From positions 1 through 57,405 of the forward strand of contig JACRBC010000023.1 in assembly GCA_016213245.1 (NCBI GenBank): a stretch of DNA of 57,405 bases, read 5' to 3'. This document shows positions 1-57,405 of this stretch, piece after piece. The position numbers were made by a program, and so were the translations under genes. How positions within the stretch are numbered: the first letter of the stretch is position 1; every line of letters starts with the position of its first letter. The stretch comes from Candidatus Solibacter usitatus. GTDB taxonomy: Bacteria > Acidobacteriota > Terriglobia > Bryobacterales > Bryobacteraceae. The notes under the pieces are model-generated. The model ran no database searches, was not told the DNA's origin, and was given only the letters and a program-made list of their open reading frames with translations.

Positions 1-300
1 AGGCTGAAGCCTCGGGACAAAGGGGTGGCGGGCGACGGGCAGCCCGGCGCTGAAGCGCCGGGACAAAGGGGTGGCGGGCGACGGGCAGCCCGGCGCTGAA
101 GCGCCGGGACAAAGGGGTGGCGGGCGACGGGCAGCCCGGCGCTGAAGCGCCGGGACAAAGGGGTGGCGGGCGACGGGCGGCCCGAGGCTGAAGCCTCGGG
201 ACAAAGGGCAACGGGGCAAAGGGGCGTCGGGCGGCCCGAGGCTGAAGCCTCGGGACAAAGGCCTCGGGACAAAGGCCTCGGGGCAAAGGGGGAGGGTGGC
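1..300. repeat. 46-bp tandem array of palindromic units
   Basis: The core CTGAAG recurs at 4, 50, 96, 142 and 188 (exact 46-bp period) and again at 242. Each unit carries a hairpin with a TGAA loop. Some units have the arms GGCGC/GCGCC and others GAGGC/GCCTC, so both arms change together and pairing is kept. The distal part degenerates into short CCTCGGGACAAAGG copies and ends in GGGAGGGTGGCG. No coding potential was accepted here. The array resembles REP-type intergenic repeats, but no family is assigned. Confidence 0.9.
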
Positions 301-361
301 GTCAGCTTTTCGCAGTGCGAAACGGCGGAATGCTGGTAGAGAGGTTGATGTGGCGTTGCCG

Positions 362-479
362 CTACAGGACTTCTGGCGTCAGGCCGATCTTCGAAGCTCC
401 CGCCGATCCGCAGCACCGCCGCTAGTGCGCGCTTCGCTTTGGTGGACGGCCAGTTCGGGAAGGGCTTATCAGGCGGCAA
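362..479 (-). pseudogene. hicA toxin remnant with internal deletion
   Basis: Directly downstream of hicB on the same strand, one frame from a TTG at 479 reads MPPDKPF, then WPSTKAKRALAAVLRIG, the characteristic N-terminus of one HicA mRNA-interferase subfamily. A different frame just beyond reads KIGLTPEVL and then stops at 364-362, matching that subfamily's C-terminus. The middle, roughly 100 bases that should carry the catalytic GSH histidine, is missing and the two ends are out of frame. I infer that an internal deletion destroyed the toxin. The family match is from memory of the motif and was not searched. Confidence 0.6.
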
Positions 480-702
480 TGAAGGACACGTTCATGGGGC
501 CGGGAATCGCTTCGCCATGCTCCAGGCGATCGGCGATCAGGCGCAGGGCGAGCGCCTGCACGGCGACAGTGGCCTGTTTCCTGGTGCGCCCGTACGCAGT
601 GACGCCAGGGAGGGCGGGAATGTCCGCGAGCCAGCGGCCATCGGATTCACGGAAGTACTCGATTGCCAGGGAGAACCCGTGATCTACCGGCACCTTCGGC
701 AT
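469..702 (-). CDS. hicB: HicB-family antitoxin, solitary
   Basis: A 77-residue protein with the HicB-like partial RNase H fold signature: an N-terminal strand segment (FSLAIEYFRESDGRWLADIP), then LPGVTAYGRTRKQATVAVQALALRLIADRLEHG. HicB normally binds and neutralises HicA and represses the hicBA promoter. Here the partner immediately downstream is only a remnant, so this antitoxin appears to be orphaned. It lies 80 bases downstream of a same-strand Xre regulator, and the pair is enclosed by two copies of the palindromic repeat. No strong Shine-Dalgarno is visible; CATCAT lies 6 bases before the ATG. Family assignment is fairly secure and function is inferred. Confidence 0.8.
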   Translation of the reverse strand: MPKVPVDHGFSLAIEYFRESDGRWLADIPALPGVTAYGRTRKQATVAVQALALRLIADRLEHGEAIPGPMNVSFIAA

Positions 703-782
703 GGTTCCATGATGCCACCAAAACGCCGCAACGCAAAACAGGGAAGTCTGGCGAGACTCTCACGAGCGAGGGGACAGGATGG

Positions 783-1100
783 CTACGCGACGGCGGCGAG
801 ACCTTTCTTTTCGACCAGCGAGAGCAGTTTGAGGCAGGCGCCGGAGGGCCGCTTTTCGCCGCGCTCCCACTTGCTGACCAAGCTGCTGGTCACGTTCAGG
901 TAGTTGGCGAAGACGGCCTGGCTGACGTGTTCTCTCTCGCGGATGGCCCTGATCTGCTTGGGCTTCAATGGCCGGACGGGTGTGAGGCAGGCCTCATCGA
1001 AACTCCGCATGGTCTGCTTGTCGATGACCCCGCCGGCATGGAGGTCCGACATCAGTTCATGGATGGCGGCCAGGGCATCGCTCTTGTACGTTTTGCTCAT
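783..1100 (-). CDS. Xre/NadS-type helix-turn-helix regulator (orphan antitoxin-like)
   Basis: A 105-residue protein with an N-terminal arm (about 1-45) and a C-terminal Cro/C1-type helix-turn-helix (about 50-100): KQIRAIREREHVSQAVFANY followed by LNVTSSLVSKWERGEKRPSG. This layout is typical of NadS/HigA-type antitoxins that accompany RelE/HigB toxins encoded just upstream. No toxin fits here: only about 95 bases separate its start from the palindromic repeat, and no RelE-like reading frame is present. TATAGA (about 1142) lies upstream on the same strand as a possible -10. It is probably a leftover antitoxin or a stand-alone repressor. Confidence 0.75.
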   Translation of the reverse strand: MSKTYKSDALAAIHELMSDLHAGGVIDKQTMRSFDEACLTPVRPLKPKQIRAIREREHVSQAVFANYLNVTSSLVSKWERGEKRPSGACLKLLSLVEKKGLAAVA

Positions 1101-1197
1101 TCGCTTTTCGCAGCTTCCTTGAGCGGATGGCTCGATCCATTCTATAGCACTGGGTGCGATAGTTCACAGACCTGACGGGGAAGGGGGCGGGGGGCGG

Positions 1198-1263
1198 CCC
1201 GAGGCTGAAGCCTCGGGACAAAGGCCCCGGAACAAAGGCCTCGGGACAAAAGGGAGGGTGGCG
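1198..1263. repeat. Second copy of the palindromic repeat
   Basis: One CCCGAGGC-TGAA-GCCTCGGG hairpin is followed by short CCTCGGGACAAAGG-type copies and the same terminal GGGAGGGTGGCG that ends the 1-300 array. The two arrays are in direct orientation and bracket the hicB/Xre fragment of about 900 bp. Confidence 0.85.
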
Positions 1264-1297
1264 GCGGCATTGGCGTGCACCTGCAACGAATGAGCCG

Positions 1298-1519
1298 CTA
1301 CTTCCGCTGGGAGGCGAGCATGACGCCATCGAGGATTGCCCGTTCATCGGCAGAGAAGCCGGTGAAGGCCCGCTGGTAGGATTCGAGAACCTGCCGGCTG
1401 CGCTTCGCGGCCGCGTGGGCGCTCAGGCTGGTCTCTGTAGCGCGGGCGATTCGCCCGGCTTGCGCCAGGGCATCGGAGGGGAGGGCGGGGGTGGTCCGCC
1501 GTGTGGCCTTGGTCCTCAT
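1298..1519 (-). CDS. Small hypothetical protein, possibly antitoxin-like
   Basis: A 73-residue basic, Ala-rich, mostly helical protein (RSRQVLESYQRAFTGFSADE is its most conserved-looking stretch). It starts with ATG at 1519. No known domain was recognised with certainty. Small proteins of this kind are often the antitoxin of a PIN-domain toxin encoded just downstream, but here the gene ends only 35 bases from the repeat at 1263, so any partner would have been lost. The gene sits with the other toxin-antitoxin leftovers. Function is a guess. Confidence 0.5.
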   Translation of the reverse strand: MRTKATRRTTPALPSDALAQAGRIARATETSLSAHAAAKRSRQVLESYQRAFTGFSADERAILDGVMLASQRK

Positions 1520-1653
1520 GTACCGCTTGCCAGTTTACGACAGCGAAATCTGTTACGGAAATCACATGAGAATCGAGTGGCGAGGGCTCGCGGGGCGGAG
1601 GCGGGTTTGGTACGCTCAAGACGAAACGCCGGAGCGGAGGATTGAATCCCAGT

Positions 1654-2997
1654 ATGCATACCTTTACCCGATGGACCGTATTCGTGAGCCTGTGCGCGGG
1701 GGCGATGGCGGCGGACGTGCCGCCGCCGCTGAAGATCCAACAGAGCCAACTGGCCAACGGTTTGAAGATCGTGCTGGCGGAGGACCGGTCGCGGCCGGTG
1801 GCCAATTTGCAGGTGTGGTACCACGTTGGGTCGAAGGACGAGAAGACGGGGCGGACGGGGTTTGCGCACCTGTTCGAGCACATGATGTTCCGGGGGTCGG
1901 CCAACGTGGGGCCGGAGGAGCACATGCGGCTGGTGAGGGAGGCGGGCGGGAACGTGAACGCCTACACGAACTTCGACATGACGGTGTACTGGGAGACGTT
2001 CCCCTCGAACTACCTGGAGCGGATGCTGTGGCTGGAGGCCGACCGGCTGGCTTCGCTGGACGTCTCGGAGGCCAACTTCAAGAAGGAGCGCGAGGTGGTG
2101 AAGGAGGAGCGGCGGCTGCGGTTTGAGAATCCGCCGTACGGCACGCTGGTGGAACACGTGCTGAAGAACACGTTCACGACGTATCCGTATAAGCACTCGC
2201 CGATCGGCTCGATGGAGGATTTGAACAACGCCGCGATCGCGGACGTGAAGGCGTTCCACGACCTCTATTACGTGCCGAACAACGCCACGCTGGTGCTGGT
2301 GGGCGACTTTGACTCCAAGGAAGCGCTGGCGCTGATCGAGAAGCAGTTTGCGAAGATCCCGCAGGGGAAGGCGATTCCGCGGGTGACGGCGGTGGAGCCG
2401 GCGCAGACGGCGGGGCGCGAGGTGACGGTGAAGGACAAGAAGGCGCCGCTGGACGCGGTGGTCACGGCCTACCACCTGCCGCCGATGGGCCACGCGGACA
2501 GCTACGCGCTGGACATCGCATCCTCGATTCTGTCGTCGGGGCAGTCCTCGCGGCTGTACAAGAGGCTGGTGTACGACGAGCAGTCGGCGGTGGCGGCGCA
2601 GGGGCAGTCGCTGTTCCTGGAGGGGCCGTCCATCTTCTTCGGATTCGCCATTGCCAACCAGGGCAAGAACATCAAGGAGATCGCCACGAGCCTGGAGTTC
2701 ACGTTCAACGAGATGAGCGAGAAGGCGGTATCGAGCGAGGAACTGACCAAGGCGAAGAACCAGACCATCGCCGGCTTCATCACCGGGCGGGAAGGCGTGC
2801 AGGCCAAGGCGGACTTCCTGGGGCGCTGCGCGGTGCTGCTGGGCGACCCGGCGCGGTACAACAGCGAGCTGGCGAAGTACCAGGCGGTGACGGCGGCCGA
2901 CGTTCAACGAGTGGTTCAACAATATCTGGCCAAATCCAACCAAACGAAGGTTTTTATCGCGCCGGATACGGGGGCTGCCAAGCCCGAGGGGAAATGA
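1654..2997 (+). CDS. M16 family zinc metallopeptidase (catalytic)
   Basis: A 447-residue protein with a signal peptide (about 1-19, ending AGAMA-AD), so probably periplasmic. The inverted zinc motif HLFEH lies at 72-76 and a downstream Glu-rich helix (KEREVVKEERR, near 150) supplies the third ligand. The second M16 half (about 200-440) follows. I prefer the ATG at 1654 because GGAGG at 1636-1640 is well spaced for it; the TTG at 1642 is too close. It is followed after about 190 bases by an M16 homologue lacking the zinc motif, so the two probably form a heterodimer of catalytic and non-catalytic subunits, as in mitochondrial processing peptidase and bacterial PqqL/YmxG-type pairs. Confidence 0.93.
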   Translation: MHTFTRWTVFVSLCAGAMAADVPPPLKIQQSQLANGLKIVLAEDRSRPVANLQVWYHVGSKDEKTGRTGFAHLFEHMMFRGSANVGPEEHMRLVREAGGNVNAYTNFDMTVYWETFPSNYLERMLWLEADRLASLDVSEANFKKEREVVKEERRLRFENPPYGTLVEHVLKNTFTTYPYKHSPIGSMEDLNNAAIADVKAFHDLYYVPNNATLVLVGDFDSKEALALIEKQFAKIPQGKAIPRVTAVEPAQTAGREVTVKDKKAPLDAVVTAYHLPPMGHADSYALDIASSILSSGQSSRLYKRLVYDEQSAVAAQGQSLFLEGPSIFFGFAIANQGKNIKEIATSLEFTFNEMSEKAVSSEELTKAKNQTIAGFITGREGVQAKADFLGRCAVLLGDPARYNSELAKYQAVTAADVQRVVQQYLAKSNQTKVFIAPDTGAAKPEGK

Positions 2998-3053
2998 GGT
3001 GGGGGGGGACACGCCGGCTGCCGGAACGTGGAAGGGGGGACACGCGGAGCCTG

Positions 3054-3104
3054 GGGGACACCCCAAAACGCGGCGCCTACGGCGCCGCGGTTTGGGGTGT
3101 CCCC
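3054..3104. repeat. Near-perfect 24-bp hairpin
   Basis: The left arm, 3054-3077, pairs with the right arm, 3081-3104, over 24 bp with a single mismatch around a TAC loop. The ends read GGGGACACCCC and GGGGTGTCCCC. No T-run follows, so this is not an ordinary intrinsic terminator, although it could attenuate or stabilise the M16 mRNA between its two cistrons. Further GGGGACAC fragments lie at 3005 and 3037, suggesting decayed neighbours of the same repeat. Confidence 0.85.
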
Positions 3105-3184
3105 GAGCGCGTAGTGGGTCTGCCGCCCGAGCGCTCTGTTGCTCTACTGCTTGACTGGCCGTCCGAACTAAGAGGAAATCAACG

Positions 3185-5299
3185 ATGCGCACTCTCATTC
3201 TTCTCACTTTGAGCGCTTTGCTGGCTGCGGGCCAGACCAAGCAGGCGCCGCCGGCGCCCACGGCGCCGCGGCCATTTGAGTTCCCCAAGGCGGCGTTCCG
3301 GACGCTGGCCAACGGGTTGCGGGTGTACGTGGTGGAGGACCACAGGCTGCCGCTGGTGTCGGCTTCGCTACAGGTGCTGGCGGGCAACGCCAACGTGGCG
3401 CCGGAGAAGTCCGGGCTGGCGTCGATGACGGCCGGGCTGCTGCGGGAAGGCACCTCATCCAAAAGCTCACAGCAGATCGCCAAATTGATTGATAACGCAG
3501 GCGGTTCGCTGTCCGCGTCGGCGGGCGACGATGTGGCCACCATCGGCATGTCGTTTATGAAGTCGTACGCCGGGCTGGGCATGGAGCTGATGGCGGACAT
3601 CGCGCGGAATCCGGCGTTTGCGCAGGAGGAGATCGACCGGCAGATGCGGCAGGCGCAGTCCAACCTGGCCGTTCAGTACGCAGACGCGCAGTATCTTGCG
3701 CCGCTGGCGGCGAGCCGGGCGATTCTGGGGACGCACCCGTACGCCTATCCGGGGGACGGCACGCCGCAGACGCTCGGCAACATCAAGCGGGAAGAGATCG
3801 TGGCCTTCTACAAGGCCAACTACGCGCCGGGGCGCGGCTGGATGGCGATTGCCGGGGACGTGACGGCGGAAGAGGGCTTTGCGCTGGCGGAGAAGTACTT
3901 CGGCTCGTGGAGCGGGGCGGCGGCGGCGGACGTGAAGCTGCCGGCGCCGCCGGCGGCCAAGCCGCAGGTGCTGATCGTCGACATGGCCAATGCGGTACAG
4001 ACGCAGATTGTGGTGGGACACCTGGGAGTGCCGCGCAATCATCCGGACTACATCGCGCTGACGATGGCCAACCAGATCTTCGGCGGGAGCTTCAACTCGC
4101 GGCTGAACATGAAGCTGCGGGCCAACGAGGGGCTCACCTATGGGGCGTCGTCGGGCTTCGAGCCGAACCGGCAGGCGGGCACGTTCCAGTGCTCGACGTT
4201 CACGCGGACGGAGAAGACGGCCGAGGCGATCCGGTTCATCGTGGATCTGCTGAAGGAGTTCAAGCAGAATCCGGCGACGGAGACGGAGTTCAACGAGGCC
4301 AAGGCGTACATGATCGGCAAGTTCGGGTTGGACAACGAGACGGCGGGGGCGGTGGCGACGCGCACGCTGGTGACGGCGGTGTACGGCCTGCCGGAGGACT
4401 ACTACGTCAACTACCGCCGGACGGTGCAGGCGATCACGCGGCAGCAGGTGGGGGAGGCGGTGCAGAGGTTCCTGCAACCGGAGCGGATGGCGATTGTGGC
4501 GGTGGGCAACTCGAAGGAGTTTGCCAAAGCGCTGGAGAGCTACGGTCCGGTACGGGTGATCAAGAGCGACGAGATCGACTTCGTGGCGCCGGGGCTGGTC
4601 AAGGAGAAGGCGAAGGTCGAGCTGTCGGCGGCGGCGGCGGCGGCGGCGGCGGCGCAGGGCAAGGGGCTGGTTTCGGCGGCCGTGGCGGCGATGGGGGGGC
4701 TGGAGAAGCTGAAGTCGATCAAGGACATTTCGACCAAGGGCAAGCTGAAGCTGACGCTGCCGCAGGGGACGTATGACGCCGAGACGGAGACGCAGATCCT
4801 GTACCCGGACCGGTACAAGACGGTGATGAAGCTGCCGATGGCGACCATCACGCAGGCTCTGGACGGGGCTTCGGCGTGGATGGGGCAGGGGGCGATGACG
4901 CAGGACATGCCGGCGCAGCTCACGGCCGAATTGGCCAAAGGGGTGTCATCCGCGGCCGGGGGCATCGGACTGTGGCTGGCGGCGGAGGCGGGAAAGGCCG
5001 AGGTGCACGCGACGGGGGCGGACTCGGTGCTGTGGAAGTCGGGCGACGTGGAGGTGCGGGTGAGTTTCGACGAGGCGACGCACCTGCCGGTGAAGATGGC
5101 GATGAAGACGATCGGGATGACGGGCCCGGCGGAGATCGAGAACGTCTTTTCCGACTTCCGGGAGGTGGACGGGTTGAAGATGGCGTTTGCGACGTCGGTG
5201 ACGCAGAACGGGCAGAAGGTGGGCGAGGGGACGACGTCGGAGGTGAAGTTCAACAGCGGGTTGAAGGCGGAGTCATTCGCCAAGCCGAAGGCACAGTAG
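3185..5299 (+). CDS. M16-like non-catalytic subunit with extra C-terminal domain
   Basis: A 704-residue protein. A signal peptide (about 1-16, LLTLSALLAAG) precedes two M16 halves (about 30-450). Where HxxEH should be, the sequence is SGLASMTAGLLREGT, so zinc binding is lost; R/Y-type C-subunit residues such as NEGLTYGASSGF are kept. Nine consecutive GCG codons (4628-4654) form an alanine linker. The last 210 or so residues form a beta-rich module resembling LolA/outer-membrane lipoprotein-sorting folds (AMGGLEKLKSIKDISTKG, then IENVFSDFREVDGLKMAFAT). A clear RBS (AGAGGAAATCAACG) precedes the ATG. It presumably pairs with the upstream catalytic M16. The 3' end overlaps the convergent iscU-like gene by 27 bases. 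Confidence 0.92.
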   Translation: MRTLILLTLSALLAAGQTKQAPPAPTAPRPFEFPKAAFRTLANGLRVYVVEDHRLPLVSASLQVLAGNANVAPEKSGLASMTAGLLREGTSSKSSQQIAKLIDNAGGSLSASAGDDVATIGMSFMKSYAGLGMELMADIARNPAFAQEEIDRQMRQAQSNLAVQYADAQYLAPLAASRAILGTHPYAYPGDGTPQTLGNIKREEIVAFYKANYAPGRGWMAIAGDVTAEEGFALAEKYFGSWSGAAAADVKLPAPPAAKPQVLIVDMANAVQTQIVVGHLGVPRNHPDYIALTMANQIFGGSFNSRLNMKLRANEGLTYGASSGFEPNRQAGTFQCSTFTRTEKTAEAIRFIVDLLKEFKQNPATETEFNEAKAYMIGKFGLDNETAGAVATRTLVTAVYGLPEDYYVNYRRTVQAITRQQVGEAVQRFLQPERMAIVAVGNSKEFAKALESYGPVRVIKSDEIDFVAPGLVKEKAKVELSAAAAAAAAAQGKGLVSAAVAAMGGLEKLKSIKDISTKGKLKLTLPQGTYDAETETQILYPDRYKTVMKLPMATITQALDGASAWMGQGAMTQDMPAQLTAELAKGVSSAAGGIGLWLAAEAGKAEVHATGADSVLWKSGDVEVRVSFDEATHLPVKMAMKTIGMTGPAEIENVFSDFREVDGLKMAFATSVTQNGQKVGEGTTSEVKFNSGLKAESFAKPKAQ

Positions 5300-5665
5300 G
5301 CGGACGGCTTCGGCGCAGAGGGCGGCGGCGTGCGAGGAGGCGTCGCCGAGGCCGCCGACCTCCTGTTCGATGTCTTGGACGACGGCCTGGGCGAGGTCAG
5401 CCGGGCTGAGGCGGGCGAGGGGGGCCACTTCCCTGCCCTGGAGCCAGACGGTGAGGGCGGAGCCGCAGGCGATGGCGGCGGTGCAGCCGCGGACCTGGAA
5501 GCGCGCCTCGGCGACGAGGCCGTCCTGGATGCGGGCGCTGAGGCAGAGGCGGTCGCCGCAGGCGGGGTTTTCGGCATCGACGAGGAGGACACCGGCGTCG
5601 CGGGCCTCAAGCAGTCCGGGGTTGCGGGGGTTCTGGAAGTGATCGAGCAAGCGTTGGCTATACAA
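5273..5665 (-). CDS. IscU/SufU/NifU-N type Fe-S scaffold protein
   Basis: A 130-residue protein with the family start YSQRLLDHFQNPRNPG. The three cluster-binding cysteines are visible: NPACGD, then RGCTAAIACGSA, then SSHAAALCAEAVR. The aspartate after the first cysteine, which tunes cluster release, is present. I chose the TTG at 5665 because it gives the canonical N-terminus and has GGGAGA upstream; the ATG at 5713 would extend across the start of the divergent mutT. No cysteine desulfurase or other isc/suf gene is adjacent, so this is an isolated scaffold copy. Confidence 0.87.
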   Translation of the reverse strand: MYSQRLLDHFQNPRNPGLLEARDAGVLLVDAENPACGDRLCLSARIQDGLVAEARFQVRGCTAAIACGSALTVWLQGREVAPLARLSPADLAQAVVQDIEQEVGGLGDASSHAAALCAEAVRLLCLRLGE

Positions 5666-5700
5666 TGAAGTTTGGCTCTCCCTGATCCTTTGTACCTCGC

Positions 5701-6111
5701 ATGACGCGCACATTGATCGTGGTGGCTGGCGTGCTGCAGCGAGCTGGCAAGCTGCTGATCGGCCAGCGCATGGCCGGGGACCGGCACGCGTTGAAGTGGG
5801 AGTTCCCCGGGGGGAAGGTGGAGATTGGGGAGACTCCGAAGGAAGCGCTGGAGCGGGAGTTGCGGGAAGAGCTGGGGGTGGAGTCGGTCATCGGTCCGGA
5901 GATCGCCCGCTACGAGCATAGCGTTTCCGGGAGGCCGCCCCTGATCCTGTTGTTCCACCGGGTGGACGAATTCTCGGGCGAGCCCGAGCCGAGGACGTTC
6001 GAGCGGATCGTGTGGGAGCTGCCCGGGGCGTTGCCGGAGTATGATTTTCTGGACGGCGACCTGGATTTTGTGCGGCGGATTGCGCGGGGGCGGATTGGGC
6101 TGCTGAGGTGA
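5701..6111 (+). CDS. mutT: NUDIX hydrolase, MutT-like 8-oxo-dGTP diphosphatase
   Basis: A 136-residue protein with a full Nudix box beginning GGKVEIGETPKEALERELRE and continuing ELGV. The N-terminus (VVAGVLQRAGKLLIGQR) and WEFPGGK match MutT enzymes, which sanitise oxidised dGTP. Length is normal for the family. A possible -10 (TACAAT, 5661-5666) lies in the short gap to the divergent iscU-like gene. Closely related Nudix enzymes that hydrolyse other nucleotides cannot be excluded. Confidence 0.9.
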   Translation: MTRTLIVVAGVLQRAGKLLIGQRMAGDRHALKWEFPGGKVEIGETPKEALERELREELGVESVIGPEIARYEHSVSGRPPLILLFHRVDEFSGEPEPRTFERIVWELPGALPEYDFLDGDLDFVRRIARGRIGLLR

Positions 6112-6113
6112 GG

Positions 6114-6206
6114 GGACCCGCTCCCTACCGGTCGCGGCTCGGGTGGTCGCGGCTCGGGCGGTCGCGGCTCGGGCGACGGGGACCCGCTCCCTACCGGTCG
6201 CGGCTC
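6114..6206. repeat. CGCTCCCT-ACCGGTCGCGGCTC repeat cluster
   Basis: Two copies of the same 27-base element (6114-6140 and 6180-6206) enclose three tandem 15-mers of GTCGCGGCTCGGG(T/C)G at 6131-6145, 6146-6160 and 6161-6175. The same family, with CTCAC replacing CTACC, recurs at 16375-16450 and inverted at 50369-50390. The second copy abuts the TATAAT of the next gene. Confidence 0.85.
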
Positions 6207-6212
6207 TATAAT
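6207..6212 (+). promoter_or_regulatory. -10 element TATAAT, probable leaderless start
   Basis: A perfect TATAAT ends 7 bases before the ATG at 6220, which is where transcription itself should begin. The -35 region would lie inside the repeat. There is no Shine-Dalgarno. Confidence 0.6.
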
Positions 6213-6219
6213 CGATGAA

Positions 6220-8190
6220 ATGGACGAAGTGAGGCAATCGACGTGCGCGCTGGACTGTCCGGACGCCTGCGCGCTGCTGGTGGACGTGCAGGATGGCCGC
6301 GCGGTGCAGGTGCGGGGCAACGGGGCGCACCCGGTGACGCAGGGCTTCCTATGCGGGAAAGTCACGCGCTACCTGGAGCGTCAATACCATCCGGAGCGGC
6401 TGATGCACCCGCTGCGGCGGGCGGGAGCGAAGGGGGAGGGGCGGTTTGAGAGGATCACGTGGGAGGCGGCGCTGGATGAGATCGCGCTGAGGCTGGGCGA
6501 GGCGGCGGCGGAGTGGGGTCCGGAGAGCGTGCTGCCGTACAGCTACGCGGGCACGATGGGGTACTTGCAGGGGTGCGGAATGGACCGGCGGTTTTTTCAC
6601 CGGTTGGGGGCGTCGCGGCTGGACAGAACGATCTGCGCCTCGGCGGGGGTGGCGGGGCTGATGGCGGCCTACGGCGCGCGGTTGGGCACGGCGCCGGAGG
6701 ATTTCATCCACTCCAGGCTGATCATCGTGTGGGGGGCGAACATTCACGCCACCAGCATCCACCTGTGGCCGTTCATGGCGGAGGCGAGGCGGCGGGGGGC
6801 GCGGCTGGTGGTGATCGACCCGGTGGTGACGCGCACGGCGGCGCTGGCCGACGTGCACCTGAAGCCCTATCCGGGCAGCGACCTGGCGCTGGCGCTGGGG
6901 CTGATGCACGTCATCTTCCGGGAGGGCCTGGAGCGATGCGAGGGCGACCTGGCCTCGCTGCGGCGGCGGGCGGCGGAGTACACGCCGGAGCGCGTGGAGC
7001 AGTTCACGGGCATCCCGGCGGGCGATGTGGAGCGGCTGGCCCGGGAGTACGCCACCACGCGGCCGGCGGTGATCCGGGCCAACTACGGGGTGCAGCGCAG
7101 CGAGCGCGGCGGGCGCGCGGTGCAGGCGATTTCGCTGCTGCCGGCGCTGGTGGGCTCCTGGAAGGAGAAGGGCGGCGGGTTCCTGTTGACCACCTCGGGG
7201 GCTTTCGACATCAACCGGCAGGCGCTGGAGCGGCCCGACCTGGGCGGGCCGGCGCGGACGCTGAACATGACCACGCTGGGCCAGGCGCTGACGGGGGTGA
7301 ACGATCCGCCGGTGAAGGCGCTGGTGGTGTACAACTCCAACCCGGCCGCAACAGCGCCAAACCAGCAGCTTGTGCGCCAGGGACTGGGGCGCGAGGACCT
7401 GTTCACGGTGGTGCTGGAGCATTTCCAGACCGATACGGCCGATTGGGCTGACATCGTGCTGCCGGCGACGACGTTTCTGGAGCACACCGACGCCTACTTC
7501 GCCTATGGCCACTACTACATGCAACTGGCCCGGCCGGTGGTGGCGCCGCCGGGCGAGGCGCGGCCGAACTCGGAGGTATTCCGGCTGCTGGCGCGGCGGA
7601 TGGGGTTTGAGGACGGCTGCTTTGGCGATACGGACGAGGACATGATCCGGCAGATGCTGGACACGCCGAGCGCCTACCTGGCAGGAGTGACGCTGGAGAG
7701 GCTGGAACGGGAGGGGTTTGTGCGGCTCAATGTGCCGGAGCTGCCGTTTTCCGGCCGGCTGCCGGACTTGAGCGGAGAAGACCTGGAGTATGTGCCGCCG
7801 GTGGAGAGCCGGCTAGGGACGGCGCGGGGCTACCCGCTGGAGCTGGTGAGCTCGAAGAACCACGACAGCCTGAATTCGACCTTCGGCTTCCGGCCCGAGG
7901 CGGACGCGCAGACGGCGGTGCTGGAGATGCACCCGGAGGATGCGGCGGCGCGCGGGATCGCCGACGGAAGCGCGGTGCGCGTATACAACGCGCGCGGGGA
8001 GGCGCGGCTGGCGGCGCGGGTGGGCGAATTGGTGCGGCCCGGGGTGGTGCGGGCTCCGATGGTGCGCTGGGCGCGGAGCGCGGCGGACGGGAAGAACGTG
8101 AACGTGCTGATCTCAGACCGGCTGACCGACATCGGAGGCGGCCCGGTGTTCTACAACTGCCTGGTGGAGGTGGCGCCGTGCGAAGAGTAG
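6220..8190 (+). CDS. Molybdopterin-dependent oxidoreductase (formate dehydrogenase/BisC-like)
   Basis: A 656-residue cytoplasmic protein (no signal peptide). An N-terminal [4Fe-4S] site is formed by C9, C13, C17 and C45 (CALDCPDAC and GFLCGK). Then come the molybdopterin domains and the C-terminal dinucleotide-binding domain (about 540-650, SSKNHDSLNSTFG). Cys139 in RTICASAG is the likely molybdenum ligand, so it is not a selenoprotein. The family includes formate dehydrogenases and uncharacterised BisC/YoaE-like oxidoreductases; no partner subunit or FdhD is nearby and the substrate is unknown. It overlaps the following lipoprotein gene by 13 bases. Confidence 0.9.
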   Translation: MDEVRQSTCALDCPDACALLVDVQDGRAVQVRGNGAHPVTQGFLCGKVTRYLERQYHPERLMHPLRRAGAKGEGRFERITWEAALDEIALRLGEAAAEWGPESVLPYSYAGTMGYLQGCGMDRRFFHRLGASRLDRTICASAGVAGLMAAYGARLGTAPEDFIHSRLIIVWGANIHATSIHLWPFMAEARRRGARLVVIDPVVTRTAALADVHLKPYPGSDLALALGLMHVIFREGLERCEGDLASLRRRAAEYTPERVEQFTGIPAGDVERLAREYATTRPAVIRANYGVQRSERGGRAVQAISLLPALVGSWKEKGGGFLLTTSGAFDINRQALERPDLGGPARTLNMTTLGQALTGVNDPPVKALVVYNSNPAATAPNQQLVRQGLGREDLFTVVLEHFQTDTADWADIVLPATTFLEHTDAYFAYGHYYMQLARPVVAPPGEARPNSEVFRLLARRMGFEDGCFGDTDEDMIRQMLDTPSAYLAGVTLERLEREGFVRLNVPELPFSGRLPDLSGEDLEYVPPVESRLGTARGYPLELVSSKNHDSLNSTFGFRPEADAQTAVLEMHPEDAAARGIADGSAVRVYNARGEARLAARVGELVRPGVVRAPMVRWARSAADGKNVNVLISDRLTDIGGGPVFYNCLVEVAPCEE

Positions 8191-8702
8191 CCGCGCTGGC
8201 TTTGCTTGCCGGGTTGACAGTGGGCGGCTGCAAGAGGGCCCGCCACACCAACCCGGGGGCGACGATTGAAGAACAGACCGAGCTGGCCAGCGCGATCGGC
8301 GTGGCCGAGCGGCAGGACTCGTCGCAACTGCTGAGCGGCTTTCACGAGGTGGAGCAGGGGGCCTGGCGGTGGACGATGAAGGAGTTCGCGGTGAGCCTGG
8401 CGCCGCCGCCGGAGTCGGCCTTGAAGGGCGTGAGGCTGGAACTGGAATTTTCGTTGCCGCAGGCGGTGGCGGGGAAGCTGATGGGGATGAGCATCACGCC
8501 GGCTGTGTCCGGGGTGAGACTGAAGCCGTTCAAGGTGGAGAAGGCCGGCGACCAGAAGGCGAGTTTCGAGGTCTCCTACGAGCAGTTGCGGGGCGAGGCG
8601 GTGATTGTCCAGTTCTTTCTGGACAAGTGGATCGCGCCGGGCGACGGTGACTCGCGCGAACTGGGCCTGGTGGTCTCCCGGATCGGGTTCTTCCCGCGAT
8701 GA
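8178..8702 (+). CDS. Small lipoprotein of unknown function
   Basis: A 174-residue protein starting at a GTG that overlaps the end of the oxidoreductase gene. A lipoprotein signal ends in the lipobox VGGC, with the cysteine near residue 18. The rest is a beta-rich domain ending SRELGLVVSRIGFF. A very similar closing motif (PRELGLTFGQLGL) ends the next protein, suggesting the two share a homologous C-terminal domain. It is translationally coupled (ATGA) to that gene. No specific function was recognised. Confidence 0.8.
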   Translation: MRRVAALALLAGLTVGGCKRARHTNPGATIEEQTELASAIGVAERQDSSQLLSGFHEVEQGAWRWTMKEFAVSLAPPPESALKGVRLELEFSLPQAVAGKLMGMSITPAVSGVRLKPFKVEKAGDQKASFEVSYEQLRGEAVIVQFFLDKWIAPGDGDSRELGLVVSRIGFFPR

Positions 8703-10516
8703 AACGCGCCCGTGACGCCGCGCTGTGGGCCGTGCCCCTGGCGTTCTACGTGTGGATGTTCTGGTACGGGTCGCGAGCCTGGTTCCAGCAGGACGATTTC
8801 GCCTGGCTGGGCCAGGGGATGCACATTTCGACGTGGCGGGACTTTGTGGAGGCGCTGCTTGTACCGCAGGCGCAGGGGACGATCAGGCCCTGGAGCGAGC
8901 GGCTGTTCTTCATCGCGTTTTATGAGTGGTTCGGGCTGGATCACCGGCCCTACCACCTGTGGGTGGCGCTGACACAGGCGGCCAACCTGCTGTTGCTGCA
9001 ATCGATCATGCTGCGGCTGACGGGGTCGCGGCTGGCCGCGGTGGCGGCGCCGGTGATCTGGCTGTGCAATGTAGGGCTGGCCACGCCGCTGTCGTGGTTG
9101 TCTGCCTACAACCAGGTGTTGTGCGCGTTCTTCCTGCTGTGCGCGTTCCGGCTGCTGCTGGCGGAGAGGTGGAAGTGGCAGTGGGCGGTCTTCCTGCTTG
9201 GTTTCGGGGCGCTGGAGATCAACGTCGTCTATCCGGCGCTGGCGGCCGGCTATTGCCTGCTGTTCGCCCGGCAGCACCTGCGGAGAGCGCTGTGGATGTT
9301 TCCGGCCAGCGGGGTGTATGCGTTGGTGCATTTCGCCGTGGCGGCCAAGCCTACGGAGGGGCCCTACGCGCAGCACTGGGGCCCGTCGATGGTGCCGACC
9401 TACCTCGACTACGGCGCGATGATGCTGGGCGGCGGGCTGGTGAAACCGGGCTGGAATCTGCCGCAGGACGCCTGGCGATGGGTGGCGGCGGCGCTGGCGG
9501 CGGCGCTGGTCTACCTGGCGGTCAAGGCGTGGAGGCGGGGAGAGCGTCTGCCGGTTTTCGGCTTGATGTGGTTTTCGATCGTGATCGCCCCGGTGCTGCC
9601 GCTGCGCGAACACGTGATGGACTACTACCTGGCCATCCCATCGATTGGCCTGGCCATGCTGCTGGCCAGCCTGCTCGCGCGCTGGCGGGCGGCGGTGGTG
9701 GTGGTGATCGGCGTCCACCTACTGTTCTCCGTGCCGGTGAGCCGGATGACAACGCGCTGGCGGTTTGAACGCGGGTACAAGGTGCGGGCGCTGGTGGAGG
9801 GGATGGAACGGGCGCACCAGTTGCATCCCGGCAAGCTGATCCTGCTGAGCGGGGTCGACAGCGAGGTGTTCTGGTCCGGCTTTTTCGATCGCCCGGCGCG
9901 GCTCTTCGGGCTGACCGAGGTCTACCTGGCGCCGGGCTCGGACGGGGCGATCGATCGTCACGAAGACCTGGGGAACGTCAGCCAGTACATCTGCTCAACG
10001 GTAACAGCGGCGAGGGCGTTGGCGGTGGGCCGGGCGGTGGTCTACCGTTTCGATGGCGTCCAGTTGCACAACATCACGCGCAAGTTCTACCGGACGATGC
10101 CGCCAGAAAGCCTGAAGATGCGTCCGGAGATGGTGGAGGTAGGCCAGGAGGCGTTCGCGCGCGACCTGGGGGAGGGGTGGTATGCGTCCGACGGCGGCTG
10201 GCGGTGGATGGGAAGGCGGGCGGAGGTGTTCCTGGCCGCACCGTCGAAGGCGGGACAGAAGCTCTATGTGAAGGGCTACTGCCCGGAGCCGTGGCTGAGC
10301 AGGCCGGTTGTGCTGACGGTGTGGGGAGCTGGGCGGCGCCTGGGCAGTGTGTCGATTACGCGGGCAACCGCATCATTTGAATACACTTTCGAGCTGCCGG
10401 CGGAGCTTGTGGGACTGCCTGAGATGAAGGTGGCGCTGGAGGTGGACAGGGCCCACAGGCCGGCGGATGATCCACGGGAGCTGGGGCTGACATTCGGACA
10501 GTTGGGATTGCGCTGA
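8699..10516 (+). CDS. Polytopic membrane protein, GT-C glycosyltransferase-like
   Basis: A 605-residue protein with about 9-11 predicted membrane segments over residues 1-350, beginning AALWAVPLAFYVWMFWYG. An acidic QQDDFAWLGQG loop after the first helix resembles the catalytic DD loop of GT-C/PMT-type glycosyltransferases, which use polyprenyl-phosphate sugars. The C-terminal 250 or so residues are soluble and end in a beta domain shared with the preceding lipoprotein. ATGA overlap couples the two genes. The likely role is transfer of sugar to an envelope glycan or protein; the substrate is unknown. Confidence 0.78.
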   Translation: MKRARDAALWAVPLAFYVWMFWYGSRAWFQQDDFAWLGQGMHISTWRDFVEALLVPQAQGTIRPWSERLFFIAFYEWFGLDHRPYHLWVALTQAANLLLLQSIMLRLTGSRLAAVAAPVIWLCNVGLATPLSWLSAYNQVLCAFFLLCAFRLLLAERWKWQWAVFLLGFGALEINVVYPALAAGYCLLFARQHLRRALWMFPASGVYALVHFAVAAKPTEGPYAQHWGPSMVPTYLDYGAMMLGGGLVKPGWNLPQDAWRWVAAALAAALVYLAVKAWRRGERLPVFGLMWFSIVIAPVLPLREHVMDYYLAIPSIGLAMLLASLLARWRAAVVVVIGVHLLFSVPVSRMTTRWRFERGYKVRALVEGMERAHQLHPGKLILLSGVDSEVFWSGFFDRPARLFGLTEVYLAPGSDGAIDRHEDLGNVSQYICSTVTAARALAVGRAVVYRFDGVQLHNITRKFYRTMPPESLKMRPEMVEVGQEAFARDLGEGWYASDGGWRWMGRRAEVFLAAPSKAGQKLYVKGYCPEPWLSRPVVLTVWGAGRRLGSVSITRATASFEYTFELPAELVGLPEMKVALEVDRAHRPADDPRELGLTFGQLGLR

Positions 10517-10633
10517 GGGTGTGGCGGCCGGCGGGCGATCATTAAAGTCCTTCATGGGGTGAGAGGAATAGTGGAATCGTGAAACATATCTGGATAGATT
10601 GCGTCTGAGTAAATACGTTGGTAATGATTCCCG

Positions 10634-10662
10634 TTGCAACCGCCGATAAGGTGCAGTATGCT
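10634..10662 (+). promoter_or_regulatory. Sigma-70-type promoter TTGCAA-N17-TATGCT
   Basis: -35 TTGCAA (10634-10639) and -10 TATGCT (10657-10662) are separated by exactly 17 bases. Predicted transcription start is about 10669, more than 400 bases before the dksA-family ATG and inside a stretch with no coding potential. Confidence 0.5.
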
Positions 10663-10668
10663 GGACAG

Positions 10669-11017
10669 CCCTAGACGATCTTACGAGATGACCCATCCGG
10701 CAGATGAGGGCCATCCGGCAGATGAGGGATGGAGCGGCAGGGGCCGTTCGGGTCCGAGGTAGCCTTCAGCGAGAAGATCCCGTCTGCCTGACGGGTTCAA
10801 GCGACGAGAGCCAGCGACTGTGGGATTCGAGGTAAGGATCCTGCGGGAATGGCGGCTTGAGAGAGGTGGTTCGAAGTTGGCAAGTGAATTGCTAGGTGTG
10901 GTATCCTAGCAGATCGTAAAAGTCCGATGGTGTGACGGAAGCTAGTAAGGACCAGTTACTAGGGATTGCCTATGTCAGGTAAACTGAGCGTAACACGCTC
11001 AACTTCTGAAACTTTTT
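10669..11017 (+). ncRNA. Candidate structured RNA or long dksA leader
   Basis: The gap 10517-11081 has no plausible gene. Downstream of the promoter at 10634-10662 it holds an 18-bp direct repeat (10693-10710 and 10711-10728) and four hairpins: CCCGTC/GACGGG (10779-10795), GCTAGG/CCTAGC (10891-10910), CTAGTAA/TTACTAG (10942-10962) and TGAGCGT/ACGCTCA (10985-11001). A TTTTT lies at 11013-11017. It does not match the conserved cores of tmRNA, RNase P or SRP RNA that I know. It may be a free RNA or a regulatory leader of the next gene. Confidence 0.35.
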
Positions 11018-11081
11018 GGCGACTCCGACGTCTATCGGGTTTGACGGGCAAGTAGAAGAAAAAGAGCTGGGAGATGGAGCC

Positions 11082-11459
11082 ATGACCAAGACGGAGCTGA
11101 ACAAATACAGGCAGGTACTAGAGACCAAGCTGGGCGAGTTGTCGCATGCGGTGCGTGATCGTGAAGGGATCGTGATTGAGAAGAGTCCGGATGCGTTGGA
11201 CGAAGTGCAGCATGCGGCGGAGCGTGAGCTGGCGATCCGGAATCTCGATCGCGAATCGCACCTGTTGCGCAATGTGCGGGCAGCTCTGAGGCGCATGAAC
11301 GAGGGCGCTTATGGGGTTTGCCTGCACTGCGAGGAAGACATCAACCCGAAGCGGCTGAACGCCGTGCCGTGGGCGCCGTTCTGCATCGACTGCCAGGAAC
11401 TGGCGGATCGGAACAGGGACCAGGATTCGGAGATGTTTGAGGAGTTGATGGTCGCCTGA
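11082..11459 (+). CDS. DksA/TraR family zinc-finger protein
   Basis: A 125-residue protein: an N-terminal coiled coil (about 1-75) followed by a C4 zinc finger (GVCLHCEEDINPKRL, then FCIDCQE). DksA-family proteins insert their coiled coil into the RNA polymerase secondary channel and act with ppGpp at stringent-response promoters. The start has a good RBS (GGGAGATGGAGCC). The coiled-coil tip lacks an obvious DxxDxA motif, so it may be a DksA-like paralogue rather than DksA itself. It is preceded by a long structured leader region and followed by a strong terminator. Confidence 0.85.
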   Translation: MTKTELNKYRQVLETKLGELSHAVRDREGIVIEKSPDALDEVQHAAERELAIRNLDRESHLLRNVRAALRRMNEGAYGVCLHCEEDINPKRLNAVPWAPFCIDCQELADRNRDQDSEMFEELMVA

Positions 11460-11484
11460 CCGGTAGAGTTCCGGGAATTGAGGA

Positions 11485-11515
11485 GGGCGCGGGCCATGGG
11501 CTCCGCGCCCTTTTT
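11485..11515 (+). terminator. Rho-independent terminator of the dksA-family gene
   Basis: GGGCGCGG (11485-11492) pairs perfectly with CCGCGCCC (11503-11510), followed at once by TTTTT. It ends 25-55 bases after the stop codon. Confidence 0.9.
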
Positions 11516-11583
11516 GTGTGCCGGCGTGGAGACCGGTGCATCCGGATGGGACGCGGGGCGAGAAAGTGTATCAAAAGCGGACG

Positions 11584-12240
11584 TCAGCGCAGGGCGATGA
11601 CGGAGAACATGCGGGCGGCGGGGTTGCGGTCGCGGCGCCAGGAATGAAAATCCGGTCCACCGCAGAAAGTACAGGGTGGCAGGGGGTCGATGTGGGCGGT
11701 TTGCAAGCCGGCGGCGAGCAACTGGCGAAGATTAGCCTGGCGGAGATCGATGCGGGTTTGCTGGTGGAGGTCGGAGCGTTCGGGGAAGAGTGGGTGAAAG
11801 AGAGGGGCGACGTCGGGGCCGACTTCAAAGCAGCAGGGACCGATGGAGGGGCCGAAGGCGGCATGGAGGTGGGCGGGCAGAGCGCCGTAGAGAGAATACA
11901 GGCGGGAGACTGCGGCGGCGGCGATATTGGAAAGGGTGCCGCGCCAGCCGGCGTGGACGGCGGCGGCGCAGCGGGTGACGGGATCGGCGATCAGAATGGG
12001 AAGGCAATCGGCGGTCTTGACCCCCAACTGAACTCCGGCCTGGCGGGTGACGAGCGCATCGCCTTCGGAGGCGGGGGTGCACGCGGGGGCTTCGAGCACG
12101 GTGGAAGAGTGAATCTGATGGAGGAGCAGGACGCCAGGAGGGGCTTGGGCGGCGGAGGTGAGGAAGGCGTGGTGGAGCCAGTCGAACTGGCTCAGGAGTG
12201 TGGAGGCGAAGGAATCGGGCGAGGCCTTGACGATGCTCAC
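11584..12240 (-). CDS. pgeF: Peptidoglycan editing factor PgeF (laccase-domain, YfiH family)
   Basis: A 218-residue protein with the family metal-site motifs: [25 protein letters not shown] and [13 protein letters not shown]. The family is now linked to removing wrongly incorporated residues from muropeptides or UDP-MurNAc intermediates, and was earlier annotated as polyphenol oxidase. Its GTG start overlaps the nuoB stop codon (GTGA), so the two genes are translationally coupled. Length is slightly short for the family (usually about 240) but all motifs are present. Confidence 0.88.
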
Positions 12241-12797
12241 GCGGCGGGGTTCTGAACCTGGGCGATCATGACCTGCTTCTTGAAATTGTCGAGCATGGAC
12301 TCCTCCAGGCGCACCTCGGTGGGGCGCCGGATGAGACTCATCTGATCGATCTTGTCCTGCAGTTTGAGCAGAGCGTAGAAGAGGTTTTCAGGCCGCGGCG
12401 GGCAACCGGAGACGTAGACGTCGACGGGCACGATCTTGTCGACGCCCTGGAGCGTGGCGTAGGTATTGAAGGGACCCCCGGCGCTGGAGCAGGCGCCCAT
12501 GGAGATGACCCACTTGGGCTCGGGCATCTGGTCGTAGATGCGCTTCAGCACAGGCGCCATTTTGAGGGTGACGGTGCCGGCGACGATCATCAGATCGGAC
12601 TGGCGCGGGCTGGGGCGGAAGACCTCGGCTCCGTAGCGCGCGATGTCGAAGCGCGAGGCCGAGGCGGCGATCATCTCGATGGCGCAGCAGGCCAGGCCGA
12701 ACGTCAGCGGCCAGACGGAAGACTTACGGGCCCAATTGAAGACATAGTCGACCGAGGTGACGAGGAGGTTCCTCTCGTTCGGATTTTCGAGGTACAT
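12237..12797 (-). CDS. nuoB: NADH-quinone oxidoreductase subunit B
   Basis: A 186-residue protein with the ligands of cluster N2: [19 protein letters not shown] and VSGCPPRPE. NuoB sits at the junction of the peripheral arm and membrane arm of respiratory complex I and delivers electrons to quinone. An RBS (CACGGAG) and an upstream TACAAT precede the ATG. No other nuo gene is in the window; the downstream partner is pgeF. It is either a displaced single copy or a second nuoB. Confidence 0.93.
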
Positions 12798-12944
12798 GCG
12801 CGCTCCGTGCCGTTATTGTATCAGGACGGGCGGGGGCGGCGATTGGAGGGCGGACATGGAGGGCGGGCATAAAGGGCATAAAGGACTAGCGTCGCGACGA
12901 CCGTGTGATAGACTGTGTCCGCCGCGAGAGCGGTGGAGGTTTCC

Positions 12945-15900
12945 ATGCGCGCGAAGCTGCTTCGATCCGTGGACGGCTTGGCCATCCTGCTGGCCGTGCT
13001 GGTTCTCACCATGATGCTTGTGCAACCGTCCTGGAGCCAGGTTCTGTACGGTTCCATTGTCGGAACCGTGGAAGACCCGTCAGGCGCTATCGTGCCTGGC
13101 GCAAAAGTCAGTCTGACCAACACAGCCACCGGATCGATTCGCGAAGTCCAAGCCGATGAGCAGGGCCGCTACAACGCTCTCAGCCTGCCGGCCGGCACTT
13201 ATGACATTGTGGTCACCTCTTCGGGCTTCCGCACCTTGACGCGAACGGGCATCGAGGTCACCATCAACAGTGTCACGCGCGTCGTCGCGCGACTCGAAGT
13301 GGGCCAGATCAGCGAGCAGGTGACCGTATCGGCCTCCACCATCGCCCTGCAAACCGACCGTTCCGACACGCGCGCCGAGATCAGCGCCAAGACCGTGGTG
13401 GAACTGCCTCTGCCTGCCTACCGGAACTATCAGAGCATGATCAACCTGGTACCTGGCGCCACGCCGGCGATGGTCCAAAACTCGATGGGCGCCTCGCCAC
13501 AGCGGTCGCTCACCACCAACGTAAACGGCACCAACCGCAACAACAACAACACGCGCGTCGACGGCGCCATCAACGTCTACATCTGGCTGCCTCACCACAC
13601 CCTGTACAATCCGCCTGTCGAATCGATCGAGACCGTCAACATCTCCACGTCGTCGTTTGACGCCGAACAGGGCATGGCCGGCGGCGCGGCGGTCACGGTT
13701 GCCACCAAGTCCGGGACCAATCAAATCCGCGGTTCGGCCTTCTGGTACCACGACAACCAGCACCTTTACGCCCGGCCTTTCTTCTATCGCATCAATGAGA
13801 ATAAGCCGCCACTGCCGAAGTCGATCGTGAATATTCCCGGCGGCACCATTGGCGGCCCGATTATCAAGAACAAGCTATTCTACTTCTTCAGTTTTGAGCG
13901 GACCTGGGAGCGCACCGGCGTATTTGCCAACTCCAGCGTTCCTCCGGCAGACATGCGCGCAGGGAACTTCTCCGCGTATTCTGGCCTCGGCGCCATCTAT
14001 GATCCGCTGACTGGCGACGCGAATGGCGTCGGCCGCACGCCCTTCGCCAATTACCAGATCCCCTCGTCCCGCTTTTCCCCCACCTGGACCAAGATCCAGC
14101 GACTGGCCCCCCTGCCCAACCAACAGGCCACCGACACCTTCGGACTCAGTAACAACTATTTCAGTTCCGCCACGTCCGGGCTAACGCGAGACCAGTACGA
14201 CGTCAAATCCAACTACAACATCAACGCCAAGCTGATGATATGGGGCAAGTACTCCCACATGAATGCACCGGTTGAGGGGGCGGGCGCCCTCGGCGAACTC
14301 ACCGGTCCAGGGCTGGGTCAACTGGGCAAGGCTGACGTTCGCATCATCATGCCCAGTTTCGGCTTCAACTTGACGATGTCACCGACGTTCCTCATCGACG
14401 GCGTCTTCGGCCACACTCGGTTCAAGAATATAGCCCTCGGCCCCGACTTTGGGAAAAATTGGGGATCGGAGGTCTGGGGCATCCCCGGCACCAATGGCGG
14501 CAAGGCCTTTGCCGGCGACATCCGCTACTCGGGCCAGCCCTGCATATCAAACGGCTTCACTACGTGGGGCAACTGCTCTTCGTCGAATCCCAACTTCTAT
14601 AACGACAACAGTTACACCTACACCACAAACTTTTCGAAGGTGAAGGGCGCGCATGAGTTCCGTTGGGGCGTCGATATCGTGCGTCATGCCATGAACCACT
14701 GGCAGCCAGAAATCGCCAATCCTCGCGGCAACCTCGCTCCCACCGGCAACGCCACCGTGCTCAATGGCCAAGTCGCCCGCACCAGTCACACTTATGCCGC
14801 CGGCCTGCTCGACATCCTGGGGAGCGCCAACAAGTCGGTGCAGTTTTTCGACATGCTCACCCGCGAATGGCAGAATGGTTTTTACTTCCGCGATCGCTGG
14901 CAAGTTACGCGGAGCCTCACCCTGAACATCGGCGCACGTTATGAGTACTACCCGCTCCTGAGCCGTGGTGATGGGCGTGGCCTGGAGAGATGGGATCCTT
15001 CCACGAACCTGGTCACCATAGGCGGCGTTGGCAACGTGCCACAGAACAACGGCATGACCGTTTCGAAGAAGCTCATCGCGCCCCGGCTCGGCTTTGCCTG
15101 GCGCCTGAACGACAACACTGTGATTCGCGCCGGCTATGGCATCACGTTCAACCCGATGGTGGTTTCCCGTCCGTTGCGCGGCCTGTATCCGTCGACGATC
15201 GCTGCAAATTGGGTGGCCCCTACTCAATTCGGCTACTACGGGACTCTCACCCAGGGCATCCCTGATGTGCCGACGCCCGACATCAGTTCCGGCACGATCC
15301 CGTTGCCGGCCACGGTCAACATGGGCCCCCGCAGCCCGTATGCCGGCCAGCTGCATCGCGGCTACATTCAAAGCTGGAACTTGACCCTCGAGCGCAAGCT
15401 CCCGGGCGACTTCCTCGTTTCGGCGGGCTATGTCGGCAACCAGACCGTCCGGCAGTTCCTGGACGTGGACATCAATGCCGCCACATTCATCGGCGGCGGT
15501 CCGGCCAGCCGTCCGCTGGTGGCAACGCAGAACCGCCTGATTGAAGCCCTCATGTGGGACGGTTGGGGCAATGCGAATTACCATTCGCTCCAGGTCGCGC
15601 TCAACAAGAATCTGTCTCGCGGCCTCTTCATGAAGGGCGCATATACCTGGTCGAAGGCGATCAGTTTGTCTGACGAAGACGGCTGGGCGGGTATGCCACT
15701 GGTCAATATGCCCAGCGCTCTCGGTCGTAACCGCTCCGTGACCGGTTACGACCGCACGCAGATGTTGGTCATGAGCTGGGTCTACGAGTTGCCCTGGGGC
15801 AAGGGCCGTCCATTCGCCCTCTCGGGCATCGCCAACCATGTCATGGGCGGCTGGCGTGTCAACGGCATTTACTCTGCTTACAGTGGGACGCCGTTCACCG

Positions 15901-16349
15901 TCACGGCCAGCACAACATCGCTTAATACGCCTGGCTCGAACCAGACCGCCGACCAGATCGGTGAAATCGTCAAAATCGGCGCTGTCGGCGCCGGCACGCA
16001 GTACTTCGACGTCCAATCCTTCCGCGATCCCAACTTCCAGCGCCCGACCGGCACGTATCGTTTCGGAACCATGGGCCGCAACTCCATACGCGGGCCTGGC
16101 TTCCAAAAAGCCGACCTCGCCCTGTTCAAGGATTTCAACCTGACGGAACGCCTTCTCCTGCAGTTCAAGGCCGAGGCGTTCAACTTCACCAATACGCCGC
16201 GATTCAACAATCCGGCGTCCAACGTTAGCGCCATGACAGTGAATCAAACCACTGGCGCGATCACGAACACCAACAACTTTATGGCCGTCACCAGCGCTTT
16301 TGACGGCCAGGAACGCAAGTTCCGCTTCGGCCTGCGTCTGTCGTTCTAG
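12945..16349 (+). CDS. Oar-like TonB-dependent outer-membrane receptor
   Basis: A 1134-residue protein. A signal peptide (about 1-32, ending QPSWSQ) is followed by a carboxypeptidase-regulatory-like domain (about 35-130: GTVEDPSGAIVPGAKVSLTN), a plug domain and a large beta-barrel ending in an aromatic residue (FRFGLRLSF). This architecture is strongly expanded in Acidobacteriota and is thought to take up plant-derived oligosaccharides or peptides. ATG 12945 is chosen for its RBS (GGTGGAGG) and signal peptide. The neighbouring pectin-type genes suggest a sugar substrate; this is inference. Confidence 0.92.
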   Translation: MRAKLLRSVDGLAILLAVLVLTMMLVQPSWSQVLYGSIVGTVEDPSGAIVPGAKVSLTNTATGSIREVQADEQGRYNALSLPAGTYDIVVTSSGFRTLTRTGIEVTINSVTRVVARLEVGQISEQVTVSASTIALQTDRSDTRAEISAKTVVELPLPAYRNYQSMINLVPGATPAMVQNSMGASPQRSLTTNVNGTNRNNNNTRVDGAINVYIWLPHHTLYNPPVESIETVNISTSSFDAEQGMAGGAAVTVATKSGTNQIRGSAFWYHDNQHLYARPFFYRINENKPPLPKSIVNIPGGTIGGPIIKNKLFYFFSFERTWERTGVFANSSVPPADMRAGNFSAYSGLGAIYDPLTGDANGVGRTPFANYQIPSSRFSPTWTKIQRLAPLPNQQATDTFGLSNNYFSSATSGLTRDQYDVKSNYNINAKLMIWGKYSHMNAPVEGAGALGELTGPGLGQLGKADVRIIMPSFGFNLTMSPTFLIDGVFGHTRFKNIALGPDFGKNWGSEVWGIPGTNGGKAFAGDIRYSGQPCISNGFTTWGNCSSSNPNFYNDNSYTYTTNFSKVKGAHEFRWGVDIVRHAMNHWQPEIANPRGNLAPTGNATVLNGQVARTSHTYAAGLLDILGSANKSVQFFDMLTREWQNGFYFRDRWQVTRSLTLNIGARYEYYPLLSRGDGRGLERWDPSTNLVTIGGVGNVPQNNGMTVSKKLIAPRLGFAWRLNDNTVIRAGYGITFNPMVVSRPLRGLYPSTIAANWVAPTQFGYYGTLTQGIPDVPTPDISSGTIPLPATVNMGPRSPYAGQLHRGYIQSWNLTLERKLPGDFLVSAGYVGNQTVRQFLDVDINAATFIGGGPASRPLVATQNRLIEALMWDGWGNANYHSLQVALNKNLSRGLFMKGAYTWSKAISLSDEDGWAGMPLVNMPSALGRNRSVTGYDRTQMLVMSWVYELPWGKGRPFALSGIANHVMGGWRVNGIYSAYSGTPFTVTASTTSLNTPGSNQTADQIGEIVKIGAVGAGTQYFDVQSFRDPNFQRPTGTYRFGTMGRNSIRGPGFQKADLALFKDFNLTERLLLQFKAEAFNFTNTPRFNNPASNVSAMTVNQTTGAITNTNNFMAVTSAFDGQERKFRFGLRLSF

Positions 16350-16374
16350 GCGCCGGTTACAAAACGACCTTGGG

Positions 16375-16450
16375 CACCCGCTCCCTCACGGTCGCGGCTC
16401 TATTGCAGACGCGGGCGCATGGCGGCCTCGCTCCCTCACGGTCGCGGCTC
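16375..16450. repeat. Two copies of the CGCTCCCTCACGGTCGCGGCTC repeat
   Basis: Copies at 16375-16400 and 16427-16450 are identical over CGCTCCCTCACGGTCGCGG plus CTC. They belong to the same family as 6114-6206 and 50369-50390. The second copy ends 20 bases before the -10 of the next gene. Confidence 0.85.
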
Positions 16451-16469
16451 TGACATGTTGCGTTCCGGC

Positions 16470-16475
16470 TATGCT
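16470..16475 (+). promoter_or_regulatory. -10-like TATGCT before a GTG start
   Basis: TATGCT ends 6 bases before the in-frame GTG at 16482 and no Shine-Dalgarno is present, compatible with a leaderless mRNA. Confidence 0.4.
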
Positions 16476-16481
16476 GAAACG

Positions 16482-17594
16482 GTGAAGGCAATCGAGTACG
16501 GCAAAGGCAGTCTCCATCCGTCCGAGGCGGCTTCCTACGCCTGCCGCGCAACTGGCGCGCGCATCCGCCAGATCACAGGGCACCCGTCGATCAACCATCT
16601 CAGCTACTTCCTGCAGAGCTCATTCACCCCGGATTCGAAGAGCCTGATCTTCACCTCCTATCGCAGCGGGAGCGCACAACTGTTCGAAGCCGCCTTTCCG
16701 GATGGAACGATTCGCCAGTTGACCGACGGCGCGCCGATTCATCCCTACTCGCCGACGCTTTCGCCGGACGGCGGGCGCGTCTATTTCGTCAGGGGAGGAA
16801 GCATCTGGGTTCTCGACCGGACTAGGCTGGACGAGAGATTGGTGGTGAAGTTCGACGGGGCGCAGTTGGGCGAGTGCACCCTCGGCGACGGTGGCAAGTG
16901 GATGACGGCGGCGATCAAGCAGGGCTCGCTCCAGGGCCTTGTCGCCGGCCGATCGGACGGTTCGGGCTGGCGCGTGATTCCGTTTTCGCGAACGGTAATC
17001 CACCCGCAGTTTCACCCCCTGGATCCCGAGTGGATCGAGTTTGCCGGCGATCCTGCGCCGCGCATGTATCGCGTTCGCCGTGATGGCACGGGGCTGGAAT
17101 GCCTCTACGCGCACCATGGTTCGGAGTGGATCACCCACGAGACTTTCCTCGGCAAGACCGGCGACCTGGTTTTCGTCCATTGGCCGAAATGCCTCTATCG
17201 CATGGACTGGACCTCGCGGGCCATCACACGCCTCACCGACTACAGCGTGTGGCACATCAGCCCCAATCGCGACGGCACGAAGGTGCTGTGCGACACCAAT
17301 CATCCCGACGAAGGCATCTTCCAGATCGACGTAGCCACCGGCAAGCGCCGCCTGATCTGCCTGTCGGAGTCGGCCAACGGCGGTACGCAGTGGTCCAAGG
17401 GCAAGCCGGCCGATTGGAAGGTGGACTCAAAGTCCAGCCTGAGCTGGCTGGAAGTGCCCACCGATTCGATCTACGGACCGCAGTGGACGCATCCGCATCC
17501 GTGCTATTCGCCGGACGAAAAGCTGGTGACCTTCACCAGCAATCGCACTGGCTTCGCGCAGGTTTACGTGGCTGAAAACACCGTGACGCGGTAG
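16482..17594 (+). CDS. Oligogalacturonate lyase-like protein (PL22, seven-bladed propeller)
   Basis: About 370 residues of repeated WD40/TolB-like beta-propeller blades (SSFTPDSKSLIFTSYRSG, TLSPDGGRVYFV, HPHPCYSPDEKLVTFTSN). The terminal THPHPCYSPDEK blade is typical of oligogalacturonate lyases, which cleave unsaturated di- and trigalacturonates in pectin breakdown. No signal peptide, so cytoplasmic. I prefer GTG 16482; ATG 16455 would add nine residues, part of them from the repeat junction. It overlaps the convergent PmoA-like gene by 31 bases. Other TolB-like sugar lyases are possible. Confidence 0.8.
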   Translation: MKAIEYGKGSLHPSEAASYACRATGARIRQITGHPSINHLSYFLQSSFTPDSKSLIFTSYRSGSAQLFEAAFPDGTIRQLTDGAPIHPYSPTLSPDGGRVYFVRGGSIWVLDRTRLDERLVVKFDGAQLGECTLGDGGKWMTAAIKQGSLQGLVAGRSDGSGWRVIPFSRTVIHPQFHPLDPEWIEFAGDPAPRMYRVRRDGTGLECLYAHHGSEWITHETFLGKTGDLVFVHWPKCLYRMDWTSRAITRLTDYSVWHISPNRDGTKVLCDTNHPDEGIFQIDVATGKRRLICLSESANGGTQWSKGKPADWKVDSKSSLSWLEVPTDSIYGPQWTHPHPCYSPDEKLVTFTSNRTGFAQVYVAENTVTR

Positions 17595-18460
17595 GTGAGC
17601 ACAAGGGGCTTGCCGGGCAGCAGAGTGAGAGGCTGAAGGCCGGGGTAGTTCACCGCGAGGTAGCCGTAGTGGCGCAGGCACCAGCCGTTGGGGAACGCGG
17701 GGTTCCCTGCCCCATCTTCGATGCGCGCGCCGGCGCGGCGTCCCTCGAAGACGCCCTCCAGTTCCGCCCAGGGGTGTTTCACCATGTCGCTGTCGTTCAC
17801 TTCGACCGCCCCGGCGCCGGCCTCCGCCCTGAGGATCGTCTCAGAGCGCGGCGCGAAGCGCATGCCGAAGCCGCCGTAGCCTTTGATCTCGCGGCCGGAG
17901 ATCTCAACCGGCGCGCCCACCGCCTCGAATGTCAGTTTCACCTCGAAACTCCGGCGGCCGCCGGCGGCCCGGTGGACGGTCAGCTCGACAGTCTCCTTCA
18001 CCGCTTTGCGTTCGCCGGCAAACCACCCATTCTCGACGGCCAGCACTGCGCTACGGCCCGAGACCCGGCGCGACTTCCACCGGACGAATCGTTGATGCAT
18101 CCCCTCGACGGCCCAGACATCATGGGTTTTGCCCTCGAACCTGACGATGGGCCAGCTCCAGCAGATTCCCCGATGGTGGGGGTGATCCTTGGGGAAATCA
18201 TCGGTCAGGACCGTCCCATCCGGAGCATACACAGGATGGATGTAGGAGGAGCGGCGGTACTTTTCATTCACGCCTTCCCGCAGCATCATGCCGTGGTTGT
18301 AGACGAGCACTGGTTTGCCGTCCTCGCTGAGTTCGAGCGACGAAGGGGTGACCTGGCGGAACTGGAACGGGCCCGCGGCGGGCAGCGGAACCGAGGCGAG
18401 CGACAACAGCACGGGAGCCGTCCAGCACGCTGGAGCGCGTCCAAGACCTGCGCGCCTCAT
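17564..18460 (-). CDS. PmoA-like family protein (DUF6807)
   Basis: A 298-residue protein with a signal peptide (about 1-29) and the family motif DHPHHRG, plus [14 protein letters not shown]. Despite the 'methane oxygenase PmoA' name used for this family, these are soluble beta-sandwich proteins found beside Gfo/Idh/MocA oxidoreductases and sugar-degradation genes in Acidobacteriota and Planctomycetota; the biochemical role is not settled. It is translationally coupled (ATGA) behind the oxidoreductase gene. Confidence 0.85.
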
Positions 18461-19656
18461 GCCGGCACGATCCGTTCAGCGGCCGCGTCCCACTTCATGT
18501 ATTTTCGCCGGCGCTGCGACAGGATGCCGAACTGGCAGGCCGCAACGCCGTAGTAGCCGAGCGTGGCGTCGCACTTGAGCGGCTCGTTGTGGCGGATGGC
18601 GTTGATCAGATTGCGCAGATGCAGTTCCGTGTCCTCGCCGCCCGTCTTGCGGTGCACGATCTCCTTCATCTCCTTCTCATAGAGCTTCTGAGGCTTGATC
18701 ACGAATCCCGTGGGAGTGAATTCCAGCGTTGCCTTATGGCCCCGCAAGGTGTGCGCCACCGGCGTATCGTTGGCCAACGACGAAATCAGCAGGACTGTCG
18801 GTCCACCCGGATAGTCGAGCATGATGTTGATGGTGTCGGGAACCTCGCCCTTGCTGCCGGGGAACTGGAATTTGCCGCCGTGCGCGGAGCCGTACTCGGG
18901 GAACTTCAACCCCAGCGCCTTGATCAGGCGCGTGACCCGGTGGACGAACAGCCCGGCCGGGACTCCGCCGGAATAGTCGAAGTAGCGGATCCAGTTGAAA
19001 TAGCGCTCGGCGTCGAACGGGCGCTTCGGCGCCGGTCCCAGGAACAGATCCCAATTGAAGTTGACGCCCGGCTTGATGTCGGGATCGACCGGCTTGAGCC
19101 AGTAGTCGTCCCGGTAGTTGCGGGAGTAGTCGATCTGCGCGATCACAACCTTGCCGAGCGTGCCGTCCTGCACGAACTTGTACGCGGTCTCGTAGGAGTC
19201 GTCCGACATGGCCTGGACGCCCACCTGCATCTTCACGCCCGTCTCGCGGATCTTCGCCACCACGCGCTTGGCCTCTTCCACCGAGTGCGTCATCGGCTTT
19301 TCGCAGTAGATGTGCTTGCCCGCGCCGGCGGCGTCGATGGCCATCTGCCCGTGCCAGTGGTCGGGCGTGGCGATGACGACGACATCGACGTCCTTGTTCG
19401 CCAGCAACTCGCGGTAATCCTGATATGGCCGGCCGCCGGTCAACTGAGCCGCCTGCTGCGCGCGCTTGTCGAAGACATCGCACACCGCGTTGATTTCGAC
19501 CTTTTCGGTCTCCTTCATCTTGAGCAGCGTGGCGATGTGAGCCCCGATGCCCCTGCCGCCGCAGCCGATCACGCCGACCCGGAGCCGGTCGGAGGGCGGT
19601 TGAACCGCGGCAAACGCGGCGCTGCCCGCGAATTCTCTTCTCGATATGGTGCTCAT
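18457..19656 (-). CDS. Gfo/Idh/MocA family oxidoreductase with Tat-like signal
   Basis: A 399-residue protein. An N-terminal [13 protein letters not shown] resembles a short twin-arginine signal. A Rossmann motif [22 protein letters not shown], and the catalytic EKPM segment follow, with the C-terminal sheet domain from about 150. Members oxidise or epimerise sugars with a tightly bound NAD(P). A good RBS (GGAGGCAAC) precedes the ATG. It is first in a two-gene operon with the PmoA-like gene and probably acts on sugars released by neighbouring functions. Confidence 0.92.
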
Positions 19657-19687
19657 GTTGCCTCCAGTCTTCGACGCGGTGTCAGGA

Positions 19688-21100
19688 TCACAAGGGGAAC
19701 GACTCGCCGCGGGTGGGCACGGTGACGGGCAGTCCGTAGAGGCCCTGGATGGCCTTGGCGAGGGCGGCGGACTGGGACGGCTCGCCGTGAACGAGAAAGA
19801 CGTGCTTGAGGGTGGCGGCCATGGGCCGCAGCCAGGCCAGCAGCTCGCCCTGGTCGGCGTGGCCCGACAGTTCGTTGAGCTTGACGACTTCGGCGCGGAG
19901 GCGCATGGGTTCGCCGAAGATGGGCACCTCGGGCCACTTGTCGACGATCTTTCGGCCGAGGGTGTGTTCGGCCTGGAAGCCGGTGATGAGAACCATGTTG
20001 CGGGGGTCCTCGATGGTGTTGCGCAGGTGGTGCAGGATGCGGCCCGCCTCGCACATGCCGGAGGCGGAGATGATGATAAACGGCCCGCGCAGGTCGTTGA
20101 GAGCCTTGGATTCGTTCACTTCGCGGACGTAGCGCAACATGCGGAAGCCGAAGGGGTCCTCGCCGTTCTCTAGGAACGTGCGAGTCTCGTCGTCGAACAG
20201 GTTGGCGTGGCGGCGGAAGACTTCGGTGACGTTCACGGCCAGGGGGCTGTCGACGAAGATGGGGATGCCGGGGATGCGGTTCTCGTTGGCCAGTTCATGG
20301 AGCAGAAGGATGACCTGCTGGGTGCGGCCAACGGCGAAGGCGGGGATGACGATCTTGCCGCCCCGCTGGCAGGCGCGGTTGACGGCGTCGGCGAGTTTGT
20401 CCTTCACGGCCTGGACGGTCTTGTGGAGGCGGTCGCCGTAGGTGGACTCCATGATGACGTAGTCGACCGGGGGCATCTCCTGGGGGTCTTTGGTGATGGG
20501 CAGATTGCGGCGGCCGATGTCGCCGGAGAAGGCGAGGCGGAGGCGGCGGCCGTTTTCGTTCAGGTCGAAAACCAGTGAGGCGGAGCCGAGCATGTGGCCG
20601 GCGTCCAGCGGTTGGAAGGAGATGCCGGGAGCGACTTCCTTGGTGGTGGCTTCGGGCACCGGCTGCATGAGCGGCAAGGTGCGTTCGGCGTCGGCGATGG
20701 AGTAGAGGGGCTCGACGACGTCAAGGCCGTTTTCGAGGTCGAGCGAGCGGCGGCGGGCCTTTCTCTTGGAGAGAAACGCGGCGTCCTTTTCCTGGAGGTA
20801 AGCCGAGTCCAGGAGCATGGAGTGGAGCAGGTCGATGGTGGCCGGGGTGGCGTAGATGGGGTTGTCAAAGCCGCCTTTGACGAGGGTGGGCAGGTTGCCG
20901 GTGTGGTCGATGTGGGCGTGGGAGAGGAGCACGGCATCGACGCTCGGCGGGCTGAAGGGGAAGTTCGCGTTGCGTTCGCGGGCTTCCTTGCGGTGGCCCT
21001 GGTAGAGGCCGCAGTCGAGCAGATAGCGGGAGCCGTTGAGGGCGAGCTCGTGCATGGAGCCGGTGACGGTCTGGGCGGCGCCCCAAAAGGTGAGCTTCAT
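19688..21100 (-). CDS. Metallo-beta-lactamase/beta-CASP ribonuclease
   Basis: A 470-residue protein with the metal motif SHAHIDH, a GHMLGSAS segment, [11 protein letters not shown], the beta-CASP insert ([22 protein letters not shown]) and the terminal LSGHADQ and VHGE motifs. It is a member of the KsgA/CPSF-73-like RNA-processing nucleases, cytoplasmic and zinc-dependent. CATGCT lies 6 bases before the ATG, a possible leaderless arrangement. The exact RNA target is unknown. Confidence 0.92.
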
Positions 21101-21139
21101 GGAGACAGCATGACACAGGCGCGCGGCGCGATAGGGAGA

Positions 21140-21691
21140 TCAGGGCAGCAGGACGGCCTTGGCGATGAGAAAGGCGTAGACGGCGATGAAGCCGAAGCAG
21201 GCCTTCTCCTCTTTGTTGCGGCGGTAGAGCGCCCAGCAGAAGCGCTGCGGAGGCATGCGGGCGGGAATTCGCGGAAACAGTTGCGGGACGCGGGCGGCGT
21301 AGTCCTTGAATTCCGGAAAGAGGCGGGCGAGGTGCTGCTCCTCGAGTTCCATGACAGGCAGATAGACAAAGAGGAAGACGGCGCCGGCCAGAGCGGCCAG
21401 TGTGGGGCGGGCGGCGGCGACGGTGCAGCCGAGGGCGGTGAGCAGCGTGCCGATGTAGAGCGGGTTGCGGACGAAGGCGTAGGGGCCGGAGGTGGTGAGG
21501 GTGTCGTTCTTGCGGAGGTGCCCGGCAGCCCAGCCGCGGACGGCTAGGCCGAACAGGGCGATGGGAAGGCCAAGCAGCAGCGTGGGCAGGACGGGTTGGG
21601 CGAGCCAGACGAAGGCGGCGGCAAGCAGGAGTCCGGATGGGACGCGAAGGCGCTGGACGGCGTCGGCGTAGGGTTTGGGGAAGATGGACAT
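21140..21691 (-). CDS. Isoprenylcysteine carboxyl methyltransferase-like membrane protein
   Basis: A 183-residue protein with about four or five membrane segments and the ICMT/PEMT-family motifs GPYAFVRNPLYIG and the downstream EEQHLARLFPEFKDYAARVP. These enzymes use SAM to methylate isoprenoid or phospholipid substrates at the membrane. The TGATG junction with the upstream heptosyltransferase gene implies co-expression with LPS-core genes, so a lipid substrate is plausible. Confidence 0.87.
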   Translation of the reverse strand: MSIFPKPYADAVQRLRVPSGLLLAAAFVWLAQPVLPTLLLGLPIALFGLAVRGWAAGHLRKNDTLTTSGPYAFVRNPLYIGTLLTALGCTVAAARPTLAALAGAVFLFVYLPVMELEEQHLARLFPEFKDYAARVPQLFPRIPARMPPQRFCWALYRRNKEEKACFGFIAVYAFLIAKAVLLP

Positions 21692-22638
21692 CAGAGTCTG
21701 GAAGAGAGCGCTGCGAAGACCTGATCGGGACCGATGGCGCGCATGGAGGGATGGATCTCCTCCCCGCGATTGTAAGTGGTTTGGGCGCCGGGGGCGCGGA
21801 TGACGGCGAATGTAGGGGAGTAGGGGCCGTTGCGGGCGGGGTCTGTGGGGCCGAAAAGGGCGACGCCGGGGCGATGGAGGGCGGCGCCGAGATGCATGGG
21901 GCCGGAATCGACTCCGAGGACGGCGGCTGCGCGGCGGGTGGCGTCAATCAGGCCTGCGACGGAGGAGATGTGGACTTCGGCGGAAGAGACGGTGCGGAGC
22001 GCGGGCTCATGCGCGGGGGCGCCGTTCAGGACCAGCGGGGCGCCCAGCTCATGACGCAGGCGGCGGGCCAGGACGGCGTAGTTTTCGAGCGGCCACTGTT
22101 TGGAGGTCCAACCGGCGAAGGGCGAGACGAGGACGAATGGACCCGAGGGCAGAACGCCTTCGGACCGGCCGGGGGGCAGCGGAAACTCGGTGACGGGGAT
22201 CGCCGCACCGGCCGCGGCGGCGATTTCGAGGTTCATATCGACAACGTGGCTGGAGCGGGTCTCCACCGGATCGCTGTAGAGCAGCGCCGCCGCCTTTTCG
22301 CGAACCTGCGTCACGCGGAAGCCGTAGACGCGGCGCGTGCGGGCGAGTGCGGCGACCAGGGCGGACTGGGCGAGCCCCTGGAGGTCGACGGCGAAGTCGA
22401 AAGCAGCGCGGCGGAGCGCGGTGGCGGCGGCGCGCACGCTCGAGTAGCTGCGGCGGTCGATGAAGATGAGCTCATCGGCCAGGCCGCCGTCCTCGAGGAG
22501 GTCACGCCACTTCGGGTGGATCGCCCAGGCGATGGAGGCGCCGGGGAATGCCGCCTTCAGCGAAGCGACGGCGGGCATGGCGTGGAGGATGTCGCCCATG
22601 GCGCCGAGGCGGACGATGAGGATGCGGGAAACTTCCAT
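21691..22638 (-). CDS. waaC: Lipopolysaccharide heptosyltransferase I-like (GT9)
   Basis: A 315-residue protein with the GT9 N-terminus ILIVRLGAMGDILHAMPAV, the core segment SPFAGWTSKQWPLENY and the donor-site GVDSGPMHLGAAL. It transfers ADP-heptose to the inner LPS core at the cytoplasmic face of the inner membrane. It is encoded between the degenerate nucleotidyltransferase (stop and start directly adjacent) and the methyltransferase. Acceptor specificity, HepI versus another core sugar, is inferred from family resemblance only. Confidence 0.87.
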   Translation of the reverse strand: MEVSRILIVRLGAMGDILHAMPAVASLKAAFPGASIAWAIHPKWRDLLEDGGLADELIFIDRRSYSSVRAAATALRRAAFDFAVDLQGLAQSALVAALARTRRVYGFRVTQVREKAAALLYSDPVETRSSHVVDMNLEIAAAAGAAIPVTEFPLPPGRSEGVLPSGPFVLVSPFAGWTSKQWPLENYAVLARRLRHELGAPLVLNGAPAHEPALRTVSSAEVHISSVAGLIDATRRAAAVLGVDSGPMHLGAALHRPGVALFGPTDPARNGPYSPTFAVIRAPGAQTTYNRGEEIHPSMRAIGPDQVFAALSSRL

Positions 22639-22980
22639 TCAGTTCTGGCGGCGGTGGACGAATTCGATGAAGGCAGCCGAGGCTGACGCGTCCTCGGCCC
22701 GAAAGTCGAGCGCCGGCTCGGGCGCCTGGGGACCGTCGAGGACGACGAGATCGACGACGCGCAGGGCGGCGACCAGTTCGGCGCGGGCGCGGGCGGGGAG
22801 GATGGGTCGCGGCGGGTCGGTCACGACGACGGCGAGGAAGGGCGCCTGGCCGCGGGCGGCGGCGAGGCGGGCGGCGTGGACGGCCAGCAGAGGATCGAAG
22901 TGGCCGGCGGCGACGATGGCGCCGGCGGGAATCAGGAGGCGGGCTTCGGCGGCGGGGACGATCTTGGCGCGGGTGTCCAT
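22639..22980 (-). CDS. Degenerate cytidylyltransferase-fold protein, RfaE2-like
   Basis: A 113-residue protein with the overall outline of heptose-1-phosphate adenylyltransferase: GHFDPLLAVHAARLAA aligns with the GCYDILHPGHVRTLEN segment of the intact enzyme encoded at 33368-33838, and ARAELVAALRVVDLVVL aligns with its RAALACALEAVDAVVLF. The catalytic HxGH has become LAVH, and the ISSTxxR-type end is missing. It therefore probably cannot transfer nucleotides. It lies between two heptosyltransferase genes in the same operon, so a scaffolding or regulatory role in LPS-core synthesis is possible. Confidence 0.65.
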   Translation of the reverse strand: MDTRAKIVPAAEARLLIPAGAIVAAGHFDPLLAVHAARLAAARGQAPFLAVVVTDPPRPILPARARAELVAALRVVDLVVLDGPQAPEPALDFRAEDASASAAFIEFVHRRQN

Positions 22981-22994
22981 TTACTTCACATCAC

Positions 22995-24011
22995 CTACTT
23001 CACATCCATTTGTAACAGCAACTCATGCGCCGCCGCGACCACTTCGCCGGAGGCGACGGCGGTCATGCAGCGGTGATCGATGGGGCATTCGCGCAGCAGG
23101 CAGGGGCTGCAGTCGAAGCCGTGCCGGACGACGCGGGCCAGGGGGCCGGTGGGGCCGGTGGTGACGTGGTTGGTCGCGCCGAAGACGGCGACTGTGGGCA
23201 CGCCGAGGGCGGAGGCGATGTGCATGGCGCCGGAGTCGTTGGTGAGGAAGAGCATGCAGGAGGCGGCCAGCGAGATGAACTCCTCCAGCGTGGTTTCGCC
23301 GGCGTGGTTGTGGGCGTCGATTCCGCGGGCCGCCAGGCCGCCTCGCACCTGTTCACACAGAGTGCGCTCCTGGGCGGAGCCGAAGATCGCCACGCCGGCC
23401 TGAAGCGGGGCGGCGAGCAGGGCGGCCGATTCTGCGAACCGCTCCGGCAGCCAGCGTTTGGCCGAGCCGAAAGCGGCGCCCGGGCTGACTCCGATGAGGG
23501 GCCGTGGAGCCGGGTGAATGCCGGCAAGCCGGACCAGCGGCTGGGAGGGGAGTTGATCGAGCCAGCCGATGCGCCGCAGCAGTTCCAGGTAATAGAAGCT
23601 CTCGTGGGGCGGGATGGCGCCCTTGTCCGGAACGGGAACGGCGCTGGTGAGCAACGGGGCTCTGCCGTCGCGGGCATAGCCGATGCGGCGCGGGATGCCG
23701 GCCAGGAAGGTGACCAGCGCGGCGTCGAAGGCGTTCTGGAGGAGCACGGCGCAGTCGAAGCGTTTGCGGCGCAGCAGCCGGGCGATGGCGAGGCGGTCCT
23801 GGACACCCTGCCAGCCTGGGGCCGGCTGGTAGGGGATGATTTCGTCGGCGAAGGGCTGGCGCCGGTAGAGCCCCTCTACCCACGGGCGCGCGAGCACGGC
23901 GATGTGGGCCTGGGGGAAGCGGGCGCGCACGGCGGCCAGCGCTGGCAGGCTCATGACGGCGTCGCCCACCCAGTTGGTGGCACGGATCAGGATGCGCGAG
24001 TAGGGCTCCAC
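22995..24011 (-). CDS. waaF: Lipopolysaccharide heptosyltransferase II-like (GT9)
   Basis: A 338-residue protein with the hallmark ILIRATNWVGDAVMSLPAL, GVSPGAAFGSAKRWLPERFAE and LTNDSGAMHIASALGVPTVA, then the HepII-typical PTGP and CSPCLLRECPIDHRCM cysteine-rich end. It adds the second heptose to the LPS inner core from ADP-heptose. It is the first gene of a leftward operon with the degenerate nucleotidyltransferase, waaC-like gene and methyltransferase. The GTG start has TACTCT 7 bases upstream. Confidence 0.92.
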   Translation of the reverse strand: MEPYSRILIRATNWVGDAVMSLPALAAVRARFPQAHIAVLARPWVEGLYRRQPFADEIIPYQPAPGWQGVQDRLAIARLLRRKRFDCAVLLQNAFDAALVTFLAGIPRRIGYARDGRAPLLTSAVPVPDKGAIPPHESFYYLELLRRIGWLDQLPSQPLVRLAGIHPAPRPLIGVSPGAAFGSAKRWLPERFAESAALLAAPLQAGVAIFGSAQERTLCEQVRGGLAARGIDAHNHAGETTLEEFISLAASCMLFLTNDSGAMHIASALGVPTVAVFGATNHVTTGPTGPLARVVRHGFDCSPCLLRECPIDHRCMTAVASGEVVAAAHELLLQMDVK

Positions 24012-24018
24012 TCCTCCC

Positions 24019-24028
24019 AGAGTAGAAT
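24019..24028. promoter_or_regulatory. Back-to-back -10 elements between waaF and a rightward ORF
   Basis: On the minus strand TACTCT (24024-24019) ends 7 bases before the waaF GTG. On the plus strand TAGAAT (24023-24028) ends 7 bases before a GTG at 24036. The hexamers overlap by two bases, so one melted region could fire in both directions. Confidence 0.4.
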
Positions 24029-24035
24029 AGGACGC

Positions 24036-24317
24036 GTGACTGAGGCCTGGCAGGGCTGGCCGCTGGACGATTTCACGCTGGACGGTGGCGCACAGCGAGT
24101 GGCGCCGGCGGGGTCTCTACCAGTCCACGACCCGCACCTCTGGCACGGCGGGACGGCGAACCGCACAGGCGGCGGCCGGTGTTGGACCGTGCGGACCCAG
24201 GCAATCCGGTCCCCGATCATCCGATCCGCCGGGGGTGAACATCTGATGATTTCCGGCGGGAATCTAAGGTCGTCCATCGAGGGCTCGATACCGGCCAAAG
24301 TCTTGCGGCAACGGTGA
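24036..24317 (+). CDS. Possible small ORF, unrecognised
   Basis: A 93-codon frame starting with GTG exactly 7 bases after TAGAAT. It begins VTEAWQGWPLDDFTLDG and is rich in Gly, Arg and Trp. No domain was recognised. It could be the N-terminal stump of a larger lost gene or a non-coding frame that benefits from high GC. It is listed because the promoter spacing equals that of the confident gene at 33368. Confidence 0.28.
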   Translation: MTEAWQGWPLDDFTLDGGAQRVAPAGSLPVHDPHLWHGGTANRTGGGRCWTVRTQAIRSPIIRSAGGEHLMISGGNLRSSIEGSIPAKVLRQR

Positions 24318-24539
24318 CTTTCTCATGCGGAAGCCCGAGCCGCCTGCTACGATATTGAACCACTGAGGGATTTTCTAGGTAAATTCACTTAGGCGACAAT
24401 GAAACCTTAGTTCTATGTAAAATCGGGACTTTTGAGTGATTGGCACGCCACTGGTACCACGGTACCTTTGAGCATGTCGTGTCTTCCCCTTAGGTGTTTT
24501 CGGAGGGCTCGACCTGAGAAGACGATGTGGAGTAAACCG

Positions 24540-26315
24540 ATGATCCGTAGAGAATGGCTGGCATTGGTTGGGTTGGCGACCATTCCTTGGTTCTCCTTAC
24601 GAGCGGAGGGCAGCAAGCTCTCGCCCGATCTTCGAGACAACCTCACACCGGGCAGGCCTGCTGTCCAGGTGATCATCCAGTGGAAACAGCTCCCTGGCTG
24701 GCTGCAAGCGGAAAAGATCAGGCAACGCCAGGGCGTCGTAAAGCAGAACTTCCACGCCGTGCAGGCTACCCTCGCCGCGCTTCCCGCTGAACAGCTTGCC
24801 GGGTTGGCTTCCGACCTGGACGTGGATTACATCACGCCAGACCGCCCGCTGAAGGGAACGCTGGATTACTCCGCACCGACGGTGGGCGCGACTCTGGCCT
24901 TTCGCAGCGGCTGGACCGGCAAGGGGGTGGCGGTGGCGGTCATCGACTCCGGCGTCGGTTACCACCCGGATCTGGCGGACGTAATCGGCGGACAGGCCGG
25001 CACGAGCCGTGTTGTGTATTCAGAGAACTTTGTCCCGGGCGAGAGCTCCGCGGCCGACACCTACGGGCACGGTACTCACGTGGCGGGGATCGTCGGAGGA
25101 TACGGCGCGACTTCAACCGACCCGAACTATAAGGTGAGCATCCAGGGCATGGCGCCTGGAGTCAAGATCGTGAACCTCCGCGTCCTCAACGGGACGGGAG
25201 CAGGACGAGACAGCGACGTCATCCGCGCTATCGAGCGCGCGATTGCCCTGAAGAACCAGTACAACATCCGCATCATCAACCTGTCGCTGGGACGGCCGGT
25301 GTTCGAGAGCTACACTCTGGACCCGCTGTGCAGGGCAGTGGAAACCGCCTGGAATGCAGGGATCCTGGTGGTTGTCGCCGCCGGCAACGAGGGGCGAAAC
25401 AACAGCGCCGGGACCAACGGTTACGGAACCATCGGCTCGCCCGCCAATCACCCGCTGGCGCTGACCGTCGGGGCCATGAAGACCATGTTCACGCCGCAGC
25501 GCGGCGACGACCTGATCGCCAGCTACAGCTCGAAGGGTCCGACGCTCATCGACCACGTGGTGAAGCCGGATATCGTCGCTCCCGGCAACAGGATTATCTC
25601 CCTAAGCAACGGCAAGAAGAGTTATCTGAGCCTCAACTTCCCGCAGACGGAGGTGCCTGTCTCCTACTACAAGTACACCAGCTCGGCCGCCACCTCCGAC
25701 TCCTATATGTGGCTGAGCGGCACCAGCATGGCGACTCCCATGGTCAGCGGATCCGCCGCTCTGATGCTGGAGAAAGAGAGCGTGCTGACGCCGGACCAAC
25801 TCAAGGCGCGGCTGATGAAAACAGCCTCCAAGTCGTTCCCGGTGTCGAGCACGACTACCGATCCCTCCACGGGCCTGACATACACGTCGCAGTACGACAT
25901 CTTCACGGTCGGCGCCGGGTACCTGGACGTCGCGGCCGCTCTGTCAAACTGCGAAGTCGCCCGTGGCGTGGCGGTATCGCCTTCGGCCGCGGTGGTAAAA
26001 CGGGGCGTGACCGTTTACATCCCGAAGGGTACGGCCTGGTCCACAAACGCGGTTTGGGGCGACCAAACGGGGTGGAGCCTGAACGCCGTGTGGGGAGATA
26101 AGGTCTTCCTGAACGGATCCAACGCCGTCTGGGGCAACAACGCCGTCTGGGGCGATAACGCCGTTTGGGGCGACAGTACATCCACGGGCTATAACGCCGT
26201 CTGGGGCGACAACGCCGTCTGGGGCGACAACGCCGTTTGGGGCGACAACGCGGTATGGGGCGACCTGGTCTCTCCGTTCAGCGCGTTGAAGATCCTCATC
26301 TACGGCGAGCAGTAG
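24540..26315 (+). CDS. S8 family subtilisin-like serine protease with NAVWGD repeats
   Basis: A 591-residue protein. N-terminal signal-like segment (about 1-22), an inhibitor-I9-like propeptide (about 35-105), then the subtilase domain with the triad D136 (AVIDSGVGYHPDL), H177 (GHGTHVAG) and S396 (GTSMATPMVSG). The C-terminus (about 500-580) carries nine NAVWGD-type motifs. It is predicted to be exported. GGAG 9 bases before ATG 24540 supports this start. A 48-residue ORF ending in DSVVWGD follows 21 bases downstream, then a membrane HD-GYP/GGDEF gene. The WGD repeats are known in acidobacterial subtilases, but their role is unknown to me. Confidence 0.92.
   Translation: MIRREWLALVGLATIPWFSLRAEGSKLSPDLRDNLTPGRPAVQVIIQWKQLPGWLQAEKIRQRQGVVKQNFHAVQATLAALPAEQLAGLASDLDVDYITPDRPLKGTLDYSAPTVGATLAFRSGWTGKGVAVAVIDSGVGYHPDLADVIGGQAGTSRVVYSENFVPGESSAADTYGHGTHVAGIVGGYGATSTDPNYKVSIQGMAPGVKIVNLRVLNGTGAGRDSDVIRAIERAIALKNQYNIRIINLSLGRPVFESYTLDPLCRAVETAWNAGILVVVAAGNEGRNNSAGTNGYGTIGSPANHPLALTVGAMKTMFTPQRGDDLIASYSSKGPTLIDHVVKPDIVAPGNRIISLSNGKKSYLSLNFPQTEVPVSYYKYTSSAATSDSYMWLSGTSMATPMVSGSAALMLEKESVLTPDQLKARLMKTASKSFPVSSTTTDPSTGLTYTSQYDIFTVGAGYLDVAAALSNCEVARGVAVSPSAAVVKRGVTVYIPKGTAWSTNAVWGDQTGWSLNAVWGDKVFLNGSNAVWGNNAVWGDNAVWGDSTSTGYNAVWGDNAVWGDNAVWGDNAVWGDLVSPFSALKILIYGEQ
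26046..26264 (+). repeat. NAVWGD-coding repeats in the subtilase 3' end
   Basis: Nine copies of an 18-base unit coding NAVWG(D/N), four of them in immediate tandem (26193-26264). Synonymous positions vary (GCC/GCG, GTC/GTT/GTA), so the peptide rather than the DNA seems to be conserved. Confidence 0.9.
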
Positions 26316-26336
26316 ATCTGAAGGAGAAATGAAGTC

Positions 26337-26483
26337 ATGAAAACACTCACTCAGATCGGCGGCGGCCAAGCCGCCCGAAGCCGGAGTGGCCGGAGGCGTG
26401 CGGCTCCGGCCTTGCGTACCAGCGCCCACAGAGCCCTCTTCTTGCTTCCGGCCTCACGCGACTCGGTCGTCTGGGGCGACTGA
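26337..26483 (+). CDS. 48-residue ORF ending in DSVVWGD
   Basis: An ATG preceded by a strong Shine-Dalgarno (AAGGAG, 26321-26326, 10-base spacing) opens a 48-residue frame. It begins MKTLTQIGGG, has a basic middle (RSRSGRRRAAPALR), a short hydrophobic patch (RALFLLPA) and ends SRDSVVWGD. The final WGD motif is the same type as the repeats at the C-terminus of the subtilase just upstream. It may be a genuine small protein, for instance a partner or substrate of the protease, or the fossil 3' end of a second repeat-bearing gene. No homologue is known to me. Confidence 0.5.
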   Translation: MKTLTQIGGGQAARSRSGRRRAAPALRTSAHRALFLLPASRDSVVWGD

Positions 26484-26742
26484 ACCGGCCTTCCAACGGC
26501 GGCTCACCAGAGGCCGGGAACGCCTGTCTCCGGCCCGAACAGGATAGGGTATTCACCCGATATTGGATCTCATCTGTTCCTCCGATGAACAGCAGCAAGG
26601 GACTTCGCACCGGCAAGTTGTCCTCCGGGGACCTGCCATGTCTTCCATCCGGCGAACAACCGGCGGAAAGCTGCGGCGAATTCCACCTGTTGTATGCTTG
26701 GATGCGAACCCGCCTGCCCGGGAGGTGGGCAGGAACGATGGG

Positions 26743-29253
26743 ATGAGCTGGCGAGCAAAGGTATTCATCGGCCTGATTTTGGTCATCGGCGCGGGAGCAG
26801 TCACCGCCGGGGTGGCGGGCTGGGCTTCGGCCAACCGGCTGATGTTTATCGTGTACTTCTCCGCGGCCCTGCTCACCTCGGGGTGGAAGGTCAGCCTGCC
26901 GGGCATCCGCGGCACGATGTCGGCGAACTTCCTCTACGTGCTGATCGGCATCGTGGAGCTGAGCCTCGGCGAAACCATTCTCATCGCCGTCGGCTCGGTG
27001 CTCCGCCAGTGCCTGTACCGCTCCAAGTCGCGGACCAAGGCCATCCAGGCGGTGTTCAACATCGCCAACATCTCCATCGCCGTCTTCGCCGCCTACTCCG
27101 TCTTCCACTCCAGGTTGCTCGAGTGGTTGTCGCTGGAATTCCCGCTGCGGCTGGCCGCCGCTGCCACGGTGTACTTCGTCACCAATACGATTCCCATCTC
27201 CATCGTGATCGCGCTCACCGAATCCAAGCGCATCACCGAGACCTGGCGCACCTGTTATTTCTGGTCGTTCTCCTACTACCTGGTCGGCGCGGCCATCGCC
27301 GGGGCTCTCCACCTGTTGAATGTCAGTTTCGGATGGCAATCCAGCCTGCTGGTGGTTCCGGTCATCTATCTGGTCTACAGGTCGTATAGCTTATACCTCT
27401 CGCGGTTGAAATCGGAGATGGAACAGGCGGAGATCCAGCGCGCGCATGCGGAAGAGATGTCGTCGCTTCACCTGCGCACGATTGAAGCGCTGGCATTGGC
27501 CATCGAAGCCAAGGACCAGACCACCCACGACCATCTGCGCCGCGTCGAGGTCTACTGCATGGAGATGGGGCGGATCCTCAATTTGAGCCAAGATGAGCTC
27601 CACGCCCTGCAGGCCGCGTCGTTGCTGCACGACATCGGCAAGCTGGCCGTGCCGGAACACATCCTCTCCAAGCCGGGCAAGTTGACGCCGGAGGAGTTCG
27701 AGAAGATCAAGATCCATCCGGTAGTTGGCGCCGAGATCCTGGAGCGCGTACGATTTCCCTATCCGGTGGAGCCGATTGTGCGCCACCACCACGAGCGTTG
27801 GGACGGCAACGGCTACCCGGAAGGCCTCGCGGGCGAGGCGATTCCCCTCGGAGCACGCATCCTGTCCGCCGTCGATTGCCTGGACGCGCTGGCCAGCGAT
27901 CGCCAGTACCGCCGCGCGCTGCCCCTGGACAAGGCGATGGAGGTGGTAGCCGGTGAGGCGGGCAAGACCTACGACCCCCGGGTCGTCGAGGCGCTGTGCG
28001 CAAACTACATCCAGATGGAGCGGAAAGCCCGGGACGCCGGCGCCAACGGGAATCCCTTGAAGGACCGCCGTGTGGAACGCAACGCCGAGCCCGCCGCAGG
28101 CTTTGAGTCGGGGCTGGAAGCCCCCGTCGCGCGTCCCGCCCGCTTCCTCCACTCCATCGGCGCGGCGCGCCAGGAGGCGCAACTGCTCTACGAACTGGCG
28201 CAGGGGATGGTCTCCTCCCTCAGCCTGTCGGAGATGCTCGGCCGCGTCACCGGCCGCTTCATGGCGCTGGTCAAGTTCGACGCAATCGCCGTCTATCTGG
28301 TTCGAGACAAGCGCCTGGAGGCGGCCTATGTCGCCGGGGACGACTCTGCCCTCTTCGAATCGCTCAAGATCCCCATGGGCCAGGGCATCTCGGGCTGGGT
28401 CGCCGAGAACAAAAAGCCGATCCGCAATGGCAATCCCTCCGTCGAGCCCGGGTACCTCAACGACCCGAAGGTCTTTTCCATCCATCGCAGCGCGCTGGCC
28501 GTGCCGCTGGAGGGCTCCGACGGCATCCTCGGCGCGCTGGCCCTCTACAGCAAGCGAGGGGAGGCGTTCAGCCAGGACGACCTGCGCGTGCTGATAGCCC
28601 TCAGCTCCAAGCTCGGGCTGGCCATCGAGAACGGTCTGCGCTATAGACAGGCCGAGGACACCGCCTCCAAGGACTACCTCACCGGCCTGCCCAACGCGCG
28701 CACCTTGTTCCTGCAACTCAAGGCCGAACTCGCATTGGCGCGCAAAAACCACGGCTCGCTGGCCGTCTTGCTGGCCGACCTGGACGGATTCAAGAAGATC
28801 AACGATTCCTACGGCCACCTCACCGGCAATCGCCTGCTGAAGGCGGTCGCCGGCACGCTTCACCAGCAGTGCCGCGCCGGCGACCTGGTGGCGCGCATGG
28901 GCGGCGACGAGTTTGTCATCGTCTGCCCGAAGATGCAGGCGTCTTCGGCCGGCGATCTCGTCACGCGGGTCGCCTCGGCGCTCACCCATACCGGAATCGC
29001 CGAACTGGGGCAACCGCTTCTCTCGGCGAGCATCGGGGTGGCTGTCTATCCCGAGGATGGCGAGGATCCGGAACAACTCCTCGCCGTGGCCGATCGCATG
29101 ATGTACCGCAATAAGCCGCCTGCCCATGAGCGCCTGGACGCCCTGTGGAACCTCGCCGAAGTAGTTGGCGATACCTCGCCGGATACGCCCCAGCACTTGG
29201 ATACCGGCCCGCCCGAAGAGGAACGATCGTGCATCCGGCCCGCCAACTCCTGA
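26743..29253 (+). CDS. Membrane HD-GYP / GAF / GGDEF cyclic-di-GMP signalling protein
   Basis: A 836-residue protein: about seven or eight membrane segments (1-220), a coiled coil, an HD-GYP phosphodiesterase domain (HDIGK near 296, HHERWDGNGYPEGL near 346), a GAF sensor domain (about 480-640) and a C-terminal diguanylate cyclase with an intact GGDEF at about 720. It could both make and degrade cyclic di-GMP. ATG 26743 has AGGA upstream; an upstream extension to 26563 is possible but looks non-coding. The stop overlaps the ABC permease start by 25 bases, linking signalling and transport genes. Confidence 0.9.
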   Translation: MSWRAKVFIGLILVIGAGAVTAGVAGWASANRLMFIVYFSAALLTSGWKVSLPGIRGTMSANFLYVLIGIVELSLGETILIAVGSVLRQCLYRSKSRTKAIQAVFNIANISIAVFAAYSVFHSRLLEWLSLEFPLRLAAAATVYFVTNTIPISIVIALTESKRITETWRTCYFWSFSYYLVGAAIAGALHLLNVSFGWQSSLLVVPVIYLVYRSYSLYLSRLKSEMEQAEIQRAHAEEMSSLHLRTIEALALAIEAKDQTTHDHLRRVEVYCMEMGRILNLSQDELHALQAASLLHDIGKLAVPEHILSKPGKLTPEEFEKIKIHPVVGAEILERVRFPYPVEPIVRHHHERWDGNGYPEGLAGEAIPLGARILSAVDCLDALASDRQYRRALPLDKAMEVVAGEAGKTYDPRVVEALCANYIQMERKARDAGANGNPLKDRRVERNAEPAAGFESGLEAPVARPARFLHSIGAARQEAQLLYELAQGMVSSLSLSEMLGRVTGRFMALVKFDAIAVYLVRDKRLEAAYVAGDDSALFESLKIPMGQGISGWVAENKKPIRNGNPSVEPGYLNDPKVFSIHRSALAVPLEGSDGILGALALYSKRGEAFSQDDLRVLIALSSKLGLAIENGLRYRQAEDTASKDYLTGLPNARTLFLQLKAELALARKNHGSLAVLLADLDGFKKINDSYGHLTGNRLLKAVAGTLHQQCRAGDLVARMGGDEFVIVCPKMQASSAGDLVTRVASALTHTGIAELGQPLLSASIGVAVYPEDGEDPEQLLAVADRMMYRNKPPAHERLDALWNLAEVVGDTSPDTPQHLDTGPPEEERSCIRPANS

Positions 29254-30098
29254 TCGCTGCCCTCCGCTGGGCCTCGGGGGTACTGGTCGCGGGCCTCCTG
29301 GCGGCCCTGCTGCTCTACGCCGCGCCCGGCGCGACGGTGGATGAGCGCGAAATCGATCCGGCCTTGGGAGAACGGACGCGGGCCCGGCTGCGCGCCGAAG
29401 CCGGCGCGCGGCCGGACTTTGTCTCCTATTACGCCGGCTTTCTGCAATCGGCGCTCCGCGGCGACCTCGGAACCTCCCGCGCCTATCACCTGCCCGTAAC
29501 CCAGCTCATCGGAGAGCGCTGGAGCCTGACGGCAGCGGCGGTGGCCGAAGGCCTGGCTGCGGCCTGGGCCTTGGGCCTGGCCGGCGCTCTGCTGTCCGCC
29601 GGTTCGCGCTGGGCCTCCCCGCCCTTCACTGCCTTCAGTGTGCTGTTGCTCTGCCTCCCCTCCGGGCTGCTGGCCATCGCCTTTTTCCTGGCGCGGCTCC
29701 CCGTAGCGGGTATCCTGGCCGCCGCGGTCTTTCCCAAGATCTACCAATACCTCCGGAACCTGCTCGACCAGGCCGCCCGCGCCCCCCACTGTCTGGCCGC
29801 TCGGGCCCGCGGCATCGGCCCGCTCAGACTGCTGCTGCTTCACCGCGCCTGGCCGCTCTGGCCGGAGGCGGTCACCCTGGCTGGAGTCACAGTCTCCACC
29901 GCCATCGGCGCCGCCATACCGACAGAGGCCCTGTGCGATGTGCCGGGGCTCGGCCAATTGGCCTGGAAAAGCGCCCTCGCCCGTGATCTGCCGCTGCTGG
30001 TCGCTCTCACCATCGCGGTAGCCGCAGTCACCCTGGGTGTCAACTCCGTCGCATCGGTCGCCGCCGCCGCCGGGGGCGGAAGAAGGTGGCGCTCATGA
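29229..30098 (+). CDS. Peptide ABC transporter permease, DppB-like
   Basis: A 289-residue protein with about six membrane segments and the binding-protein-dependent transport signature region (ALCDVPGLGQLAWKSALARD, matching the EAxxxxPGLG end of DppB/OppB). The GTG at 29229 has GAGG at 29218-29221. It is shorter than typical DppB (about 310-340). It is the first gene of a four-gene transporter operon and overlaps the preceding GGDEF gene. Confidence 0.85.
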   Translation: MHPARQLLIAALRWASGVLVAGLLAALLLYAAPGATVDEREIDPALGERTRARLRAEAGARPDFVSYYAGFLQSALRGDLGTSRAYHLPVTQLIGERWSLTAAAVAEGLAAAWALGLAGALLSAGSRWASPPFTAFSVLLLCLPSGLLAIAFFLARLPVAGILAAAVFPKIYQYLRNLLDQAARAPHCLAARARGIGPLRLLLLHRAWPLWPEAVTLAGVTVSTAIGAAIPTEALCDVPGLGQLAWKSALARDLPLLVALTIAVAAVTLGVNSVASVAAAAGGGRRWRS

Positions 30099-30904
30099 CC
30101 GCCGCCCGCAAGCTCGGTTGTGCCGGACTGGGCCTGCTCTATGCCGCCGGCCTGCTGGCCGATCTCATCGCGCCGGGCGGCTATGCCGCTCAGGACCGCG
30201 ACCACCCCAGCGCCCGCCCCACCCCGGCCCACTGGCTGGGCACCGACGAGCTCGGCCGCGACCGGCTGGCGCGCCTGGTGCACGGCACCCGCGTCTCGCT
30301 CTTCCTGGCTCCGGCCGCCGCCGCCATCGCCACCGCCCTGGCCGCCGTGGCCGGCTTCGCCTCCGCCGTTGTCGCGCGCCGGGCCGGCCAGGTCCTGACC
30401 CTCGCATTTGACGTGCTGCTCTCCCTGCCCCTGCTCTTTCTGCTCATCACCCTGCGCGCCGCGTTGCCGCTCCAGGTTCCTCCCTGGACTTCGCTGCTGA
30501 TCACCTTCACCCTGCTCGGACTGCTCGGCTGGCCCTCGTCGGCGCGCATCGTGCGCGCCGCGGTCCTCTCTTCCCGGGACTCGAACTATGCCCTCCAGGC
30601 CCGCGCCGCCGGCCTGGTCCACTCGCGCCTCTTCGCTGTGCACCTTCTGCCCCATCTTAGGCCTGTGCTTGCCGCTCAATTCCTGCTGCTGATTCCCGTC
30701 TTCATCCTCGGCGAGGCCAACCTCGGCATCCTCGGACTGGGAGTGGTCGAACCGCTGCCGTCCTGGGGTTCGCTCCTGGCCGAGTTGCACAACCTCGACA
30801 CTCTGCCCTCCGAGCCCTGGCGCACGGCGCCGGCTCTGGCCCTGTTGTCGGCCGTCCTCTGTTTCCACCTCGCCGGTTCCAGGCACGGGGAGAGCCCCGC
30901 ATGA
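30095..30904 (+). CDS. Peptide ABC transporter permease, DppC-like
   Basis: A 269-residue protein with five or six membrane segments. HWLGTDELGRDRLARLVHGTRVS is the diagnostic DppC/OppC N-terminal motif, and ARAAGLVHSRLFAVHLLPHL carries the EAA-type loop contacting the ATPase. ATG 30095 overlaps the previous stop (ATGA) and has AAGGTGG upstream; GTG 30086 is the alternative. It acts with the preceding permease to form the membrane channel. Confidence 0.88.
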   Translation: MTAARKLGCAGLGLLYAAGLLADLIAPGGYAAQDRDHPSARPTPAHWLGTDELGRDRLARLVHGTRVSLFLAPAAAAIATALAAVAGFASAVVARRAGQVLTLAFDVLLSLPLLFLLITLRAALPLQVPPWTSLLITFTLLGLLGWPSSARIVRAAVLSSRDSNYALQARAAGLVHSRLFAVHLLPHLRPVLAAQFLLLIPVFILGEANLGILGLGVVEPLPSWGSLLAELHNLDTLPSEPWRTAPALALLSAVLCFHLAGSRHGESPA

Positions 30905-32535
30905 CCGCCTGCCGCCACACAGCCATCCCTGCCATCCTCCTGCTGGCGGCCGCGGCGGCGATTCCCGCCGGCCCGTCCGAGTTGCGCTTCTGCCTGCGAT
31001 CCGACCCCAGGAGCTTCGACCCGTTGAATGTCGCCGACGAATCCTCTGAGACCGTGCGCTATCTGACGCACGGGTTTCTGGTTCGCATGAACCGCCGCAC
31101 GCTGAAGCTTGAACCCTCGCTGGCCGAAAGCTGGCGCGTCTCCTCCGACGGCCGCGGTGTCCGTTTCCGGCTCCGATCCGGCGTGAAGTTCAGCGATGGC
31201 GCCCCCTTCACCTCGGCCGACGTCGCCCGGACCATCAGCCGCGCGACCGATCCCGCTCTCAAGCCGCAGGCCGGCGACGCCCTGCGCCGCGACGAAGGCG
31301 CGCCCCGCATCACGGTCCACAATGCGCAGGAGCTCACGGTGGCCTTCGCCGCGCCCATCGCCGGCCTCGACTATCTCTTCGATGAGCTGCCCATCCTCTC
31401 GGCCCATTCACCCCTCAAGGATGGGGCGGGTCTGGGCCCCTTCGTCCTGGCCGAGTATCGCGCCGGCTCCCATCTCAACCTCACCCGCAACCCGTACTAC
31501 TGGGCCCGCGACGCCAAAGGCGCGGCCCTGCCCTACTTCGACCGCGTGCGTATCGACATCCAGCAGAACCGCGAGATCGAAATGGCCCGCTTCCGCCGCG
31601 GCGAGCTCCACTTCATCTCGGCGCTCGATGTGGAGAACTTCGACCGCCTGGCCGCCGTTTCGGCGGCCTCGGCCCGCGACGGCGGACTCTCGCTGGAGAG
31701 CGAGATGCTTTGGTTCAACCAGGCGGCCTCCGCCCGGCTCCCCGTCCACAAGCTCGCCTGGTTCCGCTCGACCGCATTCCGGCGCGCCATCTCGGATTCC
31801 ATCCGCCGCGATGACATCGTCCGGCTCGTCTACAAGGGCCGCGCCGCGCCCGGTTATGGCCCGTTTTCTCCCGCCGCCCGGCCCTGGTTCAACGCCTCGC
31901 TGAAGGCCGCGCCCTATGATCCGCAGGGAGCGCTGCAACGGCTCGCCGCCGAGGGCTTCCGGCTGCAGTCCGGTGTGCTGCGGGACTCCGGCGGAAACGC
32001 CGTAGAGTTCTCCCTCATCACCAATTCAGGCAACAGAAACCGCGCCCGGATGGCCTCGCTCATCGAGCAGGACCTGGCACGCATCGGCGTCAAGATCGTC
32101 ATCGTGCCGCTGGAGATGCCATCGCTGCTGGAACGCATCACCCGCACCCTGCAGTACGACGCCTGCCTGCTGGGCCTGGTCGGCGTGGATCTGGATCCCA
32201 ACGACCAGATGAACATGTGGTTGAGTTCCTCGGCCACCCACCAATGGAACCCCAGACAGGCCACTCCGGAGACCGCCTGGGAGGCCGCGATCGACCGCCT
32301 GATGAAGGCCCAAGCCGTGGAGGGCAACCTGCCAAAACGGATCCGGCTGATCCACGAAATGCAGCGCATCGTGCGCGAGCAGGCGCCCATGATCTACCTG
32401 GCCCACCCCCATGCGCTGCTGGCGGTATCGCCGCAACTGGCCAACGCCGAACCCGCGGCCTTCCGGCCCCGGGTGTTGTGGAACGTCGAGCGGCTCGCCC
32501 CCATCCACCAGCCGGAGGTGGCGCGTGTACCCTGA
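30901..32535 (+). CDS. Peptide ABC transporter substrate-binding protein (SBP_bac_5)
   Basis: A 544-residue protein with a signal peptide (about 1-24, LLLAAAAAIPAG) and the family opening LRFCLRSDPRSFDPLN. Later segments VKFSDGAPFTSADVARTI and DLDPNDQMNMWLSSS match cluster-5 binding proteins for oligopeptides or nickel-chelates. It has no lipobox cysteine, so it is probably a soluble periplasmic protein. The start overlaps the permease stop (ATGA). The ligand cannot be told from sequence. Confidence 0.9.
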   Translation: MTACRHTAIPAILLLAAAAAIPAGPSELRFCLRSDPRSFDPLNVADESSETVRYLTHGFLVRMNRRTLKLEPSLAESWRVSSDGRGVRFRLRSGVKFSDGAPFTSADVARTISRATDPALKPQAGDALRRDEGAPRITVHNAQELTVAFAAPIAGLDYLFDELPILSAHSPLKDGAGLGPFVLAEYRAGSHLNLTRNPYYWARDAKGAALPYFDRVRIDIQQNREIEMARFRRGELHFISALDVENFDRLAAVSAASARDGGLSLESEMLWFNQAASARLPVHKLAWFRSTAFRRAISDSIRRDDIVRLVYKGRAAPGYGPFSPAARPWFNASLKAAPYDPQGALQRLAAEGFRLQSGVLRDSGGNAVEFSLITNSGNRNRARMASLIEQDLARIGVKIVIVPLEMPSLLERITRTLQYDACLLGLVGVDLDPNDQMNMWLSSSATHQWNPRQATPETAWEAAIDRLMKAQAVEGNLPKRIRLIHEMQRIVREQAPMIYLAHPHALLAVSPQLANAEPAAFRPRVLWNVERLAPIHQPEVARVP

Positions 32536-33331
32536 TCCCGCGCCCCTGCTCCAGGCCGATCTCACCGTGTCCTTCCAGGACCGGCCGGTCCTGCGCGGTA
32601 CGCGCCTGCACATCGGCCACGGCGCATGCGTCGGGCTGGTGGGACAGAGCGGCTCGGGCAAGAGCACGCTGGGACTCGCGCTGATGGGCCTGCTCGGCGG
32701 CGAGGCCCGCGTGGAAGGCTCGGTTCTCTTCGATGGCCGGGAGTTGCTGGGCCTCGGGGAGCGGGAATGGCGATCCATCCGCGGACGCCGCATCGCCCTG
32801 GTGCTGCAGGGCGCCTACTCGGCCCTCAATCCGGCGTTGCGCATCGAGAGCCACCTGCGCGAGTCCTGGCTGGCACACTCCAAGGTGCGCTGGCACGACG
32901 CCCGCCACCAGGCGCTGGCGCTGCTCCGTTCCTTCGATCTGCCCTGCTCGGACGACTTCCTCGCCCGCTTCCCGTCGCAGATCAGCATCGGCCAGGCGCA
33001 GCGCGTGCTCATCGCCATGGCGCTGCTCCACCGGCCCTCGCTGCTCATCGCCGATGAAGTCACCAGCGCCCTGGACCTGCTCACCCAGCAGGAGGTTCTG
33101 GCCAGCCTGCGCCGCGCCAATCGCGAATGGGGCACCGCCGTGCTCCACATCACCCACGACCTGTTAAGCGTTCCGGCTCTCTGCGGCGAAGTCGTCGTCC
33201 TGGACCACGGCCAGATCGTCGAATCGGGTCCCTGCGCCGGCGTCCTCGGCTCGCCGCAACATCCCTACACGCAGCGGCTCATCGGCGCCCTGCCTGAGTT
33301 CGACTGGACGGGGCCCGCTCCAGCCCGCTGA
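32525..33331 (+). CDS. Peptide ABC transporter ATP-binding protein
   Basis: A 268-residue protein with Walker A GQSGSGKST (about 40-48), a Q-loop, a divergent signature ISIGQAQR instead of LSGGQ, Walker B LLIADEV, and ITHD as the switch histidine; SPQHPYTQRLI is typical of Opp/Dpp ATPases. GTG 32525 overlaps the binding-protein gene by 11 bases. Usual Dpp systems have two ATPases; here only this one is encoded, so it must work as a homodimer or borrow a partner. Confidence 0.88.
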   Translation: MYPDPAPLLQADLTVSFQDRPVLRGTRLHIGHGACVGLVGQSGSGKSTLGLALMGLLGGEARVEGSVLFDGRELLGLGEREWRSIRGRRIALVLQGAYSALNPALRIESHLRESWLAHSKVRWHDARHQALALLRSFDLPCSDDFLARFPSQISIGQAQRVLIAMALLHRPSLLIADEVTSALDLLTQQEVLASLRRANREWGTAVLHITHDLLSVPALCGEVVVLDHGQIVESGPCAGVLGSPQHPYTQRLIGALPEFDWTGPAPAR

Positions 33332-33354
33332 CCCGGCCATCCGCAATCGGCGGC

Positions 33355-33360
33355 TAGAAT
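33355..33360 (+). promoter_or_regulatory. -10 element TAGAAT, probable leaderless start
   Basis: TAGAAT ends 7 bases before the GTG at 33368. No Shine-Dalgarno lies in the correct place; the only purine run (AGGGGA) is too close. Confidence 0.55.
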
Positions 33361-33367
33361 AGGGGAC

Positions 33368-33838
33368 GTGGGCCTTTTCTACACGCGGGAAGATCTGGTG
33401 GCGGAGCGCGAGGCGTGGCAGCGCTCCGGCAAGACCGTGGTCTTCACCAACGGCTGCTACGACATTCTGCACCCCGGCCACGTCCGTACGCTGGAAAACT
33501 GCAAGAACCTGGGCGACGTGCTGATTCTGGCCCTGAACAGCGATGCCAGCGTAAGGCGAATCAAAGGCCCGAGCCGTCCCATCATCGATGAGCGCGAGCG
33601 CGCGGCGCTGGCCTGCGCTCTGGAGGCGGTGGACGCCGTCGTTCTGTTCGAGGAGGAGACGCCGCGCGAGCTGATCGCGGCTCTGCTGCCCGACATCCTG
33701 GTGAAGGGAAGCGACTGGAGCCACTGGGTTGCCGGGCGGGAGGAAGTGGAGGCCGCCGGAGGCAGAGTGGTGTTATTGCCGCTGGAGCCGGGCTACTCGA
33801 CCACGGCGACGGTGGAGGAGATACTGGCACAACGGTGA
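33368..33838 (+). CDS. rfaE2: D-glycero-beta-D-manno-heptose 1-phosphate adenylyltransferase
   Basis: A 156-residue protein with the nucleotidyltransferase motif GCYDILHPGHVRTL, AVNSD-type ALNSDASVRRIKGPSRP, the VLVKGSDWS segment and the closing GYSTTATVEEI. It makes ADP-heptose, the donor for the heptosyltransferases encoded at 21691-24011. It is a stand-alone adenylyltransferase, as where HldE is split. GTGA overlap couples it to mfd. Confidence 0.92.
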   Translation: MGLFYTREDLVAEREAWQRSGKTVVFTNGCYDILHPGHVRTLENCKNLGDVLILALNSDASVRRIKGPSRPIIDERERAALACALEAVDAVVLFEEETPRELIAALLPDILVKGSDWSHWVAGREEVEAAGGRVVLLPLEPGYSTTATVEEILAQR

Positions 33839-36800
33839 TCAATCCGGGTGTCAGGGAGAAGTTCGAAGCACTAGGGCGCCACCCGGCGTTCCAGGAAGTG
33901 CTGCGCCGCCTGGCGGAGGAGAAGGGCGGCCGTTCGCAGTTGAGCGGGCTGACGCCGACGGCCAAGGCGCTGTACCTGACGCTGCTGTGGGAAGCCGTGG
34001 AGCAGCCGCTGCTGGTCATCACCGACACCAACCGCACCGCGGAGATTCTGGTGGAGATGCTGGAGACCTTCCACCAACTGCTGCTGGCCGGCCGTGGCGC
34101 GCCCAAACCCCTGCTGATTCCCGCGCTGGACGTGCTGCCGGGGCAGGACCTGTCGCCGCACGTCGAGTTGAAAGAACAGCGGGCGGTGGGGCTGTACCGG
34201 TTGGCGTCGGGCAAGAGCGGCATCGCGGTGGCGCCGGTGGCCAGCGCCCTGTTGCGCACCGAGGATGCGTCCAGTTACCGGCAACTGGCCGTGAATGTGA
34301 AGGTGGGCGACGAGCTCCCGATGGACGATCTGGCCTCGCACCTGGAGAGCATCGGATACCAGCGCCGCGAGCCGGTGGAGATGGAAGGCGAGTATTCGAT
34401 CCGCGGAGGCATCTTCGACGTCTATCCGGCGGAGGCTCACCAACCGGTGCGGATCGAGTTCTTCGGCGACACGGTGGAGAGCCTGCGGCGCTTCGAGCCG
34501 CAGACCCAGCGCAGCGTGCTGAAGGTGGGCGAGTGCGTCCTGCTGCCCTTGGAGGAGACCCCGAAGACGCCGGCGCTGCTGCGGGAACTGGCCACGCGGC
34601 TGGAGCGTGACGATATTGTGCCGGGCGAGACATTTCCGGGCTGGGAGTTCGCCTCCGTCCTGGCGCGGCCGAGGCAAAGCTCCATGGAGAGCCTGCTGGA
34701 GCGCCCGGTGGTGATCTGGGACGAGCCGGAAGGGCTGAGAGTCGCCGCCGAGCGGCTGTGGAAGCGGCTGGAAGGGCTCGCCGAACAGGCGCCGTGCGCC
34801 CCGGAGCAGGTGTTCCTGCATTGGGGCGAGTTCCAGGCGGCGCATCCGGAACGGCGCGAAGTGGAGCTGCGCGAACTGGCGCTGGAAGGAGAGCTGCACG
34901 AGGAGCACGCCCCGCTGGCCATCGCGTCCCATCCGGCCATGGCGTTCCGCAACAACATGCCGGCGGCGGTGAGCGAAGCCCGCAGCCTGGTGGAACAGGG
35001 CTACAAAGTGGCCTTCTTCGCCTCGTCGCAGGGTGAGCTGGAGCGGCTAGCCGACATCTTCGGCGAGTATTCGCTGCCCTTCCAGTTGGGGATGGAGCTC
35101 ACCGGCTCGACGCCTCAATACCTGGCCGAGCGGGCCTACATGGCCATGCAGACCGCCAGCGTTTACCTGGTGCAGGGGCTGATCCGCCGGGGCGCCGTGC
35201 TCGGCGACTCGCGGTTCGCCTTGATCGGTTACGAGGACCTGTTCGAGGCCGCCGACTACGCCGCCCAGCCGCAGCGCGCGCGCTCCCACGTGGCGCTTTT
35301 CACGCCGGAGAGCCTGGACCTCAAGATCGGCGACTACGTCGTGCACGCGCAGCACGGCATCGGCAGGTTCACCGGCCTGCGCCAGATCACCGGCGACGGA
35401 GCGCCGGACGATTTCATGGTGGTGGAGTACGCCGGGGAGGCCAAGCTGTATGTCCCGCTCACCCGGCTGGACCTGATTCAGAAGTACCGCGGGGCCGGGG
35501 AAGCTCCGCCGGCGATGGACAGGCTGGGCGGCGTCACCTGGGCGCGGACCAAATCACGCGTGAAGGCCAGGATGCGCGACATGGCGGAGGAGCTGTTGAA
35601 GCTCTACGCCGAGCGCAAAATGACCGAGGGCTTCCCGTTTTCGGCAGATTCCAACTGGCAACGCGAGTTCGAGGACGCCTTCGAGTACGACGCCACGCGC
35701 GACCAGTTGCAGGCGGTGTCGGAGATCAAGCGCGACATGGAGAGCCTCAGCCCCATGGACCGCCTGCTGTGCGGCGACGTCGGTTTTGGCAAGACCGAGG
35801 TAGCCATGCGGGCGGCGTTCAAGGCGCTCGGCGACGGCAAGCAGGTGGCCATCATGGCGCCCACCACCGTGCTGGCGCTGCAGCACTTCGAGACGTTCAC
35901 GCGGCGCTTCCAGGCCTTCCCCGTGCGCATCGAGATGCTGAGCCGCTTCCGCACGCCGAAGGAGACCAAGGAGATCCTGTCGGACCTTTCCATGGGCAAG
36001 ATCGACGTGCTGGTGGGCACGCACCGCATCCTGTCCAAGGACCTGGAGTTCCCTGACCTCGGCCTGCTGATCGTGGACGAGGAGCAGCGCTTCGGCGTGC
36101 GCCACAAGGAACGGCTGAAGCAGATCAGGAAGAGCGTGGACGTGCTCACCATGTCGGCCACGCCCATCCCGCGCACGCTGCACATGTCGCTGCTCGGGCT
36201 GCGCGACATGAGCGTGATCGAGACGCCTCCCAAGGACCGGCTGTCGGTGCAGACCGTGGTCGCCAAGTTCAACCAGGACCTGATCAGGACGGCCATCGAG
36301 CAGGAGCTGCAGCGCGGCGGGCAGGTCTACTTCGTGCACAACCGCGTGGAGTCCATCTGGAACCGGGCGGCTTCGATCCAGGAACTGGTCCCCGCGGCGC
36401 GCGTCTCGGTGGGACACGGCCAGATGGGCGAAGTCGAACTGGAAAAGGTACTGCTCGGCTTCATGCACCGCCAGGCGGACGTCTTCGTCTGCACCACCAT
36501 TGTCGAGAACGGCCTGGACATTCCGCTGGCCAACACCATCATCATCGAGAGCGCGCAGAACTACGGGTTGGGCGAGCTGTACCAGTTGCGCGGGCGCGTG
36601 GGCCGCTCCAACCGGCGCGCCTACGCCTATCTGCTCGTACCCACCGACGCGGAGCTGACCGAAGTGGCTCGCAAGAGGCTGGCCGCGCTAAAGGAGTTTT
36701 CCGACCTCGGCGCCGGCTTCAAGATCGCCGCACTGGACCTGGAACTGCGCGGCGCCGGCAACCTCCTGGGCGGCGAGCAGCACGGCCACCTGATGACGGT

Positions 36801-37305
36801 GGGCTACGAGACCTACGTCAAGCTGCTGGACGAAACCGCCCGCGAGATGCGCGGCGAGAAAGTCGCGCCGGAGGTCCATTCGTCGCTCAACCTGGGCCTG
36901 GACATCCGCATTCCGCCGGAATACATCGCCGACGAGCAGCAACGGCTGAAGGCCTACAAGCGCATCGCCGACGCCGGCGAGCCGGAAAAGGCGGCTTCGC
37001 TGCTGGCGGAGTTGGAGGACCGTTACGGCCAGCCGCCGGAGAGCGTCAGGCGGCTGCTGGAGTTCTCGCAATTGAAGACGCTGGCGGCGCGCTGCGGCAT
37101 TGAGACCATCGACCGGCGCGGCGGCGGCGTGAACATCAAGTTCCATCCGGGCGCGGCCATCGACCCGCGCCAGCTCATGCGCATCGTCAGCGAGACCGCC
37201 GGCGCCCAGTTCACGCCGGCCGGCGTGCTGCGGCTGCCCATGCCGCCGGTTGGAGCGGGGGAGATGCTGGAGCGTCTGCGCAGCCACATCTCCGGGCTAG
37301 GGTAG
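33835..37305 (+). CDS. mfd: Transcription-repair coupling factor Mfd
   Basis: A 1156-residue protein with the complete Mfd order: UvrB-homology region (about 1-330), the RNA-polymerase-interaction domain (LKIGDYVVHAQHGIGRFTGL, about 500-560), the RecG-like translocase with Walker A GDVGFGKTE (near 647), DEEQRFGV, TMSATPIPRTL, QLRGRVGRSNRRAYAYLL and the C-terminal TRCF domain. It removes stalled RNA polymerase and recruits UvrA. Normal length. The start is a GTG overlapping the rfaE2 stop; the stop overlaps the convergent gene by 9 bases. Confidence 0.97.
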   Translation: MINPGVREKFEALGRHPAFQEVLRRLAEEKGGRSQLSGLTPTAKALYLTLLWEAVEQPLLVITDTNRTAEILVEMLETFHQLLLAGRGAPKPLLIPALDVLPGQDLSPHVELKEQRAVGLYRLASGKSGIAVAPVASALLRTEDASSYRQLAVNVKVGDELPMDDLASHLESIGYQRREPVEMEGEYSIRGGIFDVYPAEAHQPVRIEFFGDTVESLRRFEPQTQRSVLKVGECVLLPLEETPKTPALLRELATRLERDDIVPGETFPGWEFASVLARPRQSSMESLLERPVVIWDEPEGLRVAAERLWKRLEGLAEQAPCAPEQVFLHWGEFQAAHPERREVELRELALEGELHEEHAPLAIASHPAMAFRNNMPAAVSEARSLVEQGYKVAFFASSQGELERLADIFGEYSLPFQLGMELTGSTPQYLAERAYMAMQTASVYLVQGLIRRGAVLGDSRFALIGYEDLFEAADYAAQPQRARSHVALFTPESLDLKIGDYVVHAQHGIGRFTGLRQITGDGAPDDFMVVEYAGEAKLYVPLTRLDLIQKYRGAGEAPPAMDRLGGVTWARTKSRVKARMRDMAEELLKLYAERKMTEGFPFSADSNWQREFEDAFEYDATRDQLQAVSEIKRDMESLSPMDRLLCGDVGFGKTEVAMRAAFKALGDGKQVAIMAPTTVLALQHFETFTRRFQAFPVRIEMLSRFRTPKETKEILSDLSMGKIDVLVGTHRILSKDLEFPDLGLLIVDEEQRFGVRHKERLKQIRKSVDVLTMSATPIPRTLHMSLLGLRDMSVIETPPKDRLSVQTVVAKFNQDLIRTAIEQELQRGGQVYFVHNRVESIWNRAASIQELVPAARVSVGHGQMGEVELEKVLLGFMHRQADVFVCTTIVENGLDIPLANTIIIESAQNYGLGELYQLRGRVGRSNRRAYAYLLVPTDAELTEVARKRLAALKEFSDLGAGFKIAALDLELRGAGNLLGGEQHGHLMTVGYETYVKLLDETAREMRGEKVAPEVHSSLNLGLDIRIPPEYIADEQQRLKAYKRIADAGEPEKAASLLAELEDRYGQPPESVRRLLEFSQLKTLAARCGIETIDRRGGGVNIKFHPGAAIDPRQLMRIVSETAGAQFTPAGVLRLPMPPVGAGEMLERLRSHISGLG

Positions 37306-38088
37306 CGCCTGAAACAACACCGGGTGCACGCGGCGGAACCTGCGGCCCAGCGCATCCTCGCCTTCCGCCATGAGGCGGAACCGCTCGACCGGAGGAGTGA
37401 ACTCGAGCTGCAGGCCGGACTCGGTCTCCACCGCGCGGACGGCGGCGGCCAGCGTTTCGCCCCCGGCGCCGATCATCGAAAAGCCCACCACGGAGGCCGT
37501 ACCTTCGATGTGAACGGGCAGGCTGTTCAGCGCGCCGAGCCGGAAGTGGTCCGGCGGATTGGGCAGTCCGCCCAGGTGCAGGTTCGTGGCCGCCAGCACG
37601 AGCAGGACATAGAGCCCCTGACCGGTGACGCGCACCCTCCAGGCGCCCGAGGCGGGCGCATCGACGCGCACCAGCTTGCCGGTCTTCAGCTCCTGGCTGA
37701 GAATCGCGTTGGCGGGCGTGATCTCGGCGCCCTGCGGATCGCGCACGGAGATGGACTGGCGGCACTGCGTCGAAACGGCCACCAGCAGGCTGGTCACGGT
37801 GGAGTCGACGGGGAACTCCCACTCCTTTGTGCCCCACAGCGAGCCGACGGCCCGAAAGATAGTGGCCGGATGGGTGGTGGAGGCGAGCAGCAGCGGGGTG
37901 GCGTGTTCCATCTCTCCCTTCTGGAGCAGGAACAGGTGGCCGCCGGTACCCTCCGACAGTTCGATGTAGACGGGATCGACGGCGCGGTCGGCGACACACG
38001 GCCAACCCGGCCGCCCCTCCCGCTGCTGCTGGTCCTGGCCCAAAGCGGCGGCGATGCAGATCAAAACAAGCCCTGCGCCCCTGGGCAT
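37297..38088 (-). CDS. Secreted hypothetical protein
   Basis: A 263-residue protein with a signal peptide (about 1-17, GAGLVLICIAAALGQ) and a beta-rich remainder that includes ISVRDPQGAEITPANA and GAWRVRVTGQGLYVLLVLA. This layout resembles the immunoglobulin-like or pre-peptidase modules behind von Willebrand domains, but no firm family was recognised. It follows the zinc-ribbon gene with a one-base gap, so the two are co-transcribed. RBS GGAGGCCTGAG. Confidence 0.78.
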   Translation of the reverse strand: MPRGAGLVLICIAAALGQDQQQREGRPGWPCVADRAVDPVYIELSEGTGGHLFLLQKGEMEHATPLLLASTTHPATIFRAVGSLWGTKEWEFPVDSTVTSLLVAVSTQCRQSISVRDPQGAEITPANAILSQELKTGKLVRVDAPASGAWRVRVTGQGLYVLLVLAATNLHLGGLPNPPDHFRLGALNSLPVHIEGTASVVGFSMIGAGGETLAAAVRAVETESGLQLEFTPPVERFRLMAEGEDALGRRFRRVHPVLFQALP

Positions 38089-38089
38089 C

Positions 38090-38590
38090 TCAGGCCTCCT
38101 GTTCCTCGGCCGGCGCCCATCCTCCGGCTCGCACCACGCGCCGCAGTTCCGCGTGATCCAGCCAGTTGAGATCGCATTCCGGGCAATTGTCGATGACGAT
38201 GTTGCCGCCCCCGCCGTAGGGATGCGTGTCCATCGGCCGGCTGCAACCCGGACAATCGATGCGGCGGTTCAGATCTTCCAACGGTAGCGGGCGCGGCGGT
38301 TCCGGCGGCCCGTCGTAGCGGCCGCGGAGCAGGTCGATCATGGCCACGAAGCCGTCCGACGGCGCGAGAATCCCGCGGCAGTTGGGGCAGCGCTCTACCC
38401 CGATGCCGGCCGCCGAGGCGTGAACCAGCCCCAGCCGGCAGACCGGACAAAGCCGTCCGGAGGTTTCCGCCAGGTCGCGCACGCCGTCCTGGTCCGGCTC
38501 GCTGAGTTCGACACGGCCGCAGAAGTCGCAGCACAGCGCCTCCTTCTCCATGTCCGGACGCACGGCGGCGCCGCAGCCGGGGCAGTTCAT
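38090..38590 (-). CDS. Zinc-ribbon protein (zf-TFIIB-like)
   Basis: A 166-residue protein with four CxxC pairs or clusters: MNCPGCG, CCDFCG, LCPVCRLG with RCPNCRGILAPSDGF, and DCPGCSRPM with NCPECDLNWLD. These match TFIIB-type zinc-ribbon proteins of unknown function. The ATG at 38590 has AAAGGAG upstream and a TATACT (about 38631-38626) as a possible -10 on the same strand. It is the leading gene of a two-gene operon. Confidence 0.83.
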   Translation of the reverse strand: MNCPGCGAAVRPDMEKEALCCDFCGRVELSEPDQDGVRDLAETSGRLCPVCRLGLVHASAAGIGVERCPNCRGILAPSDGFVAMIDLLRGRYDGPPEPPRPLPLEDLNRRIDCPGCSRPMDTHPYGGGGNIVIDNCPECDLNWLDHAELRRVVRAGGWAPAEEQEA

Positions 38591-38760
38591 CACTGGTACT
38601 CCTTTGCCGGGAGAACTACGCGAAGTATATCGGCGGAATCGGGCGGCGGCTGCAGGGTCCGGCACGGGGCTGGGCAGGTGCGTTGAGAGTGAGAGGTGGG
38701 GCGTCAAAAGCCGCGAATGATGTTCGGTCCACGTGGGTCCCTCTTGAAGGTCCGATCCCT

Positions 38761-39015
38761 TCAGTCGTCGGAACGACATGCACGCAGCACCCGTAGCACC
38801 AATAGCACCAATAGCACTCCGACAACCACTTGGGCGGCACGAATGAAATCTCGTAGCGCAGGAACGACAAAAATCACGACGCTGACGACGGCGAGCAAAG
38901 CTCCTGCGATGGCCCCACCAGGGTACTTCGGCCAATTGGACAGATTGGACAGAGGCGAGGGTTTGCTTCCGGCACGCCGGACTTTGTTTTGCCGGGCTGG
39001 GGTGCTTTCATGCAT
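38761..39015 (-). CDS. Small two-helix membrane protein
   Basis: An 84-residue frame with two clear membrane helices (GAIAGALLAVVSVVIFVVPAL and AAQVVVGVLLVLLVLRVLRA separated by RDFIR). The N-terminal 35 residues are basic and polar. Coding is supported mainly by the hydrophobic pattern; the RBS is weak (AAGAAG). No family was recognised. Confidence 0.48.
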   Translation of the reverse strand: MHESTPARQNKVRRAGSKPSPLSNLSNWPKYPGGAIAGALLAVVSVVIFVVPALRDFIRAAQVVVGVLLVLLVLRVLRACRSDD

Positions 39016-39108
39016 GCCGTACTTCTTGAGGTGAGGCTATCACGATGGTTTCCTTTGAGACCAATCGAGACAGATTCTGGTACTGCTTCATCTTGTTCGG
39101 GGTCTGAG

Positions 39109-39300
39109 TCAATGCAGACGCGGCAACTCCATCACAGTCCAGACGTGATCCCTAATGCCGCTCTCCATCGCGGGCGTGACGCGCAATGTCTTGTGGACTC
39201 GGCAAAAGTAGTAGTAGGCGAAGTGCAGGCAGAGCGCAGCCCACAGTTTTTCCCACTTCTTCGAGGACGCATTCCAGGGGCTGCGCTCGGGGCCGTGTGT
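39109..39300 (-). pseudogene. C-terminal fragment of an IS1-family-like transposase
   Basis: About 60 codons read SSKKWEKLWAALCLHFAYYY, then FCRVHKTLRVTPAMESGI and RDHVWTVMELPRLH before a stop. This is the signature end of an IS1-type DDE transposase (HFAYYNFxRxHxTLRxTPAM). The N-terminal two thirds and both terminal repeats are absent. The fossil ends 5 bases before the -10 of the SurA-like gene, on the opposite strand. Confidence 0.7.
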
Positions 39301-39304
39301 CAGC

Positions 39305-39310
39305 GATAAT
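39305..39310 (+). promoter_or_regulatory. -10-like GATAAT, probable leaderless start
   Basis: GATAAT ends 6 bases before the ATG at 39317 and no Shine-Dalgarno is visible. It sits at the edge of the transposase fragment. Confidence 0.5.
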
Positions 39311-39316
39311 GACAAC

Positions 39317-40468
39317 ATGAGGATTTGTGTCCTGGCCATCTGTGTGTCCACCGCCGGCTTCGCCCAGGCCCCGGCCGCCGACGTCACCACGGTGGAGCAG
39401 ATCATCGCCAAGGTCAACGGCGACATCATCACCCGCAGCGACATGGATCGCGCCCGCAGAGAGATGCAAGCCCAGCTCAAGCAGCGCGGGGCCACCCCGC
39501 AACAGGTGGCCGAGGCCATGCAGCAGAACGAGAAGGACGCTCTCCGGGAGCGAATCGACAACCTTCTGCTGGTCCAGCGCGGCAAGGAGCTCAACATCAA
39601 CGTCGACGCCGAGGTCACCAAGTACCTGGCCCAGATCCAGTTGGAGAACAAGATCGCCGAGCCGGACAAGTTCCAGCAGTGGATTCGCGAGCAGACCGGC
39701 ATGACTTTCGAGGACTTCAAGCAGGAAGTCAAGAACGGCATCCTCACGCAGCGCGTGGTCGGCCAGGAGGTCTACAGCAAGGTCAACATCCCGAGGGAAG
39801 AGATCGAGGCCTACTACGAGAAGAACAAGGCCACCTTCCTCCGCAAGGAGCGCATCTTCCTGCGCGAGATCCTGGTCTCCACCCAGGACAAGGATGACGC
39901 CGGCAAAGCCGCCGCCGAGAAAAAGGCCAAGGACCTGGTGGCCCGCGCCCGCAGGAACGAGCGCTTCTCCGACCTGGTCCGCGACAACTCCGAAGGTCTC
40001 ACCGCCAAGCAGGGCGGCGTGCTGGATCCGTATGAGAAGGGCGTGCTCAATCCGGCAATCGAGAGACTAGTCTGGGATCGCGCCAAGGGATACGTCACCG
40101 ATCCCATCAAGCTCGATTCAGGCTGGCTGATCCTGCGCGTCGACGATCACCAGAAAGAAGGCCAGGCCGACCTTGCCGACGTGGAGAACGAGATCAAGGA
40201 GCGGATCGGCGCCCAGTTGATGACGCCGAAGATGCGCGAGTATCTCACCGAGTTGCGTAGGATGGCCTTCCTGGAGATTCGCGAGGGCTATACCGATACG
40301 GGCTCGGCGCCCGGCAAGGACACCCGCTGGGTGGACCCGGCGCTGTTGAAGCCCGAATCGGTCACCAAGGAAGAGGTGGCCAGCCAGGCGCGCACCAAGC
40401 GGATTCTCTTTATGATCCCCGTGCCCGGAACCAAGATCTCTGTGAGCGGGAAATCTTCCAGCAAGTAG
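39317..40468 (+). CDS. SurA-like periplasmic peptidyl-prolyl isomerase/chaperone
   Basis: A 383-residue protein with a signal peptide (about 1-16), a SurA N-domain (VEQIIAKVNGDIITRSDMDR, LRERIDNLLLVQRG) and one parvulin domain (IFLREILVST to WLILRVDDHQKEG, about 180-285). SurA assists outer-membrane protein folding, consistent with the large TonB receptor in this window. Only one parvulin domain is present against two in the enterobacterial protein. Confidence 0.88.
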   Translation: MRICVLAICVSTAGFAQAPAADVTTVEQIIAKVNGDIITRSDMDRARREMQAQLKQRGATPQQVAEAMQQNEKDALRERIDNLLLVQRGKELNINVDAEVTKYLAQIQLENKIAEPDKFQQWIREQTGMTFEDFKQEVKNGILTQRVVGQEVYSKVNIPREEIEAYYEKNKATFLRKERIFLREILVSTQDKDDAGKAAAEKKAKDLVARARRNERFSDLVRDNSEGLTAKQGGVLDPYEKGVLNPAIERLVWDRAKGYVTDPIKLDSGWLILRVDDHQKEGQADLADVENEIKERIGAQLMTPKMREYLTELRRMAFLEIREGYTDTGSAPGKDTRWVDPALLKPESVTKEEVASQARTKRILFMIPVPGTKISVSGKSSSK

Positions 40469-40477
40469 ACCGTCACG

Positions 40478-41545
40478 ATGAAGAGTCCAACCGTGAGTGA
40501 ACTGGCGCCGGGCCAGATGGTGGAGGGCGTCTTTCTGGTCCAGTCCCGGGACGTGCGCCAGAAGCGGACGGGAGATCCCTACCTGTCGCTGGTGCTGATG
40601 GACCGCACCGGCGAAGTCGACGCCAAGATGTGGGACAACGTCGCCACGGTGATGGGGACGTTCGACCGCGACGACTTCGTCAGAGTGAAGGGCGAGACGC
40701 AGCTCCATCAGAACCGGCTGCAAATCACGATTCATAGCTTGCAATACTGCCCGGAGACAGGCATCGACCTGGCCGACTTTCTCCCGGCCTCCAAGCGGGA
40801 TCCCGATGAGATGCTGGCCGAGTTGCGCGGCGTCATCGCCTCCCTCGGCAACCAGCATTTACGCGGCCTGCTGGAGGCGCTGTTCGCCGATGAGGAGGTG
40901 GCCAGGCGCTACAAGACCGCGCCGGCGGCCAAGGGCATCCACCACGCCTGGCTGGGCGGTCTGATCGAACACGTGCTAAGCATGTGCGCCATGGCGCGCT
41001 TCCTCGCCCGCCACTACACCAACATCGACGAAGATCTGCTGCTGGCCGGCGTGGTGCTGCACGACTTCGGCAAGATCCACGAGTTGAACTACTCCCGCAG
41101 CTTCGGATACAGCACCGAAGGCGGGCTGCTGGGCCACATCCAGATCGCCTTGCGCGCCATCGGCGAAAAGCTGCCGCCCGGTTTCCCGCCGAAGCTGCGC
41201 CAGCTTCTGGAGCACATGATCCTCAGCCATCACGGGCAACTCGAGTTCGGCAGCCCCAAGACGCCCGTATTCCCCGAGGCGCTGCTGCTGCATCACCTCG
41301 ACAATCTCGACTCGAAGATGGAAGCCATGCGGGCTTCCATCGAGAAGGACAAGCCCCTGCCCGGCGAATGGACAGGCTACAATGCAGCCTTGGAGCGTAG
41401 CGTGCTCGACAAGGACAAGTACCTGGCGGGAAAAACACCCCGCGGGAAGAGCGAAGACAGGGCCGTGCCGCCGCCCAAGCCCGCCGGCCGATCGTCCGCA
41501 TTCGGCCAGGCGCTTCAAACCGTCGTCGGGGAGGCGGAGAAGTAA
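40478..41545 (+). CDS. YhaM-like 3'-5' exoribonuclease (OB fold + HD domain)
   Basis: A 355-residue protein: an N-terminal OB fold (about 10-90, TGDPYLSLVLMDRTGEVDAKMW) and an HD domain (about 155-300) with HHAWLGGLIEHVLSM, HDFGKIHEL and LSHHGQLEFGSP. This order is that of YhaM/CBF1 nucleases acting on RNA and single-stranded DNA. It is 9 bases downstream of the SurA-like gene and 3 bases upstream of the BlaI-like gene, hence co-transcribed. Confidence 0.9.
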   Translation: MKSPTVSELAPGQMVEGVFLVQSRDVRQKRTGDPYLSLVLMDRTGEVDAKMWDNVATVMGTFDRDDFVRVKGETQLHQNRLQITIHSLQYCPETGIDLADFLPASKRDPDEMLAELRGVIASLGNQHLRGLLEALFADEEVARRYKTAPAAKGIHHAWLGGLIEHVLSMCAMARFLARHYTNIDEDLLLAGVVLHDFGKIHELNYSRSFGYSTEGGLLGHIQIALRAIGEKLPPGFPPKLRQLLEHMILSHHGQLEFGSPKTPVFPEALLLHHLDNLDSKMEAMRASIEKDKPLPGEWTGYNAALERSVLDKDKYLAGKTPRGKSEDRAVPPPKPAGRSSAFGQALQTVVGEAEK

Positions 41546-41548
41546 TCC

Positions 41549-41935
41549 GTGCGCAAGGGTAGGTCAGCCCGCGAAATCCCGCCGCCACTGGAACTCCAGT
41601 GTCTCGACGCGCTGTGGGCGATGAGCGAGGCCAATGTACAGGCCGTCCGGGACCGGTTGGCGCCAAGGAAGCCGCTGGCCTACACCACGGTGATGACCAT
41701 GCTCGACCGCCTCACGCGGAAGGGCCTTCTCAGCCGACGCAAGGTAGGCCGGAGTTTCGCCTACACGCCGCTGGTCGGGCGCAACGAGATCCGCCGCCTG
41801 GCCGTCCGCGAACTGGTGGATTCCCTTTTCGACGGCGACGGCGGCGCCCTCAAGGAGTACTTGAGTGACGCCGCGCCGGCGGGTCACTCCCAAACGGCGG
41901 ATGTGCCCGGCGCGCTCGACGCCGTGCTGCTGTAA
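41549..41935 (+). CDS. BlaI/MecI-family transcriptional repressor
   Basis: A 128-residue winged-helix protein: PPLELQCLDALWAMSEANVQ, then LAYTTVMTMLDRLTRKGLLS and KVGRSFAYTPLV, with a C-terminal dimerisation segment. Family members repress beta-lactamase or other genes and are inactivated by a BlaR1-type membrane protease. No BlaR1/M56 gene is adjacent, so the signal and targets are unknown. The start is a GTG 3 bases after the previous stop. Confidence 0.88.
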   Translation: MRKGRSAREIPPPLELQCLDALWAMSEANVQAVRDRLAPRKPLAYTTVMTMLDRLTRKGLLSRRKVGRSFAYTPLVGRNEIRRLAVRELVDSLFDGDGGALKEYLSDAAPAGHSQTADVPGALDAVLL

Positions 41936-41947
41936 GGGCGGCGTCAG

Positions 41948-43255
41948 CTACTGCCAGCCGTGGCCGCTCGGGACCAGCCGCTCGATGTGGCAGGCGGCTT
42001 CCACGCATGCATCCGCGCCCTGCATCCGCGCGGCCAGCGCCCGGCACGCGCCGGTTCTGCCGCTTGAGTGCAGCAGCGCCCGCAGCATGCGCGCCGCCTC
42101 ATCCACATGGAAGCCGGGCCGGTTCAGGCGCACCCCTGCCCCGAGGCGCTCCACTCGCCTGGCGTTGTCGAACTGGTCGTCGTTGAACGGCGCCACCAAC
42201 TGGGGGACGCCGGCAGCCAGCGCCAGTCCTGTCGTCCCAATGCCGCCGTGGTGAACCAGCGCCGCCGCTTTACCCAGGACGGCGCTGAGCGGCGCGTAGG
42301 GCAGGTGGAGAACGCCCTGCGGCAGATTCGCCGGAACGCAACCGGCGGCCGGACAAAGCAGCACTCCCCGCACTCCCAGCCTGCGGCAGATCCCCAGGGC
42401 GGTCTGGAAAAACGGTCCGCCGTTGGGATGGAACGATCCGGTCGTGAACACCACCGGCGGGGTTCCGCCCGCCAGGAACGGCTCCAGCTCCGCCGGAGTA
42501 TCGCGCAGCCCGCTCCCGTCGAATAGTGGGAAGCCCACCAGCCGCGTGGCCGACGGCCAGTCCGGCTGCGGCCGGGCAAACCAATCGGGAAACATCCCCA
42601 GCACAAGCTCCGGTGAATGGCTCCAGGCCGACGAGATCCGCCGCGCGGGGCTGAGTCCCAATTCGCGGCGGAACTCGTTCATCTCCGGCGCCAGTAGATG
42701 GTCCGCCCAACCATCAATGGCTTTCCATGCAAGTCTCCGGCACAGGCGCGGCAGGCGGCCTGAACCGCCCGGCACGGGCAGGCCCGGCGCATCGTACTCG
42801 CTGTGAATCGCCGCCGGCTGCAAATGCACGGTAGCCAGCGGAATACCGAGCCGTTCCTGGGCCAGGCGCGCCCCGTAGGCGTTGCCGCGCGCCACCAGCA
42901 CCGTCTGGCCGGCAATGTTGCTTCCCTCAATGTAGCCGTACAGCCAGCGCATGGAGCCGAGCGGGCCCCTGCTCCTGCGCCGCCAGCGGTCCAGTCCCCG
43001 CCGGACCCATCCGCCGGACGAGCGCTCGTGCCCGCCGCCGTGCATCGCCGACGCCAGCCGCCCGGCCGAGCCGAAGCCTTCGAACTCGAGCCCCATCCGC
43101 CGCGCGTCGGACTCGAAATGCGGGTTGGAGATCAGCGTCACGCGGTGGCCGCGCCGGGCGAGCGCCGCTCCGATCGCCGCCAGCGGCAGTACGTCACCCG
43201 GGCCTCCGAAGGAGACCACCATGACGTTCAGGCCTGCCTGCCTGGTGGGATTCAT
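41948..43255 (-). CDS. UDP-glycosyltransferase, MGT/YjiC-like (GT1)
   Basis: A 435-residue GT-B enzyme. The N-terminal nucleotide-free domain starts MVVSFGGPGDVLPLAAIGAALARRGH; the donor domain has VVFTTGSFHPNGGPFF and the GT1 signature VHHGGIGTTGLALAAGVPQL with FNDDQFDNARRVERLG. It transfers a sugar from a UDP- or TDP-donor to a small hydrophobic acceptor. It is the last gene of the leftward operon, 15 bases after the nucleotidyltransferase gene, which suggests tailoring of the locus product. Confidence 0.9.
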   Translation of the reverse strand: MNPTRQAGLNVMVVSFGGPGDVLPLAAIGAALARRGHRVTLISNPHFESDARRMGLEFEGFGSAGRLASAMHGGGHERSSGGWVRRGLDRWRRRSRGPLGSMRWLYGYIEGSNIAGQTVLVARGNAYGARLAQERLGIPLATVHLQPAAIHSEYDAPGLPVPGGSGRLPRLCRRLAWKAIDGWADHLLAPEMNEFRRELGLSPARRISSAWSHSPELVLGMFPDWFARPQPDWPSATRLVGFPLFDGSGLRDTPAELEPFLAGGTPPVVFTTGSFHPNGGPFFQTALGICRRLGVRGVLLCPAAGCVPANLPQGVLHLPYAPLSAVLGKAAALVHHGGIGTTGLALAAGVPQLVAPFNDDQFDNARRVERLGAGVRLNRPGFHVDEAARMLRALLHSSGRTGACRALAARMQGADACVEAACHIERLVPSGHGWQ

Positions 43256-43270
43256 GCGGGTCGCCGGAGC

Positions 43271-44503
43271 TTAGGATGCCACCGCGGCCATCTGCCGGTT
43301 CAACAGATTCCTGAACTCCGCGCCCGCCGCCGCCGTGCGCTGGTAGATCGGACTGAACTCACGCAGGTAGTAGCCGGCCAGCGAAACACGCCTGCGCCCG
43401 ATCGACTCCACGCGCTCCGGAACCGGAACCGGGGGAGTCTCTCCGTTTTGCAGATAGCCGCAACTGTATTCCAGCAGCGCCAGAATCATGGCCGGCGCCG
43501 CGACGTGCGCGTGCATGAATCCCGGATTCCTCGTCGTGTGCGTGTGCCCGTAGAACAGGCAGGCCCTGGCAAATGCCTCCGGCGACGGCCGCTGGAAGCC
43601 CAGCTCGCGCAGTTCGGCGGGCAGGATCCAATCCATGAACGGATTGACGAAATGCACGTATAGATGCAGCAGCTCCGGCGTGGTGAGAAACGAGCACGGC
43701 TCCAGCGCTTTGGGCGCCGGCCCGCCCGTCCTTCCCGGCATGACCAGGAATGCGCGCTCTCTGAATCGCGGGGCCATTTTCCGCCGGAACTGGAACGGCT
43801 CTTCCAAGGCCCGAAGGGGAGGCAGGAGCTGGTCGTGGAGCTGCCTGGCCATTCGAAAACAGTGCCACGGACTCTGCTCGGGGCGGGCTCTGATCTCGCC
43901 CGCCGAGCCGGCCTCCTCACTGAACATCCAGTGCCTTTCCGCCTCCGCGCGCGTGACAAACGGAACCGGCAACAGCCCGCTCGCGACAGCCTTGGCATTC
44001 CACATATCCGCTGCGATCTTGCGCTGGTTGCGCCGGTCGCCGCGGAGCACGGCGGTCGCCAGGCGGCTGTCCTGCCAGAAGGCAAAACGCCGTACGGCAT
44101 CCAGCCTCCTCACCGGCAGGCTGGGGAAATCGACGTGCTTTCCGTACAGCGTCAGCGCGCTGCGGCGGTCGATGGAGCCGAGGTAGGTATCGGCATCCAC
44201 CTCGCTGCGAATCCCCTCCGGATCCTGCACTGCCATGTGCCCGACGGCCGGATTCACGCGGCGCAACTGGCGGACCGTCTGATAGAGGGACAACAGGGCG
44301 GCGCCGTCCGCGGCGCCGCCCTCGGGCTGGCGCACCACCGCCACCAAGTCGATATCGCTGCGCCCGAAGGCGATCTCCCCCGTAGCCACGCTGCGATGCA
44401 CGAACACGCTCTCCACGATCTCCGACGAACCGAGCACCATAGCGGAAAGCCCAGCGGCGCCCCGGTACATCCCGTTCAAGAACAACTTCCCGGCCTGTGT
44501 CAT
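43271..44503 (-). CDS. Nucleotidyltransferase-fold protein of the HprK-associated type
   Basis: A 410-residue protein. A pol-beta-type nucleotidyltransferase motif is visible near the start: GSSEIVES then FGRSDIDLVAVV, with metal-binding D50 and D52. The remainder is a large helical domain rich in Arg and aromatic residues. Such proteins are found beside HprK-related kinases in peptide-maturation and polysaccharide loci. ATG 44503 is 11 bases after the kinase stop and has GGTGAG upstream. The substrate is unknown. Confidence 0.75.
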   Translation of the reverse strand: MTQAGKLFLNGMYRGAAGLSAMVLGSSEIVESVFVHRSVATGEIAFGRSDIDLVAVVRQPEGGAADGAALLSLYQTVRQLRRVNPAVGHMAVQDPEGIRSEVDADTYLGSIDRRSALTLYGKHVDFPSLPVRRLDAVRRFAFWQDSRLATAVLRGDRRNQRKIAADMWNAKAVASGLLPVPFVTRAEAERHWMFSEEAGSAGEIRARPEQSPWHCFRMARQLHDQLLPPLRALEEPFQFRRKMAPRFRERAFLVMPGRTGGPAPKALEPCSFLTTPELLHLYVHFVNPFMDWILPAELRELGFQRPSPEAFARACLFYGHTHTTRNPGFMHAHVAAPAMILALLEYSCGYLQNGETPPVPVPERVESIGRRRVSLAGYYLREFSPIYQRTAAAGAEFRNLLNRQMAAVAS

Positions 44504-44514
44504 CAGCTCACCGC

Positions 44515-45582
44515 TCAAGCCAGGACCTCCCGTGCGAAGCGCACTACGGTTTCCGCGTTCAACTCCGAATCCCGCCCCAGCAACAGGCGCCGCACCACGG
44601 ACCGCCGCAGCAGCTCCAGGCAATTGCGCAGGCGCGAGCCGGCCACGTTCACCTTGCTGAGTAGCTCCCAGGCGCTCCGCTCCAGGATGAACTCCAACCC
44701 GTGAAAGAGGCCGAGTCCGACGACGCTGTTGGAGACCATCGCCCGCAGAGCTTCGGCCAGACCCGCGCTTTCGATCGAACAGCCGCTCGATAGCGTCCGG
44801 CTGCCTAGAAAGACGATCCCTGGCTCGGCCGCGGGGCAAACCCGGTCGGCGAAGTAGTCGTAGTCCACAAGAACCTTGGGACCAAACTCCATGCGCTGTA
44901 TCAGGCGGCGGCGCTCCTCGGGCACCTGGCTGACGGACTCGGCCAACAGGCCCAAGTGCAAGGGGAAGGCATGCACCCGGCCCCGCGCATCCACGTAAGG
45001 GGAATCGTCCGACAGCAACTTCACTTCCCGGTGGCGAAGCAGATGGGCCCCCAGGGTGCTCTTGCCTCCGCCCATGGGCGCCAGTACGAGAATCGCCCGC
45101 CCGTTCAGACTGGCGCCCAGCGCGTGGATGCGATGCATCCCGCGCCGGTCCAGGTACTCGCTGATCTGTGAGAGCAGGAACAGATAGCACGATTCGTACA
45201 GCAGGTTCGGGTCCAGGCTCTGCACGCGGAATCCGCCATGTTCCAGGTCATGAGTTCCCAGGGCCTTGCCGTGGTAGTCGACGTAGGCGCGCTTCCCGTT
45301 GCGGTAGACCACGTTGCGAGGCGTGTAGATGGAAGCGGCGCCGGCGGGCAGGCCCTCGTATCGCGGCGCCTCCTCCGCAACTTCGATTCGCGTCTCCCCT
45401 CCTGCCGGTTCGGAACGGAAGAAGGCGAAATCGCGGCAGATTCCATCAACGGCACGGGGCGACGAACCGGACACCAGGAACCTGTATCCGTAAACCTCAA
45501 ACGCGGTGGCACTCGACTGAGCCACGCTGTCTACCTCCGGGGGCCAACTCAACGCTTCATCATATACCAGGATGCTCCCCAT
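44515..45582 (-). CDS. HprK-related kinase
   Basis: A 355-residue protein. Residues 1-150 form a family-specific N-domain; the kinase core follows with Walker A APMGGGKST (168-176), LLSDDSPYVD (metal-binding DD) and YDYFADRVCPAAEP. It resembles HPr kinase/phosphorylase but lacks its hexameric C-terminal regions; relatives phosphorylate serines of modified peptides or act in polysaccharide loci. ATG 45582 is annotated, but a TTG at 45552 lies 6 bases after a near-perfect TATGAT and may be the true start. It is 9 bases after the membrane protein gene. Confidence 0.8.
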   Translation of the reverse strand: MGSILVYDEALSWPPEVDSVAQSSATAFEVYGYRFLVSGSSPRAVDGICRDFAFFRSEPAGGETRIEVAEEAPRYEGLPAGAASIYTPRNVVYRNGKRAYVDYHGKALGTHDLEHGGFRVQSLDPNLLYESCYLFLLSQISEYLDRRGMHRIHALGASLNGRAILVLAPMGGGKSTLGAHLLRHREVKLLSDDSPYVDARGRVHAFPLHLGLLAESVSQVPEERRRLIQRMEFGPKVLVDYDYFADRVCPAAEPGIVFLGSRTLSSGCSIESAGLAEALRAMVSNSVVGLGLFHGLEFILERSAWELLSKVNVAGSRLRNCLELLRRSVVRRLLLGRDSELNAETVVRFAREVLA

Positions 45583-45591
45583 CCAGGGTAT

Positions 45592-46797
45592 TCAGACCCC
45601 TAATTCATGTAAGAGAGCCCGGGCGATCCCGGCTGCCTGCGGCGCGAGCTGGCCGGCGACCCGCAACGCCACCAGCGCCGCGGGCAGCAACGCCAGCCGG
45701 CCGCCTCCGTCCAACGCTCGCAAAGCCACCAGGACCAGCAACGGCGAAACCACCCGCGGGTAGGCGTAGGGATCGCGGTGGCTGAATAGGAGCGACATCC
45801 ACACTGCCAGCACGGCGAACAGCAGCGCCGCGACCTCTCGCGGCCCTCGTTCGCGGTTCCACACGAATCGCGCGGCCAGCAGTACCGCCAGGGCGATGCC
45901 CAACAGCGACAGGTAGTCCAGCAGCGTCAGAGCACCCGCCAGAGCGTCCGGCAGTTGATACTCCGGCGTACCCAGCCGGAGGCGCATCGGGGCGTGGCTT
46001 TCCATGCCCGCAAGTCCCCGCGCTGAGTGCACGAACGGGCGCACCATGTCACCGTCCACGCGGAACTGCAGGTAACCGAACCACGCCGCCGCCGGCAGGG
46101 CCGCCGTCGCGTACAGCAGCGCCTGGCGCGCCTCCCGGCGCAAGAGCAGGTGCAGGCAGTAGCCCGCCAGCGGCAATACGCCGGTTTCGCGTGTCAGGGT
46201 GGCGCATAGAAGCACGAGGTACAGCTTCCAGGGGGGGCCTTCCTTGGTGTACAGCGCAAAGGCCAAAACCAGCGCCGCCAGGGCGACGTCCACCACCAGG
46301 CGGTCCAGCGAGATGATGACCGCCGGCACCAGCAGGAATCCCAGCCCCCAGGCCGGACTGCGCCCCGCGGAGCACGCGTAGCGGCTCAGCCAGTAGGCTC
46401 CCAGCAGCACCCAAAGCAGGATCACGCCGCGGTAGGCCGCATCGACGAAGCCGTCCCGGCCCCCGGCGAGCAGGTAGGCCGACAAGGGCAGAAGGATGCG
46501 GCGATACCGCAGCCGCGGCAGGTCGACATACTTGTCCAGGCCCCTGGTCCGCAGCGGGTCGTGGGCCATGTAGTGATAGAACTGGCCGTCGTAGCCGCCG
46601 CTGCCGGCGAACACGTGGATCCGCTCCCCTGCCAGCTCGGGAGGCGCCCGGTAGCGCTCCCCCGTGCAGAACAGGGCCGTCCAGTTGCCGCCGTAGTTGG
46701 CGCGCACGGTAGACGCCTGCCAGGCGCAGGCCAGCGCAACCGCCAGCAACCCGGCCGCCAAGGGGCCTTTTCCGATACTCGCGCCTGGAAACCTCAC
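45592..46797 (-). CDS. Polytopic membrane glycosyltransferase-like protein
   Basis: About 401 residues with ten or so membrane segments. A large first periplasmic loop carries GSGGYDGQFYHYMAHDPL, a motif seen in bacterial GT-C/GT87-like proteins, and later loops are short (LTRETGVLPLAGYCL). It probably uses a polyprenyl-phosphate sugar. GTG 46797 is chosen because it follows a minus-strand TATACT (46817-46812) by 14 bases and precedes the first helix. It leads the leftward four-gene operon. Confidence 0.75.
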   Translation of the reverse strand: MRFPGASIGKGPLAAGLLAVALACAWQASTVRANYGGNWTALFCTGERYRAPPELAGERIHVFAGSGGYDGQFYHYMAHDPLRTRGLDKYVDLPRLRYRRILLPLSAYLLAGGRDGFVDAAYRGVILLWVLLGAYWLSRYACSAGRSPAWGLGFLLVPAVIISLDRLVVDVALAALVLAFALYTKEGPPWKLYLVLLCATLTRETGVLPLAGYCLHLLLRREARQALLYATAALPAAAWFGYLQFRVDGDMVRPFVHSARGLAGMESHAPMRLRLGTPEYQLPDALAGALTLLDYLSLLGIALAVLLAARFVWNRERGPREVAALLFAVLAVWMSLLFSHRDPYAYPRVVSPLLVLVALRALDGGGRLALLPAALVALRVAGQLAPQAAGIARALLHELGV

Positions 46798-46811
46798 GGA
46801 ACGCGACGAGC

Positions 46812-46943
46812 AGTATATATCAGCCAGCGCCGCGGTGAACCTGTACGCCGCCTCGCCGCCTCGGCCGTCTGCCGCCCGCGGTCCTTGCCGTCGTTCGCCC
46901 GCCGCTTCCCCAATCCACCCGCGGCGCGCGAAAGCGATAGAAT
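46812..46943. promoter_or_regulatory. Divergent promoter region of the two biosynthetic operons
   Basis: Minus-strand TATACT (46817-46812) faces the membrane protein gene and plus-strand TAGAAT (46938-46943) faces the FkbH-type gene. The roughly 120 bases between show no other clear element. Confidence 0.45.
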
Positions 46944-46947
46944 ACTT

Positions 46948-49170
46948 GTGGGTGCGGAGCCACTGCCCGCGGCGCGCACAGCCTTGGAAATCGTGATCGA
47001 TCCCAGCAGCAGCCTCTCGCCGCAGGAGCGCATCCAGCCGCAGCCCTTCCGTATTGCCATCGCCGCCAACTTCACGGCCGATCCGGTGCGCGCCTCGCTG
47101 GCCTTCTGGGGCCGCGAACTGGACGCGGGCTTTGAGATCGTCTTCGCGCCCTACAACCAGATGGTGCAGACGCTGCTCGACCCGGGCTCCGAGTTCGGGA
47201 GGAACACCCACGGCATCAACGTAGTGCTGGTGCGTTACGAAGAGCTGGCCCAGTTCGATGCACCCGGCGGGAACGCGCTGTCCGCGCTGGAGGCGCACGC
47301 GCAGGAACTGGCCGGAGCCTTGGCGGCGGCGTCCCGTCATGCCGCGCCGCTGATGGTCTGCGTCTGTCCTTCCTCCCCCGGGTTTCTGTCGCAACCAGCC
47401 AACGCTCGCAGCCTGGAGCGCATGCGTTTGTTGCTCGCGGCGCCCGGCGTCCAGTACCTGGACGATGTCGAACTGGCGCGCCTGTATCCCGTCGAGCAGG
47501 TAGAGGACGGCGAGGCCGGCCGCATCGGCCACATCCCCTATTCCGAGACGTTTTTCGCGGCGCTGGGCACGGCCATCGCGCGGCGCGCGCACTCTCTGTT
47601 CATGCCGCCTTACAAAGTGGTGGCGGTGGATTGCGACAACACGCTGTGGGACGGCATCTGCGGGGAAGACGGCCCGTCCGGAGTGACGCTCGACCCGCCC
47701 CGGCGCGCCCTGCACAAGTTTCTGCTGGCCCAGCGCGAAGCCGGCATGCTGCTGGCGCTGGCCAGCAAGAACAACGAGCAGGACGTCCTGGACACCTTCG
47801 CCGCGCACCCGGAGTTTCCGCTGCAGCTCTCCCACTTCGCCGCATGGCGGCTGAACTGGGATTCCAAGGCGGACAGCCTCACTTCGCTGGCCACGGAGTT
47901 CAACATCGGGCTGGACGCATTCGTCTTCATCGACGACAATCCCAAGGAGTGCGCCGAGGTCGCCCAGGGCGCCCCCGAGGCTCTCTCCCTCACATTGCCC
48001 GGCGACGCCGGCGAGATCCCCGCCTTCCTGGCCCACATCTGGGCCTTCGACCACCGTACGCTGACCGCGGAGGACCAGCAGCGTTCCGCTCTGGTGGCGA
48101 ACTCGCTCGAGTTCGGCCGCGCCGCCCGCCAGGCGGCCAGCCTGGCGGAGTTCATCGCCTCGCTCGACCTGCGCGTGGACTTCCAGCCGCTCGATCCCGA
48201 GCGCCTGGGGCGTGTCGCCCAGCTCACCCTGCGGACCAACCAATTCAACACCACCACCATCCGCCGCTCGGAGACCGAGATCCAGGCGCTGCTGGCTACC
48301 GGCAACTACCGCACGTTCACCGCCGAGGTCTCCGACCGCTTCGGCGAGTATGGCCTGGTGGGCGTGCTGATCGTCCGGCAGAGCCCCGCGGACCTGTTTG
48401 TGGACAGCTTCCTGCTCAGTTGCCGCGCCCTGGGCCGCGGGGTCGAACATCGCATGCTCTCGGCCCTGGCCGAAGAGGCGCTGGACAACGGCATCTACAC
48501 GGTCTCGGTAGCGTTCCGGCCATCGGCGCGCAACCTGCCGGCGTACCAGTTTCTGGAGAGCATTCCCTTCGGGCGCAAGCACGAGGGGAGGGACGAGACG
48601 GTGTACTCCTTCCCCGTTTCCGAGCTGCAATCGCTGCGCTGGAAGGCCCCCGCGCCGGAATCCGGCCAGCCGCCCGCGCCGCGAGGCGGGACCGCGCCGT
48701 CGCGCCGTTTCACCGGCTACGCCCGCATTGCGGCCGATTTGCGCTCCCCGGTCCAGGTCCTGCAGACGATTCGCCGCCAGGCCCAGGCGGTCCTGCATGC
48801 GACCCCCGAAGACCATCCCGACGCCCCCTCGTCCGCCATCGAGCGCCAGCTTGCGGTCATCTGGACCGAGCTGCTGGAGCGGCCCGTGACCTCGGCCTCG
48901 GCCAACTTCTTCGACCTCGGCGGCCATTCCCTGCTCGCCGTCCTGCTGCTGATGCGGGTGAAGGAGGCGTTCTCGGTCGAACTCTCCGTCGACGACGTGT
49001 ATTCGGGCACGCTCACGCTCTCCGAGCTGGCCCGCACCATCGAGGCGCGCCAGCTCGGCGCTCTCGACCCCGACGAGTACCAGGCGCTGCTGGCGGAGAT
49101 CGAGGGACTCTCCGACGACGAGGTCCGCGTCCTGCTCGAACAGGAACCGCCACCAGCGAACGGGAGCTGA
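46948..49170 (+). CDS. FkbH-type HAD-IIIC protein fused to a carrier (PCP/ACP) domain
   Basis: About 740 residues. N-terminal SGNH-like domain (about 25-215), a HAD-IIIC phosphatase core with DCDNTLWDGICGEDG (D228) and ASKNNEQDVLDTF, a GNAT-like C-domain typical of FkbH proteins (RTNQFNTTT, SDRFGEYGLVGVL), then a carrier domain (about 630-700) with the phosphopantetheine serine S661 in DLGGHSLLAV. FkbH proteins move a glyceryl unit from 1,3-bisphosphoglycerate onto a carrier protein. Here both parts are on one chain. GTG 46948 is tentative. A six-base gap leads to the GT4 gene. Confidence 0.85.
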   Translation: MGAEPLPAARTALEIVIDPSSSLSPQERIQPQPFRIAIAANFTADPVRASLAFWGRELDAGFEIVFAPYNQMVQTLLDPGSEFGRNTHGINVVLVRYEELAQFDAPGGNALSALEAHAQELAGALAAASRHAAPLMVCVCPSSPGFLSQPANARSLERMRLLLAAPGVQYLDDVELARLYPVEQVEDGEAGRIGHIPYSETFFAALGTAIARRAHSLFMPPYKVVAVDCDNTLWDGICGEDGPSGVTLDPPRRALHKFLLAQREAGMLLALASKNNEQDVLDTFAAHPEFPLQLSHFAAWRLNWDSKADSLTSLATEFNIGLDAFVFIDDNPKECAEVAQGAPEALSLTLPGDAGEIPAFLAHIWAFDHRTLTAEDQQRSALVANSLEFGRAARQAASLAEFIASLDLRVDFQPLDPERLGRVAQLTLRTNQFNTTTIRRSETEIQALLATGNYRTFTAEVSDRFGEYGLVGVLIVRQSPADLFVDSFLLSCRALGRGVEHRMLSALAEEALDNGIYTVSVAFRPSARNLPAYQFLESIPFGRKHEGRDETVYSFPVSELQSLRWKAPAPESGQPPAPRGGTAPSRRFTGYARIAADLRSPVQVLQTIRRQAQAVLHATPEDHPDAPSSAIERQLAVIWTELLERPVTSASANFFDLGGHSLLAVLLLMRVKEAFSVELSVDDVYSGTLTLSELARTIEARQLGALDPDEYQALLAEIEGLSDDEVRVLLEQEPPPANGS

Positions 49171-49176
49171 GCCGCC

Positions 49177-50400
49177 ATGCGCGTCCTGCTGGCCTCCAAC
49201 GCATCTTACGATCCGCCGCGGGGCGGCTCCACGCGATCCAACCTCGCCTGGCTGCGCCACCTGACACGGGCCGGCCACCAGGTTTCGGTCGTCTGCCCCA
49301 CCGTCGAAGGCCGGCCGGATTCGACCACGACGCCTGAGCAGATCACGGTGCACGGCGTGAAGGACCTCTCCTTCCGCGCCGCGGTTCTGGGCCAGTTCAT
49401 CCGCGCGGAACAGCCCGGCTGGGTGCTGGTTTCGAGCGAAGACGTCTCGCACGTGCTGATCCGTGAAGCCGGGCAGTCGGCGCCGTCACGGCTGATCTAC
49501 CTCGCCCATACGCCGCAGTTCATGCCCTTCGGGCCGGAGTCGTGGCACGCCGATGCGGCGGCCTCGGCCATCGTCCGGCGGGCCGCCTCCATCATCACCA
49601 TCGGCAGGCACATGGCCGGCTACGTCGAGACCCATCTGGGCCGCGCCGCCACGGTTATCCATCCGCCCATCTACGGCGGTCCGGCGGTCTTCACGCCGTC
49701 GCGCGAGGGATACGTCCTGATGATCAACCCGTGCACGGTGAAAGGGCTCTCCATCTTCCTGGAACTGGCCCGGCGCTTCCCGCAAACCGCCTTCGCGGCA
49801 TTGACCGGCTGGGGCACCACGGGCACGGACCGCGCGGCCCTCGCCGGGCTGCCCAACGTCCGGCTGCTGGCCAGCGTCGGAGACATCGACGAAGCGCTGG
49901 CGCCCGCCTCGCTGCTGCTGATGCCCTCGCTCTGGTACGAGGGCTTCGGCCTGATCGCCATGGAGGCGATGCTGCGCGGCCTGCCGGTGGCGGCCAGCAA
50001 CTCCGGCGGGCTGCTGGAAGCCAAGCAGGACACCGGCTACGTCATCCCGGTCCGCCCCATCACCAGCTACGAGGCGCACTTCGACGAGACGCACATGCCG
50101 CGGGCGGTGGTTCCGGCGCAGGACATCGAACCCTGGGCCGCGGCGCTCAAGACGCTGCTGGGCAGCGAGGAGGAGTATCGCGCCGAATCGCGGCGTTCCC
50201 TGCTGCGCGCGCAGGCTTTCGTCTCATCACTGGACGCGGCCGACTTCGAGCGGCACCTGCTGGCCCTGCCGCCGGCCCCGGAGCCCATCCCGCGGCCGGC
50301 GGCTAGGGATATGGACCCGGCCCGCAGGGCGCTGCTGCTGGCCCGGCTGAAGCGAGCAGGCCGGCAGAGCCCCGACCGTGAGGGAGGGGGTTCCGCATGA
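49177..50400 (+). CDS. GT4-family glycosyltransferase
   Basis: A 407-residue GT-B enzyme: N-terminal ASNASYDPPRGGSTRSNLAW, and the retaining-GT4 donor site WYEGFGLIAMEAMLRGLPVA with the E-x7-E pair. It shares NPCTVKGLSIFLELARRFP with the next protein, so the two are tandem paralogues. Its tail DPARRALLLARLKRAGRQS resembles linkers used between NRPS modules, then runs into a short stretch encoded by a dispersed repeat (50369-50390) and stops. ATGA overlap with the next gene. Confidence 0.88.
   Translation: MRVLLASNASYDPPRGGSTRSNLAWLRHLTRAGHQVSVVCPTVEGRPDSTTTPEQITVHGVKDLSFRAAVLGQFIRAEQPGWVLVSSEDVSHVLIREAGQSAPSRLIYLAHTPQFMPFGPESWHADAAASAIVRRAASIITIGRHMAGYVETHLGRAATVIHPPIYGGPAVFTPSREGYVLMINPCTVKGLSIFLELARRFPQTAFAALTGWGTTGTDRAALAGLPNVRLLASVGDIDEALAPASLLLMPSLWYEGFGLIAMEAMLRGLPVAASNSGGLLEAKQDTGYVIPVRPITSYEAHFDETHMPRAVVPAQDIEPWAAALKTLLGSEEEYRAESRRSLLRAQAFVSSLDAADFERHLLALPPAPEPIPRPAARDMDPARRALLLARLKRAGRQSPDREGGGSA
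50369..50390 (-). repeat. Inverted copy of the CTCCCTCACGGTCG repeat inside a gene end
   Basis: The plus strand reads GACCGTGAGGGAGGGGG, the reverse complement of the core of the 16375-16450 repeats with one change at the end. It encodes the last residues (DREGG) of the GT4 protein. Confidence 0.65.
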
Positions 50401-52433
50401 GAATCCTGCTGGCGCACAACTCCACCTACTTCCCCTCGGCCGGCGGCGGCGACAAGTCCAACCGCCTGCTGATGGAGGCCCTGGCGGCCCGCGGCCATGC
50501 GGTGCGCGTGGTGACGCGCGTGGAGCAGTTCGGCCCGGAGCACCACGAGAGACTGCTGGCCCAACTGGGCGAGCGCCGCGTGGAGGCCCTCTGCGCCTCC
50601 GGCTCCGGCATCACCTACACACTGAACGGCGTCAGCGTGCGGGTCCTGTCGCTGAACCCCAACCTGCGGGCGTTCTTCCAGGCGCAGATCGACGAATTCG
50701 ACCCCGACCTGATCGTCACCTCCACGGACGACCCGGGCCAGATCCTGTTCGACATCGCCACGCGCACCCCGCGGGCCCGCACGGTCTACCTGGTGCGGGC
50801 GACCATCGCGGTGCCGTTCGGCCCGGACAGCTCCATGGTCTCGTCGGCCAAGACCGAGATGCTGAAGCGCGCCGACGGCGTGGTGGGCGTCTCCCACTAT
50901 GTGGCCGGCTACGTCCGGGAGTGGAGCGGCATCGACGCCATCCACGTGCCCATCTCCCTGCTGGAGCCCGGCGCCAGCTATCCGCTGCTGGGCGCCTTCG
51001 ACAACCCGTATGTCGCGATGGTCAATCCCTGCGCGGTGAAGGGCATCGACATCTTCCTGGAGCTGGCGCGGCGGCTGCCGGAGCTGCGCTTCGCCGCCAT
51101 CCCCACCTGGGGAACCCAGCCGGCGGAGATCGAGGCGATGCGGCGCCTGTCCAACGTCACCCTGCTGCCGCAGATGGACGACATCGACGGCCTGCTGAGG
51201 GTGACCCGCGTCATGCTGGTGCCCTCGGTGTGGGCCGAGGCGCGCTCGCGCATCGTGCTGGAGGCGATGTCGCGCGGCATCCCGGTGATGGCCTCCGACG
51301 TGGGCGGGCTGCACGAGGCCAAGCTGGGGGTTCCCTACCTGATCCGCGTCAACCCCATCGTCAGCTACAAGCCCGCGGTCGACTCATCGATGGTCCCCAT
51401 CGCCGAAGTGCCGCCGCAGGACGTCGAGCCCTGGCTGCGCGTTCTGGCGCGCCTCACCTCGGACCGGCCGCACTGGCAGGAGTTGGCCGCCGCATCCCGC
51501 GGCGCGGCCCTGCAATACGCCGCCAACCTCAATGTCCTGCCCTTTGAGTCGCTGCTGCTGGAGCTGTTGAGAAAGCCCAAGAAGCAGCCGCCGGCGAGCT
51601 CTGCGAAGCCCGCGCTGAGCGAAGACCGGCGGCGCCTGCTCACGCTGCGGTTGAAGCAGCACGCGGCCTCCACGCGGCCCGACGCCACGCTCTGGTTCCC
51701 CGGTATCGAATCGGCTCCGGCGGGCAAGCCGCGGCTCTTCTGCTTCCCCTGGGCGGGCGGCGGGGCGTTGCCGTACCGGGCCTGGAAAGAGCCGCTGGCG
51801 TCCACGGTCTGCGTCGTTCCGGTCCGCTTGCCGGGCCGGGAGACGCGCGCGGCCGAACCCGCCATGGAGCGGATGGAGCCGCTGGTGGAGAGGCTGCTGG
51901 CCGAGATCCGCCCCTTTCTCGACGTGCCGTTCTCGTTCTTCGGCCACTCGATGGGCGCCGGCATCGCCTTCGAGCTGACGCGCGCCCTGCGGCGGGCCGG
52001 GCTTCCCCTGCCCGCTTCACTGCACGTCTCCGGCGCCCGCGCGCCGCAGTTTCGCCTGCACCATCAGCCACCGCCGGAGCCGGCGCTGCGGGACTTCATC
52101 GAGGAGTTGCGGCGCCTGGAGGGCTTTCCACCCTCGGTGCTGAACAACCCGGAGCTTCTGAAGCTGGCGCTGCCTTCGCTGCTGTCCGATGCCCGCCTCT
52201 ACCGCTACTACGCCTACCAGCCGGGCGAACCGCTGCCGCTACCGCTGTTTGCGTACGGCGGGGAGGCGGACCCGAACGTCACCGCCGGCCACCTGAACGC
52301 CTGGGGCGAACAGACGGCCACCTATTTTCGCCGCGCCGAATTCCGGGGCGGGCATTTCTACCTGGAGCCCTCGCAGGCCACGCTGCTGGCCACCCTGCGC
52401 GCCGACCTCACGCCGGAGTCACGGTCCCGCTGA
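50397..52433 (+). CDS. GT4 glycosyltransferase fused to a type II thioesterase
   Basis: A 678-residue two-domain protein. Residues 1 to about 400 form a GT4 enzyme (HNSTYFPSAGGGDKSNRLLM; IVLEAMSRGIPVMASDVGGL). A linker with LSEDRRRLLTLRLKQHA leads to an alpha/beta-hydrolase thioesterase (about 440-675): LFCFPWAGGGALPYRAWKE, GHSMG with S518, D625 and H653 (GGHFYLEP). Type II thioesterases hydrolyse or transfer acyl groups from carrier domains. This fusion ties glycosyl transfer to acyl release from the upstream carrier protein. The 3' end overlaps the convergent MFS gene by 26 bases. Confidence 0.88.
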   Translation: MRILLAHNSTYFPSAGGGDKSNRLLMEALAARGHAVRVVTRVEQFGPEHHERLLAQLGERRVEALCASGSGITYTLNGVSVRVLSLNPNLRAFFQAQIDEFDPDLIVTSTDDPGQILFDIATRTPRARTVYLVRATIAVPFGPDSSMVSSAKTEMLKRADGVVGVSHYVAGYVREWSGIDAIHVPISLLEPGASYPLLGAFDNPYVAMVNPCAVKGIDIFLELARRLPELRFAAIPTWGTQPAEIEAMRRLSNVTLLPQMDDIDGLLRVTRVMLVPSVWAEARSRIVLEAMSRGIPVMASDVGGLHEAKLGVPYLIRVNPIVSYKPAVDSSMVPIAEVPPQDVEPWLRVLARLTSDRPHWQELAAASRGAALQYAANLNVLPFESLLLELLRKPKKQPPASSAKPALSEDRRRLLTLRLKQHAASTRPDATLWFPGIESAPAGKPRLFCFPWAGGGALPYRAWKEPLASTVCVVPVRLPGRETRAAEPAMERMEPLVERLLAEIRPFLDVPFSFFGHSMGAGIAFELTRALRRAGLPLPASLHVSGARAPQFRLHHQPPPEPALRDFIEELRRLEGFPPSVLNNPELLKLALPSLLSDARLYRYYAYQPGEPLPLPLFAYGGEADPNVTAGHLNAWGEQTATYFRRAEFRGGHFYLEPSQATLLATLRADLTPESRSR

Positions 52434-53745
52434 TCTCCCGTTCGGGCTCGCGCGTCTCCCGCTCCGGCTCGGGGAGCTTCCCGGCCCTGTTGGCCCAGCC
52501 CCAGAACACGGCCGTGGAGGCGCTCAACACGCCGGCCACGACACCGATTTCCCGGACGGAAAAGAGCGTGGACGCCGCCCCGGCAGCGCCCATCGACAGC
52601 AACATCACGGCGTTGGACATGGTCTCGACGGTGGTGAAGACACGCCCGCGCAGGCCGTCGGGCACGTGCGCCAGCAGCATGCCGCGGTTGAGCACGGAGT
52701 TGAGCCCCATGGCCACCCTGGACAGGGCGATGAAGACCATGGCGGCATAGATGGAGCCCATGACGCTGAAGACGACATAGCACAGCCCGTGCAGGAAGAA
52801 GGCCACGGTCACCGTGCGCTTGTATCGTTCAAAGCCCATGCCGCGGCCGAGGCGATGGCCGAGGACGCCGCCGAGCACGAGTCCGATGCCGGCGGAGCTC
52901 CAGATGAGGCCGATGCCGGCCGGGCCGCGGGCGAACACCACCTCGCCGAAGAGGGTGAAGAGCACCTGCGCCGCGCCGCCGCCCGTGCTCCAGCCCACGC
53001 CCAACAGCGCGATGCCCAGGATGAGCGGGCGCGCCGCCATGTAGCGGAGCCCCCCGCGGAACTCCTCCAAGCTGGCGCCGCGGCGGCGGGCGGCCCCGCC
53101 TCGCTCCGGCCTGAAGTCTCCCCTCATGCTCCAGATGGCCGCGGCGCTGAAGGCGAAGCTGGCCGCGTTGGCCACGAAAGCCCACTTGTAGCCGAACTGG
53201 GCGGTGCTCAGGCCTCCCAGCATGGTGCCGATCGAGAGCGTCAGCCACGACGTGGTCTGCGTCAAGGCGTTAGCCGTGTGGAGCTCGTCCTGGCTGGCGA
53301 TGCGCGGCAGGATGGCGCTACGGCCGCTATTGAAGAAGGGCGATGCGAACATCAGCAGGCCGCTCAAGGCGTAGAGCAGCCATGTCTCCCGGTAGGTCAG
53401 CAACAGGATGTGGGCCAGCGCCACCACGGCCCGCAGCACGTCGGAGGCGATCATCACCTTGCGCCGGTCCATGCGGTCCAGCACCACGCCGGCGACCGGC
53501 CCGGCGACAATCGCCGGGAGCACGCGCGCAATCATCACCGCCCCCACCGCGGCGCCGCTGCCGGTGAGGTGCAGAGCCAGGCTGAGCACGGCGATGGAGT
53601 TGAAGTGGTCGCCCACCTCGCTCACCGTCTGGCCGAGCCAGCAGGCGCGGTAGTTCCGGTTGCGCCTGAGGATCTGCGCGAATCCGCTCACCACTTCATT
53701 AGAACTTGAACTTGAACGGGGCAGCGGGCGATGTTCCGGTCCCAT
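52408..53745 (-). CDS. MFS exporter, EntS/MFS_3-like
   Basis: A 445-residue protein with twelve predicted membrane segments. LGQTVSEVGDHFNSIAVLSLAL and GVVLDRMDRRKVMIASDVLRA (loop 2-3) match the MFS_3 family of siderophore and drug exporters. GGGAG 8 bases before the ATG is a clear RBS and TATAGT (53779-53774) a good -10. Convergent overlap with the thioesterase gene and the family suggest it exports the locus product. Confidence 0.9.
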   Translation of the reverse strand: MGPEHRPLPRSSSSSNEVVSGFAQILRRNRNYRACWLGQTVSEVGDHFNSIAVLSLALHLTGSGAAVGAVMIARVLPAIVAGPVAGVVLDRMDRRKVMIASDVLRAVVALAHILLLTYRETWLLYALSGLLMFASPFFNSGRSAILPRIASQDELHTANALTQTTSWLTLSIGTMLGGLSTAQFGYKWAFVANAASFAFSAAAIWSMRGDFRPERGGAARRRGASLEEFRGGLRYMAARPLILGIALLGVGWSTGGGAAQVLFTLFGEVVFARGPAGIGLIWSSAGIGLVLGGVLGHRLGRGMGFERYKRTVTVAFFLHGLCYVVFSVMGSIYAAMVFIALSRVAMGLNSVLNRGMLLAHVPDGLRGRVFTTVETMSNAVMLLSMGAAGAASTLFSVREIGVVAGVLSASTAVFWGWANRAGKLPEPERETREPEREISGTVTPA

Positions 53746-53772
53746 CCCCTATGCTCCCGACTCGCGGTTGTG

Positions 53773-53779
53773 TACTATA
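53773..53779. promoter_or_regulatory. Symmetrical -10 shared by two divergent genes
   Basis: TACTATA reads as TACTAT on the plus strand (6 bases before the ATG at 53785) and TATAGT on the minus strand (34-39 bases before the MFS ATG). One AT-rich core may thus open for both directions. Confidence 0.5.
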
Positions 53780-53784
53780 CGTGA

Positions 53785-54243
53785 ATGTCCGTTAACAGGA
53801 ACTTCGTTCTTTGCGCCCTGCTTCTGACGCTGGCCTGTTCGCTTTCCGCGCAGCCGCGGCGCGGCCGGGCCGGGGCCGGCGGGGTTGCGGAGACCACCCG
53901 CATCATCAGCGACTGCGAGCGCCGCACCAACACGTTCAAGAAGACGCTGGACCGCGCCCTGGGCCGCGACAATGTCCGATTGGGCCAAGGCCGGGAGGAC
54001 GAGCTCAATCGCGAGGCCTCGCGGTTGGAGAACCAACTCGACAAGGCCGGCGACTCCTGGAACCGCGACCACAATCCCGACAGCACGCGCGACCACGTGC
54101 GCGCCGCCATCGCCGTGGGCAACGACATCGACCGCGCAATGCGCAGCAACAGGATGGGGCCGGACGCCGAGCGCGAATGGGCCGCGGTCCGGGCGGAGCT
54201 GAACCGGCTGGCGCAGACGTTCAACCTGCCGCGCATCCGGTAG
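53785..54243 (+). CDS. Small secreted helical protein
   Basis: A 152-residue protein with a signal peptide (about 1-22, LLLTLACSLSAQ) and a charged, helical body (NREASRLENQLDKAGDSWNR, AAIAVGNDIDRAMRS). No family was recognised. TACTAT lies 6 bases before the ATG and there is no Shine-Dalgarno, suggesting a leaderless mRNA. A small periplasmic or cell-surface protein is likely. Confidence 0.7.
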   Translation: MSVNRNFVLCALLLTLACSLSAQPRRGRAGAGGVAETTRIISDCERRTNTFKKTLDRALGRDNVRLGQGREDELNREASRLENQLDKAGDSWNRDHNPDSTRDHVRAAIAVGNDIDRAMRSNRMGPDAEREWAAVRAELNRLAQTFNLPRIR

Positions 54244-54604
54244 GGGCGGCCGGCTGGGCCGGCGCGGCGGCCGGAGGTGTCCGATTTTGGGATTAGGGTC
54301 GTTTTGTTTTTTCTCCGTTTGCCTGGTTCCAGGGTGGCTGAAGGCATGGATGGAGGTGGGGTCCCGAGTGGTGGTGTCGAGTTTGCGCATGGTGTTCAGC
54401 ATGGTGATGGAATACACCCGGGGAGGCGGGATCGGGGGCGGGAGGGCCGCAAGTGGTTGAAGCGACTAAGAAGATTTTCTTGAATTCGCGGTGAAAGACT
54501 TGCACGCTTGGAGGGTTACGGGAGTCGCTCTGGATAGCGAGCAAGAAAACAGGGCTCCAACGGAGGCGCATTGCAGTATAGTCAATGGTAACCGGGAAGC
54601 GAAA
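54244..54604. other. Gap with a probable promoter for the GGDEF gene
   Basis: No gene is accepted. There is a GC-rich inverted GCCGGC pair near 54249-54263, T-rich stretches around 54300-54315 and a plus-strand TATAGT at 54577-54582 that would serve the next gene. A GTG-initiated extension from 54491 is possible but crosses this promoter. Confidence 0.4.
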
Positions 54605-55975
54605 GTGCAGATCCCGGCTTCGGTGATGCGCCTGACTCGAAGAGTGTTTACCGACCTGGCCATCTGGATGACCGGCCTGGGGCTGGTTATGGGCATCGTC
54701 TTCCCGTTTTTCGTCGCCGGCATGGGGGTAGAGCCCGAATACGTGCTGACACCGGCGTTTTTTGGAGCTTGCATGGCGGCGGGATTCATCGTGGGCGGCG
54801 CCAATATCGTCCTGGCGCGGATGGTTGTGGGACGGCGCCTCCGGCTGCTGGCCGGGGGAATGCGACATGTCGAGGGGATGGTGCGCGAGGCGGCGCGCAG
54901 CGGGGATATGGGACAGTGCTCGCCCGAGACCTGCTTCCTGGAGGTGGATTCGGAGGATGAGATCGGCGAAAGCGGGCGCGCGTTCAACGTCCTGGTGGAG
55001 GCCCTGGCCTTGTCGCTGCGGACCAACGCCTCGGTGAAATCCTTCACGGAGATGCTCGCCAGCCAACTGGAACTCGATCCGCTGGCCAACCAGGCGCTGG
55101 AGCAGTTGCTGCGGCACAGCGGGGCGGAAGCGGGCGCCATCCTGGTTGCGTCGGAAGGGTACATGAAGGTGATAGCGTCGCACGGAATTCGCGCCGCGGA
55201 TTCCCTGGTGGAGAGCGACCATATCCGGCGGGCGCTATCGGCCCTTCAGCGGCAAAGTCTGTCCATGCCGGAGGGAATCGCGCTGGACGGCGTGGTCACC
55301 GATTTCCGGCCGCGCGAGGTACTGGTGGACCCGCTGTGCTACAAGCGCGTTCCGCTCGGGGCGGTGATTCTGGCCAGCGCCGCCGGTTTTACGGACGAAG
55401 CCCGTTCGCGGCTGGAGTTGCTGCGCGAGGGGCTGTCGCTGGCCCTGAACAACGCTCTTGCGCACGATCGGCTGCAGCGGCTCGCCGCGGTGGATCCGCT
55501 GACGGCCAGCTATAACCGCCGCTTCGGACTGGCGCGGCTGCGGGAGGAGTTCGGCCGCGCGGTTCGCTCCTCCACGCCACTGGGAGTGGTCATGTTCGAC
55601 ATTGACCACTTCAAGAGCGTGAACGACACTTACGGTCACCTGGTCGGCGACCGGGTGCTGATTCGCGTGGCCAAGGTGGCGCGATCGGCGATGCGCGAAG
55701 GCGACATCCTGGTGCGTTACGGCGGCGAGGAGTTTGTGGCCGTCCTTCCCGGCGCCTCGCGGGAGGACATTCGGTTGACCTGCGAGAGGCTGCGACGGGC
55801 GGTGGAGGAAACCTCCATCGCGGAGCACGACCAGGTGATCCGCGTCACCGTCAGCTTGGGCGGCATCTCGTTTCCCGAGTTCGATGTGCAAGGCGAGGAG
55901 GAACTCATCCGGCGGGCCGACGAAGCGCTGTACTCTGCCAAGGAGTCGGGGCGCAACCGGGTGGTGGTGGCATAG
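54605..55975 (+). CDS. Membrane-bound diguanylate cyclase (GGEEF)
   Basis: About 456 residues from GTG 54605 (ATG 54626 also possible). Two membrane helices (about 20-75) with a short loop, a HAMP-like linker, a GAF-like domain (about 150-290) and a C-terminal GGDEF domain with VDPLTASYNRRFGL, FDIDHFKSVNDTYGH and an intact YGGEEFVAVLPG. It makes cyclic di-GMP. No RxxD inhibitory site stands out. The second cyclic-di-GMP enzyme in this window. Confidence 0.88.
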   Translation: MQIPASVMRLTRRVFTDLAIWMTGLGLVMGIVFPFFVAGMGVEPEYVLTPAFFGACMAAGFIVGGANIVLARMVVGRRLRLLAGGMRHVEGMVREAARSGDMGQCSPETCFLEVDSEDEIGESGRAFNVLVEALALSLRTNASVKSFTEMLASQLELDPLANQALEQLLRHSGAEAGAILVASEGYMKVIASHGIRAADSLVESDHIRRALSALQRQSLSMPEGIALDGVVTDFRPREVLVDPLCYKRVPLGAVILASAAGFTDEARSRLELLREGLSLALNNALAHDRLQRLAAVDPLTASYNRRFGLARLREEFGRAVRSSTPLGVVMFDIDHFKSVNDTYGHLVGDRVLIRVAKVARSAMREGDILVRYGGEEFVAVLPGASREDIRLTCERLRRAVEETSIAEHDQVIRVTVSLGGISFPEFDVQGEEELIRRADEALYSAKESGRNRVVVA

Positions 55976-56481
55976 GCTGATCCAGCTTTTGCAGTGCTTC
56001 TGCCGTCTGGAGTTCGAGGCGCTGGTCGGCGAGCACATGGCTTGGTTGTCCGTTTCGGCGGCAGTTGATCTGGCCGTTCCAGGCGTGGCAGGTTGCGCCC
56101 CTGACGGTGCTCCCCAAGACGAGGTACGCTGGCCAGTGTAGGTTCAGTTGGGGCCACGGTGAGTCTCCCAGAAAGAGCCGGGATTTGGGCGTTGCTGCTG
56201 TCTCTTGGCGGCATTTCGTACTTCTCTGGCCGCGGCGCGCTCGGAGTGGCGCAGGTGCGGGATTCGACTCTCAGTCCCTGGTCGCCAGTGGAACTCTCCA
56301 TGGACTGCGGCTTTGTGGGAGAGTCGTTCGAGGCGCTACAGAGCGGGGTCCGCAGGCTTTGGCGGCTCAGTGCTTAGTGTCAGATTCGCGACCTGCGCGT
56401 TGGTTGGGGCTCTTGGATTACAATGGGAAAAGGGAATTTTGGCCAGTGGCTTAGACCAGCGGAAAGACATCAGATGACACT
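55976..56481. other. Gap without a convincing gene
   Basis: Several short frames cross this 506-base stretch, none with a recognisable domain, signal or RBS. A plus-strand TACAAT at 56417-56422 may be the -10 of the methyltransferase gene. Base composition drops towards the right, as in the following gene. Confidence 0.4.
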
Positions 56482-57405
56482 ATGAACGATGAAAAATCGT
56501 CGGAGGTGGCTCACGAGGAGAGTCGGCATTATTCGATTCAGCATGTGGCAAACCAAGCTGCGGCGTACCAGAATGTGCTTGATGGAGTCAAACAGACGAA
56601 GTCGATCGCCCCGCTGTGTTGGTATCCCCATGACACACTGGGCGAGTTGTATATGTTCGCTGATCTCCTGGAAGGAGAAGATCGCGAACTGGGACGATTG
56701 CTCTACCAGGGGCCCATTTTAGATCTTTGCTGCGGCGACGGTGACTTGGCGTTCTTTCTTGCGTCCCAAGGGTGCACGGTAGACGCAGTCGACTGGCCAC
56801 CCACCAACTACAACGCTATGGCCGGAGTTCGGGCCATGCGAGAGACCCTGAGCTCGGCCGTCCAGATCGAAGAAGTCGACCTGAACGGCGCTTTCCGACT
56901 GGCCACGCCCTTTCTACAACGTCATCTTCTTCATGGGGGCTCTATACCACCTGAAGAACCCTTCGACGGTGCTTGAGGAGATCGCGAAGTCCTGCGCTTA
57001 CTGCGTCCTCACAAGTCGCGTCACGCGCTACGCGGCGGACCGTCAGACGGACATCGGATCACTTCCTGTTGCCTATCTCGTGGATAAGCACGAAACGAAT
57101 GGTGATCCGACAAACTATTGGATCTTCACGCAGGCGGGTCTGCGCCGTGCCTTGACGCGCGCGAACTGGCGGATTTCTGCCATGATGACTCGCGGAGCCA
57201 CCGAGTCAGATCCTGCCTCAGCAGGTGGCGATGAGCGCGCATACTGCTTCTTAAGGAGTGCACACCGGCAGGTCGAGTTTCTGGAGGGAGTGCATCTTGT
57301 GGAAGCCGGCGAGTGGCGATGGACGGAGAAGCGGTTCTGCCTGAGGATCTGGCACGAGCCGTTCGATGCGGCCGCCTTTGTTCTTCCTTTGTTCATCCCG
57401 GAGGA
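56482..57405 (+). pseudogene. SAM methyltransferase, frameshifted and cut by the window edge
   Basis: The first frame (from ATG 56482) encodes a class I methyltransferase start: QGPILDLCCGDGDLAFFLA, DAVDWPPTNYNAM and a CmoB/DUF1698-like EEVDLNGAFRLATPF. It then derails. In the +1 frame the protein continues without a stop to 57405: FYNVIFFMGALYHLKNPSTV, LTSRVTRYAADR, then a C-terminal beta domain. Removing one T from the TTT at 56911-56913 restores a single frame reading RLATPFYNVIFF. Either the gene is inactivated or the base call is wrong. Its lower GC suggests a different origin from its neighbours. Confidence 0.75.

Follow-up and report, generated by a model that had tools for sequence, protein, structure and literature searches.

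A conserved FkbH, glycosyltransferase and thioesterase cassette of Bryobacterales-type Acidobacteriota with a possible role in carrier-bound glycoside synthesis

An FkbH-type protein with its own carrier domain (PCP), a GT4 glycosyltransferase (GT4-1) and a second GT4 (GT4-2) fused to a type II thioesterase (TE) form a gene cassette that is conserved in one family of Acidobacteriota and also occurs in genomes matching neither an NRPS nor a PKS marker. We propose, at slightly less than even odds, that it encodes a self-contained line that would load an acid onto the carrier, glycosylate it there, release it through the thioesterase and export it through a transporter of the MFS type.

Results

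The window, i.e. the whole stretch of DNA analysed here, comprises 57,405 nucleotides from Candidatus Solibacter usitatus. Its gene set consists of 45 genes called by script and one membrane protein that the script had missed; Pfam and/or NCBIfam scans covered 27 window proteins. Within the locus (46948–53745), the gene of the putative glyceryl loading FkbH-PCP protein (46948..49170, plus strand) is followed after a gap of 6 bp by that of GT4-1 (49177..50400, plus strand; Glyco_trans_1_4, 53 bits). The latter overlaps by 4 bp with the gene encoding GT4-2 and the RifR-like thioesterase (50397..52433, plus strand), which in turn shares 26 bp with a convergent MFS gene (52408..53745, minus strand; MFS_1, 104 bits). 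Profile matches and coordinates agree with the positions that a preliminary description of this DNA had assigned to the four genes. The contig ends approx. 3.7 kb from the cassette; an artefact of the contig edge was ruled out by identical cassettes on long contigs of relatives.

The FkbH protein scored 289 bits against TIGR01686 (curated cut-off 146.65) and is the single FkbH match in its genome. It is composed of an N-terminal region, a HAD-IIIC/FkbH domain (residues ~223–543), a PCP (PP-binding, 48.3 bits, residues 635–699) and a conserved IEGLSDDEV tail. DCDxT, RTNQFN and SCRxLGRG are presumably the signature motifs of the FkbH family, and DCDxTLW and SCRx[LM]GRGxE were present at 23 of 23 loci and RTNQFN at 18. 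The narrow pattern IDDN, which does not count variants, was found in seven of the 23 proteins. In the FkbH tree, from which one entry in a wrong reading frame (G407_Red) was disregarded, the cassette proteins form a clade with a support of 93/95, while branches outside this clade are unresolved. The carrier motif FF[DE][LM]GGHSL occurs at all 23 loci, and the GGHS serine together with a genomic phosphopantetheinyl transferase (PPTase) marks the PCP as a probable functional carrier. A match to the PPTase superfamily was found in 24 of 25 cassette genomes, the exception being G013 with a completeness of 84%. Some contain only an AcpS-sized enzyme, the sole type seen in the 95% complete G019, and in G027, G029 and G024 an Sfp-type gene lies immediately 3′ of the thioesterase. 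At least two PPTase matches were counted in 16 of 25 genomes with GT4-TE vs. 3 of 11 without it, a weak association (p 0.047).

No A, C or KS domain is encoded in the cluster, and whole-genome searches with AMP-binding (PF00501), Condensation (PF00668) and the type I PKS marker (PF16197) gave no match on the window contig. This bears out the preliminary view of a carrier-protein locus without an adjoining synthase. A conserved NRPS or PKS just outside the cassette in relatives would have refuted that view, but 11 of 25 cassette genomes match neither PF00668 nor PF16197 anywhere. Seven of these are at least 90% complete, and one (G006) is 100% complete on two contigs. A 2210-aa ORF upstream of the cassette in the nearest relative was rejected as a hidden synthase; by eye it is an Ig-like repeat protein. 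These data bear on the idea that the cassette acts in trans, providing an NRPS or PKS encoded at another site of the genome with glyceryl or glycosyl-glyceryl units. Such a supply would suit the role of FkbH proteins as providers of glyceryl units to NRPS/PKS lines, as given in PMC8949500, the NRPS on another contig (C107) of the same genome, the condensation domains in 11 of 25 cassette genomes and a Streptomyces FkbH-PCP set within an enediyne region that includes a PKS. It is nevertheless very improbable in view of the 11 genomes, G006 included, that lack a match to C domain and PKS marker and of the thioesterase that is already part of the cassette.

GT4-TE is encoded in 25 of the 37 genomes of the same family that were searched. 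All 25 also gave an FkbH match, as opposed to none of 11 genomes lacking GT4-TE (G024 set aside); one further family genome (G348) had an FkbH match and no GT4-TE match. Wherever the FkbH gene is present (23 of 23 loci, the window included), the order FkbH-PCP, GT4, GT4-TE is identical, and therefore the cassette is no product of chance or of an assembly accident. The FkbH-carrier/GT4-thioesterase neighbourhood is a true conserved unit. GT4-GT4-TE is merged into one protein at five of the 23 loci, and an additional gene lies between both GT4s at one (L048). In another genome (G022), the cassette contig stops before FkbH, and FkbH matches lie on other contigs. Similarities of FkbH and GT4-TE correlate across the 23 loci (r 0.91), which shared ancestry alone may explain. 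The phylum-wide searches scored the best two candidates per genome, so that distant copies may have escaped.

Apart from the cassette and MFS, no cluster of neighbouring genes, grouped and read by eye with some contigs ending nearby, occurs at more than seven of 23 loci. Thus, the cassette has no constant partner gene for sugar nucleotides or glycan export: none for sugar nucleotides, a flippase/polymerase or ABC export recurs next to it among the 23 loci, and neither does a condensation or amide-forming gene. A shared flanking pathway was discarded, since oxidoreductase and ThuA/DUF1080-like neighbours (labelled by eye) are confined to at most seven loci and not family-wide. The cassette itself is devoid of a sugar-nucleotide gene. 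At one locus (L045), the preceding gene resembles GlmM by eye.

Both glycosyltransferases match Pfam GT4 models and contain the E-x7-E motif, EGFGLIAME in GT4-1 and EARSRIVLE in GT4-2. All 20 GT4 proteins that are encoded separately, namely 19 GT4-1 and a stray of the GT4-2 type, contain it, and it was also found in the GT4-1 half of all five fused proteins and in 25 of 25 GT4-2. GT4-1 also carries an NRPS-style helix, DPARRALLLARL, close to its C-terminus, and a second one, LSEDRRRLLTLRL, links GT4-2 to the thioesterase. Near the C-terminus of the separate GT4 proteins, such a helix was detected in 15 of 20 cases by a strict and in all 20 by a loose pattern; in the GT4-TE linker, 22 of 25 were recognized by pattern and the other three by eye. 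In the fused GT4-GT4-TE proteins, none was seen between both GT4s. In another Acidobacteriota family, a GT4 of the cassette subfamily is fused ahead of an NRPS (C-A-PCP-C-A-PCP-TE), and it groups with GT4-1 in trees (support 99/96 in one and 83/84 in another, the latter containing a GT1-like Streptomyces protein as a long branch foreign to a GT4 tree). For a Niveispirillum GT4 belonging to this subfamily, the adjoining ORFs listed include no FkbH. Judged by the NRPS-type helices, the fusion to the thioesterase and the NRPS-fused homologue, the GT4s look linked to the carrier, which suggests that sugars are added to a carrier-bound acid.

The thioesterase (PF00975, 138 bits) is of type II, with GHSMG and, in the region of the catalytic histidine, GGHFY. 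Among 25 homologues, GHSMG is present in 24 and GHSLG in one, and G[GK]HF[YF] in all except that of L053. Its nearest solved structure by sequence is RifR (3fla, E 2.7e-44), a type II editing hydrolase. The MFS gene accompanies the cassette at just 13 of 23 loci; if it began at 53694 instead, its product of 428 aa would match the length called in most relatives. The MFS protein stayed below the cut-offs for 2A0121 and EntS (107 bits vs. 324 for the latter). Conceivably, the acceptor of the GT4s is a lipid or another unrelated compound while the thioesterase does no more than edit misloaded carrier, as RifR-type enzymes do, and an EntS-like MFS exports a siderophore-like glyceryl small molecule. 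The weak EntS similarity and the retention of MFS at 13 loci fit this idea. We consider it distinctly unlikely, as an editing role leaves unexplained why each copy has its TE joined to a GT4, and five copies to the two of them, and no condensation or amide-forming gene recurs nearby.

Discussion

The NRPS-fused GT4, the Streptomyces set and the MitB precedent together favour a line in which sugars would be placed on carrier-bound glycerate, followed by release through the thioesterase and export. In such a line, FkbH would take a glyceryl unit from 1,3-bisphosphoglycerate, dephosphorylate it and load it onto its own PCP. The two GT4 enzymes would dock on the PCP and sequentially glycosylate a hydroxyl of the bound glycerate. 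The thioesterase on GT4-2 would then free the (di)glycosyl-glycerate, either by hydrolysis or by transfer to some acceptor, and the MFS protein may export it. More narrowly, the cassette might be a minimal template-directed glycoside synthase, in which the GT4s build a disaccharide on the PCP-held glycerate and the fused thioesterase cuts it free; this tentative version falls somewhat short of an even chance. We hold with the same reserve that it could represent an NRPS-like line with glycosyltransferases in place of condensation domains, retained in one Acidobacteriota family. Several observations weigh against glycosylation on the carrier: the cassette has no sugar-nucleotide gene, FkbH occurs apart from GT4-TE in G022 and G348, the helix is missing between the fused GT4s, no FkbH is listed beside the Niveispirillum GT4, the PPTase association is weak, the MFS is present at 13 of 23 loci, and the Streptomyces set differs in several respects.

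In the preliminary description, the thioesterase was inferred to pass the carrier-bound acid to a sugar or glycoside made by the GT4s. Worked out further, this model has the GT4s build an unbound glycoside, a glycolipid or a surface glycan, one of whose hydroxyls or amines receives the glyceryl unit. FkbH-PCP-TE single proteins do occur among glycan genes elsewhere: beside NeuB, UDP-GlcNAc 2-epimerase and a cytidylyltransferase in G358, beside NeuB and the epimerase in G302, and, in Aquisphaera, within a region of exosortase/polysaccharide genes. These clusters make glyceryl decoration of a glycan plausible, and the GlmM-like gene preceding the cassette at L045 is in line with it. Yet a surface glycan as the product of the cassette found no support, as genes for sugar nucleotides, a polymerase or ABC export do not recur at the cassette. 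A transfer of the acid to a sugar by the thioesterase is similarly unsupported; the solved structure nearest to this enzyme by sequence is the hydrolase RifR, and the carrier-line helices on the GT4s and their NRPS-fused homologue point instead to glycosylation of the carrier-bound acid. Altogether, we regard the transfer model as rather unlikely.

If glycosylation on the carrier is correct, the cassette is a carrier-protein line yielding neither a peptide nor a polyketide but a glycoside. With three proteins, it would be small enough for in vitro reconstitution and provide a test bed beyond mitomycin for glycosylation of carrier-bound acids. It would also explain what this gene set, conserved in one Acidobacteriota family, is for and bear on the origin of NRPS-fused GT4 domains.

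The PMC papers searched contained neither a description of this conserved Acidobacteriota gene set nor one that links FkbH to O-antigen, to Acidobacteria or to the combination of glyceryl, acyl carrier protein and glycosyltransferase. With the FkbH units of PKS/NRPS lines (TIGR01686), the cassette shares the FkbH domain, the carrier domain and the signature motifs. In contrast to these, it lacks KS, C and A domains, and two GT4s and a thioesterase follow. The proteins of G358, G302 and Aquisphaera likewise combine FkbH, carrier and TE, theirs in a glycan setting; they differ in that TE is fused to FkbH-PCP rather than to GT4 and in that genes for nonulosonic acids or exopolysaccharides surround them. 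The Campylobacter flagellin-glycan locus with cj1302 offers a further glycan setting among nonulosonic-acid or exopolysaccharide genes, and a sugar decorated with glyceric acid is known from Campylobacter.

A related gene set was found on a Streptomyces plasmid. When plasmids were searched with GT4-1 at E 1e-25, only three of 72,556 records matched, and in two of them FkbH-PCP was matched as well, at a distance of about 1 kb; the set described here is that of NZ_CP107920.1, whereas NZ_CP108122.1 is known from search hits alone. Inside an enediyne region, it unites FkbH-PCP, an ACP, a GT4 of the cassette subfamily, a distant TE and an MFS. Unlike in the cassette, the genes are separate, the second glycosyltransferase is GT1/EryCIII-like, and the region contains genes for sugar nucleotides along with a single C domain on its own and, approx. 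30 kb off, a PKS. Its TE and MFS gave no BLAST match to those of the window at 1e-3, and by eye its GT4 is without the NRPS-style helix.

The precedent for the proposed chemistry comes from mitomycin biosynthesis where, according to PMC8621148, MitB glycosylates ACP-bound AHBA. In that system (MitE/MmcB/MitB), the acid is aromatic and MitE belongs to the CoA ligases, whereas the FkbH of the cassette would load a glyceryl unit; moreover, the cassette has two GT4s and a fused thioesterase. The parallel to MitB, by which on-carrier glycosylation is favoured, is one of analogy: in mitomycin biosynthesis, an acid loaded onto a carrier is glycosylated in place by a glycosyltransferase, as is proposed for the cassette.

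Organization and conservation of the cassette

The window carries all four genes of the preliminary description where it placed them. An FkbH-PCP gene (46948-49170, plus strand; TIGR01686 289 bits at a cut-off of 146.65, carrier domain 48 bits) is followed on the same strand by a GT4 gene (GT4-1; 49177-50400) and a second GT4 (GT4-2) fused to a thioesterase (GT4-TE; 50397-52433, thioesterase domain 138 bits), and an MFS gene lies on the minus strand (52408-53745). Among solved structures, the HAD part of FkbH best matched BF1531 (3slr) by sequence, the PCP best matched carrier domains from NRPSs, and the thioesterase best matched RifR. The window is one entire contig of a draft genome with an estimated completeness of 78.6%, and its GT4-TE protein is 93% and 77% identical to those of two relatives. 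In the parts of the literature searched, we found no description of an FkbH-PCP, GT4, GT4-TE cassette.

Of 37 same-family genomes, own genome counted, 25 gave a match covering most of the GT4-TE protein; the 24 other genomes in that search gave partial matches at most. One family genome (G024) has the TE end alone, at a contig edge. In a phylum sample of 396 genomes, with two candidates scored per genome, no match spanned GT4 and TE at E 1e-40 outside the own genome; two further family members in this sample had no match. We retrieved 26 family stretches (L032-L057), and together with the window 23 loci hold this cluster's FkbH gene. The order FkbH-PCP, GT4, GT4-TE is found in all 23. Genes, motifs and strict order are established, and so is the fact that most family genomes searched have kept the cassette. 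Both GT4s and the TE are merged into one protein of 999-1064 aa in five loci, L048 has one additional gene between the two GT4s, G029 has its cassette divided between two contigs (L055, L133), and the contig of G022 stops short of FkbH. All 25 cassette genomes have an FkbH match versus none of the 11 family genomes lacking the cassette; an exception, G348, with an FkbH but no GT4-TE match, occurs in the phylum sample only.

Of the 23 loci, 13 include the MFS gene; it follows the TE gene in 12 of these and lies on the far side of FkbH in one (L047). No other neighbour cluster recurs in more than seven loci, and the remaining neighbours are seemingly unrelated by eye. Upstream of the window's cassette lies a divergent group (41951-46800, minus strand) that consists of a GT1/EryCIII-like glycosyltransferase, a protein matching no family, an HprK-related kinase (weak match) and an AZOBR_p60025-family membrane protein (slightly under cut-off); all but the first cluster with genes of the nearest relative, G002, alone. 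In G002, a 2210-aa ORF immediately before the cassette (L033:4886-11518), absent from the window, was considered as a synthase and rejected, being an Ig-like repeat protein by eye.

A carrier without a synthase

Glyceryl loading is the role stated for FkbH domains in the portion of PMC8949500 consulted. The further objection in the preliminary description, an HAD active site unable to load 1,3-bisphosphoglycerate, can be addressed by motif alone: DCDxTLW and SCRx[LM]GRGxE occur in 23/23, RTNQFN in 18/23. With the PCP serine motif in 23/23 the carrier looks live. An Sfp-type PPTase gene lies directly 3′ of the TE gene in G027, G029 and G024, and G035 has a possible N-terminal PPTase remnant below cut-off. 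At least two PPTase matches occur in 16 of 25 cassette genomes versus 3 of 11 others, a weak association (p 0.047); G019 has a single, AcpS-sized match and G013 none.

The NRPS condensation domain PF00668 had no match in 14 of the 25 cassette genomes, and in 11 neither it nor the type I PKS marker PF16197 was matched. Seven of these 11 are at least 90% complete, including G006 (100%, two contigs); the other four, 80-88% complete, could conceal a synthase. This answers the objection that a conserved NRPS or PKS might lie nearby in relatives: presence of the cassette without marker matches is established, and the cassette probably does not need a synthase. Condensation domains occur elsewhere in the genome in 11 cassette genomes, including the window's own, which has, on a separate contig (L062, C107), an NRPS of two proteins together with a PPTase gene. 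Paired C domains are also found in G002 (C136) and G004 (C263).

FkbH proteins in other settings

The preliminary description proposed that the thioesterase passes a carrier-bound C3 acid to a sugar or glycoside, giving a glyceryl-decorated glycoside or surface glycan. This alternative remains viable: G358 and G302 encode FkbH-PCP-TE proteins (992-1003 aa) within nonulosonic-acid-type clusters, as does Aquisphaera within an exosortase/polysaccharide region, and, in the text available from PMC7099621, the Campylobacter flagellin glycosylation locus contains an fkbH-domain gene, so that FkbH within glycan loci has precedent. Campylobacter pseudaminic acid bears di-O-methyl-glyceric acid, according to the section seen of PMC3068675. 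The gene cj1302 may make this unit. In G302, the FkbH-PCP-TE protein adjoins an A-PCP-TE protein in a NeuB/epimerase cluster (L129:6456-12253), an arrangement that would fit the delivery of two acyl groups to a glycan of nonulosonic type. In G407, an FkbH-like protein with a PCP continues into a Male-sterility-type (NAD_binding_4) reductase domain (L131:6565-9879), perhaps for reductive release of an aldehyde.

Only 3 of 72,556 plasmid records matched GT4-1 at E 1e-25. In two of them an FkbH-PCP match lies at a distance of about 1 kb, and the ORFs listed for the third, from Niveispirillum, include no FkbH. The Streptomyces sp. NBC_00441 plasmid NZ_CP107920.1 groups an ACP, a GT1-like glycosyltransferase, a GT4 of the subfamily, a TE and an FkbH-PCP, so that FkbH-PCP and this GT4 subfamily also occur together in a second phylum, in the one region viewed. 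The GT4 matches at 38% and FkbH-PCP at 38% over 672 aa; for the TE and the regional MFS, BLAST at 1e-3 gave no match to their counterparts in the window. As the set lies within an enediyne region having a PKS, FkbH and this GT4 may there be part of a larger pathway. The region (L135 and L139) combines FkbH-PCP, ACP and GT4 with sugar-nucleotide genes and a lone condensation enzyme, a gene content suggestive of a side unit that is glyceryl or glycosyl-glyceryl.

Proposed glycosylation on the carrier

A helix of the LSPEKRALLLxRL type lies near the C-terminus of all 20 separate GT4 proteins (19 GT4-1 and L056, a GT4-2-type stray; 15 by a strict and 20 by a loose pattern). It recurs in the GT4-2/TE linker (by pattern in 22 of 25, by eye in the remaining three) and is absent where the two GT4s are joined in the fused proteins. 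The PCP carries an LSDEEV-type tail in 22 of 23 cases, and we infer that this tail docks on the helix. In G111, an acidobacterium of another family, a glycosyltransferase-headed NRPS (GT4-C-A-PCP-C-A-PCP-TE; L075:8170-17061) has the same helix between its GT4 and its first C domain. G172 has this helix close to the beginning of an NRPS whose cluster includes another NRPS protein that ends in the matching tail motif. In midpoint-rooted trees GT4-1 and GT4-2 form separate clades, L056 excepted, and the NRPS-fused GT4 groups with GT4-1 (support 99/96 in one tree, 83/84 in another).

The GT4s thus seem to work on the carrier. In the reading that we favour, FkbH would load a glyceryl unit, the GT4s would add sugar to it on the carrier, and the thioesterase would release a product for export. 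Adding sugar to an acid on its carrier has a real chemical precedent: as set out in the part consulted of PMC8621148, MitB adds GlcNAc to AHBA on MmcB.
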